Shown one piece after another: positions 1 through 64,000 of a stretch of DNA of 64,000 nt. This DNA comes from a virus, in the IMG/VR virus record IMGVR_UViG_3300046318_000439, positions 124,001-188,000 of that record. The stretch is one strand, 5' to 3'. A model generated the notes under the pieces. That model was given only the letters and a program-made list of their open reading frames with translations, was not told where the DNA came from and did not search any database. Numbering within the stretch: position 1 is the stretch's first letter; each line of letters starts with the position of its first letter. A program made the translations under genes and the position numbers.

Positions 1-31
1 ATTTATTTTTAAACGCGTTCAAAATACTCAT
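1..31 (-). CDS. nrdB: Start of a gene cut by the window edge, probably nrdB (ribonucleotide reductase beta)
   Basis: An ATG at position 31 opens a frame that runs off the window; only about ten residues are seen (MSILNAFKNK). A strong ribosome site, GGAGG at 38-42, sits seven bases upstream, so translation here is well supported. The gene directly follows the large reductase subunit, and the small subunit usually follows it in T4-like phages. The identity is therefore inferred from position; the ten residues alone prove nothing. Confidence 0.55.
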   Translation of the reverse strand, partial: MSILNAFKNK

Positions 32-48
32 AACTTGCCTCCAATATA

Positions 49-1845
49 TTATCCTTCACAAGCCAAACACACATCGCCTTCAGCCAAAGACTTCAAATCG
101 ATCTCTTGAATTACTTGACGTTCAATCTTCTTAGATACCTTATCTGCTTTGGCTAACTTCTCAGAGCGGCAGTAATATAAAGTCTTCAATCCTTCTTTCC
201 ATGCTTGGAAGTGTACAGCATGCAAATACTTCACGTTACAATCTGGTCTAAAGAATATGTTCAACGATTGAGCTTGGTCGATGTATTGTTGACGATCAGC
301 AGCGTGCTGAATTAACCAACGTTGATCAATCTCCATTGCTGTCTTATATACATCCTTAGTCCACTCATCGAAGAATGTTAAGTGTTGTACAGAACCATCA
401 TTAGCAATAATTGATGACCATACTTCTTGATAATCTAACTTCGGATCTTCTTCACACTTTTGTTTGATTATCTTATCGAGGTGTTTGTTTTTGTTGAGGC
501 TAGATCCGGATAAGGTATCTTGCCTGTAAGCATTGGCTCTAAAAGGTTCAATTGAAGGTGATGTGTTGCCCATGATAATAGAGCTACTTGCATTAGGAGC
601 GATGGCCATAAGATGGCTAAAGCGTAAGCCTGTTCCTGCAGCATCCGGAGCCTCTCCTCGTTCTGCTCCAAGTTCTTTGTTTGCTTCATCTAACTTACCT
701 CTGATGTGTTTAAAAATTTGTTGGTTACGGCCAACTGCCATTGCTGATTCCCAAGGTAAGTTATTCTTTTGCAGGTATGCATGATAACCAAGGGCTCCAA
801 TACCGATTGAGCGCTCTTGCATAGCTGAGTACTTTGCTCTTGCTACTGGCTCTGGAGCATTGTCAATAAAGTATTGCAATACATTATCCAACATCTCCGC
901 CATATCCTTAAGGAACAATGGATCATTCTTCCACTCATCATAATATTCTAGATTGACTGAACTTAAGCAACAAACAGCTGTGCGGTCTTTATCTGTTGGT
1001 AGAATAATCTCAGAGCATAGATTAGATTGTTTAATTGATAAGCCTTTTTTCTTTTGGAATTCTGGCATCATTCTATTTGATGTATCAATAAAGTGAATGT
1101 ATGGCTCACCAGTTAACATACGCATTTCAATGATACGCTGCCACAATTCACGAGCAGGAATAGTATCACGCACTTCATTGTTGTGTGGATCTCTTAACTC
1201 CCACGTATCATCAAACGATGGGTCTAACATAGACTGCTCGATGATATGCATAAACTTATCTGTAATGTTAATACCATGATGCAAATTCAAACAACGCATA
1301 TTCTGATCGCCTGTTGGCTTTCTCATCTCTAAGAATAAAAGAATATCTGGGTGATCGATATTGAGATAAGCAGCATAACTGCCACGACGCGTACGTCCCT
1401 GACGATATGCTAAACTACTTGCATCATATGTTCGTAAGTGTGGCATAATTCCTACAGACTTATCATCAGCACTACGAATACCAAGACCGATACCAACTCC
1501 ACCTCCAAGCATTGATAGCCAATTAACTTCAGCTAGACAATCTACCAAACCTTCCGCACTATCGTGTAGATACGGTAAAAAACATGAAATAGGCAAACCC
1601 CTACTACTGCGGCCAAAAGAAAGAATGGGTGTAGAATAGCTAAGCCAATGTTTGCTAGCGTAATCGTATAACCTTTGCGCATGTTCTTTGTTTGTGCCAA
1701 ACGCCTGAGAAACATATGCGAACCTTTCTTGGGGTGATTGTTCTTCTTCTTTCATATACGACTCTTTTAGTCGCTTAATACCTAATTCATCAAATAGTGC
1801 ATCACGTGAATAGTCTACTTTAATACCATGGACGATATCTTCCAT
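49..1845 (-). CDS. nrdA: Ribonucleoside-diphosphate reductase large (alpha) subunit, class I
   Basis: This enzyme reduces ribonucleotides to deoxyribonucleotides for phage DNA synthesis. Family motifs are present in order: the first active-site cysteine (SCFLPYL), the NLCSEI motif with the thiyl-radical cysteine and partner Asn and Glu, the second redox cysteine (AVCCLSSVNL), the paired tyrosines of the radical path (TLYYCRS), and a C-terminal CLACEG cysteine pair that re-reduces the active site. At 598 residues it is about 150 shorter than T4 or E. coli NrdA. The sequence starts close to the catalytic core, so the N-terminal ATP-cone that gives overall activity control appears to be missing. 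ThyX and primase lie upstream. Confidence 0.95.
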   Translation of the reverse strand: MEDIVHGIKVDYSRDALFDELGIKRLKESYMKEEEQSPQERFAYVSQAFGTNKEHAQRLYDYASKHWLSYSTPILSFGRSSRGLPISCFLPYLHDSAEGLVDCLAEVNWLSMLGGGVGIGLGIRSADDKSVGIMPHLRTYDASSLAYRQGRTRRGSYAAYLNIDHPDILLFLEMRKPTGDQNMRCLNLHHGINITDKFMHIIEQSMLDPSFDDTWELRDPHNNEVRDTIPARELWQRIIEMRMLTGEPYIHFIDTSNRMMPEFQKKKGLSIKQSNLCSEIILPTDKDRTAVCCLSSVNLEYYDEWKNDPLFLKDMAEMLDNVLQYFIDNAPEPVARAKYSAMQERSIGIGALGYHAYLQKNNLPWESAMAVGRNQQIFKHIRGKLDEANKELGAERGEAPDAAGTGLRFSHLMAIAPNASSSIIMGNTSPSIEPFRANAYRQDTLSGSSLNKNKHLDKIIKQKCEEDPKLDYQEVWSSIIANDGSVQHLTFFDEWTKDVYKTAMEIDQRWLIQHAADRQQYIDQAQSLNIFFRPDCNVKYLHAVHFQAWKEGLKTLYYCRSEKLAKADKVSKKIERQVIQEIDLKSLAEGDVCLACEG

Positions 1846-1866
1846 TTTAACTCCAAATTGTTCTAA

Positions 1867-2628
1867 TTATTTTTGTATGAATTGCTCAGCCATCGGAAAG
1901 ATGGTTGCAATGACTTTTGCGCATTCCTTAGCTATAAGAATATGCTCTTTTTGTGTACCGTGTGCTGCTCTTAGTTGAATATAATGAATCCATGATCTTA
2001 ATGTGCCATTCATGTAAAGTCTAGATATTGTCAGCCCTTCTGGTAGGACTGCGCGTGCTTGCTCTTTTGCTATATTATTAGATACTGCCCACTTGTATGT
2101 TTCGTTTGCTAATTTAATAATCTCTTGTTGCTTTGTGTGCCACTCTCTTGATACTTCTCGTGCATCCAAATCGTTCACTAAATCTAACTCAATTGAATTT
2201 TGACGATTCTTAGTATCTTGCAGACGACACTCTCGGGCTACAAAAGATAAGTCTTCTGTTGGGTCTGCATATCGTTGTGAAAACTCTTGGAAAGAAAATG
2301 AACGGTGGCGCAACATCTGTCTTGCAATGTCTCTAGTCGTTTCAATTTCTAGGCATGCCGATACCATTTCTAGAGGTGACCAATGTTGATGCTTAATCAG
2401 ATAATTGATTAGCTTCTCAGACGTTTCTGTGTTAAATTGATTTGATGGATTTGAAACTCTAGCACAATATGCTACTAGGTCTTGACAATCGTATAGTCCA
2501 TCCGCAACAAATTGTCTTTCAGGCTTACTATATGATACCAGCTTTACTTTCATCTCTTCCTCGTCAATTACTCTTTGCGCCCACATCTCTTCATTTTCTA
2601 GGATGGGTATATTTAATTCTTCTTCCAT
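1867..2628 (-). CDS. thyX: Flavin-dependent thymidylate synthase ThyX
   Basis: ThyX makes dTMP from dUMP using methylene-tetrahydrofolate, FAD and NADPH. The signature RHR-x7-S is present (R107, H108, R109, S117), followed by QRYAD. The C-terminal half has the conserved stretch RAVLPEGLTISRLYMNGTLR, typical of the nucleotide-binding site. Length (253 residues) is normal. The start overlaps the end of the primase gene by 16 bases, so the two are probably translationally coupled. T4 itself uses the unrelated ThyA-type enzyme; ThyX is common in marine T4-like phages. It works with NrdA and the dCMP deaminase at 32 kb in dNTP supply. Confidence 0.95.
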   Translation of the reverse strand: MEEELNIPILENEEMWAQRVIDEEEMKVKLVSYSKPERQFVADGLYDCQDLVAYCARVSNPSNQFNTETSEKLINYLIKHQHWSPLEMVSACLEIETTRDIARQMLRHRSFSFQEFSQRYADPTEDLSFVARECRLQDTKNRQNSIELDLVNDLDAREVSREWHTKQQEIIKLANETYKWAVSNNIAKEQARAVLPEGLTISRLYMNGTLRSWIHYIQLRAAHGTQKEHILIAKECAKVIATIFPMAEQFIQK

Positions 2629-3635
2629 TGTGTTAATGCTGCCTTCGCTGTAAGCCCACGTTTAATATTTTGCATGATGATCCACTCTGGATCTAACCCA
2701 GCCAGTATCATATCATTAACATCTTTTTCTACTATATCTTCTGGCCAGATACAAACACTATACCCCTGTTCGATGTATTTGTCAATACGATCAACAATTT
2801 GTTTGTTTCGTGGCTCATTGTCCATTACAACTACAATCTCATCTTTAGATTTGTTTGGGAAGATTACTTCTAGATCAACAGACGATCCTGCCATAGCAAT
2901 ACAGTTAGGCAAGAACATAGAATCTATAGGACCTTCTACAACTAAAATCTTACCTCTCTCATCAATAGTGTCCAAACCAAATACCTTTGGCTTAGAATCA
3001 TCAATCATGATGGTAATGTATCTTATACCATCTTTTTTAAATCCTCTACCCTGAAAACCGAACATATTTCCGTCTTTGTCCAGGAAAGGAATGATCAACC
3101 TTGGCTCATCATTCTCAGCGTTAAACTTCTCAGGAATAATGCTATTTACCCAATCTTTAAACTTGGGAGCGTAGAATAATTTATAATGCAAACTGCTCGG
3201 AATCATGCGTTTTTGAACATATTTTTTAACATAATGTTCAGGGTCAAGTTGCGATATTTTCTTAAGCTTTTTAAGCGGACTATCAGCCTTCATAAACGTC
3301 GGAACAGTTACTTTACTGATATCCCTCTTCTCTTCTTTCGGTTCAGGGTTCTCGGCGTTCTTTTCGATGAATTTATCGCGTTTATACTCTTCTGCTAATG
3401 TAGAATCAATCCGTTTAAGGAAATTAAGAAGTGAAATAGACTCATGACAGTTATGACAATAGTAGAGTGTGCCTACTACAGGCTTCTCTACTATATAACC
3501 ACGTGTTTTGAATTTATTTGTTTTTGAGTCTCCGCAAAGAGGACAGCGGAGATTGTAGGTAGTACTATTGACCCTCTTAAACCGATCAACGCGGTTACTA
3601 ATAAGACCAATGTACTTTTGATCAATCCAATCCAT
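2613..3635 (-). CDS. 61: DNA primase, T4 gp61 family
   Basis: It makes RNA primers for the lagging strand together with helicase gp41. The N-terminus has a zinc ribbon (CPLCGDS near residue 31 and CHNCHE near 59). The centre has the catalytic-core motif LIIPFLDKDGNMFGFQGRGF. Next comes a TOPRIM domain with VVEGPIDSMFLPN and the acidic VVMDNEPRN. Its 340 residues match T4 gp61 (342). A consensus promoter at 3663-3691 lies just upstream. The gene is first in a unit with thyX and nrdA. Confidence 0.93.
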   Translation of the reverse strand: MDWIDQKYIGLISNRVDRFKRVNSTTYNLRCPLCGDSKTNKFKTRGYIVEKPVVGTLYYCHNCHESISLLNFLKRIDSTLAEEYKRDKFIEKNAENPEPKEEKRDISKVTVPTFMKADSPLKKLKKISQLDPEHYVKKYVQKRMIPSSLHYKLFYAPKFKDWVNSIIPEKFNAENDEPRLIIPFLDKDGNMFGFQGRGFKKDGIRYITIMIDDSKPKVFGLDTIDERGKILVVEGPIDSMFLPNCIAMAGSSVDLEVIFPNKSKDEIVVVMDNEPRNKQIVDRIDKYIEQGYSVCIWPEDIVEKDVNDMILAGLDPEWIIMQNIKRGLTAKAALTQWKKN

Positions 3636-3662
3636 AATATATTCCTATAACCAAACACATTG

Positions 3663-3691
3663 ATTATAGGAGCATTTGCGACCTATGTCAA
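3663..3691 (-). promoter_or_regulatory. Consensus sigma-70-type promoter for the primase-thyX-nrdA unit
   Basis: On the minus strand TTGACA (3691-3686) is followed by a 17-base spacer and TATAAT (3668-3663). Both boxes match the bacterial consensus exactly. The primase ATG lies about 28 bases downstream. This suggests transcription by host RNA polymerase without phage factors, as in early genes. Confidence 0.8.
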
Positions 3692-3695
3692 CTGA

Positions 3696-4055
3696 TTAGA
3701 ACAATTTATCTAGTTTAATGTGAGCAATCACATAACCAATAACGCCTGCAGCTCCCATAATCATCCAACGCCATTTTTCAATGGTACTGATTTTGTCACG
3801 CATTGCTTCATGGTGCTGCAATTCAGCATCCATATGTTCCTTCAGCATAGACATCATCTGATCATGCTTTTTGTCTATTTCAGAACGCAAGTCGTCTCTC
3901 ATATCACTGATACGAGAATGGAGTGTTTGATATTGTCCTTCAACTTTTTGCTCAAGTTTGTCAATGTTATTAGCAATTGAACCTATCTGTGTTTCCAGAA
4001 TGGTCACTCTTGCTCTCATATCAGAATCGCGGACTCTAGTTACTATATCCGCCAT
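3696..4055 (-). CDS. Coiled-coil protein with a C-terminal membrane anchor
   Basis: I do not recognise a named family. Residues 15-90 are heptad-rich and polar (ITKLEQKV-like spacing, IDKKHDQ, MKEHMDAE), predicting a long coiled coil. Residues 93-112 form one hydrophobic segment (WRWMIMGAAGVIGYVIAHI), followed by a short charged tail. The shape recalls small phage membrane proteins of the XhlA type that sit beside holins. It is the last gene of the lysis cassette, only three bases after the next gene. A role in lysis is inferred from position only. Confidence 0.7.
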   Translation of the reverse strand: MADIVTRVRDSDMRARVTILETQIGSIANNIDKLEQKVEGQYQTLHSRISDMRDDLRSEIDKKHDQMMSMLKEHMDAELQHHEAMRDKISTIEKWRWMIMGAAGVIGYVIAHIKLDKLF

Positions 4056-4058
4056 ATA

Positions 4059-4265
4059 TTATTTCTTCGTAGGAACTTCTTTACCCTCAAGCTTCTTGTG
4101 AACCTTGATGGTTTTGCATTGTTGTTTTACGGAACCGTCTTTATTCTTAACAACGTTACCGTCTTTGCCTAGTACATCCTTACATACAGTTTTCTTTTCA
4201 CCTGCAGCATGGGCAGTACCAATAGCTAATGTAGCTAATACAATTGCTGTTAATATTTGTTTCAT
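4059..4265 (-). CDS. Small secreted lysine-rich protein
   Basis: The 68-residue product begins with a clear Sec signal peptide (MKQILTAIVLATLAIGTAHA) with an AHA-A cleavage site. The mature part is about 48 residues, strongly basic, with two cysteines (TVCKD, QQCKT) that could form a disulfide in the periplasm. No family is recognised. It lies between the putative holin and the coiled-coil membrane protein, so a role at the envelope during lysis is possible but unproven. Confidence 0.7.
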   Translation of the reverse strand: MKQILTAIVLATLAIGTAHAAGEKKTVCKDVLGKDGNVVKNKDGSVKQQCKTIKVHKKLEGKEVPTKK

Positions 4266-4273
4266 TTTTGTCC

Positions 4274-4774
4274 CTATAACATTGGTTCGTCTACTGCAGG
4301 AGGAGCTTTCTTACCACCAAAGCCTGTCGTTACAGCCGATGGAGTATTTAGGGTGAATGGTTGTTGGGGGACCACAGGAACGCTTGGTGTTACTGGAGCG
4401 CTTGGAACTGATGGAACGCTTGGAACTGATGGAACACTTGGCGTTGATGGTAGTCCAGGAATAGATGGAATTGATCCACCCGTCGCACCAGCTAACTTCT
4501 CCTGGCCACGACTCCATGCAGTGATACCAAGTACAGCACCCATAGCCATATGGAACAAACCTGCTCCTTGTAATGTCAGCGGTTGCCATTGTCTAAATGC
4601 GTCATTGGCTGCTTGTGTTTCCCAAAACTGTACCACGGCCCATAATATAGGTGCTACAATAAAGTCAAACGCACATACGCTCATATACATTATGGCCATC
4701 ATTGGACGCCACTTCTTTGTCATCCAATCTTCTGCTTCTTTTTCTACTTTTGTTGGCTTGTTATTATCTGCCAT
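4274..4774 (-). CDS. Putative holin-like membrane protein with a Pro-Ser-Val repeat tail
   Basis: The N-terminal half looks like the three-helix holin family first described for gene transfer agents: a charged start with KKWRPMMAIMYMSVCAFDFI, a second helix (FIVAPILWAVVQF) and a third around LFHMAMGAVLGITAW. The C-terminal half (about residues 98-150) is a low-complexity tail built of PSVPSV-type hexads, coded by an 18-bp tandem repeat, and ends in an acidic tail. It lies 11 bases after the endolysin gene. Holin function is inferred from topology and position; a structural membrane role is the alternative. Confidence 0.65.
   Translation of the reverse strand: MADNNKPTKVEKEAEDWMTKKWRPMMAIMYMSVCAFDFIVAPILWAVVQFWETQAANDAFRQWQPLTLQGAGLFHMAMGAVLGITAWSRGQEKLAGATGGSIPSIPGLPSTPSVPSVPSVPSVPSAPVTPSVPVVPQQPFTLNTPSAVTTGFGGKKAPPAVDEPML
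4377..4466 (-). repeat. Tandem repeat of five 18-bp units inside the putative holin gene
   Basis: Five consecutive 18-bp units of the type GGAACGCTTGGAACTGAT (plus-strand reading) are present. The middle two are nearly identical and the outer ones have diverged. Each codes six residues of the Pro-Ser-Val tail. Such repeats gain and lose copies by slippage, so tail length may differ between relatives. Confidence 0.8.
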
Positions 4775-4785
4775 TTTATTTTTCC

Positions 4786-5406
4786 TTAGTGAGCACCTAA
4801 AACATGAAGTGCGTGTTCATAGTGTTTGATTCGATCATCTAAACCAATATAACCACCATTAATGGCTCTCGTCAAGCCTTTAATATCACTAACATCAGCG
4901 AATCTATTTAAATTGTTTGTTTCCCAAAACCAACATGCTGACTGCGCAGCACCTTCAAAAGTAGCAAGATATGCTGGCACATCTTCTACATCCATTTCCA
5001 AACTGTCAGCAAAGTTCTGATAGTTCGTTTTACCTGTCAATTGAATTAGCCCTCTACCGCAATATCGGAATCCATCCCCTGACGATTCATCACCATTGCC
5101 CATACGGTTAGCATAAATCCTATTTGCAATTAATTCCTGCTTTCCAGCATATGCGGCTGCGATCTCATCTGTAGGGAAATATTTACTAAACAATTTACGC
5201 AATGTAACTGCTCGGTAATTTAAATTTTCCTTAAGAGTTCTAAAGTTGCCACTTTCGTGCGCGCATTGCGCAACAAATGCAGCTACCCGGTGTGGTGTAT
5301 CAATCTCATAATCTGGTAGTAAAATTTCTAAAGCTTCATGCCAGTCGGCAACATATGGGTTGCCAGGAATCATTTGTGCTAGTTGTTCTTTTGTAAGTAT
5401 CGACAT
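4786..5406 (-). CDS. Endolysin, glycoside hydrolase family 19 (chitinase-like)
   Basis: This is a muralytic enzyme that cleaves peptidoglycan glycan strands at lysis. The catalytic glutamate lies in CAHESGNF (Glu51). The second conserved block is RYCGRGLIQLTGKTNYQNFA, typical of GH19 enzymes, and WFWETNNLNRFAD and TRAINGGYIGLDDR follow as in bacterial and phage GH19 lysins. Length (206 residues) fits a single catalytic domain. No signal peptide is present, so it needs a holin to reach the wall; the putative holin lies just downstream. Confidence 0.92.
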   Translation of the reverse strand: MSILTKEQLAQMIPGNPYVADWHEALEILLPDYEIDTPHRVAAFVAQCAHESGNFRTLKENLNYRAVTLRKLFSKYFPTDEIAAAYAGKQELIANRIYANRMGNGDESSGDGFRYCGRGLIQLTGKTNYQNFADSLEMDVEDVPAYLATFEGAAQSACWFWETNNLNRFADVSDIKGLTRAINGGYIGLDDRIKHYEHALHVLGAH

Positions 5407-5409
5407 TTA

Positions 5410-5613
5410 TTAAACCATTGATGTAGCTGCAATAGCTGCGTTGATGTATATATTAAGTTCTTCTTTAAATTTTAACTCTTCTTCTGAATGAGCTATCACT
5501 GAGGATATATCCAACCCCTTCATTAAATCTCCATACTCACCTGCTGTTATCTCTTTACTTTTTAGCATCGAACCATACTGCGTTGCCAGTTGATGTATTT
5601 CTTGTAACGTCAT
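5410..5613 (-). CDS. Small conserved-looking protein in the lysis cassette
   Basis: A 67-residue product starting MTLQEIHQLATQYGS. A longer frame is open upstream, but the ATG at 5613 is preferred: it has a TAGGAG ribosome site and overlaps the stop of the preceding lipoprotein gene by ATGA. The protein is mainly helical and polar with a small hydrophobic C-terminus (AAIAATSMV). No catalytic motif or named family is recognised. Coupling to the lipoprotein gene suggests shared expression with the lysis genes. Confidence 0.75.
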   Translation of the reverse strand: MTLQEIHQLATQYGSMLKSKEITAGEYGDLMKGLDISSVIAHSEEELKFKEELNIYINAAIAATSMV

Positions 5614-6014
5614 CTTGGTTTTGCTCCTATAATCTTCTGTGAGGAAATCGCGTTCTTTTCTACTTGTTGCATTTTCAATTTGCAATAAGCAGCACTCACT
5701 GTCTCATTCTTTTCATAATGTTTCTTTAACTGTTCTGTTATTAAGAACAAATTATATGCAATAGTGCTCGTGTCATCGTTTCTTGCTCTTAATTGAGTAA
5801 AGTTTTTAAAGTATGTTGCTGTGATAAACATTTCATTAATGTGCTGCTCTGTCTTCTTTTTATCAGCGCACGACTCTTGTGCTACCTCAGCTTGTGTTCT
5901 TAATTGTGTAATCGCTGCATATTCATTTGTGTCATATTTTGCCATAAAGTATGCATCATAGAGAGCACACCCAGATAACATATACACTGCAAGCGCGAGT
6001 ATTACTTTTTTCAT
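5610..6014 (-). CDS. Predicted lipoprotein of the lysis region
   Basis: The 134-residue product starts with a lipoprotein signal (MKKVILALAVYMLSGC) whose lipobox LSGC places the lipidated cysteine at residue 16. The mature part is helical and charged, with a cysteine pair (QESCADKKK and YCKLK). It overlaps the i-spanin-like gene by four bases. No family is recognised. It is larger than a typical o-spanin, and a better o-spanin candidate is embedded in the next gene, so this may be an accessory envelope protein. Confidence 0.75.
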   Translation of the reverse strand: MKKVILALAVYMLSGCALYDAYFMAKYDTNEYAAITQLRTQAEVAQESCADKKKTEQHINEMFITATYFKNFTQLRARNDDTSTIAYNLFLITEQLKKHYEKNETVSAAYCKLKMQQVEKNAISSQKIIGAKPR

Positions 6015-6577
6015 TCTATTATCTTCTGCTGTTCTTTAACCCACCGTTGTAAGGAAATGAGTTGTTCTTTCAACTCATGATATGTTCCGTAGTTCTCTGT
6101 TACTGTTTTGGTTGTGGTAGAGAGCGTAACTCCGGAGGCGCTTTCATTAGTGAGTCTGGCGGCGTCGGGAACTTTGTTGTGTGCGGCACTGTCATGCAAG
6201 ACGACAACATTGTTAGGAATAACGCACTTAGCATCAGCTTCTTTAGTAATGTACTTGTCAACATATTTAACAATTGTCTCACCTTTTTGTTTTGTTAATA
6301 CTAACTTGGTTTGATACTCCTGCTCAATTTTTGCAGTAGCTTCTTTTGATTCTTTTTCTATGCGGGCAACTTCAGCACGTGCTTTTTCAATGTAATGGTT
6401 ACCACCTTCTAACCAAACACCCCATGTAAACAAAACTGCGCCAACGAGAGTAATTATAGATCTATAAGTTGATACAAATGGAATGAAAGAAATCGTTTTA
6501 CCTATTGTAAGTAAAACGACTCCAGAAATAAAGATGGTATGGATGGACCAACTAGGAAGGAAGTTTAGAACCCACAT
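6011..6577 (-). CDS. Rz-like i-spanin, inner-membrane coiled-coil protein
   Basis: The 188-residue product has hydrophobic segments near residues 13-32 and 40-56, then a long periplasmic coiled coil (IEKARAEVARIEKESKEA and onward), and ends with a second helical region. This is the general shape of Rz-type spanins, which bridge to an outer-membrane lipoprotein and disrupt the outer membrane at the end of lysis. A short lipoprotein frame of Rz1 type lies entirely inside it in another frame, which strongly supports the call. Two membrane segments rather than one are unusual for Rz. It sits upstream of the endolysin in the same transcript. Confidence 0.8.
   Translation of the reverse strand: MWVLNFLPSWSIHTIFISGVVLLTIGKTISFIPFVSTYRSIITLVGAVLFTWGVWLEGGNHYIEKARAEVARIEKESKEATAKIEQEYQTKLVLTKQKGETIVKYVDKYITKEADAKCVIPNNVVVLHDSAAHNKVPDAARLTNESASGVTLSTTTKTVTENYGTYHELKEQLISLQRWVKEQQKIIE
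6100..6264 (-). CDS. Rz1-like o-spanin lipoprotein embedded in the i-spanin gene
   Basis: A second frame inside the i-spanin gene codes about 54 residues: a basic n-region (LLKK), a hydrophobic stretch (LMLSALFLTML), a lipobox LSSC, and then a proline-rich mature part (FPTPPDS, APPELRSLPQPKQ). Short length, lipobox and high proline content are the hallmarks of Rz1 lipoproteins, which are often embedded in Rz. The start is uncertain: ATG at 6264 is chosen, but GTG at 6282 or ATG at 6234 are possible. It would sit in the outer membrane and pair with the i-spanin. Confidence 0.75.
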   Translation of the reverse strand: MLTSTLLKKLMLSALFLTMLSSCMTVPHTTKFPTPPDSLMKAPPELRSLPQPKQ

Positions 6578-6725
6578 TTGGAACCTTTCGCTTCAACATA
6601 TTTTTCACTTTAGCGAGCAGTGCTTTGTGTTTTGGAGGCTCACCCTGTGGACCTACGCCTAGACCAGCAACGTTTCCGCCACCGACATTATTAACCGATA
6701 CGTCTTCTTTAAGTTGCTTGTCCAT
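6552..6725 (-). CDS. Small glycine-rich basic protein
   Basis: A 57-residue frame starts at an ATG with AAGGAA upstream. It overlaps the preceding gene by 17 bases and the i-spanin gene by 26 bases. It reads MDKQLKEDVSVNNVGGG, then NVAGLGVGPQGEPPKHK and a basic C-terminus (LLAKVKNMLKRKV). The motif of VNNVGGG followed by AGLGVGPQGEP resembles the ends of several small proteins of T4-like phages. No function is known to me. The overlaps and ribosome site make it a likely real gene. Confidence 0.7.
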   Translation of the reverse strand: MDKQLKEDVSVNNVGGGNVAGLGVGPQGEPPKHKALLAKVKNMLKRKVPNVGSKLPS

Positions 6726-7119
6726 CAATTTTCCTTAATACTTCTACAATGTTTGGTTCAAGAGGAATGTCGCTAGTGTAAATGTCTTTACCCTCTACGC
6801 CAATCTTCCTTACTACGTCTGGTAGTGTTCCCATCATCACAAGAAACGGTGTGATTAAATGGAGATAATCCTTAAGCTTCAAAAACAAGAGCCGAGTACC
6901 AGCCTCAGCCCCAAATACATTATAGATAATTGTCAAGTGATTTATAATCAACCGATCTTTGATATCGCCTGATTCTTCATACTTATTCAATAATCGTTTA
7001 ATGTACTTAAAGCGATTTAAATCTTCATAAAACTCAATTGTATCATAGCAGTGTGGATTGTCATAATGTTTTGCTGCATATAATAAAAAGTTTGTTTCGT
7101 CAACTTGGTCAATAATCAT
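6709..7119 (-). CDS. Conserved-looking phage protein of unknown function
   Basis: A 136-residue, mostly helical soluble protein. It begins MIIDQVDETNFLLYAAKHYDNP and contains FYEDLNRFKYIKRLLNKY, INHLTIIYNVFGAEAGTR and a C-terminus ending NIVEVLRKID. I recall similar proteins next to structural genes in T4-like cyanophages, but no function. No membrane segment or catalytic motif is seen. It lies two bases after a structural-type gene and is likely co-transcribed with the virion block. Confidence 0.8.
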   Translation of the reverse strand: MIIDQVDETNFLLYAAKHYDNPHCYDTIEFYEDLNRFKYIKRLLNKYEESGDIKDRLIINHLTIIYNVFGAEAGTRLLFLKLKDYLHLITPFLVMMGTLPDVVRKIGVEGKDIYTSDIPLEPNIVEVLRKIDGQAT

Positions 7120-7121
7120 AA

Positions 7122-7451
7122 TTAGAATGTACTTAGAGCTGCCCTCTTTATTGTACCATTTGCTGTGGCCACATAAATGTAGTTATCATCAAACCAAATA
7201 GACCCCTGTACGTCACTTGTTCCAGTAGACAATACGGGAGTGTTTTTTCTACGGATCACTAAATTATTAGCCGACAAATAATGAGTGTTACTTACAGTCA
7301 CATTGGCTTGGCTGTTATTTAAAAAGTTTTGTACAGTAACCTGCCTCGTTACCGCGTTGCCAGATGGGGCATCCACGATAACGAGCAAGTCGTCTGTTGA
7401 CGGCGCTGTTAGAGCTGTGAGCTCTGAAATCTTCTTTGCGCGATCAGCCAT
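7122..7451 (-). CDS. Small virion-type protein with a KISELTA...STDDLLVIVD start
   Basis: The 109-residue product begins with KKISELTALTAPSTDDLLVIVD, a pattern often found at the N-termini of phage tail-fibre and other structural proteins. The rest is beta-rich and small-residue-rich, including SIWFDDNYIYVATANGTIKR, like the end of a fibre or a decoration domain. It lies three bases after an Ig-like structural protein. A structural role is inferred; the exact position in the virion is unknown. Confidence 0.75.
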   Translation of the reverse strand: MADRAKKISELTALTAPSTDDLLVIVDAPSGNAVTRQVTVQNFLNNSQANVTVSNTHYLSANNLVIRRKNTPVLSTGTSDVQGSIWFDDNYIYVATANGTIKRAALSTF

Positions 7452-7454
7452 CTA

Positions 7455-8093
7455 TTACGCTACGATAGTGATAACTGCGTTTGAAGAGAACACTGCATCA
7501 GCACCAGTTGCAGCTACACGTACGCGATAGATCTCTGCAGTTGTTGCTGTGTTAGCTAATACTGACAATGTTGCTGTTGTAGTGTTGCTATAGGCACCAG
7601 CATTTGACAAGTTAGCGAAAGCTGCGCCATCATACTTCTGCCATACGTATGTCAATGAAGCACCTGTCGGTACAGAAGCGGCAGCGACTGAGAAGTTCAC
7701 GATATCGTTATTGCTTGCGTCACCTGTATTAGCAGCAGGCTGTGTATTGATTACTAACTTGTAATCTGGTACAACAGTATCATCAGAAGCGTCTGTCGAT
7801 AAACGAACAGCTACTAGTGTCTCGTACTGCGTACGACCAGCACGGCCGCCTGATCCAACTGTACGCAACTGATATCCAGGTGTCACTACGCGTGTGTTTG
7901 CACCAGCGCGTGCTGCACGTGCTTCGGCTACGTCTACACCAAAGATACCTTTTGTTGTGCCAGATACGAATGCGTCAGCTGTCGTGTTGCCATAAAGCGC
8001 ATCGCGGTTAGTTGTATTTTGTGTTGCTTGAACTGTAGAGCATACTATAACGCTAACGTTACTAGCAGCATCTGATTTTCCATATAATGCCAT
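7455..8093 (-). CDS. Virion structural protein with a C-terminal Ig-like domain
   Basis: The 212-residue product is rich in Ala, Thr and Val and has no charged clusters. The N-terminal half contains GIFGVDVAEARAARAG and TPGYQLRTVGSGGRAGRTQYETLVAV, patterns I associate with T4-like structural proteins. The C-terminal half (about residues 120-212) looks like an immunoglobulin-like fold, with ASLTYVWQKYDGAAFANLS and TAEIYRVRVAATGADAVFSS. Such domains decorate capsids or tails and bind cell-surface glycans weakly. Function in this phage is inferred. Confidence 0.75.
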   Translation of the reverse strand: MALYGKSDAASNVSVIVCSTVQATQNTTNRDALYGNTTADAFVSGTTKGIFGVDVAEARAARAGANTRVVTPGYQLRTVGSGGRAGRTQYETLVAVRLSTDASDDTVVPDYKLVINTQPAANTGDASNNDIVNFSVAAASVPTGASLTYVWQKYDGAAFANLSNAGAYSNTTTATLSVLANTATTAEIYRVRVAATGADAVFSSNAVITIVA

Positions 8094-8097
8094 TTGT

Positions 8098-8319
8098 TTA
8101 TTCCCCTTTTGTTGTTAAATCTTCTAAGTATTTAGAATTCTTATATACTACTTTCTCAATACCATTCTCGATGACAGTTACTTGTTTTGATTTGGTCGGA
8201 AAAGTAGCTGCATTTTTTCGCGAAACTTTCTCTGCAATTGATATATTGCGTTCGTTCATTAGTGTTTTTTTATCGGCCACTACATCGTTTATAACGACTT
8301 TGCCTGCTTTAATAGCCAT
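8098..8319 (-). CDS. Small basic protein of unknown function
   Basis: A 73-residue protein (MAIKAGKVVINDVVADKKTL). It is lysine-rich, has no membrane segment or signal, and ends KNSKYLEDLTTKGE. It lies between structural-type genes with gaps of only four and seven bases, so it is probably made late with them. I do not recognise a family. Confidence 0.7.
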   Translation of the reverse strand: MAIKAGKVVINDVVADKKTLMNERNISIAEKVSRKNAATFPTKSKQVTVIENGIEKVVYKNSKYLEDLTTKGE

Positions 8320-8326
8320 TTTTATC

Positions 8327-8854
8327 TCACTTCAACATTGAATGAACTGACTGAAAGTTCTCATGTGATTTGTATACATGAGAAGCCGCTTCAGCGCGAT
8401 CTGCTGGCTTTAGCTTTTCAAGCGCTGATAATACTTTATGTGCATGTTCTGATTTAACGAAATGTTTTTTACCATTTTCGAAATGAATATCTGCACCACC
8501 TTTTTCCGACTTACCGTCTACTGCACGTTTCAATTGCATATGGATGTTTTGGTTAGCCTCAGGTCCTTTATCTTCTAACTCATCTTCACCCTCATCTTCG
8601 TGCTCTGATTTAGCAGGAGCAGACTTAGGACGGCCGCGAGCAGCCATCTCAAGGATGTCTCTTAGTGAGCTTTCTTTGATATGTTTGATCTTACCACCCA
8701 TTTCATGGAAGTCATCCAACTCTGTATCGGATAGATGCTCACCAACTTTAATACCACCAGAAAAGTTTTTACCAACAGCGTGTACTTTATATTTTGTACC
8801 GCCAGCTGTCTTTACTGGTTTAACGTGTAATGCGTCTGGATGTAGGGTTGCCAT
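8327..8854 (-). CDS. Charged structural-type protein with an acidic linker
   Basis: The preferred start is the ATG at 8854 (AAAGGAATAAT upstream, two bases after the previous stop), giving 175 residues. An N-terminal part (HPDALHVKPVKTAGGTKYKVH and onward) is followed by an acidic low-complexity linker (SEHEDEGEDELEDKG). A histidine- and lysine-rich helical C-terminus follows (HAHKVLSALEKLKPADR). The composition resembles other capsid-associated proteins in this block. No enzymatic motif is seen. Confidence 0.72.
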   Translation of the reverse strand: MATLHPDALHVKPVKTAGGTKYKVHAVGKNFSGGIKVGEHLSDTELDDFHEMGGKIKHIKESSLRDILEMAARGRPKSAPAKSEHEDEGEDELEDKGPEANQNIHMQLKRAVDGKSEKGGADIHFENGKKHFVKSEHAHKVLSALEKLKPADRAEAASHVYKSHENFQSVHSMLK

Positions 8855-8855
8855 A

Positions 8856-10463
8856 TTATTCCTTTGAATCAAACTGTTTTGATAATTCTTCAATACGAGC
8901 CAACTCTTCTGATGAGAGTGTAATGTTCTCTTCTACTTTTTCTTTTTCTGGCTTCTTCGTGTACACAGTACCAGTTGAAATCTTTTTCTTTTCAAACTTA
9001 CCAGTACCTTCTTGCTCTTTACGCTTCTTCAACCAAGCGTCCATTTCAGCAAATCCTTCTGTATACAAACCGCCATAACTTTCCTTACCACGCTTCTCTA
9101 GTTCTTTAGAAGCATGAATGACGCGATCGCGTTGATCGTGAGATACATGATACTCAGAAGTACCACTATCTTCATCATGAGTAATCTTGCTAATCTTTGC
9201 ACCAACTTTATCCAACGCTGCCTTAGCATGCTTCTTCATAAAATCAGTAGCGCCAGATAAAATATGAGTAGCTTCTTCTAACTCATTTTCTTCTTTAACT
9301 TCTTTATCTTCTTTGTCTTCTGGTTTAACGCGAGGCTTACCAAACTTTAAATTCTGTTTGTCTTTAATTGTATCCATCACATTACCGCCACCGATAATCT
9401 TACCATCTTTATCGAGAGTTAGCTTTTCATCTAATTCTGTTGGCTCAGTATCTTCTTTAATTTTTTTTACAAGACTTTTAGTGGCTTTATTAATACCCAC
9501 TAAACGGTTTGCGAACTTGTTAGCAGTTTTATCTTCTTCTTGTCCTGCTCCCATGCGATATGCATCACTAGCAATTGAATGCTTAGCTTTATTGATATAG
9601 CTGGCTAACGTTTTTGCTTTCAATTCATCAATCTGTTCTACTTCTTCTTTAGCAAGTTGCTTTTCTTTCTGAGCAATCTTTTTCTTCATATTCATGGCTC
9701 TGCCAGCATAGTGCTGAGCAGCATATTTGTTATCATCCATGTGCGATTGGAATGCTTTATTGCCTAGCTTTTCTTTAGCAGATTTCATTGTGTCGATTGA
9801 GATTTCATCAAGCTGCTCGCCTTCAACTTCTACACTCTCCATTGGCTCTTTCTTGCCTTTGATGAATGCTTTCAATCCTTTTCCTACGTTGTGTAGAGGA
9901 CCTGGCTTCTTACCAGCTGTCTTTAACCATGACTTATCTGACACGTCAGTATTCTTAGATGGGGTAGCTTCTTCAATCTTCTCACCATTAAGAATTGTTT
10001 CATCAGCTACATCTGCTTGCATTTTAGATTTACGGCTACGGAGCACTTCGAAATCGTGTGCATCAATCTTACCGTTCTTGTTAGCATCAATCTTTTTCTG
10101 ATTAGGATGTAAGGCTTTAGCTTCATCTACTGACTCTGTGACTGGCTTAGCAGCACCACGAGCAGCGTATGCACGTTGAATGGCTTCTGATTCAGCTTTT
10201 TGCTGTGCTGCTGATTCAGCAACTGATTTTGCATATACAGCACTGATTGCGTCATTGACACGGCGCTCTGGAGCTTTAGAAGCGTAAGTATTTACTTTAG
10301 CTTCTTCTGTAGACAATGGACGAGCAGCCATCTTTGTATACTGAGATGATAACTGTTCATTTGTGGTTTTAGCCGCTTCTGCTTTAACTTTGGACGAATC
10401 TTTAAGTACGCCAGAAACTGAGTCTAGCAACCCTTTTGATAATCCTAAATCTAATTCTTTCAT
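8856..10463 (-). CDS. Large helical structural protein with an EF-hand-like loop
   Basis: The 535-residue product is highly charged and helical. Around residues 126-138 it has DANKNGKIDAHDF, a calcium-binding EF-hand/dockerin-like loop. It has repeated short segments with the pattern EEVEQIDELKAKTLASYINKA, which I associate with virion proteins of T4-like cyanophages. Some sites (for example LDE and IDE contexts) would suit the prohead protease, whose T4 relative cuts after (I/L)xE. It lies next to the Dps-like and nucleotidyltransferase-like proteins. A head-internal or structural role is inferred. Confidence 0.75.
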   Translation of the reverse strand: MKELDLGLSKGLLDSVSGVLKDSSKVKAEAAKTTNEQLSSQYTKMAARPLSTEEAKVNTYASKAPERRVNDAISAVYAKSVAESAAQQKAESEAIQRAYAARGAAKPVTESVDEAKALHPNQKKIDANKNGKIDAHDFEVLRSRKSKMQADVADETILNGEKIEEATPSKNTDVSDKSWLKTAGKKPGPLHNVGKGLKAFIKGKKEPMESVEVEGEQLDEISIDTMKSAKEKLGNKAFQSHMDDNKYAAQHYAGRAMNMKKKIAQKEKQLAKEEVEQIDELKAKTLASYINKAKHSIASDAYRMGAGQEEDKTANKFANRLVGINKATKSLVKKIKEDTEPTELDEKLTLDKDGKIIGGGNVMDTIKDKQNLKFGKPRVKPEDKEDKEVKEENELEEATHILSGATDFMKKHAKAALDKVGAKISKITHDEDSGTSEYHVSHDQRDRVIHASKELEKRGKESYGGLYTEGFAEMDAWLKKRKEQEGTGKFEKKKISTGTVYTKKPEKEKVEENITLSSEELARIEELSKQFDSKE

Positions 10464-10503
10464 TTTATCTTCCTATTAATTTAATTGTGTTAAGCTATTT
10501 ATC

Positions 10504-11019
10504 CTAGAGATCTCTTGGGTTCAGAATGTATGTTTTAACTTCTTCTGTGACCGGCTCTGGTTGTTTTTCTTCTTGAACAGGTGCTCCCATCATACTTGAT
10601 CTGAGCATCCATCCATGTTTCTTGTGAGTATCAATACGACCTTCTAAGAAATTCACCAATCCACGTTCATTATATCTTTCCGCTGCTTCGTGTACTTCTT
10701 TAAGCACAGCAATAACTGTTTCATTATCGCGATACAAAATAGACACCATCTGCTGTAATACAGGAACACTTGTTTGACATTCAATTTCTGATAGACTTAG
10801 GTATTGCGTGAATGATCCATATGCAACTCCATCGAGAGCGCGAATTTGTTCTGCTGTCTGATCTACTGCCTCGTATGCATCTCCATACAATTCTCCAAAG
10901 AAGTCATGGAACTGGAAAAAGTCTTGTCCCTTAACATTCCAATGGAAGAATTGCGACTTCAAATAAAATGCAAACGTTGTTGCAAGAAGTTTGTTTGATT
11001 TTTCAATTAATTCACTCAT
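10504..11019 (-). CDS. Dps-like ferritin family protein
   Basis: The N-terminal 130 residues match the Dps family: SQFFHWNVKGQDFFQFHDFF followed by DAYEAVDQTAEQIRALDG. The residues H26, H38, D53 and E57 have exactly the spacing of the ferroxidase ligands in E. coli Dps (H51, H63, D78, E82). Dps proteins store iron and protect DNA from peroxide as a 12-mer. A 35-residue proline- and glutamate-rich tail follows. The start forms TAATG with the stop of the preceding structural gene. Whether it is a virion part or acts in the cell is not shown. Confidence 0.88.
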   Translation of the reverse strand: MSELIEKSNKLLATTFAFYLKSQFFHWNVKGQDFFQFHDFFGELYGDAYEAVDQTAEQIRALDGVAYGSFTQYLSLSEIECQTSVPVLQQMVSILYRDNETVIAVLKEVHEAAERYNERGLVNFLEGRIDTHKKHGWMLRSSMMGAPVQEEKQPEPVTEEVKTYILNPRDL

Positions 11020-13133
11020 TATGCCCCTACCTTTTTACTTGCTGACCATGACCAGTTGCATGACCAGTAATTTGCTTTCCATTTTGGACCTGGATTATCA
11101 CAGCCATGTCTAGCACGATATGCTTTACGACGGTCTGGATCATCGCGTTTGATTTCTAAGTTTGGATCTCCAAATCCTAGCTTAATAACATTACCTTTGT
11201 CATTCTTTACATAGACGGCAAACTTCTTTGGGCCACCTGGTGTACGGAATGGTTTATTCAAAGCACGTCCTTCGTTATTCTCTTCTACAAGAGTATTCCA
11301 TTGTTCTTCTGTCCACTCTTCGTAAATGTAGTCTTCTTCCGGTACGCATACGTTTTCTTGCTGTACACGCTTACCACCAGCTAATTTTTCCTTAGCAAGA
11401 TACAGAATAACGTTTGCTACAGTATCATAGTCTTTTTTCTTAAGGGCAGCAACAATCCTTTCCTTCATCATAGCCAATTGTGGAGATTGTCTGCGTACGA
11501 TTTTATTAGCTGCGCGAGTGAATACTGAGCTATCCTTTGCTTCGATAATCTTACGATTCATCTCGCCAGTAGCGCGTCTAATTAACTCAGCTTTCTTACG
11601 AGCAGCTTTTAATTTGTCTTCTTTTTCTAACGCTTCAATTTCTGCTTTAATAACACTGTGTTGACTGAATGAATGAACTTTAGGTAGGTTCTCCACATCA
11701 ACGTTGGTCATATCGCGTGCTGTATATTGTACAGTCTTACGCTCTAATAGATCAGCATCTTCCTCAGCTGCCTTACCATTCGATAGGAATGAATTGACTC
11801 TTGCAAATGCATATTGTTGTGGTGTTAGTGTAGAATCGCTAGGGTATGATTTAATCCCACGAGCAAATACTTCCACAATAGCTTCAAACTCAATTCCAGC
11901 CTTATGTGCTTTTTGCTTGAGAGCAATCGCTGCTTTCTCTGTTAGTGTTTTATTACCATCTATTTCATAAGACGCTATAAGAGGAGTTGGAGCATTGCGA
12001 ATTTGTTTGCCTCTAGCTATAGAAGCAAGACGGTTAATGTCATCACGCTTAACTCTTGGTGCCAAACGATTAGCCATCTTGATAATTTGCTTCTTACGCT
12101 TATCTGCCAAACGATCAACTGCTATCTTATCGCCAACTGTTAGCTTGTTATAGTTTGTACCACGTTGACCAGCAATACGTGTTCTGATTACTGCACGAGC
12201 ACGCTTCAAAGCTCGACGTCGCATTTGTACGGCCTTAGCTAAACGCTTACGAGCAATACGACGAGCTGCTTCTAATTTCTTAGCGTTACGTTTCATCGTA
12301 ACAGCTCTACGCAACCGCTGTTGCATCGATAGTGCTTCGGACAAATCTTCTTTAATTGATGATATGTGTTTAATCATTTCTTTTGCATGAGGCTGTAAGG
12401 CTTTTGGTAAGCCAGATTTAAATTCTTCATGGTTTCCAGATTTTGCATGTTCACGCATCTTTGTACCTGACATTCCTTCTACACCCTCTGCATCTGGATC
12501 GCGATGACCGGCTGAAACTACTTTAATAGATTTAAAGTTATAGTGACCGTGTTTTGATGGTACATTGTTGTATTTCGTCAACATTTTGTGATATTCAGCA
12601 ACACGATCGCTACCAGCAACTACTACTAAATGTTTGTGGCCTTGATTATGTAAATTGGCTGCAGCGTGTAAAATACTTGGTTCTTGCTTTGATGATCCCA
12701 TCACCTTTGTGTCTTTATCAGCAACTTTATGCAAGTAACCTATCTTCTTATCTTGAGGTAGTGGGTCTTTTTGAGTACCTTCTGAGTGGCTAGCTACGAT
12801 GTGAGGAGTGCCGCCATGTTCTTTAGCAACATCTTCAACTTTATGAATCAGCTTTTCGTGACCAACAGTAGGTGGATTGAATCTACCAAAGGCCATTACA
12901 GCTGTTGACTCTTTAGCTTCTAGAATTGGAGGTGAATCTGGATTGATTACAACCTGATCTGCAGGTTGTCCAGTCATTGTAGTACCAGCCTTTTGAGCAG
13001 GAGCAGCTACTGTTTTAGCTTCCTTCTTAGCTGGTGTTTTTTGTTTAACTTGTTGTTTCTTTTCGCTTTTTTCCAATTTTTGGATATCTTCTAGCGAAAT
13101 GTCGCCACTAAATGGCTCGTTATTTTCAATCAT
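11019..13133 (-). CDS. 704-residue structural-type protein with a nucleotidyltransferase domain
   Basis: Residues 76-250 form a cytidylyltransferase-like Rossmann domain: VMAFGRFNPPTVGHEKLI with the TVGH active-site motif (residues 89-92), VVVAGSDRVAEY, and EGMSGTKMREHA, which matches the ISxTxxR-type motif. A very basic helical region follows (AKAVQMRRRALKRARAVIRTR). The C-terminus has a compact domain with PGGPKKFAVYVKNDKGNVIK, DDPDRRKAYRARHGC and a W-rich end. I recall this architecture in structural regions of T4-like phages. Substrate unknown. A late promoter box lies upstream at 13175-13182. Confidence 0.8.
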   Translation of the reverse strand: MIENNEPFSGDISLEDIQKLEKSEKKQQVKQKTPAKKEAKTVAAPAQKAGTTMTGQPADQVVINPDSPPILEAKESTAVMAFGRFNPPTVGHEKLIHKVEDVAKEHGGTPHIVASHSEGTQKDPLPQDKKIGYLHKVADKDTKVMGSSKQEPSILHAAANLHNQGHKHLVVVAGSDRVAEYHKMLTKYNNVPSKHGHYNFKSIKVVSAGHRDPDAEGVEGMSGTKMREHAKSGNHEEFKSGLPKALQPHAKEMIKHISSIKEDLSEALSMQQRLRRAVTMKRNAKKLEAARRIARKRLAKAVQMRRRALKRARAVIRTRIAGQRGTNYNKLTVGDKIAVDRLADKRKKQIIKMANRLAPRVKRDDINRLASIARGKQIRNAPTPLIASYEIDGNKTLTEKAAIALKQKAHKAGIEFEAIVEVFARGIKSYPSDSTLTPQQYAFARVNSFLSNGKAAEEDADLLERKTVQYTARDMTNVDVENLPKVHSFSQHSVIKAEIEALEKEDKLKAARKKAELIRRATGEMNRKIIEAKDSSVFTRAANKIVRRQSPQLAMMKERIVAALKKKDYDTVANVILYLAKEKLAGGKRVQQENVCVPEEDYIYEEWTEEQWNTLVEENNEGRALNKPFRTPGGPKKFAVYVKNDKGNVIKLGFGDPNLEIKRDDPDRRKAYRARHGCDNPGPKWKANYWSCNWSWSASKKVGA

Positions 13134-13174
13134 ATTTTCCTTATCAGGTTTGCCGGGGCCTTACTGAGATGGGG

Positions 13175-13182
13175 TATTTATA
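13175..13182 (-). promoter_or_regulatory. T4-type late promoter box TATAAATA
   Basis: The minus strand reads TATAAATA, the exact T4 late promoter -10 box used by gp55 and gp33/45. It is 42 bases upstream of the ATG of the 704-residue structural protein, in one of the few gaps of this block. Confidence 0.7.
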
Positions 13183-13188
13183 ATTCTT

Positions 13189-14376
13189 CTAGCCTCTTAC
13201 CTTTGCAAAGTTGGCTTTACTGAATTCTTTCCTATCGACAATCTTGGTAGGTCTATTATTAATTACGGCTACATGGCCTTCTGGTTTTGTTTCGGCACCA
13301 TCAATTGAGTGACCATATGATGTGTGGGATGATAATGCATTTGCTAATACATTCTTAGCAGATTGTAAATGGTGATGCAGTTGTAAAAGATTACCGAAGT
13401 GCTCTGAGTTTTTATCTACATGCCCAGTTAACTGTTTTCCTGCACTCAATATCTTATTCTTACCAGCTTCTGTTTTTAGTTTATCAGCAGCTTTGGTGTG
13501 GTGAAGGGTAAGGTGATCGTGATAACCTTCAACAGAAGGGGTTTCGTCGGTTCTTACCGTCTTATTAATATAAGTCTTCAAGTGGTCGGCGTGAGCTTCA
13601 GCAGCGTCATATCCCCCACTCTTTAATTTCTTGTGTAGTGCCTCAGCAGCTTTCATGTGTTGTTGGAACTCAGCAGCATGCTCAGGCTTGTATTTTGTTT
13701 TTGAGGTTTCGTGGTTAGTGTTAATTATATGCACATCTGGATGGTGAGTAAACCCCTCAGCATCAGAATTAAACTTTGCTTTAAGATCCCCAAACGAATT
13801 ACCACTATACGATGTGTGTACAGCAACTCCAATTTTAGAATCTTTAACATCTTCTGATTCTCCAGGCTTGTGAGTAGAGTATGTAATTGTATTTGGTGTA
13901 AAGTGTGCTTGACCTTTACTCAATGTAACATCACCATGTGGATTATCTTTGCTCTTTACGCCACTATGCATGATATCACCTTGGAATACACCTTTACTTG
14001 GTGTAACTTTAGGTAAATGCTTGAGAGCTGCTTTTAATTTTTCAACCAATCCTGGTGCATGTCCGTGATTCTCTTCAATATCTTTTTCAGAATAATTAAT
14101 CTTAGGATTCTTATTGAATGCAGATTTAGATGCTACGAAGAATTTACCACTTTCTGGATGTCGGCCAAACACAATTGATGGTGAACCATCATACTTTGTA
14201 CTAATAGACACATTACTTGTTTTACCTTGCAATGCATTATGAATACCAGTTAGCGTCTTTTTGGCATGATCAAACCCAGCAGAGCCAGCATTGAGGACGT
14301 GGTCTTCAGCATGCTCTAAGTGAGTTAGTTTATCTTCAGTTGTTGCCTCGGAAAGGAATTCTTTTATGTTTAGCAT
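13189..14376 (-). CDS. Protein with a possible nucleotidyltransferase/ligase-like motif (KYDG), unknown function
   Basis: A 395-residue soluble protein. Residues 57-71 read SISTKYDGSPSIVFG; K61-Y-D-G64 matches motif I (KxDG) of the ATP-dependent ligase and capping-enzyme superfamily, where the lysine is adenylated. GVFQGDIM at 129-136 could be motif III. The C-terminal 200 residues are histidine-rich and helical (HHTKAADKLK, LLQLHHHLQSAKN). Homologues occur in T4-like phages next to structural genes, as here. Motifs IV and V are not clear, so ligase activity is only a hypothesis. Confidence 0.72.
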   Translation of the reverse strand: MLNIKEFLSEATTEDKLTHLEHAEDHVLNAGSAGFDHAKKTLTGIHNALQGKTSNVSISTKYDGSPSIVFGRHPESGKFFVASKSAFNKNPKINYSEKDIEENHGHAPGLVEKLKAALKHLPKVTPSKGVFQGDIMHSGVKSKDNPHGDVTLSKGQAHFTPNTITYSTHKPGESEDVKDSKIGVAVHTSYSGNSFGDLKAKFNSDAEGFTHHPDVHIINTNHETSKTKYKPEHAAEFQQHMKAAEALHKKLKSGGYDAAEAHADHLKTYINKTVRTDETPSVEGYHDHLTLHHTKAADKLKTEAGKNKILSAGKQLTGHVDKNSEHFGNLLQLHHHLQSAKNVLANALSSHTSYGHSIDGAETKPEGHVAVINNRPTKIVDRKEFSKANFAKVRG

Positions 14377-14392
14377 GTATGTATTTATGAAC

Positions 14393-15787
14393 TTAGTATA
14401 TCTTAATAAAAGGTCCAGCTGTTGACAACTCTTTTTTGGCTCCGTAGAACAATACTCTCAAAAAGTCCTCTAATACACCTTTATTTTTAAAAACCAACAT
14501 ACTGGCTGCGTAATGCATGCCTTGTAGTTTGTTGGAAAAGCTGTTTGCAAACTTAACGCTATCTTCTTCTTTAAGGATAGCATCTTTTAGAAAAGCTTCA
14601 AATTGAGATGTAGTACGAATATAACTGCCCCAGTTTACCTGATCGTTGATAGTATCAAACAACTTTACATATTGCTTTATATCTTCTGGAGTCCAATTTC
14701 CAACTTTCGGTAGTTCCGATCCTTTGACGCGAGTTTGAGCATATCGTGTGAAAAAGCCATCTATCACGCCTGTTGGTACTTTACCTAATCGAGCACCCCC
14801 AGTGAACTTCGTCAACTCCGTCTGTACTGTTTCTCGTTCTCCCTGACCTGGGAACCCTCTTACCTGAGCTGGCACACTGCCATTCGTTTCACCTTCTATT
14901 CCAATTTTAAATGACATTTCTCTTGTGGTAAAGTCGGAACCCTGATAATCCAAATTTATAGTAATATCAGATAACAGTTTAAACTTTTCTTGTTTGGTAT
15001 TCTTTGTGGTTGACGCATTTGTTTCTTCTACGTGAGCTACTGAGCGCGTGTCTCCTAACCGTTTGAGAGAAATACCAATCAAAGTCTTTGATGCTAGCTG
15101 GGTTCGCATATATGCATTAAGAGCATCTAATCCTCCCTCACCATCATGATTTTTTCTCAACTTCATTATGGCTGCAGTTATTGATGATTCCTTATCTTTC
15201 TTAACAATATACACGTCTGCGGGGTTCCATGAGTCTTTACTCTTAACCCCAAACATTTTAGCGGTTGATTCAACAACCTCCATAATGCCATCTCCACGAT
15301 AGTAGTTGTAGGATTTGTTTGATCCCAAATACTTCTTAAGAGCAATGGACTGCTGTTCGAAAGTGTGTATCCATATATCGTTTACTAAAGGGTATATTTT
15401 ATACACCGATTCTGGCGATGGATACTTTCCCTTTTCAATATAGCTTTCAAAATAGAGACGAGAGCAATTTTCCTGCTTAGCTGTTTCGGCCGCATCACCT
15501 ACAGTTTGTTTGGCTTCGCCTGCACTACCAGATCCAAATTTAATATCAAGTTTTGATACATCGATGTTAGATTTCTTAAGAGTGGCAATCACTTCTTTAA
15601 TTAAAATGCCACTCCGTTCCACCTCGCGTGGAATCTTTACTGTTCTGAAATTTGTAGTAGGATCGAGAATTATACCGACTTTGTATACTTTTTGCACTAC
15701 ATCAAATAATAATGCTACTTGAGAAGAATACGCTTTCTTTTTGTCGACTATCTCTTTACTGGTTTTGGGAGCGAAGTTGAATGCCAT
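14393..15787 (-). CDS. Large protein of unknown function
   Basis: A 464-residue soluble protein with no signal peptide or membrane segment. Features that can be seen are TNFRTVKIPREVERSGILIKE near the start, a central mixed region (SKDSWNPADVYIVKKDKESS, LIGISLKRLGDTRSVAHVEE), and an aromatic-rich C-terminal half (YAASMLVFKNKGVLEDFLRVL). The segment PADVYIV...LIGISLKRLG is reminiscent of nuclease-type sheets but lacks a clear catalytic set. I do not recognise the family. It is in the same strand and unit as the neighbouring KYDG protein. Confidence 0.7.
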   Translation of the reverse strand: MAFNFAPKTSKEIVDKKKAYSSQVALLFDVVQKVYKVGIILDPTTNFRTVKIPREVERSGILIKEVIATLKKSNIDVSKLDIKFGSGSAGEAKQTVGDAAETAKQENCSRLYFESYIEKGKYPSPESVYKIYPLVNDIWIHTFEQQSIALKKYLGSNKSYNYYRGDGIMEVVESTAKMFGVKSKDSWNPADVYIVKKDKESSITAAIMKLRKNHDGEGGLDALNAYMRTQLASKTLIGISLKRLGDTRSVAHVEETNASTTKNTKQEKFKLLSDITINLDYQGSDFTTREMSFKIGIEGETNGSVPAQVRGFPGQGERETVQTELTKFTGGARLGKVPTGVIDGFFTRYAQTRVKGSELPKVGNWTPEDIKQYVKLFDTINDQVNWGSYIRTTSQFEAFLKDAILKEEDSVKFANSFSNKLQGMHYAASMLVFKNKGVLEDFLRVLFYGAKKELSTAGPFIKIY

Positions 15788-15850
15788 TATATTTCCTTTA
15801 TTTTATTTATCGCCCTAAAACGATAACAAAAAAGGTCAAATGACTATAGA

Positions 15851-16057
15851 TTACAATCCAAAGATTTTAGGACTATATTGAGTAGATCCATCGTTACGGA
15901 AATGATCTTCTAGCATCTCAAACACGAACGCTTCATCTTCCTTGCCACGACGCTCGAATTCTTCCTTAGCTGTTTTGAAGAACTGCACTAATCCCATATG
16001 GCTAATATGACCTGCACCAAGAGCTGCTGGTTTAGTATTTGCTTTTCGTTGAAACAT
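15851..16057 (-). CDS. Small protein of unknown function
   Basis: The ATG at 16057 is chosen because GGAGAG lies six to eleven bases upstream; an ATG four codons earlier lacks this site. The 68-residue product reads MFQRKANTKPAALGAGHISH, then a helical charged part (VQFFKTAKEEFERRGKEDEAFVFEMLEDHF). It overlaps the preceding small gene by 26 bases. No family is recognised. Confidence 0.72.
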   Translation of the reverse strand: MFQRKANTKPAALGAGHISHMGLVQFFKTAKEEFERRGKEDEAFVFEMLEDHFRNDGSTQYSPKIFGL

Positions 16058-16241
16058 CACTCTCTCCATATATTAATTCAGTTAAAAATGCATGTGCTTT
16101 GACTTCACACTCAAAGTATCGCACAATTGACGTATTAAAGTCAACATTATAAAAGATTAAACATATGGAATCGTTGTTAAAAACGCTGCCTTGTATCACC
16201 CAACCGTTCAATAATAAAGGTCTAAGCGACACCAACTTCAT
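16032..16241 (-). CDS. Small protein of unknown function
   Basis: A 69-residue protein with alternating hydrophobic strands (WVIQGSVFNNDSICLIFYNV) and a helical end (KAHAFLTELIYGE). It begins two bases after the SprT-like protease gene and overlaps the next small gene. The beta-then-helix pattern suggests a small folded domain. No family is recognised. Confidence 0.65.
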   Translation of the reverse strand: MKLVSLRPLLLNGWVIQGSVFNNDSICLIFYNVDFNTSIVRYFECEVKAHAFLTELIYGESDVSTKSKY

Positions 16242-16243
16242 GA

Positions 16244-16732
16244 TTAGTTGTCGCGTTCGTACTTAGTACGGTGGTACTTTATCTTGTGTTTGTGAGCAAA
16301 ACGTGACCAAAGACCATATTCTCGTCCGTGCGCTTCTATTTCCCACGGAGTATCCCAGTAGTCCATAGAAGAAGGCATTCTTTTGCCTTTCCACACACTC
16401 ATATTCTCGTCTAACTCACCCAAAGCATATTGTTTTAAGTGGACAAATTCATGAGCCAAGGTCATCATCATATAACGCTTGGATTTATTTTTACGGATCT
16501 GAATAGTGAATTCACGAGGCTTTCCTCGCACATTATGACCAGTTACTTCGCAGTATCCATCCGCATCTTTATCGAGTTTGCTCATAAAGTCGATGTCTAC
16601 TGAGATGTGACGAGCGATTCTGTTGGATAAAAGCATACTAAGATAGAACTCACATGCTTTATGCACGGCGTTCTTGAACTTATTATCGGTTAATCCAGAA
16701 ATGCCTACTAACATACGGTTTTTAACGAACAC
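16244..16732 (-). CDS. SprT-like zinc metallopeptidase-type protein
   Basis: The 162-residue product has HEFVHLKQ (His94, Glu95, His98), the HExxH zinc motif, followed by DYWDTPWEIEAHGREY, where the glutamate of EIEAHG is a good candidate for the third ligand. The pattern is that of SprT/WSS1-type small metalloproteases; in phages the target is unknown. The start is a GTG at 16732 with GAGG six bases upstream; an ATG at 16714 is an alternative. It lies downstream of helicase gp41. Confidence 0.82.
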   Translation of the reverse strand: MFVKNRMLVGISGLTDNKFKNAVHKACEFYLSMLLSNRIARHISVDIDFMSKLDKDADGYCEVTGHNVRGKPREFTIQIRKNKSKRYMMMTLAHEFVHLKQYALGELDENMSVWKGKRMPSSMDYWDTPWEIEAHGREYGLWSRFAHKHKIKYHRTKYERDN

Positions 16733-16750
16733 GTCGTCCCTCGTAGATTA

Positions 16751-16924
16751 TTACTCGTCTTCTATATGTATCTGTTTTAGCTCTTTGTCAAGCTCCCACC
16801 ACAGGTCCACGGGCATGTGGAAAATAGCCATAAAATACTGGAATCCCATCACCAACGTCGTAAAAACGAAGTTGATGGGGAAGAGTACTGTCCAAGCACC
16901 TAGAATTGTTATATATTCTTTCAA
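16751..16924 (-). CDS. Small membrane protein starting at TTG
   Basis: A 57-codon frame opens at a TTG (16924) that overlaps the stop of the gp41 gene as TTGA. The first two thirds are hydrophobic (YITILGAWTVLFPINFVF and LVMGFQYFMAIF), predicting one or two membrane helices, and the end is acidic (WWELDKELKQIHIEDE). In-frame ATGs occur only after the first helix, so TTG is the best start. It fills the only gap between gp41 and the SprT-like gene. Function unknown. Confidence 0.6.
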   Translation of the reverse strand: MKEYITILGAWTVLFPINFVFTTLVMGFQYFMAIFHMPVDLWWELDKELKQIHIEDE

Positions 16925-18309
16925 CTGAAGTTCTCAAAAACGTTTTTGTCAAATTTACGTTCAGACTTCATACGCTTTCCAGTATCGGTATTATCAAATA
17001 ACGGCTTATCATCCACAACATCATCTTGCGCATGTTGTTCAACGTCGTATAGCTTCATTTTAGCTCTATCTACACCGATAACAAACCTACGATGTACAGA
17101 TGGATCTCCAAAACGATTCTTCAGCTGTTTGACCATAATTTGATTCATTTCTTGCAATTCTTCAGTAGAAATTAATGCAAACATAAGGTCAGCTGTAGCT
17201 GGTAAACCAAACGACTCAGATGTATCCTCTAAACCAAGATCGGAACTCGTAAATCCTGAACGCGTTGTTTGTGTAGCACTCACAATTGGCACGTTAAATT
17301 CAACGGCTAATCCTCTAAGCTCTTCAGCAATGGCTTTAATGTATGTGTATGAATTAACATTAGAACCATACTTCAATCTAGAAGAAGCACAAATATTTAG
17401 ATAATCAATGTAAATGATATCCGGTATAAAGTTTCGTTTTAACTTTAATTCGTTCAATAAATGTCTAAAGTGAGCTGCTCCAGCACTTGCTGTTGGATAT
17501 TCTTTAATAATCAGTTTACCAGGAGATGAGGATCTGATACGTGCAACTTTCTTCTCGTAGATATCTCTTGGCAATAAAGCTAACTCATCCATCGATACGT
17601 TTAGTAGATTTGCATCAACACGTTCAGCGATTCGTTCTTCAGCCATCTCGCAAGTGATGTAAAGAACATTCTTACCTTTCGATATATTACTTGCAGCACA
17701 GTGACACATGAATAAAGACTTACCGACGTTAGTGCCTGCCAAAATAATATTCAATGTCTTGTTAGGCAAACCCCCTTTAGTAATACGATTAAAGTAATCC
17801 AAGTCAAAAGGCACGCGTGTTTCTTTACGGTGGTAGAAATCATAACGCGATTCAGCATCTTCTAAAAAGTCATGGCCAATGTGAGTATCAAATGAAACTC
17901 CCAATGCATCAGATAATATCTTAGGAATTGCTCCCTTATCTTCTGATGCATTCTTATTGTCGAGAATACCAATACTTTGATAGATCGCATTGTAGATTGC
18001 TTTGTCTTGACAGAACTTCTCAGTTTCATCTAGAAGCCAATTAACGTCAGCTGGTTTATCTTCTAACACATCAATAGCTTTTGTTAGCTTCTCGTGCTCA
18101 TCATCAGATAGACCAGGATAGTTATCTGCTTCAACATAAAGGGCTGTCTTTGTAGGAAAGTTATTATACTTCTCAACAAACTTTGCAATCACATTAAACA
18201 ATGACTGATCAACGCGACTCTGAAAATACTCCTTCTTAAGAAAAGGAATAACCTTTCTACCATACTCTTGATTAAATACTAGGTTAGCAAAAATTGTTTG
18301 CTCGATCAT
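16921..18309 (-). CDS. 41: Replicative DNA helicase, T4 gp41 (DnaB-type)
   Basis: The hexameric helicase unwinds DNA at the fork and works with primase gp61. The N-terminal domain (about 1-150) is helical. The RecA-like domain has Walker A AGTNVGKS (191-198), a Walker B region around IIYIDYLNIC, and the DnaB-type VSATQTTRSGF motif. Length (462) is close to T4 gp41 (475). It starts eight bases after uvsX ends. Confidence 0.95.
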   Translation of the reverse strand: MIEQTIFANLVFNQEYGRKVIPFLKKEYFQSRVDQSLFNVIAKFVEKYNNFPTKTALYVEADNYPGLSDDEHEKLTKAIDVLEDKPADVNWLLDETEKFCQDKAIYNAIYQSIGILDNKNASEDKGAIPKILSDALGVSFDTHIGHDFLEDAESRYDFYHRKETRVPFDLDYFNRITKGGLPNKTLNIILAGTNVGKSLFMCHCAASNISKGKNVLYITCEMAEERIAERVDANLLNVSMDELALLPRDIYEKKVARIRSSSPGKLIIKEYPTASAGAAHFRHLLNELKLKRNFIPDIIYIDYLNICASSRLKYGSNVNSYTYIKAIAEELRGLAVEFNVPIVSATQTTRSGFTSSDLGLEDTSESFGLPATADLMFALISTEELQEMNQIMVKQLKNRFGDPSVHRRFVIGVDRAKMKLYDVEQHAQDDVVDDKPLFDNTDTGKRMKSERKFDKNVFENFS

Positions 18310-18317
18310 ACTGTCGA

Positions 18318-19385
18318 TTACTCCTCAGTGATCATTTTAAGTTCTTCGTCAATTGATTCATCCGTAGACATAATCGAACCAGTAGATACTTGATAAGTTT
18401 TCTTAACCCAATCTTGGAATCCTTTATTCTGAATAACAGGGGCCCAGAAATCTTTCGTATCCGTATCCTTGATACGGAACTTCTTATCTTCTACAACTCC
18501 ATCTTCATCGACACGCGAGTACCAACCATTAGAAGGTTTGATAACGTGACCTGATTCTAAAGCCATATCAAGTAAACCAGACCAAGTTGAAATACCACCA
18601 TCATGTCTTACGGTAATAGGAATCTTAGACTTCTCACGCACATGACGTGATTTCTCTACGTTGATAATAAAGTTATAACCAATCAACTCAGTACCTTCTT
18701 TTTCTTGCTGACGACCTAAGATGAAGATATTATCAGCAGAGTAGTAAGAACCAGTACCGCCACCAACAACATCTTTAGAATATAACTCCAATGTCTTGTA
18801 TGTGTGATTAACAACAACCATTGGGATATCCTTTAGAGTTAGATGCGGTGTTACCATACGGAACAAACTCTTCATCTGTTTAGCACGACTCATATCTGCA
18901 GCAGACTTACCTTCCATTGCATCCTCTACTTCTTTCTTAGAAGCTAAGTTACCGATAGAATCAATAACAATGATCACATGCTCTTCACGTTCGATGCCGT
19001 GTAGCTGTTTCATAATGTCAAACTTTAATTGCTCTACGTCAGTAATAGGAGTGTGAACAACACGACCTAAGTCAATGCCAAACGATTCGAAGTATGATTG
19101 TGGTGTGCCAAACTCTGAGTCATAAAACAACATAACAGCATCTGGATACTTGTCCAAATAAGAACGAGCCATCAATAAGCTGAATGCAGTTTTGAAATGT
19201 TTAGATGGACCTGCCCACATAGTTAAACCAGGAGTCAACCCGCCATCGAGTCGACCACTCAAAGCAACGTTAATAGCTGGAATAGCTGTCGGAATCATAT
19301 CCTTTTTCTGAAAGAACTTAGAATCAGAAAGAATTTCAGTATCACTGATTGTACTATTCTTACGTAGTTTATTAATCAAGCTCAT
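18318..19385 (-). CDS. uvsX: UvsX RecA-like recombinase
   Basis: UvsX coats single-stranded DNA and catalyses strand exchange for recombination-dependent replication. Walker A is AGPSKHFKTA (58-67), matching the T4 GPSKSFKS form. The Walker B-like strand HVIIVIDSIGNLASKKE and the loop VVGGGTGSYYSADNIFIL are typical. Length (355) is close to T4 (391). It overlaps the small membrane gene upstream by ATGA and is next to gp41. Its loader UvsY is encoded at 50.5 kb. Confidence 0.95.
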   Translation of the reverse strand: MSLINKLRKNSTISDTEILSDSKFFQKKDMIPTAIPAINVALSGRLDGGLTPGLTMWAGPSKHFKTAFSLLMARSYLDKYPDAVMLFYDSEFGTPQSYFESFGIDLGRVVHTPITDVEQLKFDIMKQLHGIEREEHVIIVIDSIGNLASKKEVEDAMEGKSAADMSRAKQMKSLFRMVTPHLTLKDIPMVVVNHTYKTLELYSKDVVGGGTGSYYSADNIFILGRQQEKEGTELIGYNFIINVEKSRHVREKSKIPITVRHDGGISTWSGLLDMALESGHVIKPSNGWYSRVDEDGVVEDKKFRIKDTDTKDFWAPVIQNKGFQDWVKKTYQVSTGSIMSTDESIDEELKMITEE

Positions 19386-19594
19386 TTTATTTCCTTTTCA
19401 AATTGGGTAGTGCCTAATATCCTTGTTAGTTTGACTAAGAAAACGCTCTCTTGCCAAACAAGTAATCTTATAATCACATAGGCAGCCATTGAGGCTACCG
19501 TAGAAAAGATCATTGATATAGTTGCTGCTGCTAATAATAAAATAGCAGCAACAATAACAACAATCATAGTAAAGGGGAGAAATACAATTTTCAT
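19382..19594 (-). CDS. Small two-helix membrane protein
   Basis: The first 46 residues are almost entirely hydrophobic (MIVVIVAAILLLAAATISMIF and VASMAAYVIIRLLV), suggesting two membrane helices, followed by a basic cytoplasmic tail. It overlaps uvsX by four bases and follows another membrane protein by nine. Function is unknown. Confidence 0.7.
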   Translation of the reverse strand: MKIVFLPFTMIVVIVAAILLLAAATISMIFSTVASMAAYVIIRLLVWQESVFLVKLTRILGTTQFEKEIK

Positions 19595-19603
19595 AGTGTA
19601 GTT

Positions 19604-20692
19604 TTATTTCATATTAACGATAGAGTCTTTCTTAATCTCTACTATACCATCTTTCTTTTTCTGAATCAACCCTCTTGCACGTTTATACCATTGAGGGGAC
19701 CATGATTCTTTTTCTTTAGGAAAGGAGGTATCGGATGGCATGTGGTTCAGTTCCTCTTCTTCTGTTTCGAAAGGAGTATCTTTAGCATCACATCTTGGGT
19801 TAGGACAGAAGTGTCCTATTCCATCAGCATACACAACCGCTGTGTTGCATTTTACACAATTGCCATAATCTCGACTTCCCTTAGCGTGTAGGAAATCAAA
19901 CCAATCATCAACAATGCCGTCACCGTCTTGATCTTTGTTCGGTTGTACTGGTTCAATAATTTCCTTTTTGGATTGGGCGATGGAGTGATTAGCTGCCAAC
20001 AATAACATAATCGCAAGAGGATCAAACACAAACACTAAAATTAAAATAACAGCTCTTACAGCTTTTCCAATAACTCCCTCAGTTGAATCTCCGTAGACCA
20101 AGTCGGCAATGTATTTGATTGGTCCAACTTCTGCTTCAATTTTGAGGTTTTCTTTTCTGAGAGGAAGAGCTTTTGTATTGAGATCCTTAATAGCATTAGA
20201 CGCAGAAGCAATCTCAGTACCCAACGCTTTACGTTCCCTTGCCTGGCCACCACGTAGCTTGACAGCGGATTCTGTATCAGACTGATCAACCAATCGATCG
20301 AGAGCAGTAAGAGATTTCTGAGCATTTTCTAGCCTTCTTTGTTCTGATTGTATTTGTTGATCTAATAATTTTAACTCAATGCTCGTGTCACCACTCACAA
20401 GTGTTTGGTCGAGGTGAGCCTTAGACAAAAAGCCAAAAATCCCCATGCTAGTAATAAACATGAGGACTACAACAGCTAGAGTTAAATAATATTTAATGAA
20501 TCTTGGGGAATTGTTCCAATTCCTATACAACCATGATGCTGCCACTACCTTACCAGCTTCAAGCGTTGATGCCATAATAATAACTGGTATCATGGCTGCT
20601 GAGAAAATAACTGCAAGACCAACAATACTATAATACGCTGCCACAAAAGACAACATCAACGCTACCGCTAATGCAAGGTAATTAACTATCAT
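19604..20692 (-). CDS. Multi-pass membrane protein with coiled coil, EF-hand-like loop and zinc ribbon
   Basis: Domains in order: two or three N-terminal membrane helices (residues 4-48, 68-92), a coiled coil (about 105-185), another membrane helix near 210-235 (AVILILVFVFDPLAIMLLLAA), then a soluble tail with DQDGDGIVDDWFDF (EF-hand-like) and a CVKCNTAV...FCPNPRC zinc ribbon. I recall similar proteins in T4-like cyanophages beside uvsX. The role is unknown. It overlaps the next upstream gene by 11 bases. Confidence 0.75.
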   Translation of the reverse strand: MIVNYLALAVALMLSFVAAYYSIVGLAVIFSAAMIPVIIMASTLEAGKVVAASWLYRNWNNSPRFIKYYLTLAVVVLMFITSMGIFGFLSKAHLDQTLVSGDTSIELKLLDQQIQSEQRRLENAQKSLTALDRLVDQSDTESAVKLRGGQARERKALGTEIASASNAIKDLNTKALPLRKENLKIEAEVGPIKYIADLVYGDSTEGVIGKAVRAVILILVFVFDPLAIMLLLAANHSIAQSKKEIIEPVQPNKDQDGDGIVDDWFDFLHAKGSRDYGNCVKCNTAVVYADGIGHFCPNPRCDAKDTPFETEEEELNHMPSDTSFPKEKESWSPQWYKRARGLIQKKKDGIVEIKKDSIVNMK

Positions 20693-20975
20693 CGTTTACT
20701 ACGTCCTGTACTTTTTTAATGAATGCATCCATCTTCTCTTTACGATCAGGCCAATAGATGTAGTCTTTACCTTCATCCTTCGCTAGATTCTTTAGAAGTG
20801 GCATAATCATATTATAGAGCGTGCCTAACTTTTCTTGATAGGATTGATACACTCGTTTAATCTGCTGTTCCTGATTGGCAACAGTAGCTTCCAACTCTCG
20901 CTCAATGCTTTTCAACTCTTCTTCACTAACAGCTGAAAACCCAAAGTCAAAATCGCCAAGATCCTTGATTGTCAT
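20682..20975 (-). CDS. Small conserved-looking protein
   Basis: The ATG at 20975 is preferred: it lies just after the stop of the QueD-like gene and has AAGG upstream, while the longer frame would overlap that gene. The 97-residue product begins MTIKDLGDFDFGFSAVSEEEL, continues with a coiled coil, and ends with YIYWPDRKEKMDAFIKKVQD. The FDFGFSAV and YIYWPDR stretches recall a conserved T4-like phage protein. Function unknown. Confidence 0.78.
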   Translation of the reverse strand: MTIKDLGDFDFGFSAVSEEELKSIERELEATVANQEQQIKRVYQSYQEKLGTLYNMIMPLLKNLAKDEGKDYIYWPDRKEKMDAFIKKVQDVVNDDS

Positions 20976-20976
20976 A

Positions 20977-21537
20977 TTATAAACCTTCGTAGATTGCTGA
21001 ATTGCCAGCATGCTCAAACACTTCAGCACTCTTTAGCTTAACACCTGATCCTACATTATAACGTGCTTGGAAGACGCGACCATCTGGATGTGTCCATCCC
21101 TTACCTTCTTGATACGCTGTTAATATTTCATTCATTGCTGTATAAGCTAGCTTTGAAAACAATTCACAACCAACACCATCCACTACGCGTAGATCACATA
21201 ATGCGCCACGCTCATTAGGTATCTTACTTAAATGATTTTCACTCTCTACATCAACAATTTCATTCATGTGTTCAAAAAAGTCTAGCATAGGATCATCCTT
21301 AGCTACAACCAACGTATGATCAAACATATAGTCAGCCCATTCCTTAAATGCCTTCAGTCCTCCAAAGTCCATAACCCAGTTACGGTCATCTAAAGTTTCT
21401 GATTCGAAAATAAGTTTAATGCCAATTGAGTATCCGTGTAGCAAACTACAGTGACTATGTCTGCTACGCCATTGGCGGAAGCAGCATGATAATCCACGAT
21501 CGGTACCATATGTTTTTGTTGAAAGATATTTTGCCAT
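20977..21537 (-). CDS. queD: QueD/6-pyruvoyl-tetrahydropterin synthase-like enzyme
   Basis: QueD converts dihydroneopterin triphosphate to 6-carboxytetrahydropterin, step 2 of 7-deazaguanine synthesis. The product has the catalytic cysteine region SRHSHCSLLHGYSIG (Cys30, His34), WVMDFGGLKAFKEW, the FDHTLVV motif and the C-terminal glutamate in AEVFEHAGNSA. The usual HGH zinc pair reads HGY here (Tyr36), as I recall in other T4-like phage members. It is larger (186 residues) than E. coli QueD (121). It is encoded just after DNA polymerase; FolE and QueE lie at 41-43 kb. Confidence 0.85.
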   Translation of the reverse strand: MAKYLSTKTYGTDRGLSCCFRQWRSRHSHCSLLHGYSIGIKLIFESETLDDRNWVMDFGGLKAFKEWADYMFDHTLVVAKDDPMLDFFEHMNEIVDVESENHLSKIPNERGALCDLRVVDGVGCELFSKLAYTAMNEILTAYQEGKGWTHPDGRVFQARYNVGSGVKLKSAEVFEHAGNSAIYEGL

Positions 21538-21610
21538 TTGTTTCTCCTATGTTGTACTATATCATAGGCTTGCAGAATTTATAAAGCGGGATGAATGCCA
21601 CGAGGCCGCT

Positions 21611-24133
21611 TTAGAAGAACGCATCTAACGTGACACGTTTTTCTGTGTGCCATCCAAGCACATCCAATATTGTTTGGAGTGGATCGATGAATGACTTTGT
21701 GAATTGAGTATCATAATCAATATACTCAATTAAGTCAAGCTCTTTGGGTAGTGAGCCTGATGTTGCAATGATGTTACTCATAGCGGGGTTAGGTAACTTG
21801 AGATGACAAAATTTAATCTTCTCACCTTCACCTATAGCTTCATATTTAGTAGTCAGCCCATGCTGCTTTAGCATGTTGTTGTAAATCAAAGCACCACGAA
21901 CATGGATTGGTGTAGACTTGCGGAATATAGTAACTGGGTCATAGTATTCCGTCAAGCCACGTACTGTACGTGGGAAAGCAATATCTTGAAATGGTAATGC
22001 TTTGAACTCTTCTCTGAAGTTGGCAATAAAATCTACTAAGTCTTCTTCTGTAGAAGTCATAATCAACTTGAGGGCCTTCTTAATGTTGTCTCTGCAAGCC
22101 GAAGGTGTTGAAGAACGAACAGCTTCAATACCAGACAACTTTAACTTTGGTTCTGAGTACTGCACACCTTCGTTGTTGTAAACGTTGAGGATGTATCGTT
22201 TCTTAGCAGTCCAAATACCCTTATCAGCAATTGCTTCACGCTTCATTTTCATCTTCTGATCATAAGCGTTCACGTATGTTGCTAATTCTTCATACGACTT
22301 ATCAATAAACGGTTCAAATACTTTCTCACAAACAGTATCCAAATACTTAACAGTTTGTTCAGTAGTCTTACCTTCACAAGTCTGCTTTACGAACTCGCCT
22401 AGATCAAGGTACATGGAGTCTGTATCGCAAGCAATAACATAGTCAACGTCAGTCGTCTTCAATACTTTATTCAAGTATGCGTTCATCTTACGTTCCATCC
22501 AGCGGATAGAAAGCTGACCAGACTTAGTAATAGATTCTGCTAGGTCTCTATCGAACCAGCGGAAGTAGATGTTTGACAAAGCGCCATAAGCGGAGTTGAG
22601 TTGGATCTTTTTAGCAAGTTGCATGTTGTGGCATCTTGCGATCTCTTTCTCATTTTCGTATGACTTGTCTGTTTCGTAGCGTTGCTTAGCAGCCAACATT
22701 TGCTTTTTAAACTTAACACGGTCATTATACATCTTCTCCATAAGAGTTGGTAGGAAACCTTGAAAGTCACGATCAAACACACAACCAGAGGCAGCGATTG
22801 TTTGATTACGTGCTACTAAATCATTCTGAATCATATGGTTGGGTGCTGTAAGAATACCATCCAACATACCTTCAATACTAATACCTTCGATCTGGCCAGC
22901 ATATGTTTCTGGTGAGATGTTGTATTGCATAATCAAGTGTGGGTACAAACTATTCAAGTCAAACGACACAACCCAGTTATGCATACCAACTTGCGGATCC
23001 TTCACATAAGCTCCAACGATTTGAGAATCCTTAGAACCTTTATCTGTCATAGGTACAACAATACCTTTATTGAGAAGGTAGTTGTGGATAATGATATCCC
23101 ACATACGCACAGACGTAAAAGCATCACTATAGTTAACGTGGCCGTCATATGCAATCGCATAGATCTGCTCTAAGAACTTTAACTTGTCTTCTAACTTATC
23201 AACAAGTTCGACGTCTCGGATGTTATAATTAATGTAGTTGCGGAAGTCGCCTTTGTAGAACTCATCTAACGTCTCAAAGCCAAGTTCTGTATAATCTAAC
23301 TTACGCTCGCCCAATTCGATAAAGGCGATATGATCTAGTTTGAATGACTCTTGTTGAGCGAAAGAAAACTTCTTATATGCTTGCATGTAGTCAATAATAT
23401 TAACACCGACTGGAGTAAAAATTGTATACTCTCTACCCATAATCTCAATCGTGCGTTGATCAAGAAGACTCCATGGCGACAAACGCTTCGCAGATGCATC
23501 GCCCATGGTTCTTCTAATGCGATTAACGAGATATGGAATATCGAAGAACTCAATATTCCAACCAGTGATTACATCTGCGTCGAGTGCTTTCCAGGCTTGC
23601 AAGAACTTATCAAGTAAGTCATGTTCATCCTTACATAGCAAGTAGTTAACATCTTCGCTCTCTGGTGTATATTCTTTAAGACCAAACACATATGACTTAC
23701 CTCTCTTGCGCAGAGTGATAGCAGTAACCATTCTATCTGCTTGTGCAATGTCTGGGAAACCACCTTCAGAGTCAACCTCGATATCCAGAGATACTAAACT
23801 AATTAACTTAGGGTCGTAGTCGATGTCGCCTGGATAATTATCATTGATGTAGGTATAGACAAAACTATCCATACCATACAGTGGCTTACCAGGAATACCC
23901 TTAAACTGTTTAACATGCTCGCGCGCTTCATACACGCTGTCAAACACTTGCTTATAGACAGGTTCACCCTTTAATGTTCTAAAGGGTGTTTCGACTCCAC
24001 GTTCACGATACACGCGATTAGGTTCAAAGATGTATGGTTGGTAACGTACTTCTCGCTGAAACCGTTTACCGTTTTCATACCCTCTTACAAGAATGTTTGC
24101 TTTGTGGAGATGTACATTAGTATAGAAATTCAA
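21611..24133 (-). CDS. 43: DNA polymerase, family B, T4 gp43
   Basis: Replicative polymerase with proofreading. The 3'-5' exonuclease motif I is SLDIEVDSEGG (Asp and Glu), with ITGWNIEFFDIPYL as motif II. Polymerase motifs are FDLNSLYPHLIMQYNISPET (A), KIQLNSAYGALSN (B) and IACDTDSMYLD (C). The 840 residues are slightly shorter than T4 (898). The only upstream in-frame start that keeps the conserved MNFYTNV beginning is a TTG at 24133, immediately after the previous stop, so a rare start is likely. Confidence 0.95.
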   Translation of the reverse strand: MNFYTNVHLHKANILVRGYENGKRFQREVRYQPYIFEPNRVYRERGVETPFRTLKGEPVYKQVFDSVYEAREHVKQFKGIPGKPLYGMDSFVYTYINDNYPGDIDYDPKLISLVSLDIEVDSEGGFPDIAQADRMVTAITLRKRGKSYVFGLKEYTPESEDVNYLLCKDEHDLLDKFLQAWKALDADVITGWNIEFFDIPYLVNRIRRTMGDASAKRLSPWSLLDQRTIEIMGREYTIFTPVGVNIIDYMQAYKKFSFAQQESFKLDHIAFIELGERKLDYTELGFETLDEFYKGDFRNYINYNIRDVELVDKLEDKLKFLEQIYAIAYDGHVNYSDAFTSVRMWDIIIHNYLLNKGIVVPMTDKGSKDSQIVGAYVKDPQVGMHNWVVSFDLNSLYPHLIMQYNISPETYAGQIEGISIEGMLDGILTAPNHMIQNDLVARNQTIAASGCVFDRDFQGFLPTLMEKMYNDRVKFKKQMLAAKQRYETDKSYENEKEIARCHNMQLAKKIQLNSAYGALSNIYFRWFDRDLAESITKSGQLSIRWMERKMNAYLNKVLKTTDVDYVIACDTDSMYLDLGEFVKQTCEGKTTEQTVKYLDTVCEKVFEPFIDKSYEELATYVNAYDQKMKMKREAIADKGIWTAKKRYILNVYNNEGVQYSEPKLKLSGIEAVRSSTPSACRDNIKKALKLIMTSTEEDLVDFIANFREEFKALPFQDIAFPRTVRGLTEYYDPVTIFRKSTPIHVRGALIYNNMLKQHGLTTKYEAIGEGEKIKFCHLKLPNPAMSNIIATSGSLPKELDLIEYIDYDTQFTKSFIDPLQTILDVLGWHTEKRVTLDAFF

Positions 24134-24490
24134 TTATTTTAATCCGCAGTTTAGATCGTAGCAAGTATGGTTGCCGAGTTGTTCCGACGTTAGACCGCAT
24201 ACTTTACATCTTTCATTCGGAAAAGACAACTCTGCTCCACCAATTGTACCAGGCATTGGCATCGTGTATGTGTATTCCTCACTGATGCAAACATCTTGGG
24301 GCATTGGTTCTTCTTTACAATCCTCATCAGAACAAAAATCCAACTCACCTCTAAAGTGATATCCTGATCCGCGGAGGAATTGTTCGAACCCCTGAAGTAC
24401 TTCAGGGAGGTAGCTTGCATCAAACTCTAAAGTGTTAATCATATCCTCACCACCATCGCCGTTTATGCATGTGAATTTGAACTTACTCAT
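24134..24490 (-). CDS. Small protein with a C-terminal cysteine cluster
   Basis: A 118-residue protein. The start (MSKFKFTCINGDGGEDMINTLE) and the central DASYLPEVLQGFEQFLRGSGYHF are seen in small proteins beside gp43 in T4-like phages. The end has CKVCG...HTCYDLNC, a likely zinc site of four cysteines and a histidine. It ends at the TTG of the polymerase gene. It could act near replication, but this rests on position only. Confidence 0.75.
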   Translation of the reverse strand: MSKFKFTCINGDGGEDMINTLEFDASYLPEVLQGFEQFLRGSGYHFRGELDFCSDEDCKEEPMPQDVCISEEYTYTMPMPGTIGGAELSFPNERCKVCGLTSEQLGNHTCYDLNCGLK

Positions 24491-24774
24491 CTTTTTAGAT
24501 CTTTCTCAAATGTAATGAATGCTTCTTGTTTGGCTTGATCGTCCCAAGTCTTACAGTAGTGATTATCTAAATCACAAAGTGCAATTGCTTCTTCCAATGT
24601 GATTGGTCGATGTGACACAATAGTTTCTCCAAGATGTTCTTGTGAGAATTCTTTTGCTTGATCAGATACTACAGTATCAAGAGCCCAATCTTCCTTCCCT
24701 TCAGGCACTTCTACAACATAGCGATGTCTGAACATCTGTACTGTCTCAACTAAAACAAATTTATTTCGGGCCAT
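24487..24774 (-). CDS. Small conserved-looking protein
   Basis: The ATG at 24774 is chosen: GGAGA lies nine bases upstream and the start overlaps the previous stop as TAATG. The 95-residue product begins MARNKFVLVETVQMFRHRYV, with a strand-rich first third and a helical end (KTWDDQAKQEAFITFEKDL). It overlaps the next gene by ATGA. The start resembles a small T4-like cyanophage protein; function unknown. Confidence 0.78.
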   Translation of the reverse strand: MARNKFVLVETVQMFRHRYVVEVPEGKEDWALDTVVSDQAKEFSQEHLGETIVSHRPITLEEAIALCDLDNHYCKTWDDQAKQEAFITFEKDLKR

Positions 24775-24959
24775 TACCAATCTCCATTATCTAACCAAAC
24801 TCTCACCGTAATACCTAGGAAGCCAAAGGCCCACATATAATCATGGACCATCGGCCACTCCTTATTCCGCTCACGTCTGAACCATGGTAGCACTTTCCAA
24901 TACAATGGATTTAAACTCAGTATAATCGATGCTCCAGAATAACGAATCCATTTTATCAT
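24774..24959 (-). CDS. Small membrane-associated protein
   Basis: A 61-residue, tryptophan-rich protein with weak hydrophobic segments (SGASIILSLNPLYWKVL and YMWAFGFLGITVRVWL). It overlaps the phosphoesterase gene by ATGA and the next gene by TAATG, so the three are coupled. No family is recognised. Confidence 0.65.
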   Translation of the reverse strand: MIKWIRYSGASIILSLNPLYWKVLPWFRRERNKEWPMVHDYMWAFGFLGITVRVWLDNGDW

Positions 24960-25876
24960 ACTTGTACCACCTGTGGTAAGAAACGATCTGCGATACTCTC
25001 ATGTCCACTATATCCTCGTGGATTACATACTACACGAGTTGTACCAACCATATAATCAAATCGGTCGTGTGTATGGCCGTGAGTCCATAATTTAATTTGA
25101 GGGTGGTCTAAGATCAAATCGCTCAAGTCGCTATGATAACCACCATTCATTACTTTATCATCAGCATACCGAGGATGGCAACTAGCATATGTTGGTGTGT
25201 GGTGAGTACATACAACTACCTTTTCTTTACCAGCAACAGTATCTTTGAGGAATGAAATAAACTTCTTATGTTCTTCTACTGCATCTTCTGGTGAGAATGT
25301 GCTAGGCTCTTCTTTAACCTTTTCACTTTCTTTGATGTAGTATCCATTGGAATCTAGAAGATACTGACCAGAGCCATCTGGATTCTTAGCATACAGAGGA
25401 ACACGTCGTTGCAACATTTTATTACTATTCTTCACACCGCTAAAATCATTCATACGACGACGGATGAAAAATAATGTATCTGGATCTTCTTTATTCATAT
25501 CAGTCCACATCGTTCCACCTACAAATGTCACTCCATCAAGCTCGATGGCTTCATTATCTAAAAAGTGAATGTTATCATACTTACATGTAGTAGCATGAAT
25601 TGTGATTGGTGTGTATTTGAAGTCGCCATGATAGTGTTCATGGTTGCCCATGATGTATATGACATGCTTATATGATTGACTGACTCTATTGAAAAACTCG
25701 AGAGCATCTCTTCGTCGACTGAAAGTGCGAACGGCACCTTCCTGCAGGTCTGCAGCTACGAGTATGTCTCCGCCTAAGATAAGAACATCAGCTTGTTCAA
25801 CATTTTTAAACAAAGCGTGCTCTGGATGGATTACATCAAATTCTAAATGCAGATCGCTGCATACTGCAATTTTCAT
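24956..25876 (-). CDS. Calcineurin-like metallophosphoesterase
   Basis: All family blocks are present: SDLHLEFD, LILGGDIL, IMGNHEHY, VVCTHHTP and LWTHGHTHDRFDY, giving the Asp, His, Asn and His ligands of a two-metal site. At 306 residues it is a stand-alone phosphoesterase, distinct from the gp47 nuclease at 47 kb. Substrate (nucleotide, RNA end or protein phosphate) cannot be read from sequence. A second stand-alone member lies at 29.3-29.9 kb. Confidence 0.88.
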   Translation of the reverse strand: MKIAVCSDLHLEFDVIHPEHALFKNVEQADVLILGGDILVAADLQEGAVRTFSRRRDALEFFNRVSQSYKHVIYIMGNHEHYHGDFKYTPITIHATTCKYDNIHFLDNEAIELDGVTFVGGTMWTDMNKEDPDTLFFIRRRMNDFSGVKNSNKMLQRRVPLYAKNPDGSGQYLLDSNGYYIKESEKVKEEPSTFSPEDAVEEHKKFISFLKDTVAGKEKVVVCTHHTPTYASCHPRYADDKVMNGGYHSDLSDLILDHPQIKLWTHGHTHDRFDYMVGTTRVVCNPRGYSGHESIADRFLPQVVQV

Positions 25877-25895
25877 AACAAACGTCCTAAATGTA

Positions 25896-26075
25896 TTAGG
25901 CTTCTAGTACAAAGTCTTCTGCTATATCTTCTGCCTGCTGTGATGTATCAACATACACGTGGTTAATTTCTTTAGTATCCTTATTACAATAAACCACATA
26001 CGTGTGCTCATCCATCAGATATACTTTAGCTAAACGACCATTGTTATCGCCATAATGAGTAGATAAATGCTTCAT
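25896..26075 (-). CDS. Small protein of unknown function
   Basis: The ATG at 26075, one base after the preceding stop, gives 59 residues (MKHLSTHYGDNNGRLAKVYL). A longer reading would overlap the previous gene. The sequence alternates strands (VYLMDEHTYVVYCN, INHVYVDTS) and ends in an acidic helix. No family is recognised. The ribosome site is weak, so expression may depend on the gene before it. Confidence 0.68.
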   Translation of the reverse strand: MKHLSTHYGDNNGRLAKVYLMDEHTYVVYCNKDTKEINHVYVDTSQQAEDIAEDFVLEA

Positions 26076-26076
26076 A

Positions 26077-26343
26077 TCAATTATACTCGCTTTTGAATTC
26101 ATTGTCAACGTCTGTAATGAATTGATTTATAAGAGATTTTGCTTGGATAATTTCGTTGTATGGAACCCCAGCATACGCCAGTGTAAGGTCTGCTGTGTCC
26201 ATTTTAATTAATTCCTCGTAGGTCCAATCTTTACATAAGTCCAAGCTATACCAAAGACTCAGTACCTGTTCTTCTTTTGAGGGACCAGAATTGTCGCTCC
26301 AAAAAGAATACCACGGAGAAGAGGACCAACGAGAATAAGACAT
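26077..26343 (-). CDS. Small conserved-looking acidic protein
   Basis: An 88-residue protein beginning MSYSRWSSSPWYSFWSDNSG, rich in Trp, Tyr and Ser, followed by a helical part (EEQVLSLWYSLDLCKDWTYEE) and a final helix. Its start overlaps the stop of the Sm-like gene by one base. I recall similar W/S-rich starts in T4-like cyanophage proteins. Function unknown. Confidence 0.72.
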   Translation of the reverse strand: MSYSRWSSSPWYSFWSDNSGPSKEEQVLSLWYSLDLCKDWTYEELIKMDTADLTLAYAGVPYNEIIQAKSLINQFITDVDNEFKSEYN

Positions 26344-26636
26344 TAGATTGCCTTAGCGATTTGAATACCAGAACCAAACATACGATTGTAATTGTTTAAC
26401 ATATCAACACCTGGTTCGAATTGAACCATTACAAAAGATTTATTGAATGGAAATGCTTTATCATCAGCATATGGAAGAAAAGGCATTAATCCTAATCCTA
26501 CTTGACCTTGTTGGCCACCTGGCATCATTACAATAGATGCTACATCTTTCAAATCAATCGTGGTGCTTGTTTCATTTTGAAACTTACCAACAACCTCTTC
26601 CCCAGACGTTAATTTTAAACATACAATTTTTTCCAT
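26343..26636 (-). CDS. Sm-like (LSm) fold protein
   Basis: The 97-residue product starts VCLKLTSGEEVVGKFQNET, then TTIDLKDVASIVMMPG, the strand pattern of an Sm1 motif: a conserved Gly in the second strand and an Asp/Asn in the loop. The rest (SFVMVQFEPGVDMLNNYN) is like phage members. Sm-like proteins form rings that bind RNA. A second protein of the same type is at 48.6-49.0 kb. RNA binding is inferred from the fold only. Confidence 0.7.
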   Translation of the reverse strand: MEKIVCLKLTSGEEVVGKFQNETSTTIDLKDVASIVMMPGGQQGQVGLGLMPFLPYADDKAFPFNKSFVMVQFEPGVDMLNNYNRMFGSGIQIAKAI

Positions 26637-26651
26637 AACAATTCCTTAATA

Positions 26652-26753
26652 TTAAGACCACTCATTTAATTTATATCTACGCTTTGCCTGCATAGCACGA
26701 GTTTCCACTATTACATCAAATAAGACAACGAAAAAATTGCATATGTGTTTCAT
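26652..26753 (-). CDS. Very small protein (33 residues)
   Basis: A short frame starts at an ATG overlapping the previous stop as ATGA and reads MKHICNFFVVLFDVIVETRA, then MQAKRRYKLNEWS. A hydrophobic first half is followed by a basic tail; the ETRAMQAKRRY pattern is like tiny proteins in T4-like cyanophages. The coupling supports it, but its length keeps confidence moderate. Confidence 0.55.
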   Translation of the reverse strand: MKHICNFFVVLFDVIVETRAMQAKRRYKLNEWS

Positions 26754-26893
26754 ATGAACCCTCTGCGAGTTAAAATATTCATACGATATTCTAGATCCCA
26801 GCGGTCAGTTGCTTCATTGAGAAAAGCTTCAATCTCTTTTATATAGTGAGGGGCAAATGTTCGCTTTACCCAATTTTGAAATTTTGTTTCCAT
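26750..26893 (-). CDS. Very small basic protein (47 residues)
   Basis: The frame reads METKFQNWVKRTFAPHYIKE and ends TRRGFI. An in-frame ATG six codons upstream (26911) is an alternative start; neither has a clear ribosome site. It is helical and charged with no family match. It lies just after the hsp20 terminator and overlaps the next tiny gene by four bases. Confidence 0.5.
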   Translation of the reverse strand: METKFQNWVKRTFAPHYIKEIEAFLNEATDRWDLEYRMNILTRRGFI

Positions 26894-26933
26894 GTGCGTG
26901 TTTATACCCATATAAGATTTAAAGAAAAAGAAA

Positions 26934-26953
26934 GCCGAGAGTTTCCTCTCGGC
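26934..26953 (-). terminator. Intrinsic terminator after hsp20
   Basis: On the minus strand an 8-bp perfect stem GCCGAGAG/CTCTCGGC with a GAAA tetraloop is followed by TTTCTTTTTCTTT. It lies about ten bases after the hsp20 stop, so it closes the phasin-like/hsp20 unit. Confidence 0.88.
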
Positions 26954-26963
26954 CTTTATTACA

Positions 26964-27425
26964 TCAGTCTACTAAAAGTTCTTTTTTAGCTTTCGACTTG
27001 ACAGGGATCTTCTTTGGTTGTTTATGTTCCGGAACCAAACGTTCCAAAGCAATTTTTAACATACCATTAAACATCTCTGCATCTTTCACTTCGATCTCAT
27101 CATTTAGTGCGAATGTGCGAGTAAAAGCTCTATTCGCGATGCCTTTGAAGAGGAAGTTGTCTTCTTCTCCATCAGTAGCAATATTGCCACGTACAACTAA
27201 CTTTCCGTCATTCATTTCAATGTCAATGTCTTGCTGACCAAAACCTGCAACAGCAATTTCAATAGTATAATGATTCTCTCCTACCTTCTTAATATTGTAA
27301 GGAGGGTAGTTAGGAATGTTCTTAGTTAAGTCATCATGTAGTTTTGCAATCTGATTAAATTGCTCATCAAACCCAATGAAAAAACGGTCGAAGTCTTTGA
27401 ACTGTGGAAATGTAATGTTAGTCAT
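26964..27425 (-). CDS. hsp20: Small heat shock protein Hsp20 (alpha-crystallin family)
   Basis: A holding chaperone that binds unfolding proteins. The ATG at 27425 has GGAGGCGAT upstream. The 153-residue product has PPYNIKKVGENHYTIEIAVA, AGFGQQDIDIEMNDGKLVVRG, the NFLFKGIANRAFTRTFALND stretch and GMLKIALERLVPEH, all typical of IbpA-like sHSPs. The C-terminal KKIPVKS is a variant I-x-V anchor. Hsp20 is a widely conserved gene in marine T4-like phages. It is the second gene after a structured leader. Confidence 0.94.
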   Translation of the reverse strand: MTNITFPQFKDFDRFFIGFDEQFNQIAKLHDDLTKNIPNYPPYNIKKVGENHYTIEIAVAGFGQQDIDIEMNDGKLVVRGNIATDGEEDNFLFKGIANRAFTRTFALNDEIEVKDAEMFNGMLKIALERLVPEHKQPKKIPVKSKAKKELLVD

Positions 27426-27438
27426 ATCGCCTCCAGAT

Positions 27439-27678
27439 TTATTTTGCAAAAGCGAAAGCTTTGCTGGCATCAAACTTAACTAATTCTTGTGTAGACAAGT
27501 TAGCTACTTCAGCTGCAGTTTTAACAACTTGCTTACTGAATTTTGTTTGTGCATCAATAAATGAATTGAGGGATTTTGCGATATCTGCGTTCTTTACGAA
27601 AGTCTGAACGAAAGATGTTTTTGCACCTTGAACGGTGTCGATGAATTGGCTAGCTTGAGCCGTGAATTGTTCACTCAT
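27439..27678 (-). CDS. Phasin-like small protein
   Basis: A 79-residue amphipathic helical protein (MSEQFTAQASQFIDTVQGAK, then FSKQVVKTAAEVANLSTQEL). The pattern of small residues, phenylalanines and KTAAEVANLS resembles phasins, which coat polyhydroxyalkanoate granules, though it is shorter than most. AAGGAG precedes the ATG. It is in one unit with hsp20, which fits the known link between phasins and sHSPs in inclusion binding. Phasin function is tentative. Confidence 0.65.
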   Translation of the reverse strand: MSEQFTAQASQFIDTVQGAKTSFVQTFVKNADIAKSLNSFIDAQTKFSKQVVKTAAEVANLSTQELVKFDASKAFAFAK

Positions 27679-27705
27679 TTGTATCTCCTTGAATTAAGCG
27701 AGTTT

Positions 27706-27736
27706 AAAATAAAAACACTACCCCGAAGGCATAGTG
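27706..27736 (-). terminator. Terminator/attenuator in the leader of the phasin-like/hsp20 unit
   Basis: On the minus strand CACTATGCC-TTCG-GGGTAGTG folds into an 8-bp stem with a UUCG loop and one bulged G, followed at once by TTTTTATTTT. It lies between the promoter at 27818-27846 and the first gene at 27678, so it can stop transcription before the genes. Confidence 0.75.
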
Positions 27737-27811
27737 GGTTCCAGCTTACCGACTACTGGGGTACCATATCGTTGTACCGGTATAATATATATAACGTCCC
27801 ATCCCTGGGTA
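27706..27811 (-). ncRNA. Candidate small RNA or regulatory leader, about 105 nt
   Basis: It starts about seven bases after a strong -10 box and ends at an intrinsic terminator, with no open reading frame of note. Internal hairpins are possible: GGTAC/GTACC at 27760-27764 and 27774-27778, and CCAG/CTGG at 27741-27744 and 27756-27759, then the UUCG terminator. It could be a free small RNA or an attenuating leader for phasin-like/hsp20. No known RNA family is recognised. Confidence 0.5.
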
Positions 27812-27817
27812 TTAACC

Positions 27818-27846
27818 ATTATAGTAAAATTTTTGTAAAAAATCAA
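27818..27846 (-). promoter_or_regulatory. Sigma-70-type promoter before the small RNA/hsp20 leader
   Basis: TTGATT (27846-27841), a 17-base spacer, and TATAAT (27823-27818) on the minus strand. The -10 matches exactly and the -35 matches in four of six positions. The start of transcription should be near 27811. Confidence 0.72.
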
Positions 27847-29337
27847 CTATACTGATAATTTTTTGTGTTTGTAATGCTCTACAAATTTGATGAAGTTGTT
27901 CTCATATGGTTTTCTCGTGTAGTCGGTGAGGAATAACTTTTTATCGAGTGTAACTTGATCCCCATTATCTTCACACATGATTGATGATAGAGCAAGAGCA
28001 TCGATCACTCGCATGTTGAATTTTCCAACTTTATATAAATCATATAGTGATTTTGTCCACACATCAGCTTCATAAATTGTCATGTGTTCATTTTCCCATT
28101 GAAGATAATGTCCTACTGTATCTTCTTCTGGTGATATGATCCGATGGTTGCCACTTCCATCTTGCTGTTGTTCTCGTACTTGCATGTATCCATGTTCTGC
28201 GTAGTTTTTTGACAAGTAAGAATTCTTGTCATTTTCTTCTGCTACGATTTCTAATACTTCACTGTGGGCATAAAGCGGATGCCATTCATCTCGTACCCAT
28301 TCATAGGTAGAGTTAAGACTCTCCATCGTTTCGTGTGGGAGTCCAGCAATGAGGTTGATAGTTGGTCTATACCGATGACCAACACGTTCAGTGAAAAAGT
28401 CACGTACTTCAATTAGGCCTGCCTTAACGCGAGCAGGACCCATACCTTTTCCAATAAATTTTGCTGATCGAGCATTGAAGCTTTCTATGCCATAGAATTG
28501 CCCAAGCATACCCATGCGCAACAACTCTTCACGATCCAATTTACGAGATATTAATAGATCGGCCCGAATAAATCCTGTAAACCATGGTTTAAAAGATAAC
28601 GTATCCACGACGTCAGCAAACTTTGTAATCTTTTCAGTTGTGTCATTGAATGTATTGTCTGTGATTACATAGTTCGATATACCAAACCTGTCATGCGCAT
28701 CCATCAATTGCTCATATGCACTTTCCGAACTACGTGTAGCATCGAAGTTGGCATTCCTAATAGGGAAATTACAAAACGCACAATCGAACTTACAACCCCT
28801 TGCAAACTCTATCGATCCCCACTCGCCAGGAATTATAAAATCTCTATTCTCATACTTGATCATAGGATTCTTCCATGGAGCTGCGGGATAGTCGTGCATT
28901 GTTTCTATTACACAAGTACCTTTTACGACCTTAGTCTTTGGAGCTACACCGTTACTAAACTTATATTTGAGAATTGCGTCAAGAGCATTTTCTCCATACC
29001 CAGCAACAAAGTAGTCAATATAATCAAGATGGAATGGTTCGAATTGGCCGCCCCCTATTAGAACGATATCTGGATATGTTTTTTTAATATACAAACAAAA
29101 TTGTTCTAAAAGAGTTTTCCTTGTTGTGAAACTGTAGATGAATGAGAAACCAATGAATTTAGTTTCAGATGTGATGCGCGAATGGAGGAGAGCAATCAAC
29201 TCATCGAATGTCCAGTATTCGAAAAAATCAATAACCTCTGCATCCCACCCCTGCTCGCGCATATAGGTTGCCATGCGATGAGAACCAGGACCTCTATAAC
29301 GACTTCCATCGTTAATTGATATCATTAAACAATGCAT
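27847..29337 (-). CDS. Radical SAM protein with N-terminal cobalamin-binding-like domain
   Basis: Residues 1-150 resemble a B12-binding-type Rossmann domain (LMISINDGSRYRGPGSHRMA, FIGFSFIYSFTTRKTL, DIVLIGGGQFEP), but without the DxHxxG cobalamin ligand. The radical SAM core has ARGCKFDCAFCNFPIR, the CxxxCxxC motif for the 4Fe-4S cluster, and IAGLPHETMESLN later. The ATG at 29337, just after the previous stop, is preferred over a TTG 42 bases upstream. Substrate unknown; similar enzymes methylate or rearrange many metabolites. Confidence 0.85.
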   Translation of the reverse strand: MHCLMISINDGSRYRGPGSHRMATYMREQGWDAEVIDFFEYWTFDELIALLHSRITSETKFIGFSFIYSFTTRKTLLEQFCLYIKKTYPDIVLIGGGQFEPFHLDYIDYFVAGYGENALDAILKYKFSNGVAPKTKVVKGTCVIETMHDYPAAPWKNPMIKYENRDFIIPGEWGSIEFARGCKFDCAFCNFPIRNANFDATRSSESAYEQLMDAHDRFGISNYVITDNTFNDTTEKITKFADVVDTLSFKPWFTGFIRADLLISRKLDREELLRMGMLGQFYGIESFNARSAKFIGKGMGPARVKAGLIEVRDFFTERVGHRYRPTINLIAGLPHETMESLNSTYEWVRDEWHPLYAHSEVLEIVAEENDKNSYLSKNYAEHGYMQVREQQQDGSGNHRIISPEEDTVGHYLQWENEHMTIYEADVWTKSLYDLYKVGKFNMRVIDALALSSIMCEDNGDQVTLDKKLFLTDYTRKPYENNFIKFVEHYKHKKLSV

Positions 29338-29338
29338 A

Positions 29339-29929
29339 TTAGGCAGTTTTGAACCCCACAGCTCCACCTTCTGCTTCAATACGCTTAATTACATCCTCAA
29401 ACAGTATAGGCGCAAAGTCTGGTAGTTGCTCTACGCTGACGTTATGATATCTAGTATCAATCTCATCACCATATAGAACCTCTCCTGTCTTTGCATCAAC
29501 ACCTCTTGGCTTCATAACTCTATTAGAATGTAAGTGGCCGTGAATGTTAACACCAAAGCGACCTAAGCTATCAGAGTGAATAGGAATATGGCTTAGGATC
29601 ATTCCGTTCAATATGTGGTAGGCACGAAGCTCCCGGAAGTATTGTCTGTATTCATCGTCTCGGAAGATATCATGATTACCGCGGATCAATACCTTATCAC
29701 CATTGAGACGAGCTAATGTAGGCAATGCTTTACGATTAATCACAACATCCCCTAAGTGATAAACCTTGTCTGTAGGCTTAACTCTCTCGTTCCATGCTTT
29801 GATCATATCCTCATCCATCTCGGCAGGATCGTCCCATGGACGAAGTTTCGTAACGCCATCGCTACGTGTGAAGCGGCAAACGCCAGTGTGACCAAAGTGC
29901 GTATCGCTTACTAGAAATACTGACGGCAT
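29339..29929 (-). CDS. Calcineurin-like metallophosphoesterase, second copy
   Basis: A 196-residue enzyme of the short phage type: SDTHFGHTGVC, YHLGDVVI, LIRGNHDIFRD, ILSHIPIH and NIHGHLHSNR supply the metal ligands. It is more like the small yfcE/phage phosphoesterases than the 306-residue protein at 25 kb. It is the first protein gene after the tRNA array and is followed at once by the radical SAM gene. Confidence 0.88.
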   Translation of the reverse strand: MPSVFLVSDTHFGHTGVCRFTRSDGVTKLRPWDDPAEMDEDMIKAWNERVKPTDKVYHLGDVVINRKALPTLARLNGDKVLIRGNHDIFRDDEYRQYFRELRAYHILNGMILSHIPIHSDSLGRFGVNIHGHLHSNRVMKPRGVDAKTGEVLYGDEIDTRYHNVSVEQLPDFAPILFEDVIKRIEAEGGAVGFKTA

Positions 29930-30042
29930 TTGCTACTCCTTTCAAAAAAGATAGTTTGCTTCTACTGAAGGAGATCTATCAACTCCCACTCACATTTATT
30001 TTAACAGGTCGTGAGCTTGACAGACACAAGGCCTCCTGTTTT

Positions 30043-30126
30043 TGGTGGAGCATCCTGGGATCGAACCAGGCATGTCTAAGACGGCGGATTTACAATCCAC
30101 TGCATCACCATTGATGCTTCTGCTCC
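30043..30126 (-). tRNA. tRNA-Tyr (GTA)
   Basis: Acceptor GGAGCAG/ATGCTCC (last pair G-A mismatched), anticodon arm GTGGA-TTGTAAA-TCCGC with anticodon GTA, a longer variable arm with GTC/GAC stem as in bacterial tRNA-Tyr, T arm CCTGG-TTCGATC-CCAGG, discriminator A and encoded CCA. The D arm is somewhat unusual. The last tRNA of the array. Confidence 0.82.
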
Positions 30127-30262
30127 AAATTAGTGCTGGGTATGAAATCCAGCGACACTTTCTCGGAGTGTCCGATCCTCTTGCTTCAAACGCTGGTATG
30201 CTACCACAAGCCTCCCGTCGTCTATTGTTTATACTCGCTTCCGAACCCGAGTTTTCTTAAAC
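30127..30262 (-). ncRNA. Structured non-coding segment between tRNA-Asn and tRNA-Tyr
   Basis: No tRNA fits here, yet several hairpins occur in a row on the minus strand: ACTCG...CGAGT, CTTG(TGGTA-GCA-TACCA)...CAAG, GACACT-CCGAGAA-AGTGTC and GCTGG-ATTTCATAC-CCAGC. T4 has two small stable RNAs in its tRNA cluster, so a processed RNA is plausible. It may also be a decayed tRNA. No reading frame of note is seen. Confidence 0.4.
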
Positions 30263-30269
30263 CACAATG

Positions 30270-30342
30270 CTCCGGGTCCTGGATTCGAACCAGGCTTCAC
30301 GGATTAACAGTCCGCCGCCTTCACCTAGATTGCTCACCCGGA
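30270..30342 (-). tRNA. tRNA-Asn (GTT)
   Basis: Acceptor TCCGGGT/ACCCGGA, anticodon arm GCGGA-CTGTTAA-TCCGT with anticodon GTT, T arm CCTGG-TTCGAAT-CCAGG, discriminator G, no encoded CCA. The D stem is weak. It lies ten bases after the stop of an HNH gene. Confidence 0.82.
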
Positions 30343-30352
30343 GCATTATGGT

Positions 30353-30775
30353 CTATCCATACATTTTTAATCCTTTTGACTTCCGTCCATTGCCCATATT
30401 CTTGGCTCCGAAAGTTTCAGATTGACTGTCGCAGTTGGGGCATATCAAACGAAAATTCGAAGGGGCATTGTTTGAAGCATCCCCATCTATATGATCTACC
30501 CACAATCGAATTGGTTTATTGTTCCACTCCGTGATACTACATACAGTACATTTATTACTGAATCGCTTCACAAGAATTTCATAAATGTCTCTTCTCGTTG
30601 TAAGCTGGCCAGCATCAAATAGCTTTGTTTTCTCTTCCATTACCAAGACATGCTTTTGTTCTGCTTGACATTTATTACTACAATACTTGTGGTTGTAGCT
30701 ATGGCCTTTGAATTTAATGTCAACTCCACAACCACAACACTTATACACCTTATCTTTTACACCCTTATAATTCAT
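30353..30775 (-). CDS. HNH endonuclease in the tRNA array
   Basis: A 140-residue probable homing endonuclease. The N-terminal zinc fingers are YKCCGCGVDIKF and HKYCSNKCQ; the HNH core is CTVCSITEW, RLWVDHIDGDASNN, NFRLICPNCDSQSETFG. It has a strong AGGAGG ribosome site, part of which lies in a hairpin made by a tRNA-like fragment (30786-30839). Such mobile genes often insert in or near tRNA genes; the adjacent tRNA remnant suggests it. Confidence 0.88.
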   Translation of the reverse strand: MNYKGVKDKVYKCCGCGVDIKFKGHSYNHKYCSNKCQAEQKHVLVMEEKTKLFDAGQLTTRRDIYEILVKRFSNKCTVCSITEWNNKPIRLWVDHIDGDASNNAPSNFRLICPNCDSQSETFGAKNMGNGRKSKGLKMYG

Positions 30776-30785
30776 AAGTAGGACC

Positions 30786-30839
30786 TCCTATATGGTATAT
30801 AGGGTTTTCTACCGACTGAGCTATATGCCAATATTACTA
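30786..30839 (-). pseudogene. 5' fragment of a tRNA gene beside the HNH gene
   Basis: The minus strand reads GGCATATAGCTCAGTCGGTA, the acceptor 5' strand and D arm of a normal tRNA, then degenerates. A hairpin CCTAT-ATACCAT-ATAGG follows, but no T arm or acceptor 3' strand is found before the HNH start. It looks like a tRNA truncated by insertion of the HNH gene. Confidence 0.6.
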
Positions 30840-30852
30840 CAACAAATTGTTT

Positions 30853-30939
30853 GGTGCTGACCATAGGATTCGAACCTACGTTGGGATTACTCCGCCTGAT
30901 TACAAGTCAGGTGCCTTCAACCGCTCAGCCAAGTCAGCA
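30853..30939 (-). tRNA. tRNA with anticodon TGT and a long variable arm (Thr/Ser hybrid)
   Basis: Acceptor GCTGACT/GGTCAGC, anticodon arm CCTGA-CTTGTAA-TCAGG giving anticodon TGT (Thr), T arm GTAGG-TTCGAAT-CCTAT, encoded CCA. The D arm (GGCTGAGCGGTTGAAGGCA) and a 15-nt variable region are those of class II tRNAs such as tRNA-Ser. Acceptor and anticodon arm resemble phage tRNA-Thr. The charged amino acid is therefore uncertain. Confidence 0.85.
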
Positions 30940-30946
30940 TTATTCT

Positions 30947-31023
30947 GGAGCGGGTGGGGAGATTCGAACTCCTCACTTCAAGTTTGGAAGACTTACGTGC
31001 TAGCCGTTAAACACTACACCCGC
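30947..31023 (-). tRNA. tRNA-Gly (TCC)
   Basis: Acceptor GCGGGTG/CACCCGC, anticodon arm TAAGT-CTTCCAA-ACTTG with anticodon TCC, T arm with TTCGAAT, discriminator T and encoded CCA, very like E. coli tRNA-Gly(TCC). Its first 24 bases overlap the 3' end of an HNH reading frame. Confidence 0.92.
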
Positions 31024-31431
31024 TTTTGGAACTTCTAAATTATATTTGTGTATCTTCGCATGACAGTTTCTGCAAACCACAATACACTTCGAAAGTTCCT
31101 TTTTTATTTTTTCCAATGACGAATCTCTCAACAGTGAAGATATAGTATGTTCTTTTACAGAGGGATCGACGTGATGAAAATCTAAGCAAGCCTCCTCACT
31201 TTCTCCACACATACAACAACATAGAGTTGACTTCCACATACGGAAAGAATCTCGCTTTGCTGTAGCTCGAACAACATTCTCTCTTATTACCTTCTGTCTG
31301 TGTTTTTCGTAATATCTTTTCTTTATTTCTCGATCGCACACTCGACAATAATTTTTCTTGATGCCTTTTGTTTTATTCTTCCAGTTAAATTCTTCAGCTA
31401 ATTTTATTTCTTTACAAACCATACATTTCAT
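31000..31431 (-). CDS. HNH endonuclease, second copy in the tRNA array
   Basis: A 143-residue protein with an N-terminal zinc finger (CMVCKEIKLAEEF and YCRVCDREIKKRY), then the HNH core: CCCMCGESEEACLDFHHVDP, and IVVCRNCHAKIH. Likely a homing or free-standing endonuclease. It has a very strong GGAAGGAGGAG ribosome site and both a consensus promoter (31501-31529) and a late-like box (31448-31455) upstream. The last eight codons run into tRNA-Gly. Confidence 0.88.
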   Translation of the reverse strand: MKCMVCKEIKLAEEFNWKNKTKGIKKNYCRVCDREIKKRYYEKHRQKVIRENVVRATAKRDSFRMWKSTLCCCMCGESEEACLDFHHVDPSVKEHTISSLLRDSSLEKIKKELSKCIVVCRNCHAKIHKYNLEVPKAGVVFNG

Positions 31432-31447
31432 ATACTCCTCCTTCCTC

Positions 31448-31455
31448 TATTTATC
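31448..31455 (-). promoter_or_regulatory. Late-like promoter box GATAAATA before the HNH gene
   Basis: The minus strand reads GATAAATA, one base from TATAAATA, 17 bases before the HNH ATG. It follows a hairpin TCGAAG-GCAAAA-CTTCGA. The short distance to the ribosome site leaves a brief leader. Confidence 0.4.
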
Positions 31456-31500
31456 GAAGTTTTGCCTTCGAAATCTAATTGAGGTTGGAATATATAAATT

Positions 31501-31529
31501 ATTATACCTATGTAGCGTTTTAACGTCAA
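31501..31529 (-). promoter_or_regulatory. Sigma-70-type promoter inside the tRNA array
   Basis: TTGACG (31529-31524), a 17-base spacer and TATAAT (31506-31501) on the minus strand. It should drive the HNH gene and the tRNAs after it. Confidence 0.78.
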
Positions 31530-31531
31530 CA

Positions 31532-31662
31532 CCATATGGGTACTCTCTGTGGTGCTTGAACCCACGATAGCCCTACTCTTCCTTGGCATAAAGTATGACT
31601 GGTCGACTTTGCAACTCTATGTTTTATTTCCAAGTGTAGCTACTCAGAGAGTATTCATATGG
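31532..31662 (-). ncRNA. Structured tRNA-like RNA between tRNA-Glu and the HNH gene
   Basis: The ends pair in a long helix: CCATATG..TACTCTCTG with CAGAGAGTA..CATATGG (7 bp, 2x2 loop, 9 bp). Next to the 3' strand is a T-arm-like hairpin GTGGG-TTCAAGC-ACCAC whose loop fits the TTCRANY rule. Inside are pairs CTTGG/CCAAG and CATAGAGT/ACTTTATG. The spacing between acceptor and T arm is about 40 nt longer than in a tRNA. A tRNA-like stable RNA or an interrupted tRNA are both possible. Confidence 0.5.
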
Positions 31663-31734
31663 TACACCGTAGGAGAATCGAACTCCTCTTACCTGCGTGA
31701 AAGGCGGGTGTCCTAACCGATAGACGAACGGTGC
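31660..31734 (-). tRNA. tRNA-Glu (TTC)
   Basis: Acceptor GCACCGT/ACGGTGT, D arm TCGTCTATCGGTTAGGACA like E. coli tRNA-Glu, anticodon loop CTTTCAC with anticodon TTC, T arm GAGGAGTTCGATTCTCCT, encoded CCA. The first tRNA of the array. Its CCA overlaps the first bases of the long helix of the next structured RNA. Confidence 0.92.
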
Positions 31735-31736
31735 AA

Positions 31737-32183
31737 CTATAAATTTTCTACAAAGATAATTTCAACCCCAGCTTCATTAAACATCTGAAGTGATTCTTCT
31801 AGATTGTTGTGTGTTCTATTTAAATCTGGACGAGTTGTGACGACTGTTGTAATTCCCTTTTGGATAATGCCTTTAGCACATTCATTACACGGAAATAGCG
31901 TGCAGTATAACGTTGCACCTTTAATATCCATGTATGCATTATCCAATGCATTGCGCTCAGCGTGTGACACAAACTTATATTTGGTTTCTTTATCTTGATA
32001 GCGTTCTGCAATGTCTTCCACTCCTCGTGGAAAACCATTAAATCCTAAACTTAGGACTTGCTTGCTATCATTGACCACACATGCACCAACTTGCGTCGAA
32101 GGGTCCTTAGACCATTCTGACACGTGCTGAGCAAGCTGATAAAACCGTCTATGCCATTTATTAACCATCTTATCATTATACAT
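31737..32183 (-). CDS. Deoxycytidylate deaminase-type enzyme
   Basis: It converts dCMP to dUMP, feeding ThyX. The zinc site is VSHAERNALDN (His, catalytic Glu) with TLYCTLFPCNECAKG (two cysteines). The N-terminal QLAQHVSEWSKDPSTQVGAC and FNGFPRGVED match the family. The start is unsure: ATG at 32183 is used (148 residues), ATG at 32168 is possible; a promoter-like pair of boxes overlaps this region. T4 has a comparable enzyme (cd). Confidence 0.9.
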   Translation of the reverse strand: MYNDKMVNKWHRRFYQLAQHVSEWSKDPSTQVGACVVNDSKQVLSLGFNGFPRGVEDIAERYQDKETKYKFVSHAERNALDNAYMDIKGATLYCTLFPCNECAKGIIQKGITTVVTTRPDLNRTHNNLEESLQMFNEAGVEIIFVENL

Positions 32184-32204
32184 ATAATTCTCATGAAAGG
32201 TCAA
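32175..32204 (-). promoter_or_regulatory. Possible sigma-70-type promoter near the dCMP deaminase start
   Basis: TTGACC (32204-32199), an 18-base spacer and TATAAT (32180-32175) on the minus strand. A transcript from here would start close to the ATG at 32168, giving almost no leader, so it may serve the tRNA array instead or be fortuitous. Confidence 0.45.
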
Positions 32205-32210
32205 CAGTCT

Positions 32211-32606
32211 TTATTTTTTACGGCCTATATTGTATTTGGCTACTAATTCCCACTGATCCTTTTCTTTATAAGAAAGGACCTTGATTTGGGAGAGTGGTGC
32301 TACTGGTGCAGCACTTTTGCTTGAATCAATCAACTCTACAAGTCCCCACTCCGCCATTAAATTAGCGATAGTGTTTCTGCGAGATAAATCATCTTCTGAT
32401 ATATCAGTTGGTTTTCCGTCTAAAGCAAATAACTCTTTAAAATGAACGATGTAGTATCTACCCTGCTTGTGCAAGATATGACATGATTGGTATATTTTTT
32501 GATCTTTTTTGGAAGCGACGCCTATCCGCGTGAGAGTCTCACGAACTTTCAGAAAATCATCTTCATTAACTAATTTTACTTCGACTAAACTATCGAGCTG
32601 TATCAT
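32211..32606 (-). CDS. regA: RegA translational repressor
   Basis: RegA binds ribosome sites of early phage mRNAs and blocks their translation. The product matches T4 RegA along its length: DDFLKVRETLTRIGVASKKD, YQSCHILHKQGRYYIVHFKE, then AEWGLVELID and WELVAKYNIG. The ATG at 32606 (131 residues) has GGAG upstream and overlaps gp62 by 17 bases. The gene order 45, 44, (insert), 62, regA follows T4 with extra genes. Confidence 0.95.
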   Translation of the reverse strand: MIQLDSLVEVKLVNEDDFLKVRETLTRIGVASKKDQKIYQSCHILHKQGRYYIVHFKELFALDGKPTDISEDDLSRRNTIANLMAEWGLVELIDSSKSAAPVAPLSQIKVLSYKEKDQWELVAKYNIGRKK

Positions 32607-32991
32607 CCTCAACTCCACTTTGTAATGTTGTTTTTATCATGGATAGTTGTTCATATGACAGCAATGGTAAAACTTGTTTGGCCTTGTCAATACCGTACGA
32701 AAAGTATTCCATTACAAGTTGGAGATCGCTATCTTCCCTTTTTGCCCATTTAGAGAATCTCTTGCCTGGACGAATAGTATTTAGGAGATAGTGGAATTGG
32801 AGTTTATTGTCCAAAATATTATGTATATTCACGTGGTTAGCATACATTATAGTGTCTGGAAAATACGATAAAGCTCGATTGACAACGAACGGCACATAAG
32901 CCTTTTCGGCCAGCTCGTCGTTGTCTGTACCCGTCATTAAGTCTTTCTTAGACAGGTTTATTGCATTTACATACTCAAATGGGTTACTCAT
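32590..32991 (-). CDS. 62: Clamp loader small subunit gp62
   Basis: With gp44 it loads the sliding clamp gp45. The 133 residues include LSKKDLMTG, KAYVPFVVNRALSYFPDTIM, LQFHYLLNTIRPGKRFSKWA, all typical of gp62; the T4 protein is longer (187). It lies four genes away from gp44, whereas in T4 they are adjacent. It overlaps regA and the membrane gene upstream (ATGA). Confidence 0.92.
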   Translation of the reverse strand: MSNPFEYVNAINLSKKDLMTGTDNDELAEKAYVPFVVNRALSYFPDTIMYANHVNIHNILDNKLQFHYLLNTIRPGKRFSKWAKREDSDLQLVMEYFSYGIDKAKQVLPLLSYEQLSMIKTTLQSGVEDDTAR

Positions 32992-33272
32992 ATCATCCTA
33001 ACAAGACCAATAGTGTCGATTGTAGTTAGCAAAATGTAGTTAGCCAGCATGCCAAACGATTTCCTAGTATAAGCAGCCCAAGCGTACATAGCGCAACCAA
33101 TAATCCAGATAGGATACAGAATGAGCAACGGAGGGTTGGGGACAGTAAGAGCCATGGCGATCGAACAGCCAATAGAAATAGCCCAAGCAAGCAACTCAAT
33201 AATAAAACGAAACTTACCGCTATTCCAGTCATCCTTTATCCATCCAAACGTGTTTAAAAATATGTCATTCAT
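32988..33272 (-). CDS. Small multi-pass membrane protein, possibly PnuC-like
   Basis: The ATG at 33272 is used (94 residues). Three hydrophobic segments are seen (FIIELLAWAISIGCSIAMAL, LLILYPIWIIGCAMYAWAA, MLANYILLTTIDTIGLVRMI). The end with a helix of type TTIDTIGLVR resembles the last helix of PnuC-like proteins, but it is too short for a full transporter. A similar end occurs in the 43.7-kb membrane protein (FFIIVDMIGIFRWF). It could be a paralogue. Confidence 0.7.
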   Translation of the reverse strand: MNDIFLNTFGWIKDDWNSGKFRFIIELLAWAISIGCSIAMALTVPNPPLLILYPIWIIGCAMYAWAAYTRKSFGMLANYILLTTIDTIGLVRMI

Positions 33273-33504
33273 AATCATTAATATCAATATTTGTGTCTAA
33301 AAATATAGGAGTGTACTCTCCAACATACGATCCGACAACGTTATAATCCATGTGCTCAATTGCTTCTTCCTCTGTCATTTCATCACGGACAATAAGAATA
33401 TCCACACACTTGTTGTAATCGTATATGGCAAGCAACTTTGTATGTTGATGGCCAAAGCCAATCAACGCATCTTCAAAACCATCTGCTAATAGTGTATCAG
33501 TCAT
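33265..33504 (-). CDS. Small conserved phage protein
   Basis: A 79-residue protein with GFGHQHTKLLAIYDYNKCVDIL, then EMTEEEAIEHMDYNVVGSYVGEYTPIFLD. I recognise this as a small domain found in many phages, with no known role. It overlaps both neighbours by eight bases. Confidence 0.82.
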   Translation of the reverse strand: MTDTLLADGFEDALIGFGHQHTKLLAIYDYNKCVDILIVRDEMTEEEAIEHMDYNVVGSYVGEYTPIFLDTNIDINDYE

Positions 33505-33793
33505 TCCAATTAAATCCCATAATTTTGTATGCTAGTTTACGATACCAAGGCATTGGTCCACCCTTGATTGTTAACCCATCACTATTGAGGGTTACTCTTG
33601 ATGTTATTGCAATCGCAGGAGGGTCTGCTATGTACACAGTTCCAGTAGGAAAAGGTCCATGCCGTCCAGCGATACCTTGCGCTCTTAACCAGTATTGGTG
33701 AGGAGAACATTGACTGAAATCTAAGTCTAAAGGTATTTGTTCAGTAAGAGGAAAAAAGAATTCAATTTCAGTTTGTTTCACTTGCGCCCCCAT
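33497..33793 (-). CDS. Small protein of unknown function
   Basis: A 98-residue protein (MGAQVKQTEIEFFFPLTEQI). It has proline- and aromatic-rich strands (HQYWLRAQGIAGRHGPFPTG, YIADPPAIAITSRVTLNSDG) and ends WYRKLAYKIMGFNWND. No known family. It overlaps the DUF2061 gene by 16 bases. Confidence 0.7.
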   Translation of the reverse strand: MGAQVKQTEIEFFFPLTEQIPLDLDFSQCSPHQYWLRAQGIAGRHGPFPTGTVYIADPPAIAITSRVTLNSDGLTIKGGPMPWYRKLAYKIMGFNWND

Positions 33794-34023
33794 TTAACTC
33801 TGCTCCATACACGTTCATGCATCCAATAAACAAAGGGCTTAATAACCATTTCCGTTGCTCCGATAGCCAAGGAAACTATAAACTTACCAGTAATAACGTA
33901 GGAAATAATAATAGTGGTTAGAGTACCGCAACACCTATAGCTGTATGCTTTAACTAAACTACGGAGGGCAGTTTCACTGCTATTTAAATTCCACTTATCA
34001 ATAAATTTAATAAACCAACTCAT
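33778..34023 (-). CDS. DUF2061-type membrane protein
   Basis: An 81-residue protein with the DUF2061 pattern: ALRSLVKAYSYRCCGTLTTI, ISYVITGKFIVSLAIGATEM and FVYWMHERVWSRVKWG. Two membrane helices are expected. Function is unknown for the family; phage members are common. It lies two bases after the kinase/nucleotidyltransferase gene. Confidence 0.85.
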   Translation of the reverse strand: MSWFIKFIDKWNLNSSETALRSLVKAYSYRCCGTLTTIIISYVITGKFIVSLAIGATEMVIKPFVYWMHERVWSRVKWGRK

Positions 34024-34025
34024 GA

Positions 34026-34865
34026 TTATTTCAAACCCATCTCTTTGCGAATTTTTGTAGCAGAAATGTTATGTGTTGCTTCGTCAAATACTTCTTGCTC
34101 AATCGTATATCCTACACCACGACCATAGCCAATATGCACAATGTTAGGTACTACTTGGATTTCGTATTGTCCTTGATAGATAGGATCTAAGTCTCTACGA
34201 ATGAATGCCTTAACTTTTTCTACTTCAAATGGATTACTGCCCTGCCAGCCTTGTACATCGCGTATTTGTATTACCACTTGCCCTGTACGTTGTATTAATC
34301 GGTCAAATAAGGCTCGATGCCCATCATGCCATGGTTGCCAGCGACCTAACATCTGTACTGTTTCTTTTTTCCAATCAAATGTTGGACGACGTCGATTTTC
34401 AATAATATGGTTTCCGATAAACTCAGCCCACTTTTCTGCGTTCTGTTCCGTCACCCTGAAGTCGTATACCTCAGGCTCCACAAAGGCTGCATTGGTATCA
34501 GCATAGCGACCTTCACGAATAGTATCAACCCAGATAGTCCAATCCGCCTTAAAGTTATTACGCATTTCAACTAAGGGAGCAACAAAGTCGCAGATAACAT
34601 AATCTCCGCCTGCCTCCAACGAGAATTGGAACATGCGAATGCTTTGACGGATCCGACCCTCATTACTGAAATCCCAGTCATTAAACTTACGACGGACATC
34701 GTCAGCATTGAACCAAGTTACTTGGGCATTAAGCCCTGTAAGTGGTAGAGATTCAGCACGGTATGAACTGATTGTTCCGTGTGCCTCCAAATACTTCTTA
34801 AGTGCGCTTGCCAACATTGTTTTACCAGCGCCAGGTAAGCCCATAATTAAAATACGTTTACTCAT
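34026..34865 (-). CDS. Fusion of a P-loop kinase and a nucleotidyltransferase domain
   Basis: Residues 1-160 are an APS-kinase-like P-loop domain: Walker A GLPGAGKT (9-16), WFNADDVRRKFNDWDFSNEG like the APS kinase substrate region, and GDYVICDFVAP. Residues 170-279 are a cytidylyltransferase-like domain with LGRWQPWHDGHRALF (HDGH, 180-183) and HNISATKIRKEMG (ISxTxxR-type). Such fusions suggest a phosphorylation followed by nucleotidyl transfer on a small metabolite (NAD or sulfate-type chemistry). The real substrate is unknown. Confidence 0.85.
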   Translation of the reverse strand: MSKRILIMGLPGAGKTMLASALKKYLEAHGTISSYRAESLPLTGLNAQVTWFNADDVRRKFNDWDFSNEGRIRQSIRMFQFSLEAGGDYVICDFVAPLVEMRNNFKADWTIWVDTIREGRYADTNAAFVEPEVYDFRVTEQNAEKWAEFIGNHIIENRRRPTFDWKKETVQMLGRWQPWHDGHRALFDRLIQRTGQVVIQIRDVQGWQGSNPFEVEKVKAFIRRDLDPIYQGQYEIQVVPNIVHIGYGRGVGYTIEQEVFDEATHNISATKIRKEMGLK

Positions 34866-34877
34866 CTCTGCATCCCT

Positions 34878-35819
34878 TTACTTAAATTCACATTCAACCA
34901 TTACTTCAGTTAAAAAGGCAACCATGTTAATTTCACTATCCGCTACAAACGCTTGCTTGTATTGGTATTCTGCAATTAACAATACTAACTGTGGGATTGC
35001 AGAAGGCTTAAAATACTCAATAGACGAGTCATAAAACTTTCTAAACAACACTACTGGATCTGTATCTAAATTCTCTCCTACCCACTTACGCACGTGTGTA
35101 AAGTCTTTTGTTTTCAGATAACCAATTAAGTCTTTAATCGACGTATCCTGCACGTTAACAAGAATACCAGAATCAATCGTACCAGTAGCACTGTAACGCT
35201 GAAGTTCATTAAGTGTACGGCGGAAATCAGGGAAATGCTTTTCTACAACAGCAGCAACTACTTTAGGCTCGAATGTAACGCCTTCATCCGTTAAAATGGT
35301 AGTTACACGCTTATAGAAGCCTGCTGCTAGTTTTGGTTTTTCTTTTGTAGGAATCCTAAACTCTATTACACTACAACGACTGTGTAAAGGTTCAATGATA
35401 CGATTCTTAAAGTTGCATGTTAGAATGAATCCACAATTCTTACTAAACTCCTCCATGAAGTTACGTAGAGCTGGTTGTGTAGAGTTTGGATTTAAATAGT
35501 CTGCCTCATCGAGGATCACATACTTACGACCGCCTGTCAAGGAAACGCTAGAAGCAAAGTTTGAAATGTCGTTACGGAGTGTATCAATATTACCATTCAT
35601 ACTACCGTTGATAATAATGTAATCGCATCCTAACTCTTCGAGCATAGCTCTAGCTACAGTCGTTTTACCTGTACCAGCTTTGCCGGATAGAAGTAAATTA
35701 GGAACTAGTTGATCGTTTATAAACTGCTGGAAAGTTTGCTTAAGTTCGGCCGGTAGAATAGTTTCTTCAATAGTCTTCGGACGATACTTCTCTACCCACA
35801 AGAAGTGGTCATTCATCAT
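34878..35819 (-). CDS. 44: Clamp loader large subunit gp44 (AAA+ ATPase)
   Basis: It opens and loads gp45 onto DNA. Motifs: WVEKYRPKTIEETILP, Walker A SGKAGTGKT (45-53), Walker B YVILDEADYLNP, sensor 1 GFILTCNFKNRI and the arginine finger LHSRCSVIEF. 313 residues, close to T4 gp44 (319). The gene follows gp45 after two very small genes. Confidence 0.95.
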   Translation of the reverse strand: MMNDHFLWVEKYRPKTIEETILPAELKQTFQQFINDQLVPNLLLSGKAGTGKTTVARAMLEELGCDYIIINGSMNGNIDTLRNDISNFASSVSLTGGRKYVILDEADYLNPNSTQPALRNFMEEFSKNCGFILTCNFKNRIIEPLHSRCSVIEFRIPTKEKPKLAAGFYKRVTTILTDEGVTFEPKVVAAVVEKHFPDFRRTLNELQRYSATGTIDSGILVNVQDTSIKDLIGYLKTKDFTHVRKWVGENLDTDPVVLFRKFYDSSIEYFKPSAIPQLVLLIAEYQYKQAFVADSEINMVAFLTEVMVECEFK

Positions 35820-35838
35820 ATAAAACTCCTCAATTAGA

Positions 35839-35979
35839 CTAAGAGTTTATTTGTGCTTTTAGTCTTTCAATTTGCTGACGTAATTCATTAACAACGTCAG
35901 TATCATAATTACTACTAGATATCAACGAGGCAATCGCTTCTTCTAATTCATAGATTTCATCAATTACCTGTTGATTCAT
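35839..35979 (-). CDS. Very small helical protein (46 residues)
   Basis: Starting at the ATG at 35979, four bases after the stop of the previous tiny gene, it reads MNQQVIDEIYELEEAIASLI and ends IERLKAQINS. It is an acidic coiled-coil-like helix pair. No family is known. It lies between clamp and clamp loader genes. Confidence 0.6.
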   Translation of the reverse strand: MNQQVIDEIYELEEAIASLISSSNYDTDVVNELRQQIERLKAQINS

Positions 35980-36006
35980 TATATCACTCTTTTGATTGTT
36001 TGTCAA
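35978..36006 (-). promoter_or_regulatory. Consensus sigma-70-type promoter before gp44
   Basis: TTGACA (36006-36001), 17 bases, TATAAT (35983-35978) on the minus strand, a perfect match. It overlaps the end of one small gene and the ATG of the next, so its transcript would begin inside the 46-residue gene and serve gp44 and beyond. Confidence 0.65.
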
Positions 36007-36154
36007 CTTTTGCAAATCGAGCACGCTCTTCTGCTACTTCACAACTGATAGCAAAACGCTTAAACTCTGCTGCTTTAATCGGATCAGCATATCGATTGCT
36101 TGCAAGGATACGCTTTGATGATTTACTTAAATTGAATGTTGCACTTGTTTTCAT
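35984..36154 (-). CDS. Small basic protein between gp45 and gp44
   Basis: A 56-residue frame starting MKTSATFNLSKSSKRILASN, with DPIKAAEFKRFAISCEVAEE and ending KVDKQSKE. The ATG overlaps the gp45 stop as ATGA-type coupling. The start with LSKSSKRIL and the DP...FKR element resemble a small protein found at this locus in T4-like cyanophages. Function unknown. Confidence 0.75.
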   Translation of the reverse strand: MKTSATFNLSKSSKRILASNRYADPIKAAEFKRFAISCEVAEERARFAKVDKQSKE

Positions 36155-36816
36155 TGTCTAGCCTCAAAAGTTGAATTTGCTTCAGCTACAATCCAGTAAT
36201 CAACATCCTCACCCTTGAAGTGAGAAATACCTTTACTAGAAATAGCTACATCATAATCACCAGTCATAATCTTAATGTTTTCTGATCTAAAAATCATTTT
36301 AAACTTATGTACTGAAGTACCCACCTGTACAGCGAAGTTGTCGCCAGAAGGATTCTTAGAGTCGATGGCCTGTACATATACATCAGTCCCATCTCCAACT
36401 ACAGCAAACTCAGGCATCTTTAAAACGCCCATTGCTTTCTGCACACGATCAAGAGTCACCTGAGTCAGTTTAAACTCAATTTCTGGATCATTTACTTGCG
36501 GTGTCTTATCAGATGCTTGTACAATCATCTTAGGATCAGCGAATGTGTAATTAACACGCTGTTGACCATCTGTGATTGTCATAAACTTCTCTTGCACAGT
36601 TAATGCTGGTTTCTCAAACAAACTCAACACGCTTAGGAACTTGCTTAGGTCATAGATTGCAAACTGACCTTCTACCTCTTCTTTTAACTTAGCATGTGCT
36701 AAGATTGTTTTATTAGGCGACATTGTTTTAAGAACGTCGCCTGGTTTAAACATAATTGAGGGATTGATTGACGCAAAGTTCTTGAGGATAGATAACGTTC
36801 TGCCTTCAAGTTTCAT
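36151..36816 (-). CDS. 45: Sliding clamp gp45
   Basis: The trimeric clamp tethers the polymerase and activates late transcription with gp55. The 221-residue product matches the family: LKNFASINPSIMFKPGDVLK, then FAIYDLSKFLSVLSLFEKPAL and the C-terminal ISSKGISHFKGEDVDYWIVA. Length near T4 (228). Strong overlap with the next small gene shows a shared operon with gp44, gp62 and regA. Confidence 0.95.
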   Translation of the reverse strand: MKLEGRTLSILKNFASINPSIMFKPGDVLKTMSPNKTILAHAKLKEEVEGQFAIYDLSKFLSVLSLFEKPALTVQEKFMTITDGQQRVNYTFADPKMIVQASDKTPQVNDPEIEFKLTQVTLDRVQKAMGVLKMPEFAVVGDGTDVYVQAIDSKNPSGDNFAVQVGTSVHKFKMIFRSENIKIMTGDYDVAISSKGISHFKGEDVDYWIVAEANSTFEARQ

Positions 36817-36835
36817 AATATAGATTCTCCGTTAA

Positions 36836-37786
36836 TTACTTCTTTTTACCTAGTTTACCAACATCAGCTGTAGCAGACGCCCCGATTGAAGCAAGGTCAG
36901 CCAAACTACCACCGAATACATAACTACCTACGTGCTGCAATTGCATCCATGGGCAGAACCAAACTCTAGCGCCCATGCGTTGAACATTGTAGCAGAACAT
37001 ATAGTCCTCTGACAAGTAACGATGTGATGAGTGAGCTTCACCTTCAACCATTTGCTTAGCTATCTCTTGCAACTCCGCACCTTTACCATCTGCAACATCT
37101 CGTAGCAATTGGTGTAGATTCTCATAACCATATCCACGATCAATAATACAATCGAAGTATGCCATGATCTCACGTGTGCCATCAAAGTGCTCTGTACGAA
37201 CATGATCTGGCTTATAATGCAAATGAGGATATGCCTTTTCATAATCTTCAAATGTCTTACGACGTACCATCATAAAGCCTGTACCAATCTCCATCACCTC
37301 AACAGGAGCGCCAATTGGAATTTCTTTCTGTGAGCCTTTAGGGTTAAACACATAGTCTCCAACAAACTTCTCAAGCACGTTTGGATCTTTATCTGCAACA
37401 CCTTTATCAACCGCTTGCTTAATTTTTTCCCACGAAATACATTTCTTAGGATATGGGCCACCCATAACATCATATGGACTTTCGTCTGTCATAAGAGCCA
37501 ATAATGCTAACACGTCTTGTGGATTAAATCCAATATCAGAATCGATAAACATTAGATGGGTTGCACCACTGCGCATAAACTCATCCACACAATAGTTACG
37601 AGCACGAGTGATTAACGATTCGTTGAATAGGAAGTATAACTGTAAAGGGATTTGATACTTAGCACAAACTGCAGAGAGGTCTGCAACTGATCTAGTGAAC
37701 ATACCAGCACACTGTCCACCATACATCGGAACTGCTACGAATAGTTTACGTTTTTGCAGTTCTGAAATTTCAACATTAATTTCCAT
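36836..37786 (-). CDS. Glycosyltransferase, GT-A type
   Basis: A 316-residue protein: KLFVAVPMYGGQCAGMFTRS at the N-terminus, the region ARNYCVDEFMRSGATHLMFI, then DSDIGFNPQDVLAL with the metal-binding DSD motif. MGGPYPKK and GTGFMMVRRKTFEDYEK follow, as in Anp1-like glycosyltransferases. It overlaps the dCTP deaminase gene by 11 bases. It could modify DNA, capsid or host surface sugars; nothing in the sequence decides. Its position next to nucleotide enzymes makes DNA a candidate. Confidence 0.8.
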   Translation of the reverse strand: MEINVEISELQKRKLFVAVPMYGGQCAGMFTRSVADLSAVCAKYQIPLQLYFLFNESLITRARNYCVDEFMRSGATHLMFIDSDIGFNPQDVLALLALMTDESPYDVMGGPYPKKCISWEKIKQAVDKGVADKDPNVLEKFVGDYVFNPKGSQKEIPIGAPVEVMEIGTGFMMVRRKTFEDYEKAYPHLHYKPDHVRTEHFDGTREIMAYFDCIIDRGYGYENLHQLLRDVADGKGAELQEIAKQMVEGEAHSSHRYLSEDYMFCYNVQRMGARVWFCPWMQLQHVGSYVFGGSLADLASIGASATADVGKLGKKK

Positions 37787-38288
37787 TATTTTTCACTCCA
37801 TATTTTTCATCATGTGATTTACCGACACCATAGTCTCCATCATATTTATGTAGTGCTTGAGCATCAAAGCTTAAATATTGACCGATGCGAGTACCTTGTT
37901 TAATCCTCGCTGGACCCACACCGACGTGTAATACACCAGCCATGACACCATGGTACCCGGAATCATAAAGACCAGAAGTAATAAACAACCCATTACGATT
38001 GAGAGTAGAACGAGTGATGACCCAACCTGCCTCTCCCTCACCGACATTAATAATATTCTCCATGACAACCTCATAATCCCCAGGCTGTAATGTATAGTAT
38101 CCCTCAGCATCCGGCTCAAGTGCGGCTTCGGTGCCTCTATGCTTCTTATGATCGTTAGAAATTTCGAATACATCATTCTTAATCGGAAATATCTTACCTA
38201 AACGCAAATCCACAGCATTAGGTTGTACGTCCCCCTCCTGTACGTTTGTTAGTGATGATTTTGAGCCTTCGCCCATAATATGCTTCAT
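37776..38288 (-). CDS. dcd: dCTP deaminase / dUTPase family protein
   Basis: The start at 38288 (ATGA overlap with the kinase gene) gives 170 residues. Family blocks: VQPNAVDLRLGKIFPI, the trimer motif GWVITRSTLNRNGLFI, then GLYDSGYHGVMAGVLHVG and RIGQYLSFDA. These match the dCTP deaminase/dUTPase fold, which makes dUMP or removes dUTP. Which of the two reactions it performs cannot be fixed here. Confidence 0.88.
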   Translation of the reverse strand: MKHIMGEGSKSSLTNVQEGDVQPNAVDLRLGKIFPIKNDVFEISNDHKKHRGTEAALEPDAEGYYTLQPGDYEVVMENIINVGEGEAGWVITRSTLNRNGLFITSGLYDSGYHGVMAGVLHVGVGPARIKQGTRIGQYLSFDAQALHKYDGDYGVGKSHDEKYGVKNNGN

Positions 38289-38842
38289 AGCCAATTCCAC
38301 TCCTGTAGTTTTTTATCAAATGCTTTTAATACTTCGTCTGTAAATTCTCGTAGCGTAGACTTATTCTCTAGCACTAGATTACAAACGGAGTTATCAAAAC
38401 CACGTTCCGTAATATGAGTATCGATAATTCCAAGAGGTCTATCAATCTTCACAATTTTTGCTCCTAGGTTCTGAAGATGAATCAATTCATTATCGAAACG
38501 AAGGTCTGTAATCACCCACACTGCATCTTCCGATGCAATTCTTTCATCCACATACTCTACAAACTGATTTACATCATATTTTCGCATCAACATACCGATT
38601 TCACGAACAACACGACGTCCATCTACTGATGTACTGTTGGACACTAGTATAGACCGTTTAAATGCGTCATACTCAGCAATCGTTTTTAGTCCAAATATAT
38701 GCATAATCTCACGTTTAATTGGATCAGCAAATGCAATGCGTCTAAAGGGACGATCAGTTGTAGAATAAGCATCTAGAAGGATATCAGCTACAGTATCCTT
38801 CCCACAACCTTTAGCTCCTGTTAATGCAATTATCTTCGACAT
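38285..38842 (-). CDS. Deoxynucleoside monophosphate kinase (T4 gp1 family)
   Basis: It phosphorylates dNMPs to dNDPs. The P-loop is LTGAKGCGKDTVAD (residues 7-20); RRIAFADPIKREIMHIFGL and VWVITDLRFDNELIHLQNLG are typical of the gp1 family. 185 residues, shorter than T4 gp1 (241). If modified deoxynucleotides were made as monomers it would matter, but with DpdA the modification is introduced in DNA. Confidence 0.9.
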   Translation of the reverse strand: MSKIIALTGAKGCGKDTVADILLDAYSTTDRPFRRIAFADPIKREIMHIFGLKTIAEYDAFKRSILVSNSTSVDGRRVVREIGMLMRKYDVNQFVEYVDERIASEDAVWVITDLRFDNELIHLQNLGAKIVKIDRPLGIIDTHITERGFDNSVCNLVLENKSTLREFTDEVLKAFDKKLQEWNWL

Positions 38843-39717
38843 AGACGATCAATCACTCCAATATTAAATTTTACAACATCATCGTGCGCTTTCACTTCAT
38901 GATTGTAGCTGAAATTAACTTCAGACTCAACTTTGCCGTGTTCAAGGCCAGACGGGGAGCGATCGAAGGGTACCCCATTAATACCAGCCCACACAGCTGC
39001 TGATGAGTCCCATGAATAGATATATGGTTGATATTCTCGTAATAACTCAATCTCGTTTGGACCATCTGTCATACCCAAGCAGTGAAACTTCTTAATAGCT
39101 CTTGCTGGTTGCAATAGTCCACGGTCATCTAATGACTTAAACATCATCCATCGTGATAAGAAACGTTGCAGTTTGTATGCGTCATTGCGTTTACCATCAC
39201 CGTGCTTAGACTCATTTACTTCAAATGCAATAGGACATGCTAGAATAGATACACCAATCAAATCCACTTCTGGATTCTCAATAGCCCATTCATATGAATT
39301 CATAATACCTTCCACATCACCCAATTCACTTTGAGGAACATAGAATGTACCGAACCCAGCATCCTTCAATTGAGGAATCTGTTTGATTGCTGTGTTCATT
39401 GTTTTCGACCATTCTTCTTTTGGATAGTCAGACATAACAATAACATCAGCCTTACAACGCTTACCCATCTCAATTAACTTGTTCGGATCATACATTGGAC
39501 GACCTTGCTTAAACATCTCGAAAGCTGAGTTGTCCATAATCTTTACTTTACCATCATCTAGATTAGCATAGTAGTCAGCATATGCTGGATCTTGTTCCAC
39601 AAGATGAGCAAGCAATAAGTGAGCTCCATTAGTTTTTGTATATCTGTCTAGGAAGTGGGTGGGAGCAATGTGACAGAATTTAATTCCATCATTAATATTT
39701 TTATTTAAGGGTGTCAT
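38830..39717 (-). CDS. dpdA: DpdA-like DNA/tRNA-guanine transglycosylase family protein
   Basis: The TIM-barrel pattern of guanine transglycosylases is present: KIMDNSAFEMFKQG (Asp62, like DSGGFQ of TGT), VIVMSDYP (Asp97), GTFYVPQSELGDVEGI, DLIGVSILACPIAF, the HCLGMTDG block (212-219) and YSWDSSAAVWAG (Asp237). This matches the phage DpdA type, which swaps guanine in DNA for a 7-deazaguanine. The zinc site of tRNA-specific TGT is not seen. FolE and QueE genes follow within 4 kb. It overlaps the dNMP kinase gene by 13 bases. 295 residues. Confidence 0.75.
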   Translation of the reverse strand: MTPLNKNINDGIKFCHIAPTHFLDRYTKTNGAHLLLAHLVEQDPAYADYYANLDDGKVKIMDNSAFEMFKQGRPMYDPNKLIEMGKRCKADVIVMSDYPKEEWSKTMNTAIKQIPQLKDAGFGTFYVPQSELGDVEGIMNSYEWAIENPEVDLIGVSILACPIAFEVNESKHGDGKRNDAYKLQRFLSRWMMFKSLDDRGLLQPARAIKKFHCLGMTDGPNEIELLREYQPYIYSWDSSAAVWAGINGVPFDRSPSGLEHGKVESEVNFSYNHEVKAHDDVVKFNIGVIDRLCRR

Positions 39718-39748
39718 TTAATTTTAGCCTTGTTGTTAGATTGTTGCA

Positions 39749-40192
39749 TTATCTCTCAAAGTAGATACGGCAACCATTTTCATTATCTTCTGATACTTCA
39801 ATGCGGATCTCACGAGAAGGCCACGTCACTGCAATCTTGTCGTATAAATCTTTTGCAGTCATTTCACATGATTTGTAATCTACTGATAATGTCTTCTCAC
39901 TATACCAGCTTTCTAGTATTCTTTTCAACTGGATAAACTCTACATCTCGGTTGTCGTGGAATACTTCCATCTCTACTCTAAAGTGAAAGATATGGCGGTG
40001 AGGCGATGCCAAGAAACTAACATCAAGCCAATCGCCTGTTGCTAGTTTCGGATCGGTCGCTGCTGCTGGATATCTGTGAATGCCTTCTTTTTGAAATGTG
40101 ACCCAGATAAAAGACCTAGGCAACTTACCAATAGTAAAGTTATCCTCAACTCCATCTGGTAGTGTGTATGTTATTTCAGTAGGTGTGCTCAT
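39749..40192 (-). CDS. Small protein, possibly T-fold (QueD-like)
   Basis: A 147-residue protein. The central SPHRHIFHFRVEMEVFHDNR resembles the HGH region of QueD/PTPS enzymes, followed by VEFIQLKRILESWYS and a YKSCEMTAKDLYDKI helix; the end has IRIEVSEDNENGCRIYFE like the last strand of T-fold proteins. It lacks a clear catalytic cysteine at the usual site. T4-like cyanophages have similar small proteins. It sits between the DpdA-like and PD-(D/E)XK genes. Confidence 0.65.
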   Translation of the reverse strand: MSTPTEITYTLPDGVEDNFTIGKLPRSFIWVTFQKEGIHRYPAAATDPKLATGDWLDVSFLASPHRHIFHFRVEMEVFHDNRDVEFIQLKRILESWYSEKTLSVDYKSCEMTAKDLYDKIAVTWPSREIRIEVSEDNENGCRIYFER

Positions 40193-40665
40193 ATTTTTAA
40201 CTTCTTCATGTTAATAAAACTTGGTATATTATCGCAATAGAGTAATATCGTTCTGTTACCCCATTGATCGGTGTATACGCGATATTCACTAGCATTATTG
40301 GTAACAAACTGTTGCATATCCTTACGTTTATATAATACAGCATCATGCGTATTAATGTCAATATGGATAATAAACTCACTAATCTTTTTAGGGTTGAATA
40401 ACCAACCACGTGGTCCTACCTCAACGTAAAACCGTTTGTTGTTGAGATTGCCTTTGACATCAACAGTAAACAATTTGTCACCCTTTTGCACAATAAAATC
40501 AATTCCTGATACCTGATCGTGATAATCGCTTTCACGGTCGTGAGCAATCATTCCTTGATTTGCAACGTGTTGTGCGTATAGCAATTCAGCTGCTCGTCCT
40601 TTTGCTCCGTTAGCCCCATATGCTCCCTCAAGCGTCGGTGTCCATTCTGGTGTCAATCTAGACAT
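40189..40665 (-). CDS. PD-(D/E)XK-type nuclease-like protein
   Basis: The ATG at 40665 has GGAG upstream and gives 158 residues. GIDFIVQKGDKLFTVDVKGNL fits the PD...(D/E)xK core of restriction-type nucleases (Asp of GIDF and DVK). An upstream acidic helix (KGRAAELLYAQHVANQG) and the ARPRGWLF-type later strand fit too. It overlaps the T-fold-like gene by ATGA. In a phage with modified DNA, a nuclease that spares its own genome is one idea, but the target is unknown. Confidence 0.7.
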   Translation of the reverse strand: MSRLTPEWTPTLEGAYGANGAKGRAAELLYAQHVANQGMIAHDRESDYHDQVSGIDFIVQKGDKLFTVDVKGNLNNKRFYVEVGPRGWLFNPKKISEFIIHIDINTHDAVLYKRKDMQQFVTNNASEYRVYTDQWGNRTILLYCDNIPSFINMKKLKI

Positions 40666-40683
40666 AAAACTCCATAATAAAAA

Positions 40684-40711
40684 AGCCCACACCCAATTAA
40701 GAGTGTAGGCT
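40684..40711 (-). terminator. Intrinsic terminator after the HTH gene
   Basis: On the minus strand AGCCTACAC...GTGTGGGCT forms a 9-bp stem (one G-U) with a ten-base loop, followed by TTTTTTATT. It lies 17 bases after the HTH gene stop and before the PD-(D/E)XK gene. Confidence 0.85.
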
Positions 40712-40728
40712 CATATCACTTGTTTATA

Positions 40729-40992
40729 TTAAACGCGTGAGAACAATGCATCTGCGCCTAACAAAGCAACAGCTGCTGCAACCATACGACGGCTTGGTGT
40801 GCCCAAGCGATACTTCAAAGTCTCGCGACCTTTAGTATCTGTATGTTTGTTCAAGTAGATCGCATGACCTTCTTGACGTAGCAAAGACACTACTTTGCGT
40901 GGTGATGCAATGTTAAACTGCGCACCAATTTGCTTAGCTGTCAATTGACGGCCTTCTTGTAACACATTCAATACTTTCTGCTTTTGATTCAT
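40729..40992 (-). CDS. Small winged helix-turn-helix protein
   Basis: An 87-residue protein with KVLNVLQEGRQLTAKQIGAQ, FNIASPRKVVSLLRQEGHAI, then YLNKHTDTKGRETLKYRLG. Helices 2-3 plus a beta wing suggest a DNA- or RNA-binding regulator. The C-terminus is hydrophobic (MVAAAVALLGADALF). It has its own promoter (41043-41070) and terminator, so it is a single-gene unit. Confidence 0.8.
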   Translation of the reverse strand: MNQKQKVLNVLQEGRQLTAKQIGAQFNIASPRKVVSLLRQEGHAIYLNKHTDTKGRETLKYRLGTPSRRMVAAAVALLGADALFSRV

Positions 40993-41042
40993 ATAGTACT
41001 CCTACAAAGTTAATAACATAATCTGGAAACCAGAATGTTCAT

Positions 41043-41070
41043 TCTATAGCATAATTAAAAAAGAAGTCAA
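41043..41070 (-). promoter_or_regulatory. Sigma-70-type promoter for the HTH gene
   Basis: TTGACT (41070-41065), 16 bases, TATAGA (41048-41043) on the minus strand, about 50 bases before the ATG. The -35 is good, the -10 slightly degenerate. Confidence 0.6.
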
Positions 41071-41073
41071 CTG

Positions 41074-41766
41074 TTATTTGTTACTACCAATACGGGCAAT
41101 GTTCAAAAACTCACGACGCACTTCTGAATCGGGAGCTGAGAACAGACCACGGGTTGATAATGTAACAGTTGATGAGCCTGTGTCTTGAATGCCACGGCTC
41201 TTGACGCAGTAGTGGGCAGCGTCAATGTATACAGCGACGTGTTCTGTCTCTGTAATAAATGCAATTGCTTCACAGATCTGCTCTGTTAGACGTTCTTGCA
41301 CTTGTGGGCGCTTTGCAAAGAATTCTACAATACGGTTTAGCTTAGATAAGCCAAGAACCTTCTTGGTTGGAATATATGCAACAGTCGCCAACCCATCAAT
41401 AACTACAAAGTGGTGTTCGCAGTTAGATTGGACGTTAACATTACGCTCAAGAACAAATGAATGGTTGTAATCCATTTTGTTTTCGATCGTAGTGCATTTT
41501 GGGAACTTTGTGTAATCAAGACCCCAGAAGATTTCGTTGACATACATTTTCGCTACACGGTTAGGGGTATCTTCCAAAGAGTCATCATTTAAGTCAAGAC
41601 CAAGAGTATCCATAATCTGTTTGAATAATGGAGCAATCTCTGCAATCTTATCTTCTGATGGACGGAGAACTTTATTAGTGATAGGCGTTTCCAAGCCTTT
41701 TGATAATAAATGTTGGTGAACGCGCAAACCAAGTTCTGCATTCGCTTTATGCACTGGATGTGACAT
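41074..41766 (-). CDS. folE: GTP cyclohydrolase I FolE
   Basis: It converts GTP to dihydroneopterin triphosphate, the first step of both folate and 7-deazaguanine synthesis. Zinc ligands are Cys116 and His119 (SNCEHHF) and Cys187 (HYCVKSRG), with the spacing of the E. coli enzyme. PNRVAKMYVNEIFWGLDY, GLSKLNRIVEFFAKRPQVQE and QDTGSSTVT complete the pattern. 230 residues, normal length. It has its own promoter and a leader whose last hairpin covers the ribosome site. QueE follows two genes upstream and QueD is at 21 kb. Confidence 0.94.
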   Translation of the reverse strand: MSHPVHKANAELGLRVHQHLLSKGLETPITNKVLRPSEDKIAEIAPLFKQIMDTLGLDLNDDSLEDTPNRVAKMYVNEIFWGLDYTKFPKCTTIENKMDYNHSFVLERNVNVQSNCEHHFVVIDGLATVAYIPTKKVLGLSKLNRIVEFFAKRPQVQERLTEQICEAIAFITETEHVAVYIDAAHYCVKSRGIQDTGSSTVTLSTRGLFSAPDSEVRREFLNIARIGSNK

Positions 41767-41777
41767 AGATTGTATTT

Positions 41778-41828
41778 CCTTTCAGGTTGTCGGTGGAAAG
41801 GTCAAGGACCACCAGAATGATTTCTGGT
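41778..41828 (-). promoter_or_regulatory. Hairpins in the folE leader; one covers the ribosome binding site
   Basis: Hairpin 1: ACCAGAA/TTCTGGT (41811-41817 with 41822-41828), 4-nt loop. Hairpin 2: CCTTTC/GAAAGG on the minus strand (41801-41796 with 41783-41778), 12-nt loop; its 3' strand holds the AAAGGA ribosome site ten bases before the folE ATG. Opening or closing it could control FolE synthesis. No known riboswitch family is recognised. Confidence 0.55.
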
Positions 41829-41864
41829 ATACTACTTATAAAAAAATAGCACCACTTGGATGCC

Positions 41865-41893
41865 ATTTTATATCTTTAAATGTCTAAAGTCAA
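41865..41893 (-). promoter_or_regulatory. Sigma-70-type promoter for folE
   Basis: TTGACT (41893-41888), 17 bases, TAAAAT (41870-41865) on the minus strand. The leader to the folE ATG would be about 92 bases. Confidence 0.65.
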
Positions 41894-41909
41894 CTATCAG
41901 TTGTAATGA

Positions 41910-42233
41910 TTATGCACATTGTTTTTCCATTTCAGCATACCATGCTTCTTGCTCACGTTTACGCTCATCATCAAGCCACTTAGCGCGCTGAGCAAGCTCA
42001 GGATCAGTCTCCTCTATTACCCAACCCTGCTCTCGTAAATGCTCACGACCTTGGAAGGTCTGCTTGAGTTCGTCCATTTCATTATGGATTCGTTGAATCT
42101 GACCCTCAAGAAACTCTTGATCGTTCCATTGCTCATTACTCACCCAACGAGGACGGAATCCATAAAAGTCTTTATGGAAATCGCTAAATTCACATTGGAG
42201 CTTTTCTACTACTGTAAAATCATCCCAAGACAT
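41910..42233 (-). CDS. Small charged protein of unknown function
   Basis: The ATG at 42233 (GAGAGAGG upstream) is chosen; the frame is open further up but that stretch contains a promoter and starts at the preceding terminator. The 107-residue product begins MSWDDFTVVEKLQCEFSDFH, has GFRPRWVSNEQWNDQEFLEG and a C-terminal charged helix (DDERKREQEAWYAEMEKQ). No family is known; the RPRWVSNEQW element occurs in T4-like phage proteins. Confidence 0.75.
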   Translation of the reverse strand: MSWDDFTVVEKLQCEFSDFHKDFYGFRPRWVSNEQWNDQEFLEGQIQRIHNEMDELKQTFQGREHLREQGWVIEETDPELAQRAKWLDDERKREQEAWYAEMEKQCA

Positions 42234-42263
42234 TTCAAAACCTCTCTCAATTAACATATAACC

Positions 42264-42292
42264 ATTATCCGGTTTTATTAATAAAAGGTCAA
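42264..42292 (-). promoter_or_regulatory. Sigma-70-type promoter
   Basis: TTGACC (42292-42287), 17 bases, GATAAT (42269-42264) on the minus strand, 30 bases before the ATG at 42233. Confidence 0.62.
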
Positions 42293-42331
42293 CAGCTAAA
42301 ATAACGTGTAAATATTGGGTAGGATACAAAA

Positions 42332-42354
42332 ACAGCCCACATAAAATGGGCTGT
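42332..42354 (-). terminator. Intrinsic terminator after the phosphoribosyltransferase gene
   Basis: ACAGCCCA/TGGGCTGT, an 8-bp perfect stem with a 7-nt loop, followed by TTTTTG on the minus strand. It ends the QueE-phosphoribosyltransferase unit 22 bases after the stop. Confidence 0.85.
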
Positions 42355-42376
42355 ATAATGTTATTTTAAATCTAAT

Positions 42377-42850
42377 TTAGGTCGGAGTTGAGGGGGTTGA
42401 GGTTGAACCTGGATCAGATTCCCACCAAAAATGTACCCATTCTTTATATGACTCACGACTAATAGTGGTACCACAATAATCTGGCTTGATGCTTTGGTCT
42501 TTGTTATAAATCATAACAGCAATACCAACCTTATCTCGGCCGCAGCCCCAATCTTCTAACAACTCTTTCATTGTACGGCCAGAATCTAAAATATCATCTA
42601 CTAACAACACATTCTTGCCTTCAGCAATATCTTCCGCGATATCTAATGCCGATTCCCTCATTTGATCGCTATGAAAAGTTGACCACGACACTGTACGCAT
42701 TGGAATACCTAAACGATGCGATAGATACACAGCAGGAATTGCACCGCCTCTCACAATACCGACAACGTAGTCGTAAAACTTACCAGAACCAGTAATTTGA
42801 TGTACCAATGAGTCTGCATCTTGTTTGAATTGATTATATGAATAATACAT
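42377..42850 (-). CDS. Phosphoribosyltransferase, purine type
   Basis: The PRPP-binding motif is VLLVDDILDSGRTM (81-94), preceded by VGIVRGGAIPAVYLSHRLGI, like xanthine-guanine or hypoxanthine phosphoribosyltransferases. 157 residues, with a Pro/Thr-rich tail. It is one base from queE and close to folE. It may recycle purine bases or, more speculatively, handle 7-deazaguanine bases. No direct evidence decides. Confidence 0.85.
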   Translation of the reverse strand: MYYSYNQFKQDADSLVHQITGSGKFYDYVVGIVRGGAIPAVYLSHRLGIPMRTVSWSTFHSDQMRESALDIAEDIAEGKNVLLVDDILDSGRTMKELLEDWGCGRDKVGIAVMIYNKDQSIKPDYCGTTISRESYKEWVHFWWESDPGSTSTPSTPT

Positions 42851-42851
42851 T

Positions 42852-43733
42852 TTATTTTCCTATCACGTTACCGAACACGTAACAATGATTACGTGTAGCT
42901 ACATTAAATCCTCGTTTCATTGCTTCAATACTAATCTTAGCAACTTGTTCATCTTCTTGTTGATCTTTCGTAGCACCAACTGGCATCACCCAGAAGTCTA
43001 CTGGAAGTGAAGAAGCAGCGTAGATATCTTTTACAGCTTGATCTACTTCAGCCCAGCATGCATCTGTTCCATTAACCACAAACTTAACCACATGCGTGTA
43101 GCCAGCCTTAATATAAGAAGCAATCACTTCAGGCTTCACAGCATCTTTCTCACCAGACACCGTAAACAGTTTAGGCGACATTGCGAAGTGGAAATCAATT
43201 CCAGAATAATGAATCATCTCTTCCATCGCTGGAGTAATCTCTTTAGTGGCATTGGTCTCAATTGTAATCAGCTTAGGCATGTTATCACGCTTCTTAAGCT
43301 CTTCTACGACAGCAATCATAGCCTTCTGCCACATCATTGGCTCGCCACCAGTAAAACACAATTGTGTGTCAATTCCTGTAATAGGATGAACCCATTTACC
43401 TTCTGGATTAGTTTCATGCTTAAGCATGTCAATCAACTTATTGCCAACTTCTTCTTCATTATTGTCTTGTACTAAATGCTTATACTTGGCTGACCAGGAG
43501 TAAGAAGAGTCACATCCATGCTTCCATACTGGCAAGTCTTCAATACGATTAACAGTACTGATATCAAACGTTGCATATGGTAAGATGTATGTTTCTGGAT
43601 TGGTAGGATCCGATTGTCCGAATCCATTACATTCTAGGTTACATCCAAAGAATCGAATCCAAGCACTAGGCTTGCCAGCATATAATGCCTCACCTTGGAA
43701 ACTATAAAACATTTCTGATATTCTAATTTTCAT
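42852..43733 (-). CDS. queE: QueE-like 7-carboxy-7-deazaguanine synthase (radical SAM)
   Basis: QueE makes 7-carboxy-7-deazaguanine. The start FYSFQGEALYAGKPSAWIRF is like QueE (SxQGEG..G...FIR). The cluster cysteines are C31 and C35 (FGCNLECNGFG) and C74 (KHGCDSSYSW): the third is 38 residues beyond the second, a much longer spacer than in normal QueE. TGGEPMMWQ, ETNAT and FHFAMSPKLF follow. 293 residues, about 70 longer than E. coli QueE. It overlaps the small membrane gene by ATGA and forms a unit with the phosphoribosyltransferase. Confidence 0.88.
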   Translation of the reverse strand: MKIRISEMFYSFQGEALYAGKPSAWIRFFGCNLECNGFGQSDPTNPETYILPYATFDISTVNRIEDLPVWKHGCDSSYSWSAKYKHLVQDNNEEEVGNKLIDMLKHETNPEGKWVHPITGIDTQLCFTGGEPMMWQKAMIAVVEELKKRDNMPKLITIETNATKEITPAMEEMIHYSGIDFHFAMSPKLFTVSGEKDAVKPEVIASYIKAGYTHVVKFVVNGTDACWAEVDQAVKDIYAASSLPVDFWVMPVGATKDQQEDEQVAKISIEAMKRGFNVATRNHCYVFGNVIGK

Positions 43734-43999
43734 TTAATAAACCACCTAAAGATGCCGATCATGTCGACAATAATAAAAAATGCATTCTGTAAGAGCATAG
43801 GATAGTCTTTTAGCTTGCTAAAGACAACGACTAAAAGTATATGAGCAAAAAGGAATGATACAAACCCCCACCGCGATATCTCTATATTAAGAGCTAACAC
43901 GCCTCCAGAAAATATGAAGAGAGTTGTTGCTATCCATTTAAATAGTACCGTCCAGTTTAACTGGAGGTAGGTCTGAAGGCTTGTAATATACTTCACCAC
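43730..43999 (-). CDS. Small membrane protein overlapping the deformylase gene
   Basis: The frame has three hydrophobic segments (VLFKWIATTLFIFSGGVLAL, FVSFLFAHILLVVVF, NAFFIIVDMIGIFRWF). There is no in-frame ATG early; a GTG at 43999 is used, giving 89 residues and a 62-base overlap with def. A later start is possible. Its last helix is like that of the 33.0-kb membrane protein. Function unknown; PnuC-like origin is possible. Confidence 0.62.
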   Translation of the reverse strand: MVKYITSLQTYLQLNWTVLFKWIATTLFIFSGGVLALNIEISRWGFVSFLFAHILLVVVFSKLKDYPMLLQNAFFIIVDMIGIFRWFIK

Positions 44000-44495
44000 G
44001 TTTCGTTTGCCTGTCTAATTGTTTCTTTTGGTTCCATGCTCGATTGAGGTGCGGAACTGATGCACGCTTAGTAAAGATGATACCATCCAAATGATCCATC
44101 TCATGTAAGAACCCTCTAGCTGTCATGCCAATAAACTTTTCCGTATGAGTATCACCATAACAATCCTCATAACGAACTTTAATTACCTTAGGGCGCTTTA
44201 TTTTAATGAATAAATTTGGAAAAGTCAAGCAACCTTCATCCAATAAAACCATTTCAGATGTTTGGTCAATGATACGAGGATTAAAACACACCAACGGTTC
44301 TGCTGACCATAAAGCAAATACACGGTATGGAAGACCGCATTGGTTGGCAGACAGTCCTAGACCTTTGTTGTCCTTCATCGTTTCGATTAGATCGTTGGCC
44401 AGTTGTATAGGATCAGTAGGAGGATTAGAAAAGTCAAAATCTTCCATCTCTTGATACAGCAGCTTGTCTGTAGTTGGTTTAATTTGTAATATCAT
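43938..44495 (-). CDS. def: Peptide deformylase
   Basis: It removes the formyl group from new proteins. Motif 1 GLGLSANQ (45-52), motif 2 EGCLTFP (87-93, metal-binding Cys), motif 3 FLHEMDHLDG (His131, Glu132, His135). 185 residues, a full enzyme, slightly shorter tail than bacterial forms. Phage deformylases are known from marine cyanophages, where they may help turnover of membrane protein. It is the first minus-strand gene after the plus-strand HNH gene. Confidence 0.93.
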   Translation of the reverse strand: MILQIKPTTDKLLYQEMEDFDFSNPPTDPIQLANDLIETMKDNKGLGLSANQCGLPYRVFALWSAEPLVCFNPRIIDQTSEMVLLDEGCLTFPNLFIKIKRPKVIKVRYEDCYGDTHTEKFIGMTARGFLHEMDHLDGIIFTKRASVPHLNRAWNQKKQLDRQTKRGEVYYKPSDLPPVKLDGTI

Positions 44496-44552
44496 TATGC
44501 AATCCGACTAAAGTTGTTTTTAATATATATGTTCATAAAGGAGACCTTTTAT

Positions 44553-45197
44553 ATGATAATGGATAAAATAATTAAATTCAACAAGCACTCGTCTAATAAA
44601 AAACAGATGGATGATCTAGGCATTGAAGATAAAAATGGTATTTACGAGCTGCCAGTATCTATTTTTTTAGATAAATTTCCTTGTTCAAACATAGTTAAGT
44701 TGAATTGTATATGCATGTCATGCAACACCACATACAGTCTCGCTGTCAGTGACTACACGAGAAAAAAACACAAAAACTACTGTTCCATATGTCTAAAGAC
44801 AAAGATTCTTACTGGACCAGCCGCTTCTCAATATGGTAAACATCATAATGCTGGAAAACAAAAAACAGAAGAACATAAGATGAAAATGAAAGGCCCTCGC
44901 GACAACATGAAGGGACATTTAAATCCAAACTGGAATCCTAATACTCCAGCGTTTAAGAGATATAAGAATAGAGTTCACCAACTTTCAAACCGAACATACT
45001 ACCGTCACCAACTAATTATCAACCCCTGCAACCATCCTCGAACTCTAGCAGGTGTGGAAGGAGGATGGCAGCTTGATCACATAATCTCAGTGAAAGAATG
45101 TTATAAGCTAGGATTGAGTGAAGAACAAGCATCGGCTCTAGAAAATTTACAGATGTTACCATGGAAAACCAATTTATTGAAATCAACTACCCGTTGA
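44553..45197 (+). CDS. HNH homing endonuclease, the only plus-strand gene
   Basis: The ATG at 44553 has AAAGGAGA upstream; 214 residues. A zinc ribbon (CICMSCNTTYSL and CSICLKTK) is followed by a NUMOD3-like KTEEHKMKMKGP stretch and the HNH-type core GGWQLDHIISVKECYKLGLS with NLQMLPWKTNLLKS. It is oriented against all neighbours and ends 15 bases inside the end of gp46. This orientation and its type mark it as a recent mobile insert. Confidence 0.88.
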   Translation: MIMDKIIKFNKHSSNKKQMDDLGIEDKNGIYELPVSIFLDKFPCSNIVKLNCICMSCNTTYSLAVSDYTRKKHKNYCSICLKTKILTGPAASQYGKHHNAGKQKTEEHKMKMKGPRDNMKGHLNPNWNPNTPAFKRYKNRVHQLSNRTYYRHQLIINPCNHPRTLAGVEGGWQLDHIISVKECYKLGLSEEQASALENLQMLPWKTNLLKSTTR

Positions 45198-46907
45198 AGC
45201 AATACGGCTAAAGTTTTTATGTTTTTCAAACTTTATGGTATGCTCAAACTTGTCCGCTAGCTGATCGCCTTTATGACTTATGATGAATGTATTAGTGTCG
45301 CTTGTTAAACCATTTAATATTTTTAAGAATTCATCTGTGCCAGACGAGTCTAATGAACTATCGAATACTTCGTCCATAATGAGAAGATTAGTAGAAGCAC
45401 TATTACGAAGCTTAGCAACAGCTCTCCAAGCAAATAGGAGGGCCAAGTCAATGCGCATCTTTTCACCTTCTGAAAAACTATCGTAAGTAAATTCATCTCT
45501 AAACCTCGATTTAATTGTCTCTTCAAAATTCTCGTTTAGCTCAAAGCTAACGAAGAAGTCCATTGCTGCAAGATACTTGTTAATTAATTTATTAATAATT
45601 GGAACATACTGTTTAATAATTTTAGTCTTAATACCAGAATCTTTCAACAGCACAGCGGCAATATCAAATACTTGTTTATCTTTTGACAGTGTTTCTTTAT
45701 CTGCAATTGCTGTCTTTAAATCTTCTTTAAGCTGTTTGATCTCTTCGTTATTAGCATCAATGTGTTTAGTATTTGCTCCAATATCTTCTATTTCTTTGTT
45801 GATCTGAGTCACAAATGTAGACCAAGTTCTAATCTGTACTAGAAGATCAGACACTTCACGGTTGCGTGCAGTAATAGTAGATGATATCTTAGCAATCTCA
45901 GACAAACGCTCATTGATGCCAGTTAACTCTTCAGCTATCTGCTGCTTACCTCGTTCAATCTCAGCTACTTGATTATTATTAGTCTCAAGGATTGATGTTT
46001 TGTGAGTGTGTTCAATGCCCTGGCGGCATGTAGGACAATCGTCGTGCGATTCGAAGAATGTAATATCTTTTTTAATCTTATCTAAACGATTATCTACTTT
46101 TCTAGCAAGGTCTTGTACAGTATCTAACTTCTTACGTACCTTGTCTTGATCGACGACCGTCTCGGATAACTTTTCAATCTCAGAACTAATCTCAGCCACT
46201 TTACCATTAGCAGCTGTAATGTCATCGTTTACTTTTTGTAATTGTTCATTCTTTTGTTTGATTAATTCATCATTATTCTGCTTCAATGATTCGATATGCT
46301 TCTTATGCATTTCGATCTTTTCCGCACTACCTTTGATCTTGTAGTCAACGTCAGTGGCTTTAATCCTATTGTATGCAATCTTATCCTTTAGGATAGAATT
46401 CATTGTAGAGAATATTTGGATATCGAGCAGATCTTCTACAATTTCTCTACGATGAGATGTAGGCAGCTGCATAAAAGGAACAAAGGAAGCTGAACCGAGA
46501 ATAACAATCTGCGCAAAAGACTTTTGGTTTAGCTTGAGAATTTGACTCTCAAGCATCTCTTGATATTCTTTAGCATCAGCGTTTTGATCTAATAGATTGC
46601 CTTCGCTGTAGATTTCAAATACATTAGGTTTGATGCCACGAACTACTTTGTAATTCTTTTTACCAATGGAAAACTCTAACTCTACGACAGTACCTTTACC
46701 GTTGATTGTGTTGATTAGTTGATTCTTATTTACTTTTCTAAATGGCTTGCCATACAAACCAAAAGACAAGGCATCTAATATGGTAGACTTACCAGCTCCA
46801 TTCTCACCAACAATCAATACAGTCTTATAACTATCGAATACAATCTCAGTGAATGTATTTCCAGTACTTAACAAGTTCTTCCAACGGATACTTTTAAAGT
46901 ATATCAC
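45183..46907 (-). CDS. 46: Recombination endonuclease subunit gp46 (SbcC/Rad50-like)
   Basis: ATPase partner of gp47, resecting DNA ends. Walker A VGENGAGKST (33-42), a long coiled coil with the zinc hook CPTCRQGIEHTH in the middle, the signature FSEGEKMRIDLALLFAW and Walker B NLLIMDEVFDSSLD. 574 residues (T4 560). The start is a GTG at 46907 with GGAG upstream. It is three bases after gp47. Confidence 0.95.
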   Translation of the reverse strand: MIYFKSIRWKNLLSTGNTFTEIVFDSYKTVLIVGENGAGKSTILDALSFGLYGKPFRKVNKNQLINTINGKGTVVELEFSIGKKNYKVVRGIKPNVFEIYSEGNLLDQNADAKEYQEMLESQILKLNQKSFAQIVILGSASFVPFMQLPTSHRREIVEDLLDIQIFSTMNSILKDKIAYNRIKATDVDYKIKGSAEKIEMHKKHIESLKQNNDELIKQKNEQLQKVNDDITAANGKVAEISSEIEKLSETVVDQDKVRKKLDTVQDLARKVDNRLDKIKKDITFFESHDDCPTCRQGIEHTHKTSILETNNNQVAEIERGKQQIAEELTGINERLSEIAKISSTITARNREVSDLLVQIRTWSTFVTQINKEIEDIGANTKHIDANNEEIKQLKEDLKTAIADKETLSKDKQVFDIAAVLLKDSGIKTKIIKQYVPIINKLINKYLAAMDFFVSFELNENFEETIKSRFRDEFTYDSFSEGEKMRIDLALLFAWRAVAKLRNSASTNLLIMDEVFDSSLDSSGTDEFLKILNGLTSDTNTFIISHKGDQLADKFEHTIKFEKHKNFSRIASTGS

Positions 46908-46910
46908 TAA

Positions 46911-47972
46911 TTACTCCACGCTTAATGCTTCATGATAAAGAGTTCTAATTAAATTATCAAGCCTTTGACGATCACCTTGAATTTGCATTTGATCGACATA
47001 CTTGTTAAGAATAGTAAGCGTATCCTCTGCTTCATTCACAATATCATCATCGGCTTCTAAATCGAGGTGGAAGTGATCCTCCACAACCTGCATATCAAGA
47101 ACGCCAGCCTTTTCGAGTTTATCCACATACATATCAAACCAATGCGGATTTGTTTTATTACGAACGATGATCTTTACAATTGTGCCTCTGTACTGCTCAA
47201 AGTTTACATTCAATACATCGTCCATACTCCCTACGGCATCATCGTAGTGGACCTTATGGAACATTACGTTAGGATTAGGAACAAACGTCAATTGTTTTGT
47301 ATCTGTATCGAATATATGGAACCCTTTAAGGTCATTGAAATCAGACCATGTTATCTCATATGGTGTTCCGAGATACTGAATATTCTTGTGCGATGATTTG
47401 TGGTGGAAGTGACCAGACAATACCATAGGATGTTTTGCAAATGCGTCCATTGGCATACCTTCATCACAAACAGCGCCACGATACATTTCGAAACCAGCAA
47501 TCTCAAAATGTCCAATTATAACATCAGCGCTTGTTGACGCAATAGCATCTAAGCATTGCTTCTCGTTAGCTTGACAAATCCATGGAACCATTAAGAATTT
47601 ACAATCTTCAAATTGTATTTCCGTTGGGTCCTCATATACACTAACGTTACTATACTCTTTCAGTAGTAACGTCAATGAGTTAACTTCGTTTGTATTTTTG
47701 TAGTAGGTGTCATGGTTGCCAATAATAACACGACATGTGATGTTCTGCTTAACCATTGGATCGAAGAAATAATCTCGACACGACTTCAGTGTCTGAAAGT
47801 TAATATATTTTCTTCGGTCGAATACATCTCCCATTTGTATTACATTTGTAATACCGTGTTCTTTTAAGTATGGAAAGAATATATCGTTATAAAACTTCTC
47901 GAAAAATGCATGGAAATGAGGGCTATCATTCCTCGCACCAAAGTGCGTATCTCCTAATACAGCAACTAACAT
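46911..47972 (-). CDS. 47: Recombination endonuclease subunit gp47 (SbcD/Mre11-like)
   Basis: Nuclease of the gp46/47 complex. Metal motifs: LGDTHFGAR, QMGDVFDRR, VIIGNHDTYYK, IIGHFEIAG and LSGHFHHKS. 353 residues (T4 339). It lies between gp55 and gp46, an order found in T4-like phages. Confidence 0.95.
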   Translation of the reverse strand: MLVAVLGDTHFGARNDSPHFHAFFEKFYNDIFFPYLKEHGITNVIQMGDVFDRRKYINFQTLKSCRDYFFDPMVKQNITCRVIIGNHDTYYKNTNEVNSLTLLLKEYSNVSVYEDPTEIQFEDCKFLMVPWICQANEKQCLDAIASTSADVIIGHFEIAGFEMYRGAVCDEGMPMDAFAKHPMVLSGHFHHKSSHKNIQYLGTPYEITWSDFNDLKGFHIFDTDTKQLTFVPNPNVMFHKVHYDDAVGSMDDVLNVNFEQYRGTIVKIIVRNKTNPHWFDMYVDKLEKAGVLDMQVVEDHFHLDLEADDDIVNEAEDTLTILNKYVDQMQIQGDRQRLDNLIRTLYHEALSVE

Positions 47973-47975
47973 TAA

Positions 47976-48578
47976 TTATTCCTCAGGATCAAGTTTGGGT
48001 ACGTCTAGCTCTATATCTTCTATGTCTTCTACGTTTGCCCCTTCATCCTCTAGGAAATTTTCAATTCCTTTTTTTCTTTTCTTTTTCTTTGTTATTAGAT
48101 TATCTTCGAAGTTTTTAATAAAATCGAACATATTCTCATTACCTAAATCTACATAAGCTGGTGTAATATCCTTCTCATCAAACTCACTCTGTTCAATCAA
48201 TTCGTTGAGAATCATACTATTTTCTAAACTCTTATGCTTAATGTATAATTGTTTCTTCTCTTTTAGAATACGACGTAAAAAAGCATAGTAGATAATCTGC
48301 GTAAAGTATGCAAAAGGATTAGTCGATTTAAGAGGATCAAAATTATCAATGTAGCAGATACAGTTCTCTACTCCATCCGAAATCATTTCTTCTCTGTAAG
48401 AGTAGTTGACGAAGTTTGGTTTTGTAGATAGTCTATTTGCAATCATAAGAATGCATGCTCCTACATAATTAGGAATCTGAGGACGCGGCGCACCCTTTTC
48501 CCTAGCTTCTAAAACCTTCTGTCTGTATTCAACTATGCAAGCATATAACTGCTTGTTGTCAACATAGTGCGTAACCAT
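47976..48578 (-). CDS. 55: Late transcription sigma factor gp55
   Basis: gp55 directs RNA polymerase to TATAAATA late promoters, which are seen here before virion genes. The product has the family pattern: DGVENCICYIDNFDPLKSTN, PFAYFTQIIYYAFLRRI, similar to region 2 of sigma factors. A lysine-rich stretch and an acidic C-terminus follow, the latter suiting contact with polymerase or clamp. The ATG at 48578 has GGAG upstream. 200 residues (T4 185). Confidence 0.92.
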   Translation of the reverse strand: MVTHYVDNKQLYACIVEYRQKVLEAREKGAPRPQIPNYVGACILMIANRLSTKPNFVNYSYREEMISDGVENCICYIDNFDPLKSTNPFAYFTQIIYYAFLRRILKEKKQLYIKHKSLENSMILNELIEQSEFDEKDITPAYVDLGNENMFDFIKNFEDNLITKKKKRKKGIENFLEDEGANVEDIEDIELDVPKLDPEE

Positions 48579-48604
48579 CAATACTCCTTAACATAAACGA
48601 CTTA

Positions 48605-48633
48605 ATAATATAACATTATAGTAGAAAAGTCAA
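48605..48633 (-). promoter_or_regulatory. Sigma-70-type promoter for gp55
   Basis: TTGACT (48633-48628), 17 bases, TATTAT (48610-48605) on the minus strand, 27 bases before the ATG. It would let host polymerase make gp55 and the gp46/47 nuclease. Confidence 0.68.
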
Positions 48634-49038
48634 CTAATTTAGTGGACCCTTAAAATTCATTCTCTCTAATAGAGCTCGATACGCGTCGGTAATTTCGTCT
48701 CCATCATCTAGATCTTTATCCATTCCCACTGCTTGCATTAGCTCTTGCTCAACGTTCTCGTCGATTACTTCTTTATAATTATACAAAGCGTGCTGATAAT
48801 ATTCAGCCATGGCTGGTCTTGGTTCGGCGATGTGCAACAAATCTTTCTTATTAAACGTGAAGATTTGTTCAGCAGAAAAAGGCATGTAACGACTGACACT
48901 TACTGTTGGCATTGGTTGTGTAGCTACCAATCTATAGTTTATCTGTAAAGGGTCTTCTAGTGTAATCATCGTCTTTAAGTCTTCTTTAACATTGCCAATC
49001 ACTTCTTGTCCATTTTGTAATTTTATTAGTGCTAGCAT
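48634..49038 (-). CDS. Sm-like (LSm) fold protein, second copy
   Basis: The first 70 residues (LALIKLQNGQEVIGNVKEDL, TMITLEDPLQI) have the Sm strand pattern as in the 26.3-kb protein; FTFNKKDLLHIAEPRPAMAE follows. A C-terminal helical part of 50 residues is extra. 134 residues. It lies between gp55 and UvsW. RNA binding is inferred from the fold. Confidence 0.72.
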   Translation of the reverse strand: MLALIKLQNGQEVIGNVKEDLKTMITLEDPLQINYRLVATQPMPTVSVSRYMPFSAEQIFTFNKKDLLHIAEPRPAMAEYYQHALYNYKEVIDENVEQELMQAVGMDKDLDDGDEITDAYRALLERMNFKGPLN

Positions 49039-49039
49039 G

Positions 49040-50500
49040 CTATCCTTTCAGCTTAACGGTGTAGATTTTATATTCAAATTGTTCCTCACCATATATCTTA
49101 ATACGTTCAGCAAAATGCGTCAGTGTATGATTCTTGTGTGTCTTCCATGATAGGTCATCGGCAATATCATACAACGATGCTGCTGTCTTGGTATCACTTT
49201 TGCGAAGTCCTCTACCAATCGATTGTAGATTTCTAATCCTCGATTTAGAAGGGCTAGCAAATATAATATTATGTAGGTTTTTAATATTGACGCCTGTAGA
49301 GAATGTGCCATATGATGCAATGATGATCATATCGTTATTCTTTTCTGCTACTTGTCTAACTTCTTCTCTGACTAAAGAATCCACTTCTCCGTGCACCAAT
49401 ACTACATTTCTTCCAGTTGTAGAAAACATATCATTTAATACCTTGCCATGTTTCTCTACGAACTGATACAGTATCAACGTATTACCTTTCAAAGACAACG
49501 CTAAATTCTTGATAAATCTGTTTCTTCCTTCGTGTCTTACAATCCAATCAATCTCGTCTTGATAAGTTGCTTTCTTTAAGGCTTCTCTTTCTTGATCTGA
49601 ATATTTAAGCACTATACACTTAATATCGAAGTTAGCAAGATGTTTCTGTTCGATTAGCTCTGCTGTAGTTGTAACACGTTTTACGACGCCAAATAACCCT
49701 TCTAATACGAGCTTGTGGGTTTGGGTTCCATCTAATGTTCCCGTGAATCCAAATCTATAATCACAATCGAGCATTTTATTTAATATACCCGTAAGACTAG
49801 TTGCTTTGAATAAGTGAGCCTCATCTCCTACCACGCATGAGAATTGTTCAAACCATTTCTTTGGCATCTTGTATATTGACTGCCACGTAGATACAATAAC
49901 GCGTTTATCAGTATCAATATCATAACCATACATGATCTTATGAGCCATGTTTTTTAAATAATCGCTGTTTGTATAAGAGGCGAAATCGGAGACCATTTGA
50001 TGGACAAGAGATGTTGTTGGAACTACAATTAATGCTTTACCTTTTGTCTGCATCATAGCATAACAAATTAGCAAAAATATAGTAAAGGATTTACCAGATG
50101 CGGTAGGGGATAATAAGAGGGCTCTCTTGTTCCTTACAGCGTGAACAAAAGCTTCTATTTGATAGTCTCTAGGCTCCATGGTCAATTCTAATTTAGACAT
50201 GAATTGACGAGCCTCTTCTATGGAAAACTCTTCTGCAGAAAAGTCAGTTAAATAACCAACTTCATAATTGCGTTCTTTAGCAAATGCCTCAATGTAATGA
50301 TTGAGGCCACCATATATTAGATGCGTTCCAGTATTGAAAAGTCTAACTTTACCGTCCCACCTTCTTGCCTTTACGGCAGGAATAAATCTAGCGCCTGGAA
50401 CTTGGAAGGTAAAATACTCTCCTAACTCATATCCTATAGAAGTGTCGCAATGTATTTTGTTGTATACTGAATTATACTTCTCGATTGTTATGTCAGCCAT
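49040..50500 (-). CDS. uvsW: UvsW DNA/RNA helicase
   Basis: A superfamily 2 helicase that unwinds R-loops and drives branch migration, switching replication from origin to recombination mode. Motifs: I SPTASGKS (131-138), II GDEAHLFKA, III GFTGTL, IV-VI with VLVHGEVD, YGTFSTGVNIKNLHN and SIGRGLRKSD. 486 residues (T4 503). TAATG overlap with UvsY. Confidence 0.94.
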   Translation of the reverse strand: MADITIEKYNSVYNKIHCDTSIGYELGEYFTFQVPGARFIPAVKARRWDGKVRLFNTGTHLIYGGLNHYIEAFAKERNYEVGYLTDFSAEEFSIEEARQFMSKLELTMEPRDYQIEAFVHAVRNKRALLLSPTASGKSFTIFLLICYAMMQTKGKALIVVPTTSLVHQMVSDFASYTNSDYLKNMAHKIMYGYDIDTDKRVIVSTWQSIYKMPKKWFEQFSCVVGDEAHLFKATSLTGILNKMLDCDYRFGFTGTLDGTQTHKLVLEGLFGVVKRVTTTAELIEQKHLANFDIKCIVLKYSDQEREALKKATYQDEIDWIVRHEGRNRFIKNLALSLKGNTLILYQFVEKHGKVLNDMFSTTGRNVVLVHGEVDSLVREEVRQVAEKNNDMIIIASYGTFSTGVNIKNLHNIIFASPSKSRIRNLQSIGRGLRKSDTKTAASLYDIADDLSWKTHKNHTLTHFAERIKIYGEEQFEYKIYTVKLKG

Positions 50501-50934
50501 TAGCCACCCATTTTAAACTTCTCCCAGTCGATTGCCCCTTTAATTTGATAACCTCGGGTGACTAAGCTTTTGATAATAGCTTCTACGAAATCGACTTTCT
50601 CTTTTTGCATCTCGATTCGTAGGGCATAACTTTGAACAACAGGATCCGCTTCAATATACATTGGGATATCCGTTCTGAGAATTTTGAGGGGGTTTGGTTC
50701 CCACTCACGCGTCTTTAATGTTTCTTCTGAAATGTTACCATTATACCACTCATACTTATCGCGGTAAAGTTGTTTATATTCTGCTTCTAGTTTACGAAGC
50801 GTTATACGCTCTTGTGAAAATACCTTAAAGTATTTAGAGTGTAGTAGAGGAATGCGAAGAGACTCTTCCCCTAGTTCAGTTCGGTCAATCTGAGCATCAC
50901 GCTCCCACATCAATTGTATTTCATCAAGTTTCAT
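50500..50934 (-). CDS. uvsY: UvsY recombination mediator
   Basis: UvsY loads UvsX onto gp32-coated DNA. The product matches the family: MKLDEIQLMWERDAQIDRTE, then PLLHSKYFKVFSQERITLRK and KLEAEYKQLYRDKYEWYNG. 144 residues (T4 137). It is coupled to uvsW by TAATG and follows the tail-tube-like gene. Confidence 0.95.
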   Translation of the reverse strand: MKLDEIQLMWERDAQIDRTELGEESLRIPLLHSKYFKVFSQERITLRKLEAEYKQLYRDKYEWYNGNISEETLKTREWEPNPLKILRTDIPMYIEADPVVQSYALRIEMQKEKVDFVEAIIKSLVTRGYQIKGAIDWEKFKMGG

Positions 50935-50990
50935 AAAAAAAGTTTCTTTAGATAAAGGTTATAACCAATTATCTTACATTTTAATTCTTA

Positions 50991-51518
50991 TTACAACGGG
51001 GTAATCTGGAAAGTTCTGAATTTGAACGTTGCGGTTGCTTCTACATATTCAACATCAACATTACGAGAATCAAAGTTAAAATCTGTCAATGCTATTGGAA
51101 AAGCGTCTAGGAATATAATCTGATTAACAGGATTCATGGCACTAGACAATAGAGTGAGAGTAGCATCTGAGTATATACCGTCCCCTGAAAAGGAAGGAAC
51201 AAATTTAGGATCAACTGCTTTATGTTGATCAAAATTGTCTGGGAATCCAATTGCCTTGATCCAGTTAAACAATTCAAGGTAGTTGTTCATGTTTTCATCA
51301 ACCTTAAACGTTATAGCAAGATCTCCATACTCAATATGATCACCGGCAATAGGAATACGTCTAAAAGGAGTAGGAAAACTAGTCTCTCCTAAATTGACGT
51401 TGGGTAAGTTCACTGCTTGAACGAAATAATTAACGTTCGGAGTCTTTTTAATTGTGAATTTAAACCCTAGTGGGGATAAGAAATTCTTATTTGTGGGTTC
51501 TGTATTAGTAATGGCCAT
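50991..51518 (-). CDS. Tail-tube-like structural protein (gp19-type fold)
   Basis: A 175-residue protein: SPLGFKFTIKKTPNVNYFVQ, then PIAGDHIEYGDLAITFKVDE, LELFNWIKAIGFPDN. The pattern resembles the tail-tube superfamily and T4-like gp19 relatives, but the main gp19 is at 58.3-58.8 kb. It could be a tube initiator or completion protein. A strong terminator lies just upstream. Confidence 0.75.
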   Translation of the reverse strand: MAITNTEPTNKNFLSPLGFKFTIKKTPNVNYFVQAVNLPNVNLGETSFPTPFRRIPIAGDHIEYGDLAITFKVDENMNNYLELFNWIKAIGFPDNFDQHKAVDPKFVPSFSGDGIYSDATLTLLSSAMNPVNQIIFLDAFPIALTDFNFDSRNVDVEYVEATATFKFRTFQITPL

Positions 51519-51546
51519 ATATGTCTCCTTTACTATTTATCCAGAT

Positions 51547-51575
51547 AAAAAAAGAGCCCCCGAAGGAGCTCTTTT
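51547..51575 (-). terminator. Strong intrinsic terminator with UUCG loop
   Basis: On the minus strand AAAGAGCTCC-TTCG-GGGGCTCTTT, a 10-bp stem with stable tetraloop, then a T run. It ends the transcript of the capsid region after the GIY-YIG gene and before the tail-tube-like gene. Confidence 0.9.
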
Positions 51576-51609
51576 GAAATGTCCCTCTTCGGGGATTTCT
51601 TCATTATAT

Positions 51610-52206
51610 TTATTTAGCTAAACGGTATCCTTTAGAAGATGATGTGCGAAGATTGGGCTCTCTTAATCCATGTTGCTTAGCAAATTGATTCAAATTGTGT
51701 ACTTCGTGTATGCTTCCGTCTGGAAACTGTACTTTGTATGTTTTAGCACGGGCTTTCCTGGTCGCTTCTTTTTGCTTATCGGAGGGAGGGTGGCCTTTTA
51801 GAGCTGCACTTATCTTTGCTCCATGCTCTGGGGTAGATCTCCATGTAGAATTCTTTTTTGACTGGCGCATCTTGGTTTTATATTCCTCGGAGCGTTTCAC
51901 ACCGGTGGCGCCACATTCACCCCCAGTAGAAACATTATATCCTTTTTCTGGATTGGTAGTGTTGAATTTATCAATACTTTCCATTTCCGTTTTCAGAGAT
52001 TCATTATAATCCATTGTCTCGAGCAAGACTTCTTGTGTCCATTGCTCTAATGGATATTTGCGTAAGGCCTTTTGAATTGGGCGTTGATACCCTCTACGCA
52101 CCTCACTCATATGATCTTGAAGTCGTTTCTTAAGCTTTCTACTAGTCCATCCTACGTAAATCTTACCACTAGGCGAGGTTAGTTTGTATACGGTATATGT
52201 TTTCAT
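51610..52206 (-). CDS. GIY-YIG homing endonuclease
   Basis: The GIY-YIG core is TVYKLTSPSGKIYVGWTSRK (variant VYK/YVG), with the Arg of KLKKRLQDH and Glu of MESIDKFNT. NUMOD3-like motifs (RSEEYKTKMRQSK, PEHGAKISAALKGH) and a helix-turn-helix-like end (LNQFAKQHGLREPNL) bind DNA. 198 residues, resembling T4 Seg proteins. It lies just downstream of gp23. Confidence 0.92.
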   Translation of the reverse strand: MKTYTVYKLTSPSGKIYVGWTSRKLKKRLQDHMSEVRRGYQRPIQKALRKYPLEQWTQEVLLETMDYNESLKTEMESIDKFNTTNPEKGYNVSTGGECGATGVKRSEEYKTKMRQSKKNSTWRSTPEHGAKISAALKGHPPSDKQKEATRKARAKTYKVQFPDGSIHEVHNLNQFAKQHGLREPNLRTSSSKGYRLAK

Positions 52207-52234
52207 CGTGTCAACATCCTCTAGATATTAGGCA

Positions 52235-52260
52235 GGAAAAGGGATCCGAAGACCCCTTCC
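52235..52260 (-). terminator. Hairpin with UUCG loop after gp23
   Basis: GGAAGGGGTC-TTCG-GATCCCTTTTCC can fold with G-U pairs and one bulge, 33 bases after the gp23 stop. No long T run follows, so it may be a processing or partial termination signal. Confidence 0.45.
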
Positions 52261-52292
52261 TTTATGATTATCTTTGATAAATCAAAGAGTTA

Positions 52293-53621
52293 TCACAAAA
52301 TATTATCCACTAACACACGTCTGTAGTAAACGTTGCTGTCCTTTGTCAATGCGCCTAAACCAGCTGTAGCACCTTGAGCAAATGGGTTTGCAACCATACC
52401 GTAACGAGTCTTGAAGCCAATCTTAGGCTGGAAAGAACCTGTGTCAACTGCGCGAACCATTTGCAATGGAACGTATGGGCAGTAGAACAAACCAGCGTCG
52501 AATGCTGAAGCACCCTTATAACCAACAACCATGTAGTTGCCTGTTGCATATGGATCGATATACACCTTGATACGACCATTCAACACACCAGCGAATGTAG
52601 CACCAGTGTCATCAACTTGCAAGTTGTTGCTGTTTAATGCAGGAGCGTAGTCAAGTACACCAGCCATTTGTAATGCAGACGCTACGTCTGAAGAACAGAT
52701 GATGATGTTACCTTTACCGCGACGAGTTGCCTTGGCAATCGCGTTAGCTTCACGCTCAACTTGGAACATCAAGCCCTTGAACTTCTCAACTGACCAACGA
52801 CCGTTAGCATCAACGTCTAAGTCAAAACGACCAGCAGTTGTTGTACCTGAAGCAGCACCTTGTGTAGCTGTAACAGCAATTGTACGAACTACTTCACGGT
52901 TGATTTCAGCCAAAATTTCTGTTGTCAAAATGTTTGACAATTCTGTTTCAGCGTCCAAACCATGGATAGCTTTCAAGTCTTGTGCCAATTCCATTGTGTA
53001 CTCAGCTTTAAGAGCACGTGTCTTAGCAGTAACTGATACTTTCTCAATGCTGAAAGCCATTTCTGGGAATGCTGTGTTACCAGATGTTCCCAATGCTTCT
53101 GCTTGAGCTGTAGACATACCAGAACCGTAGTTATAGATGCCTGTTTCAGCCAAGTTAGCTGTACCAGTAGTTGTGTTACCTGGATAGCCGCCAACGTTCT
53201 TGTCGCCAAGAGTATTAGCACCACCAACAACAGTACCGTATGCTGTGTTAACTTCGTTGTAGAATGTTTCAGCACCATCTTGTGCGCCATAACGTGCACG
53301 CATTGCGAAGATCAAGCCTGTTGGGCCAGTCATCGGCTGAACGCCTGCGATGTCATAAGCGATCAAGTTAGGCATCGCACGACGAACCAAGCTAATTAAA
53401 ACTGGATCGAATGTGTCGATTTCTGAACCTGTTGCATTTGCTGGTGCAGCTTCTGTCAAATATTGACCACCTGCACGTGAACCTGATTCACGCAAAGCAC
53501 GCTCTGTGTTTTCTAATAGAACAGCAGTAACGCCACGCTTATGAGCATTTTCGATCTTTGGTAGATCGGCGTGCTCAATGACTGGCGCCCATTTGTTTTG
53601 GATATCTTCTGATAGATACAT
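52293..53621 (-). CDS. 23: Major capsid protein gp23
   Basis: The product has gp23 landmarks: an N-terminal scaffold part, DTFDPVLISLVRRAMPNLIA, GVQPMTGPTGLIFAMRARYG, then KTRALKAEYTMELAQDLKAI and VYIDPYATGNYMVVGYKG. 442 residues, shorter than T4 (521) as in cyanophages. The prohead protease probably removes the first part after (L/I)xE sites. A TATAAATA box lies 41 bases upstream. Confidence 0.96.
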   Translation of the reverse strand: MYLSEDIQNKWAPVIEHADLPKIENAHKRGVTAVLLENTERALRESGSRAGGQYLTEAAPANATGSEIDTFDPVLISLVRRAMPNLIAYDIAGVQPMTGPTGLIFAMRARYGAQDGAETFYNEVNTAYGTVVGGANTLGDKNVGGYPGNTTTGTANLAETGIYNYGSGMSTAQAEALGTSGNTAFPEMAFSIEKVSVTAKTRALKAEYTMELAQDLKAIHGLDAETELSNILTTEILAEINREVVRTIAVTATQGAASGTTTAGRFDLDVDANGRWSVEKFKGLMFQVEREANAIAKATRRGKGNIIICSSDVASALQMAGVLDYAPALNSNNLQVDDTGATFAGVLNGRIKVYIDPYATGNYMVVGYKGASAFDAGLFYCPYVPLQMVRAVDTGSFQPKIGFKTRYGMVANPFAQGATAGLGALTKDSNVYYRRVLVDNIL

Positions 53622-53661
53622 TTTGGTTTCCCTTCGTTGTTAAAAAAATGAACTTCTTACT

Positions 53662-53669
53662 ATTTATAA
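53662..53669 (-). promoter_or_regulatory. T4-type late promoter box for gp23
   Basis: Exact TATAAATA on the minus strand, 41 bases before the capsid ATG. Confidence 0.82.
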
Positions 53670-53674
53670 AACTT

Positions 53675-54670
53675 TTACTTTTTGATTGTTCTTGAAATTG
53701 CAGAAACGTAATTAGCAACTGGACCAGCAACTTTAGCTTGCGGTGCAACTACTTCTTCGTCTAACTCAACAATCTCCTGCTCTTCGATAGTCTTAGTAGC
53801 AACTTTCTTTTCTGTAAAGTATTGCTCTTTAACAATCTCAAGCTTTCTGCGATATGTTTCAGCTGTGTCATAATCAACACCTTCTGCAAGAGTGCGGAAC
53901 TTCTCAGCTTGTGTCAATGCTAAACCTTCAGAAACTTCGTCAAAAATTTCTGCTGCAGTTTTGCTCTCAACAACTGAGCGGAGTTCGATGTTCTCTGCAA
54001 CTACACCGTTAAGTTGAGCTTCTAACTCTTCAACTTTAGCTGCTAGTTCTTCAACAACATCAACCTTTTCTGCTGGAACGTGGATGTATGACTCTTCAAA
54101 CAATGCCTTCAACTTAGTCATGAACTCTTCAGCGATCTGAGTGTTCAATGAAGATTCGATAGCAACTTGATTCTCGTCCATCCATTGTTCTACAACATAG
54201 TCTAAGTAATCGCTAACTTGGTTAGACAATTCTTCAACTAATTCTGTTTTTGCCTGTTCAAAAGACTCTTCAAGTTCAACTTTCTTAGCAGCAAACTCTT
54301 CTTCTAAACCTGCACGCTCTTCAGCCAAACGGCCAGCGATAGCAGCTTCAAAAAGTGTTGTTGCCTTTTCCTTGAATTCTTCTGAAAGATCATCTCCAAA
54401 CAAACCGTTGATTTCTTCTTTCATTGATGAAGAAGCAGCGCTTGGTTTAGTAGCGATCGTTTTCTTGTTAGCTTCTGCCGAATCGTTTCCACCCATTGTA
54501 GGTGTATCCTTTTCCGCGTCGCCTTGTCCTTTAGCAGTCTTCTCGCCGTTGCCTAGGTTTGATGCTGGTAATGTCGCTTGGTTGCCGACTGGGTCAGCAG
54601 ACTTAGAGACACTAGTAGCACCACCGCCAACTGGATCGGATGCTTTTTCTAGTAGTTCTTTTTCAGCCAT
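53675..54670 (-). CDS. 22: Prohead scaffold protein gp22
   Basis: The core scaffold of the prohead, later digested by gp21. The 331-residue product is acidic and strongly helical (EEEFAAKKVELEESFEQAKT, VEELAAKVEELEAQLNGVVA), with a low-complexity Gly/Asp/Ser/Asn N-terminus. Position between gp21 and gp23 is that of T4 gp22 (269 residues). Confidence 0.92.
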   Translation of the reverse strand: MAEKELLEKASDPVGGGATSVSKSADPVGNQATLPASNLGNGEKTAKGQGDAEKDTPTMGGNDSAEANKKTIATKPSAASSSMKEEINGLFGDDLSEEFKEKATTLFEAAIAGRLAEERAGLEEEFAAKKVELEESFEQAKTELVEELSNQVSDYLDYVVEQWMDENQVAIESSLNTQIAEEFMTKLKALFEESYIHVPAEKVDVVEELAAKVEELEAQLNGVVAENIELRSVVESKTAAEIFDEVSEGLALTQAEKFRTLAEGVDYDTAETYRRKLEIVKEQYFTEKKVATKTIEEQEIVELDEEVVAPQAKVAGPVANYVSAISRTIKK

Positions 54671-54697
54671 GTTTTTCTCCTAAATTGAGATTATTAA

Positions 54698-54705
54698 TAT
54701 TTATA
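54698..54705 (-). promoter_or_regulatory. T4-type late promoter box for gp22
   Basis: Exact TATAAATA on the minus strand, 28 bases before the scaffold ATG. Confidence 0.8.
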
Positions 54706-54708
54706 TGT

Positions 54709-55362
54709 TTATTTATTCGAAAGCGAATTTAAGAAGTGTTCGAATACTGAAAGCTTAGTAGCCTCTAGTTCACGAGCGCTCGCTTTTTGAACAGTCTTCT
54801 TGTATGTTTCAACTTGGTTAGCTTTGAGAATACCGTTATCCCAAACCCATTCCACGTTTTCCATAATACCCTGTACAAACGCATCAGGCGCTGAAGGATC
54901 AGCTACAATGTCAGCAGCAGTTGCAAGATAAAAGTCGTCTTGAACCTGCATTACGCCATCGATCTCTTTAAGAGAACCCATACCACGTGTAGATACACCT
55001 AATTGAACACCGCTTTCTAATAAATTTTTAGCAATGTTACCCATTGGCGTTTCTAAAATCTTTGCCTTACCAATGAAGTTGTTTCCATCTTGTTTCAATT
55101 CAACAATCTTGTGAGAAACGCGATCTAAATTGATCGAAGGACCATTTGGATGACCAAGCTCCCCTAGAGCTCTATTTGACTTGACATACTCATCGTTATA
55201 ACGCTTCACTTCGCGTTCTAAAATATCCAGCTTGTAGATACGACCATTACGGTTCTTTTGTTCAGCTTGCATGAAAGGACCTGTGATAAACAAGTCCTTT
55301 TTGCCATTCTTTTCTTCGACGATGTATTGTACGTCTTCTACTAATTCTGTGAATAGTTTCAT
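54709..55362 (-). CDS. 21: Prohead protease gp21
   Basis: A serine protease that matures the prohead. FITGPFMQAEQKNRNGRIYK, GELGHPNGPSINLDRVSHKI with the catalytic His, and GVSTRGMGSL with the catalytic Ser match the S77/S78-type phage proteases. 217 residues (T4 212). Located between the small coat-type gene and gp22. Confidence 0.94.
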   Translation of the reverse strand: MKLFTELVEDVQYIVEEKNGKKDLFITGPFMQAEQKNRNGRIYKLDILEREVKRYNDEYVKSNRALGELGHPNGPSINLDRVSHKIVELKQDGNNFIGKAKILETPMGNIAKNLLESGVQLGVSTRGMGSLKEIDGVMQVQDDFYLATAADIVADPSAPDAFVQGIMENVEWVWDNGILKANQVETYKKTVQKASARELEATKLSVFEHFLNSLSNK

Positions 55363-55370
55363 TTTAATTC

Positions 55371-55643
55371 CTATCTGTATGCTATTGATGTGGCTTTTAC
55401 GCTCGTAGCACCAGTTGATTCTAATGTGTCTGTTGGTGATTTAACGATACATTCGTTTGAAAAATCAGTACCAGAAGAACCGAGAGTGAAAGTTCCAAGA
55501 GTGCCACCAGCACCTGTTTTAATTGTAACAGTAGCAGCATTTGTTGGATCGACGTTGACTAAACGTACCAAAGAAGCTAATCCTACAGTGTTAGCCGTTG
55601 TTAGTGTAATTTCAGTACCAATTACTTTTAATGGTTCTGCCAT
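55371..55643 (-). CDS. Small beta-rich structural protein
   Basis: A 90-residue protein rich in Thr, Gly and Ser (ITLTTANTVGLASLVRLVNV, VTIKTGAGGTLGTFTLGSSG), likely a beta-sandwich. It lies between gp68-like and gp21 genes, as small coat-associated proteins do in T4-like cyanophages. A capsid decoration role is possible. Confidence 0.75.
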   Translation of the reverse strand: MAEPLKVIGTEITLTTANTVGLASLVRLVNVDPTNAATVTIKTGAGGTLGTFTLGSSGTDFSNECIVKSPTDTLESTGATSVKATSIAYR

Positions 55644-55644
55644 T

Positions 55645-56331
55645 TTATTCCTCCATACCTTCTACGATGAATCCTTCAACAACTTCTACTAAATCATCAA
55701 ATGCATCTTCAGAATCTAACATCTCAGCAAAGTGCTGCTTTTCTTCTTCTGTTTCCAATCCTTCATAGATGGATTCTAGAATTGTGGCATATGCCTCTAC
55801 TAACTCTTGTTCTTCAATCTGTTGTTTGTGTGCTTGTACAGCGTCAATAATAGAATCAAACATCTGTGGTGTTTCAGCTTCTGTTTCTTCTTTCATGGCA
55901 TTCTTCGTTGCTGTAGCATACATTACTGATTCTGCATCTTTACCGTAACGGGCTTTGAATGAAGAAAGATTCTTTTTCATCCCTTTAACGATGTCTTCGC
56001 GCTTTGCCATTTCGGCTTTTGACATCTCGTTAACTTCTTCACTTTCTTTAGCAGAATAACCGTGCTTTTCTTTTTTACGATCAATCGGCTTTACCTTCGA
56101 ACCTTTAAAAACCTCATCACCATTACCATTACGGTCTGGTACCATCTCAATTTCATGGTCGTCGATGAACTCTTGAGCGCCTAATGTTGGAGCTGGTAAG
56201 TTGCCTTTTAAAGATACTGGCGTATTATCGTTAAACTTTTTTTCTGGAGCAGTAACGCCAGGCTTTCTTACGCCTTGTTCGTGTTTTGCAACAGTTCTAA
56301 ATGTCTCAACTAGTGACTTTAGCGTCTTCAT
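55645..56331 (-). CDS. Prohead core protein, gp68-like by position
   Basis: The ATG at 56331 has GAGGAA upstream; the open frame continues upstream but overlaps the previous gene in another frame. 228 residues: MKTLKSLVETFRTVAKHEQG, a loop DRNGNGDEVFKG, helical parts SKAEMAKREDIVKGMKKNL and a very acidic end (EDAFDDLVEVVEGFIVEGME). It is placed like T4 gene 68 between portal and protease. Sequence match to gp68 is not clear to me. Confidence 0.75.
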   Translation of the reverse strand: MKTLKSLVETFRTVAKHEQGVRKPGVTAPEKKFNDNTPVSLKGNLPAPTLGAQEFIDDHEIEMVPDRNGNGDEVFKGSKVKPIDRKKEKHGYSAKESEEVNEMSKAEMAKREDIVKGMKKNLSSFKARYGKDAESVMYATATKNAMKEETEAETPQMFDSIIDAVQAHKQQIEEQELVEAYATILESIYEGLETEEEKQHFAEMLDSEDAFDDLVEVVEGFIVEGMEE

Positions 56332-56614
56332 CGGATTCCTCGGTTTCTTGTTCTGCGGTTTGTTCAGTATCACTATCGACAGCAACTTCATCAGCCACTG
56401 CTTCGGTATCTTCCTGATCTTCAGCTGATGATTCTTGTTCTTCCTCATCAGACTGCTGATTAAACATTCTATTAGCTACTTCAATCTTCTGAGCTTGGAT
56501 TGCATCTACAACGCGCTGACCAACTAGTTGGTCAAACGCAGCTGAAAGATTTACTGAATCCTTTGCTATAGCAAAATTTACAATGTCAGTTGGGGTAAAG
56601 GTTGGTGTAGTCAT
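56306..56614 (-). CDS. Acidic prohead core protein, gp67-like by position
   Basis: The ATG at 56614 has GGAG upstream; 102 residues. TPTFTPTDIVNFAIAKDSVN and RVVDAIQAQKIEVANRMFNQ are followed by a strongly acidic tail (EDQEDTEAVADEVAVDSDTE). T4 gp67 is also a small acidic core protein located just after the portal. It overlaps the next gene by 26 bases. Confidence 0.78.
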   Translation of the reverse strand: MTTPTFTPTDIVNFAIAKDSVNLSAAFDQLVGQRVVDAIQAQKIEVANRMFNQQSDEEEQESSAEDQEDTEAVADEVAVDSDTEQTAEQETEESDEDAKVTS

Positions 56615-56640
56615 ATTATTCTCCACTATTTATACATTTT

Positions 56641-58212
56641 CTAAGTTTGTTGGTCAGAACCACCTTGTTGAGGTTGTCCTCCCGCGCCTTCTTCCGGAAC
56701 TGGAGGATTATAGATTGGATTTTGCATCTCCTCTTTAATCTCTTTATCCATCTGTTTCATGAAGTCACCATCCTGCATGAAGATGTGTGAACGCACCCAT
56801 TTATTTGAATAATACTTACCAACTGCTCCAGCATTCACCAGTTGTTGATAAGCATTAATCTTATCATTCATAATCTCAATTTCTTTTAATTCTGAGAAAT
56901 AGTTGTCTTTCGCGTAAATAAACTTAATCTCTGATGAAATATCTTTCCATTCATCTTGAGTGATTACTTGCTTAAGTACTAATTGTTTTTCTAGCGCTTT
57001 TAAAAATACATGATTAAAACGCACACGCAAACGATCAATAAACTTTGAGAACTTTACTTCGTCCCTTGATATCTCTGTAGCACGACCCATATTGAAAGAG
57101 TAATCTGGTTCAATACGAGATACAGGAACATTCAATGACTTATACATTACCTTTTGGAAGTATTCTACATCAGTCATCTCACCAAGATTTTGGCCACCTG
57201 GCAATGTTTCGATCTGCGTGCCACGATTACCTTCGCGGCGTGGTAACCAGAAGTCTTCAAGCATTGTCATAAATTTACGATCATCACGGATTTCTCCAGA
57301 AGATGCATCATAAACAACTTTATTCTTATGACGGGTCATCATATCGCGTAGATACTGTTCTGCCTTCATTTTAGGCAGATTGCCGACGTCGATGTAGAAT
57401 ATACGGCGCTCAGGTGCTCTTGATATACGGTAAATGATTGTAGCGTCTTCTAGTGCTCTTAACTGATTAAGAGGTTTGATCGCTTTGTGTAGGTATGATA
57501 TAACTAGTGAATTGGTTTTATCTAATAAACCAGATGTGCAGTAGATAATACTATCTTTAGCAATCTTTAGTCCTGTCGTGGCTGATGCTGTTGAAGGACC
57601 AGACGTTGGCTTACCACCAAACCCTTTTTCGTTATAAACGAAGTATTCTTTTTCACCAACCGCAACATCTGTTGATGCTTGGTTGTTTTGAATACGCTTC
57701 TTTTTTACTTCTTTAATTTTTTTGATTTTGCGTGGATCGATATATCTTAATTCTTGAATACCGTCCTTCGTATTATTCTTATCAATAATAGCATGGAAGT
57801 ATAATCGTCCATCAACATACCAACGCTTGAATACATCATAGCCTTGGTGATTGAAATCTAACAATCTAAGAACTGCTTTGAATTCTTGATCGATTGCCTT
57901 CTTAACTGTATCGTTAATGTTAGGCACATTCTCTAAACTAATTGTAACTGTATCTTCTGCATCTGTCACAATCGCTTCATTCACGATATCGTCTACTGCA
58001 GCCTCAACTTCAGCATGCATAACCATCTCACGATATTTTGTTACTAGTTCAGCTTCGTTCTTAGCTGCGCCCTCTAAGTCGACGACGGTACCATAGGAAC
58101 CACCTGCAGCAACTACAAGTGAACCATCATCGTTCTGTTTAGGGATAAACTCGTCGAGGTCTTGCTTTTCGGCAGGGCCTCTTCGACGGAACTCGAATCC
58201 TAGGAACTCCAT
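56641..58212 (-). CDS. 20: Portal vertex protein gp20
   Basis: The dodecameric portal through which DNA enters. Typical blocks: EVEAAVDDIVNEAIVTDAED, RRWYVDGRLYFH-like FKRWYVDGRLYFHAI, ELRYIDPRKI, LPKMKAEQYLRDMMTRHKNK and LPGGQNLGEMTDVEYF, then DYSFNMGRATEISRDEVKFS. 523 residues (T4 524). The end is Gly/Gln-rich. Confidence 0.96.
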   Translation of the reverse strand: MEFLGFEFRRRGPAEKQDLDEFIPKQNDDGSLVVAAGGSYGTVVDLEGAAKNEAELVTKYREMVMHAEVEAAVDDIVNEAIVTDAEDTVTISLENVPNINDTVKKAIDQEFKAVLRLLDFNHQGYDVFKRWYVDGRLYFHAIIDKNNTKDGIQELRYIDPRKIKKIKEVKKKRIQNNQASTDVAVGEKEYFVYNEKGFGGKPTSGPSTASATTGLKIAKDSIIYCTSGLLDKTNSLVISYLHKAIKPLNQLRALEDATIIYRISRAPERRIFYIDVGNLPKMKAEQYLRDMMTRHKNKVVYDASSGEIRDDRKFMTMLEDFWLPRREGNRGTQIETLPGGQNLGEMTDVEYFQKVMYKSLNVPVSRIEPDYSFNMGRATEISRDEVKFSKFIDRLRVRFNHVFLKALEKQLVLKQVITQDEWKDISSEIKFIYAKDNYFSELKEIEIMNDKINAYQQLVNAGAVGKYYSNKWVRSHIFMQDGDFMKQMDKEIKEEMQNPIYNPPVPEEGAGGQPQQGGSDQQT

Positions 58213-58228
58213 ATTAACTCCAATTATT

Positions 58229-58250
58229 GAGGCTGACCAAAGCCAGCCTC
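58229..58250 (-). terminator. Hairpin between tail tube and portal genes
   Basis: GAGGCTG/CAGCCTC, a perfect 7-bp stem with an 8-nt loop in a 48-base gap. No T run follows, so it is more likely a processing or stability element than a full terminator. Confidence 0.4.
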
Positions 58251-58260
58251 CATCCTAATA

Positions 58261-58812
58261 TTAGGCGCCACCAGCGTTGCCGGTAGTACCACCACTAACT
58301 TCCCACCAATCATATACAAATGAAACTGTAAACTCTTCAATTGTATCGGTAGCGTTCCAGTCAAGCTCAATTGGCGCAACTTCTACTGGGAAAATACCAT
58401 TAAATGTGTATGTTCTCAGCGCTTCGCCAGTTCTTGAAAACTGTGTTACTTGAGCGTTTGCTTTATATTGCAACGGGCTTGATGATGCAAAATCACGCAC
58501 GTTTGTTTGGAATGTATTGATCCTGTTAGACCACTCTTCCATCGCGTTACGGATTAAGAAATCCTCATCGTTCATAACAGTAACTGTCCACTCTGCAAAT
58601 GTACGATCGCCTGCCATTCTAACTTTACGGCCAAAATACGGAACTTCAATTACTCCAAGTGTTGCAGCAGGAATCTGAGCTGCACGTACCAAGAATGGTA
58701 CTTTAATATCCGCAACCCCGTTGGCGGGGTTTTGGATTGTTACTTGGAATAGAGAGTTACGAGCACCACCGAAGTTTAGCTGACTTCTAATTTCATTTAC
58801 GTTAAATGCCAT
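58261..58812 (-). CDS. 19: Tail tube protein gp19
   Basis: Forms the inner tube of the contractile tail. NEIRSQLNFGGARNSLFQVT, then PYFGRKVRMAGDRTFAEWTV, NDEDFLIRNAMEEWSNRIN and the end EFTVSFVYDWWEV are typical of gp19. 183 residues (T4 163). It follows the sheath gene as in T4. Confidence 0.95.
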   Translation of the reverse strand: MAFNVNEIRSQLNFGGARNSLFQVTIQNPANGVADIKVPFLVRAAQIPAATLGVIEVPYFGRKVRMAGDRTFAEWTVTVMNDEDFLIRNAMEEWSNRINTFQTNVRDFASSSPLQYKANAQVTQFSRTGEALRTYTFNGIFPVEVAPIELDWNATDTIEEFTVSFVYDWWEVSGGTTGNAGGA

Positions 58813-58842
58813 GTCTGTTCTCCTTATTCTTATTTATTAGGG

Positions 58843-60921
58843 TTAAAACTGCCCTACGATTTCAGAGAACTCAACACCTGATCTAACAGCCACGAAGTTC
58901 AACTGGATAAAGTTGATTGAACGGGCTGGTTTGATATAGATGTCACCGACAAACTCATTGCGGTCAATTACTTCTCCTGTGTTGTTGCTTGAATCGCAAA
59001 CAACCTTGAAGTCGTAAATACCACGACGACCTTGTACATCGCGTAAGAATGGCTCAACTAAGTTCTTGAACTGAGCACGTGTAAATTCATCATTGAATTC
59101 AAACAATGTAAATTTAGCTGCAGTTGCAATTGCCTTCTCTAATACTATGAACAAACGACGTACGTTGATACGATCGAATGCGCTTGGTTTAGCTAATAAC
59201 GTCTTATCTCCAAATAATACTGTACCTTGACCTGGGAATGTTACGACAGGGTTGATACCAGACTTATAGAGAATGTCGCGATCTGCTTTACGTGGATTGT
59301 ATGCTAATTTAACAATATTTTTAACTTGGCCACGATTGAAGCCGCCAGGTGACCACCATGGATCACGAGTCTCGTCTGTACGGACACATAAGCCAGCAAT
59401 ATCGCCGTTCAAAGGAACATATCTGTATAAGTCGTTGTACTTATCATACTGATATTTGTATCCAGAGTCAAGCACTGCATATGATGTTGAGCTCATTGAG
59501 TTACGGAAAGCAATAATGTCTGTAGCCTCGTCACCTGTATTGCTAATCACATCTGCTCGGTCTGGAGATACAAATACTACACAATCCTTACGTGCTTCAG
59601 CAATATTATCAATCAAGTAGTTGGCCAACTGTTCTCCATTTGTGCCGCCACGAGCTTTACCTGTTAATATCAATGATACATCAATATCTTCAGCAGATTT
59701 AAAGTAATCATAAGCTGTAGCCAATGAACCAACTGCAATATCTGCCTCACCATCACCATCTTGACCAGACGTAAACACAGTTGTAGTTGGTTTGGTGTTG
59801 GTTGAGGTCAATACGTTAACTGCTGTATTTGACGCTGCACCAGCTAAGTCATTAGCATACCAAACGTAGTTAGAGTTCTGATTGATGACTTCTTTATAGA
59901 AGTTTGTGGCACCATCATTTGTCTTAGAATCGCTTGCGCGGGATACGTTAGAATATACTTCTAAAATAGTTCCTGGAGTACCAGTCACAATACCGTCGTT
60001 GTCTACTACAACAGCGTGCAATTCATCTTTGGCAGCTGTGTTACCAAAGCTGGCCTGATGTTCAGATTGATCTGGTGCTGCATCAACGCTATTAAAGAAT
60101 TCCCAATAACGTGTTACGCTAGTGCCAGAGAATGCTGTAGATAAACTATACTTGTTATCAAACGATAAAGTAAAGAATGCGTGAGTGGCGTTAACTGTTG
60201 GAACTGCATCATAAGACAAAAGCTTAAGATACTGCTTACCAATTGTTGAATTGCCAACTTCTACATAGTCGCCGATTGTTAGTTTATCAATAAGAGATGT
60301 TGCTGCTGTATTTGCATCTACCAATGTACCAACACTCGAGTTAGCTAATTTAACTAAAGCTGTGTTAGAACCAATTGACATAGTAATGTTAGTTAATGCT
60401 GTGTTGCTGTTAATTGTAGAATCAACAACCGCATTAAGAACGCTGCTATAAGCAGTATTGCTATCGCAAACAGAAATCTTTAATGAATTTCCAAGAGCAC
60501 CAGGATATTTTGCAATAAACTTAATGTCTGTATCTGCAGCAAAAGCACCACTTGACAATTTTTCATTGTAATGATCTTCGTTTTTTACTACGAAAGTGGC
60601 AACGTTTGAAATAGAACCGGTGTTAGCTAAGGCGTTAAAAGCGCCGTTAGCAAGACTTGTTGTGTTTGCAGCACGTACAACAAATAACTTATTACCATAA
60701 GATAAGAAGTTTGCTGCTGTAAAAAACGTTTCTGCGTTGAAATTTGTAGGCTTACCAAATCTAGCTACTAGATTTGACTCTGAATCAACTAACACTCGCT
60801 GCTCTACTGGACCCCAACGGAAAACGCCAGCTAAGGCACCTTCTGTTGTAGATACGGCAGGGACAACGGTTGTCAGATCAATTTCAGATACATTTACGCC
60901 CGGACTGACTTGAAATGGCAT
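58843..60921 (-). CDS. 18: Tail sheath protein gp18
   Basis: Contractile sheath subunit. SPGVNVSEIDLTTVVPAVST at the start, GVFRWGPVEQRVLVDSESNL, then the long variable insertion (about 100-400), and the conserved C-terminus NFIQLNFVAVRSGVEFSEIV preceded by RRLFIVLEKAIATAAKFTLF. 692 residues (T4 659). GGGGAG precedes the ATG and two TATAAATA boxes lie upstream. Confidence 0.96.
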   Translation of the reverse strand: MPFQVSPGVNVSEIDLTTVVPAVSTTEGALAGVFRWGPVEQRVLVDSESNLVARFGKPTNFNAETFFTAANFLSYGNKLFVVRAANTTSLANGAFNALANTGSISNVATFVVKNEDHYNEKLSSGAFAADTDIKFIAKYPGALGNSLKISVCDSNTAYSSVLNAVVDSTINSNTALTNITMSIGSNTALVKLANSSVGTLVDANTAATSLIDKLTIGDYVEVGNSTIGKQYLKLLSYDAVPTVNATHAFFTLSFDNKYSLSTAFSGTSVTRYWEFFNSVDAAPDQSEHQASFGNTAAKDELHAVVVDNDGIVTGTPGTILEVYSNVSRASDSKTNDGATNFYKEVINQNSNYVWYANDLAGAASNTAVNVLTSTNTKPTTTVFTSGQDGDGEADIAVGSLATAYDYFKSAEDIDVSLILTGKARGGTNGEQLANYLIDNIAEARKDCVVFVSPDRADVISNTGDEATDIIAFRNSMSSTSYAVLDSGYKYQYDKYNDLYRYVPLNGDIAGLCVRTDETRDPWWSPGGFNRGQVKNIVKLAYNPRKADRDILYKSGINPVVTFPGQGTVLFGDKTLLAKPSAFDRINVRRLFIVLEKAIATAAKFTLFEFNDEFTRAQFKNLVEPFLRDVQGRRGIYDFKVVCDSSNNTGEVIDRNEFVGDIYIKPARSINFIQLNFVAVRSGVEFSEIVGQF

Positions 60922-60945
60922 GGTTATCTCCCCAAAAATAGGTTA

Positions 60946-60953
60946 TATTTATA
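60946..60953 (-). promoter_or_regulatory. T4-type late promoter box, proximal to gp18
   Basis: Exact TATAAATA on the minus strand, 25 bases before the sheath ATG; the start would be just ahead of the GGGGAG ribosome site. Confidence 0.8.
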
Positions 60954-60963
60954 GACTTCTTGG

Positions 60964-60971
60964 TATTTATA
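60964..60971 (-). promoter_or_regulatory. T4-type late promoter box, distal to gp18
   Basis: A second exact TATAAATA 18 bases further upstream of the first one, right after the terminase stop. Tandem boxes may raise sheath expression. Confidence 0.65.
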
Positions 60972-60977
60972 ATTTCG

Positions 60978-62588
60978 TTAATTTAATAGCCAATTATCGT
61001 TATTGGCTGGAACAGCTATCAAAGGTTTTTCCTCAAACACATCCTGACCATCATCATATATTCCAAATGGTGTTAAGGAATCCTCTAGCATACTTTCTTG
61101 ATCTGCATATAAGTTCTGTCTTAAATCAGTGCTTGTTAGTTCTTTTACATATGGCTGTTCCATTAACCATGAGAATAAAACACAACACATTACTAAGTCA
61201 TCATGTCCTTCTTCTGCCTCATAAGAATCACCTTTAGCAGAAAAACGGAACAATTCGTTTATCAAATCTTGATCTTCTAAAAATATTTTATCATTTTCGA
61301 CCATAGATTTAAAGTTTGAACATCCAATCTTCTTTACGGTCCTTGATGTTTTGACACCAATATTAGAAGTACCACCAAACCCTCCAGTGATTCTTTGACC
61401 TGACTTTTGGTCTGAAGTGGTATAGAATACATGTTCATACTCTAACTCGTAATATAATATGTCAGCAACTTGTTTACCGATATCATTTGATTCCACTAAG
61501 CAATATGCATTATTATAGTGTTTAGCTAACTGATACACCATTGATGGGTATATTAAAGATGATATCTGGTTGTTTCTATACACAGCAGCCACCTTGTACG
61601 GTATTTCCGTAATATCGAAAATAACAAATGCTGAATAGTCTGAACCTATGCCCCTTGACGTATCCACAACAGCTGTATATAATCGGCCTTGTGCCGGTTC
61701 TGAATATATCTTTAGGTGTTCAGTATGCTTTAGGGGATTCGAGTAAGTAAGCATCCTCAATTTAGTTGGACTAATTAAGGTATTAGATGACCCTAAAAAC
61801 TCACAATCGTATTCTTGCCTGAATTGTTCTTCAGAAGTATTTCGAACAATCTGCTCTTTCCAAGCCTCATCGCGACCAGGTACTTGTGACCAATGCACAT
61901 CAACGCGTTTGTAATCATTACGGCCTTCTTCACTATCCTTCCATAGCTTGTAAAACATATTCAAGCCATTAGGTGTAGATGTAATAATTACTTTAGAACT
62001 ATTACCAGAAGAAATTGTAGGATATACAGACATGAAGAATTCTTCTTGCATGTTGTTTGGAACGAACGCGAACTCATCAAGGTAGATTAAGTTCTGAGAC
62101 GTACCACGAATTGCTGAAGACGATGTAGCCGATGCAAGAATCTTCGAACCGTTGGCTAACTCAATAAAACCTTTATTCCATTCCACAACACCTTGCTGTA
62201 ACCATTTTGGTAAATGTTCAAAAGCCATTTGAATACGACCTAGAATTTCACGAGCCTGAGATAGTTTGTTAGCTAAGATTGCAACTGAGTAGTTTTCGTT
62301 AAACAAAACATAGTGCAAAAGGATTGCTGCTACTGTAGTTGTTTTACCGACCTGTCGAGGCATCTTACAAATAACAAAACGCTCTTGATCAGATAACTCA
62401 ACAATTTCTTCTTGGAATGGCCAAAGTTCAAAAGGCACTAAACCTTTATCGACGTTCACAATCTGAACATATTTTTTTATAAAATATAATTTATCTGTAG
62501 CACAACGAGTATACTCTAATAGCTGTTCTCTTGAGAATTCTATCTTGTCATGTATACTTGATAAATTTTGATTGCCGTTGTATGACAT
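60978..62588 (-). CDS. 17: Terminase large subunit gp17
   Basis: Packages DNA by ATP hydrolysis and cuts concatemers. ATPase: Walker A CKMPRQVGKTTT (74-85), Walker B NLIYLDEFAFVPN, coupling motif VIITSTPNG. Nuclease: AVVDTSRGIGSDYSAFVIFD, then LVESNDIGKQVAD and DDLVMCCVLFSW with the last acidic pair. 536 residues (T4 610). No intron or intein is seen. Confidence 0.97.
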   Translation of the reverse strand: MSYNGNQNLSSIHDKIEFSREQLLEYTRCATDKLYFIKKYVQIVNVDKGLVPFELWPFQEEIVELSDQERFVICKMPRQVGKTTTVAAILLHYVLFNENYSVAILANKLSQAREILGRIQMAFEHLPKWLQQGVVEWNKGFIELANGSKILASATSSSAIRGTSQNLIYLDEFAFVPNNMQEEFFMSVYPTISSGNSSKVIITSTPNGLNMFYKLWKDSEEGRNDYKRVDVHWSQVPGRDEAWKEQIVRNTSEEQFRQEYDCEFLGSSNTLISPTKLRMLTYSNPLKHTEHLKIYSEPAQGRLYTAVVDTSRGIGSDYSAFVIFDITEIPYKVAAVYRNNQISSLIYPSMVYQLAKHYNNAYCLVESNDIGKQVADILYYELEYEHVFYTTSDQKSGQRITGGFGGTSNIGVKTSRTVKKIGCSNFKSMVENDKIFLEDQDLINELFRFSAKGDSYEAEEGHDDLVMCCVLFSWLMEQPYVKELTSTDLRQNLYADQESMLEDSLTPFGIYDDGQDVFEEKPLIAVPANNDNWLLN

Positions 62589-63031
62589 TATTGTTCAACA
62601 TCTTTAATATTGTTATTCTTTAATGCCTTGAGAAGTTCAGCTGTACTACCAACAAAGAGATTATTATTGACTGTTTGAGCGGATCCCTTACCATCAATCT
62701 TGTCTAATTCTTTTTTCTGTTTAGCAAGATTCATTAAGTCTTTATTCGCATCCACCATTGTTTTCACTAGATTGGCTGCTACTTCAAATGCTCTTGGATG
62801 TTGACCCATACCAGCAACATCTAAAATGCCATCTAGCGCCTCTCGTCCCTTTTCGATGGTCGCAATGATGTTACCACGAGCATATTCGTAATCATCCTCT
62901 ATCTGATTAGGATCAGTGGTCTGAATAGGAGTAGGAGGTGGCATAGTGGTCATAGGAGTAAGACCTAGGGCCTCTCCTATGCTATCCGAGCTTGACGATA
63001 AATCCGTATTGGCTGTTTGCTGTGATTTCAT
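62588..63031 (-). CDS. 16: Terminase small subunit gp16
   Basis: Recognises DNA and regulates gp17. 147 residues with an N-terminal disordered part (TTMPPPTPIQTTDPNQIEDD), a central helical region (DDYEYARGNIIATIEKGREA, AFEVAANLVKTMVDANKDL) and the LAKQKKELDKI helix. This fits T4 gp16 (164). It is coupled to gp17 by TAATG and overlaps gp15 by 50 bases. Confidence 0.9.
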   Translation of the reverse strand: MKSQQTANTDLSSSSDSIGEALGLTPMTTMPPPTPIQTTDPNQIEDDYEYARGNIIATIEKGREALDGILDVAGMGQHPRAFEVAANLVKTMVDANKDLMNLAKQKKELDKIDGKGSAQTVNNNLFVGSTAELLKALKNNNIKDVEQ

Positions 63032-63800
63032 TTCTACCTACACTCACTGAAGCGTTGGATGTTGGCGACCCGTTAGCTAACTGGCCTGGCTCGACGGTTA
63101 CTTTGTCGACGCTCTCTGCAACACCTACTGCATCATCTATGTTATCAAAATTCGAAGCATCAAAGAAGTTTGTATTAGCTAAAGTAATTACTCCAGAGCT
63201 GCGTACTGGACCGTAGAAGTATCCCTTCATGATAAAATCTAATGTCCAAGTAATTACTCTTCGCTCTTCAAAACTGCCCTCATATGTGTCTTGAGGGGTG
63301 ACGTTTAATAAAACTAACGGAATATCCTGTACAATATTCAATTCAGGAATTAAATTAATTGTGGTAGTCCATTCTGGCGTAAAGTATGGAAGAATTTGTT
63401 CAAGTAGTTGTGTACCATCTTCTTGATTCTTAACCATAATATACAACGAGAAAGATATATCGTATGGCACTGGACTATACGAATAACTAAATTCATTCGC
63501 TGTATTACTAACCTTCCTATTCTTATTTATCGTTGGTAATTTACGAGTAGGAGCATATGACATAGTCGTTATTTCAAACGACATGCGTGGTAGGACCATG
63601 GCTACTGGCTTGGATAATTCAGGATTAGACTCTAGTCGAGCTAGTACCTTCTCACGTGGTGCATACTGTAAAGGTACCTTAATAGTATTAACTACATTAT
63701 GAACGCTATATGTTCTGTTGATATAGAGATCGTTAAACAGTGTACCAAATAAGGTTACATATTTTTTAAGAGTGCCGTGATAAAACGTTTTTCCTAGCAT
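62982..63800 (-). CDS. 15: Tail sheath stabiliser gp15
   Basis: Terminates the tail tube and sheath at the neck. The start KTFYHGTLKKYVTLFGTLFN resembles T4 gp15; VPLQYAPREKVLARLESNPE and PRMSFEITTMSYAPTRKLP are strongly conserved. 272 residues, the same as T4. The ATG forms TGATG with the stop of gp14. Confidence 0.94.
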   Translation of the reverse strand: MLGKTFYHGTLKKYVTLFGTLFNDLYINRTYSVHNVVNTIKVPLQYAPREKVLARLESNPELSKPVAMVLPRMSFEITTMSYAPTRKLPTINKNRKVSNTANEFSYSYSPVPYDISFSLYIMVKNQEDGTQLLEQILPYFTPEWTTTINLIPELNIVQDIPLVLLNVTPQDTYEGSFEERRVITWTLDFIMKGYFYGPVRSSGVITLANTNFFDASNFDNIDDAVGVAESVDKVTVEPGQLANGSPTSNASVSVGRNEITANSQYGFIVKLG

Positions 63801-64000
63801 CAGTAAGTTCCTTCACTGAAAGGATCGCGTTCACTGAAGTTGATAAAGTTATCAGCTTCTTCTTGGATTTCATCGTTTTGTGCAGTAGGATCTATAACGT
63901 CAATATCATAGGATTCTTGCAATAAGGAGAATCCATCTTCTAATCTAAGCTCAAGACGTGACTCTGTAGATATTGCAAAGTTGTTAAGCTCAATGTTGTA
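63800..64000 (-). CDS. 14: C-terminal part of neck protein gp14 (cut by the window edge)
   Basis: The last 66 residues of a frame that continues beyond the window. It reads YNIELNNFAISTESRLELRL, then DGFSLLQESYDIDVIDPTAQ and ends NFSERDPFSEGTY. Position before gp15 and the acidic end with FSEG fit neck protein gp14. Identity is inferred mainly from gene order. Confidence 0.78.
   Translation of the reverse strand, partial: YNIELNNFAISTESRLELRLEDGFSLLQESYDIDVIDPTAQNDEIQEEADNFINFSERDPFSEGTY

Follow-up and report, generated by a model that had tools for sequence, protein, structure and literature searches.

The described systems closest to the locus studied here combine FolE, QueD and QueE with a transglycosylase of the DpdA type, and differ from one another in whether QueC is present. 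One of them is the DpdA group of Campylobacter phage CP220 and Flavobacterium phage immuto, which we take to be DpdA3; in immuto, a phosphoribosyltransferase (PRT) gene lies between those of QueE and FolE. For the CP220 lineage, a high level of modification by dADG has been reported (PMC6884629). Enterobacteria phage 9g, with the archaeosine system and DpdA1, has Gat-QueC and makes dG+ (PMC6884629), while for Vibrio phage nt-1 and Schizotequatrovirus, which are T4-like and carry the TGT-fold enzyme DpdA2, QueC and dPreQ0 have been reported (PMC12028318). QueC is absent from the cluster of Cellulophaga phage phiST, a 79-kb Cbastvirus that is not T4-like, in which QueD, QueE, FolE and DpdA are found together with MazG and a homologue of the protein referred to here as gX, and the PRT is encoded elsewhere in the genome. 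The phiST base was probably measured in the 2023 study by Cui.

The locus described here belongs to a T4-like phage from environmental DNA, represented by a contig of 202,272 bp that may be incomplete; the window, that is, the whole stretch analysed, covers 64,000 nucleotides. The original prediction had read FolE, QueE, QueD and a DpdA-like protein as a 7-deazaguanine DNA-modification system, and all four are encoded on the minus strand where it had placed them, as confirmed by coordinates, family matches and fold (Table 1). Two further genes, those of gX and of a GPT-type PRT, had not been part of it. The cassette is kept across many phages, with FolE in 25 of 25 loci, QueD and QueE in 24 of 25 each and QueC in none. 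This conservation and the TGT-fold match of the DpdA-like protein lend good support to the reading as a 7-deazaguanine DNA-modification system.

Table 1. Predicted genes of the 7-deazaguanine locus and the neighbouring kinase gene, with window positions.
Feature	Position	Strand	Evidence
DpdA-like predicted DNA guanine transglycosylase, 295 aa	38830..39717	-	AF2 model, TGT PDB matches, hhalign, motif alignment
gX, QueD-fold (T-fold) protein, 147 aa, phrog_17812	39749..40192	-	AF2 model, QueD/PTPS PDB matches, conserved residues
FolE, GTP cyclohydrolase I, 230 aa	41074..41766	-	NCBIfam equivalog, Pfam
GPT-type purine phosphoribosyltransferase (PRT), 157 aa	42377..42850	-	Family profile vs PDB, PRPP loop, W....WE hood
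QueE-like radical SAM enzyme, 293 aa	42852..43733	-	PHROG, C31/C35/C74, TGGEP
QueD-like enzyme (HGY subfamily), 186 aa	20977..21537	-	PHROG, alignment with E. coli QueD
Deoxynucleoside monophosphate kinase	38285..38842	-	Pfam DNMK 2.5e-20

FolE, QueE and QueD

FolE was identified by Pfam (2e-56) and by the NCBIfam FolE equivalog, for which it scores 302 bits against a cut-off of 202, and the zinc ligands named in the original prediction are visible as CEHH and HYC. QueE matches the PHROG QueE family (5.6e-47) and has the cluster cysteines C31 and C35, followed by C74 after an insertion typical of phages, as well as the TGGEP motif; its score lies under the bacterial NCBIfam cut-offs. The QueD gene adjoins the DNA polymerase gene, apart from the cassette, and its product matches PTPS (1e-11) and PHROG QueD (1.5e-32), with a score under the NCBIfam QueD cut-off. 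The equivalents of E. coli QueD C27, D70, H71 and E110 are kept, and the protein belongs to the phage ‘HGY’ subfamily, in which two of the three usual zinc histidines, at the positions of H16 and H33, are replaced, likewise in the QueD proteins of immuto, phiST, ACP17 and BUCT-ZZ01.

The DpdA-like transglycosylase

Searches by sequence alone with Pfam, NCBIfam and PDB profiles gave no match for the DpdA-like protein, which falls in no Pfam family, or for gX, so that predicted folds were needed to place both. The TGT family model misses even known phage DpdAs, and its negative result for the DpdA-like protein was therefore set aside. The original prediction had staked this assignment on a TGT fold, and in the comparison of the AlphaFold (AF2) model (pLDDT 91) with the PDB the best 50 matches are TGT in 50 of 50 cases (E 3e-7, probability 1.00). 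D62, D97 and D237 align with D89, D143 and D264 of E. coli TGT, are predicted to be catalytic, and are invariant among 60 relatives; relatives occur at at least 288 places in IMG/VR.

In profile comparison with hhalign, the protein is similar to the DpdA of CP220/immuto (4e-16) and of phiST/MA9V-3 (8e-17), at about 25% identity to the former and about 26% to that of phiST. It shares fold group and catalytic motifs with the CP220/immuto proteins, but these form a clade of their own with a support of 0.997, outside of which it is placed. S157 is common to both DpdA lineages, and the segment following it is invariantly hydrophobic in the gX-linked proteins and mostly F-D in the QueC-linked ones. 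The more distant enzymes are DpdA1 of 9g, which has the same three aspartates but no significant similarity in a direct profile comparison, and DpdA2 of nt-1, for which the structural similarity is much weaker (3.6e-5). The predicted fold, the aspartates and this kinship suggest a DNA guanine transglycosylase with DNA as its probable substrate.

gX, a probable substitute for QueC

The gX gene lies directly upstream of dpdA. The AF2 model of its product (pLDDT 93) has QueD/PTPS structures as its best PDB matches (1.6e-5), and the QueD zinc histidines (H39, H65, H67) and the ligand-anchoring glutamate E110 are kept. The QueD catalytic residues C27, D70 and H71 are absent from gX and its homologues, and thus gX is a QueD-fold protein and not a QueD; having the zinc histidines and the ligand glutamate without these residues, it would have to catalyse some other reaction, with a related ligand. 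At the sequence level, profile searches including NCBIfam gave no match of gX to a characterised enzyme. The possibility that gX supplies the zinc site that the HGY-type QueD lacks was considered and rejected, as immuto has the same QueD type and no gX.

That QueC is missing, originally stated for the window, holds over the whole contig, perhaps incomplete, in which neither a PF06508 match nor the [SG]GGxDS motif was found in six frames. Where the DNA upstream of related loci is long enough, all 69 of them carry gX and none has canonical QueC, whereas among the 32 CP220-type contigs 29 have QueC and none has gX. gX and QueC therefore exchange between sister DpdA lineages, and gX most likely takes the place of QueC as the last-step enzyme. 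The same combination of gX without QueC occurs in phiST, MA9V-3, ACP17, X1, BUCT-ZZ01, Paride and Phosso, all of which have QueE; in phiST, the gX homologue (CGPG_00067, 31% identity) lies two genes from DpdA (CGPG_00065), which belongs to the same fold group as the DpdA-like protein. Inspection of the ‘QueC’ matches showed that the one in D479, which also has gX, is a QueC-like protein with a non-canonical SGIDS motif, and that the one in contig G017 is an edge fragment. Phage Roos has gX, a TGT-like protein and a YhhQ-like transporter and lacks QueE, which makes it a poor fit with gX as a processor of 7-carboxy-7-deazaguanine (CDG) unless CDG comes from the host.

That gX occurs where the sister lineage has QueC suggests that the phage makes a base which is not preQ0, in the simplest case 7-deazaguanine (DG). 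The overall reading of the original prediction stands, whereas its view of the product as the carboxy form or as preQ0 made by host QueC, formed with gX overlooked, becomes less likely. By chemical economy, the reaction picked for gX is decarboxylation, and it probably converts CDG to DG. The same reaction is reportedly assigned to DpdL, the CDG decarboxylase named by Cui in 2023, and gX may be this enzyme; our search for literature on DpdL, DpdA3 or a phosphoribosyltransferase link gave no usable source.

Phosphoribosyltransferase and kinase

The PRT is closest to purine PRTs, with its family profile matching purine PRT at 5e-30 and xanthine-guanine PRT at 3e-17 in the PDB, and it has the PRPP loop and the C-terminal W....WE hood; the NCBIfam xanthine PRT was matched below the cut-off only. 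Of 25 loci, 14 have it in the cassette and 11 do not; it is also found in the QueC system of immuto. The deoxynucleoside monophosphate kinase gene is the downstream neighbour of dpdA in many loci; it is an ordinary T4-like gene, and a role in the modification was not assumed.

Proposed pathway and alternatives

Taken together, the data suggest that the phage installs plain 7-deazaguanine. The base would be made by the phage and exchanged for DNA guanine after replication. gX, through its zinc-site T-fold, would perform the last step in QueC's stead, most simply the decarboxylation of CDG to DG. The DpdA-like enzyme would then cut the glycosidic bond of guanine through a covalent intermediate at D237 and insert DG, giving 2'-deoxy-7-deazaguanosine in DNA. 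This nucleoside lacks N7, an atom contacted by many restriction enzymes, and the modified base is probably a shield against bacterial DNA-cutting enzymes. The freed guanine may be recycled by the PRT to GMP and would thereby enter the GTP pool that feeds FolE. For the full scheme, with exchange by DpdA, gX as the last step, recycling and restriction shield, we estimate a probability of roughly 0.55. It is supported by the TGT fold and aspartates, the kinship with CP220 DpdA, the gX residues, the gX/QueC counts, the segment after S157 and the GPT-type PRT; the lack of a characterised sequence match for gX, Roos, D479, the patchy distribution of the PRT and its presence in immuto, and the perhaps incomplete contig count against it. 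Of this scheme, the computation shows which genes are present, their predicted folds and conserved residues, the cassette and the gX/QueC exchange; the substrate DNA, the product DG, the chemistry of gX, the recycling of guanine and the shield against restriction are inferred.

An alternative that we consider unlikely is that DpdA inserts CDG itself, giving dCDG, and that gX does something else, such as base channelling or assistance of DpdA. The three known enzymes end at CDG and QueC is absent, and in the abstract of the 2023 study by Cui dCDG is reportedly a known phage base. CDG was also raised in a 2019 study for phage Bipper, which has no QueC (PMC6884629). However, gX is an additional T-fold protein that is conserved throughout and has metal-site residues, which would be odd if no chemistry remained for it, and a carboxylate might want a basic residue, of which none is conserved after S157 in 60 DpdAs of the type in the window, although phiST and MA9V-3 have a lysine there. 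It is more doubtful still that the base is preQ0 or ADG made by host QueC, with phage FolE, QueD and QueE merely raising the flux and gX as an accessory. QueC is common among hosts, and the DpdA of 9g alone puts host preQ0 into DNA in E. coli at a low level (PMC6884629), but the alternation of gX and QueC between sister DpdA lineages would remain unexplained if host QueC sufficed.

A function in tRNA queuosine formation, in which the TGT-like protein acts on tRNA and modification of host or phage tRNA is boosted, would agree with the TGT fold and with a phage tRNA-Asn with a GTT anticodon, a queuosine substrate, but is very improbable, since the protein groups with the DpdA of modified-DNA phages and not with TGT, the C-terminal cysteine-rich zinc motif of TGT is absent from it, and without QueC the contig has no preQ1 route. 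Least credible is an entry through the nucleotide pool, with 7-deaza-dGTP made for the polymerase by the GPT-type PRT and the deoxynucleoside monophosphate kinase, both of which are in the cassette: dpdA is constant while 11 of 25 cassettes have no PRT, the kinase gene, as noted, is ordinary for T4-like phages, and in phage CAjan the base has to be inserted by DpdA (PMC6884629).

Significance

With the proposed role of gX, both phrog_17812 and a DpdA clade that has no name, but relatives in the hundreds in environmental DNA, would be linked to one specific DNA base; the isolated phages with gX include phiST, Paride, PA5oct, ACP17 and RHph_I1_18. Sister DpdA lineages show a clean swap of QueC for a QueD-fold protein, and the GPT-type PRT hints at a way for a phage to deal with the guanine that it releases when it swaps much of this base. 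As a tentative extension, possible rather than probable, many aquatic T4-like phages may replace guanine, perhaps completely, with DG, using a QueD-fold decarboxylase for QueC and a PRT that closes the loop from guanine to GTP.

Predicted genes for 7-deazaguanine synthesis in the window

The window covers positions 124001-188000 of a 202,272-bp IMG/VR virus record, and its phage is T4-like as judged by the DNA polymerase (50% to cyanophages), a dNMP-kinase and other T4-type genes. The four genes from which a 7-deazaguanine DNA-modification system had been predicted, FolE, QueE, QueD and a DpdA-like transglycosylase, were confirmed at their positions, and the system as such is upheld. The coordinates of these and further features are listed in the table. 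FolE is securely assigned, as its profile score of 302 bits lies above the cut-off of 202. QueE falls in the phage QueE family (6e-47); all three cysteines of the cluster are present, along with an insertion typical of phages. QueD (1.5e-32) belongs to the phage subfamily with the HGY motif, in which Cys, Asp, His and Glu of the catalytic site are kept and two of the zinc histidines are missing.

Features of the window and related loci (window coordinates unless a locus is named)
Feature	Position	Strand	Observation
QueD	20977-21537	-	
Weakly GT2-like protein	36836-37786	-	Flanked by clamp gene and dCTP-deaminase-like gene; strongly conserved (50-79%) across related loci
DpdA-like protein	38830-39717	-	295 aa
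gX	39749-40192	-	147 aa, directly upstream of dpdA; phrog_17812
Weakly YraN-like protein	40189-40692	-	NCBIfam E 4e-4; overlaps start of gX; homologues in equivalent position in ~12 relatives; possibly PD-(D/E)XK-type
FolE	41074-41766	-	
Phosphoribosyltransferase	42377-42850		Hits of the family profile are purine and xanthine-guanine phosphoribosyltransferases (5e-30 to 1e-16)
QueE	42852-43733	-	
HNH endonuclease-like protein	44514-45197	+	Single plus-strand ORF amid minus-strand genes, between peptide deformylase and recombination genes; probably a homing endonuclease
Radical SAM genes (~6, clustered)	contig about 38000-48100 (L008 1-10080)		Outside the window, near tail-fibre-like repeat proteins
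Glycosyltransferase-like/gX segments of Paride, ACP17, X1, Phosso and BUCT-ZZ01	L114 4314-7459; L115 4692-7375; L116 4446-7363; L117 6998-8469; L119 5727-8548		
gX segment of Faecalibacterium phage Roos	L118 7022-8890		

The DpdA-like transglycosylase

The DpdA-like ORF has no match in Pfam or NCBIfam, and its structure was predicted after alignment of 55 environmental relatives with 50-70% identity (pLDDT 91). The best 50 PDB matches of the model are all tRNA-guanine transglycosylases (TGTs; E 3e-7, probability 1.00). When the protein is aligned with E. coli TGT and other phage DpdAs, its D62, D97 and D237, invariant in 60 relatives, coincide with the three aspartates of TGT. The TGT fold assumed in the original prediction thus held up. 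Among viral models, a protein of Cellulophaga phage phiST is the best match after the Rhizobium-type relative; a lower-ranked one comes from Vibrio phage nt-1, the source phage of the DpdA2 definition (PMC6884629). Profile comparison links the protein to the DpdAs of Campylobacter phage CP220 and Flavobacterium phage immuto (4e-16) and to phiST and Chryseobacterium phage MA9V-3 (8e-17).

gX, a QueD-fold protein

The overlooked ORF gX was modelled with a pLDDT of 93, and the best PDB matches are archaeal PTPS and E. coli QueD (E 1.6e-5). A profile alignment with QueD (8e-4) and a MAFFT alignment agree: H39, H65 and H67 correspond to the zinc histidines of QueD and E110 to its ligand Glu, but equivalents of QueD C27, D70 and H71 are missing. 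On these alignments and the model, gX is a predicted QueD-fold protein that should not perform the QueD reaction but should keep a binding site for a ligand resembling a pterin or guanine. Its SCEM motif is invariant in environmental relatives, and the SCE core is retained in the named phages.

Conservation of the cassette and exchange of gX and QueC

At least 288 relatives of the DpdA-like protein were confirmed and 80 were kept. Among the matches listed, gX lies upstream of dpdA in all 69 loci whose upstream DNA reaches 900 nt or more, and the median gap is 23 nt; the 25 listed loci with 7.5 kb upstream contain FolE (25/25), QueD (24/25), QueE (24/25), the phosphoribosyltransferase (14/25) and QueC in none. 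The absence of QueC noted with the original prediction was confirmed for the 202,272-bp record. A whole-contig search found QueC in one of 45 contigs, and this hit was a fragment at the contig edge that lacked the N-terminal motif. The pattern is reversed in the sister lineage of CP220-type DpdAs, with QueC in 29 of 32 contigs and gX in none. A search of the bacterial and archaeal genome collection gave only 11 matches, each of them in a metagenome-assembled genome; several of the contigs carry a family-B DNA polymerase and have folE, queE or queD near gX, as expected of phage contigs.

Loci from one clade do not count as independent in a phylogenetic sense; more weight goes to the recurrence of gX without QueC alongside dissimilar TGT-type proteins. 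The isolated phages phiST, MA9V-3, ACP17, Xanthomonas phage X1, BUCT-ZZ01, Paride and Phosso carry gX and QueE and no QueC above the cut-off, and in X1, ACP17, BUCT-ZZ01 and Paride the TGT-like protein beside gX belongs to a different type, marked by a DSGG motif. One exception is D479, whose QueC-like protein carries a non-canonical motif. Another is Roos, where gX is accompanied by a TGT-like protein and a YhhQ-like transporter (PF02592, 2e-42) but QueE was not found, which challenges a role of gX as a decarboxylase of 7-carboxy-7-deazaguanine (CDG); this gene set is perhaps a salvage version.

In Paride, ACP17, X1, Phosso and BUCT-ZZ01, gX is adjoined by a glycosyltransferase-like protein with an E..ETRYT motif (Paride copy: weak Glycos_transf_1 match, E 1e-3), accompanied in four of the five by the DSGG-type protein. 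In these phages the 7-deazaguanine base could conceivably bear a sugar.

Proposed pathway and product

QueC makes ADG and then preQ0. In the pathway proposed here, FolE, QueD and QueE would supply CDG, as established for their homologues (PMC6884629; PMC13329287). gX would stand in the place of QueC and decarboxylate CDG to 7-deazaguanine, which we infer to be the simplest CDG conversion for a T-fold enzyme that is small, has a metal site and lacks an ATP site, and DpdA would exchange guanine for this base by the TGT mechanism. A difference in DpdA fits this decarboxylation: after the shared S157, window-type DpdAs have an invariant I-L..P and phiST and MA9V-3 K-L/I..P, whereas QueC-linked DpdAs mostly have F-D..YY, in a segment that maps approximately to the TGT position reading the 7-substituent. 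The original prediction had proposed the carboxy form or preQ0 made with host QueC; judged by the sequences and models, the more likely product is 7-deazaguanine, with gX assisting in its synthesis.

The phosphoribosyltransferase, with a PRPP loop and a C-terminal W....WE hood, is found in the cassette of about half of the loci. It adjoins QueE in BUCT-ZZ01, annotated as xanthine-guanine phosphoribosyltransferase, lies between QueE and FolE in immuto, and has a similar ORF beside QueE in Paride; its presence outside gX systems too would fit a role that depends on DpdA and not on a particular base. Because each insertion by base exchange releases a guanine, recycling of guanine to GMP is an attractive, if unproven, function.

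DpdA3 enzymes can replace all guanines. Cui et al. in 2023 reportedly described the deoxynucleoside of 7-deazaguanine, dDG, in phage DNA and named a decarboxylase DpdL. If gX is DpdL, its chemistry has already been predicted, and what would be new here is the DpdA clade, its spread, the exchange of QueC and gX, and the structural evidence.
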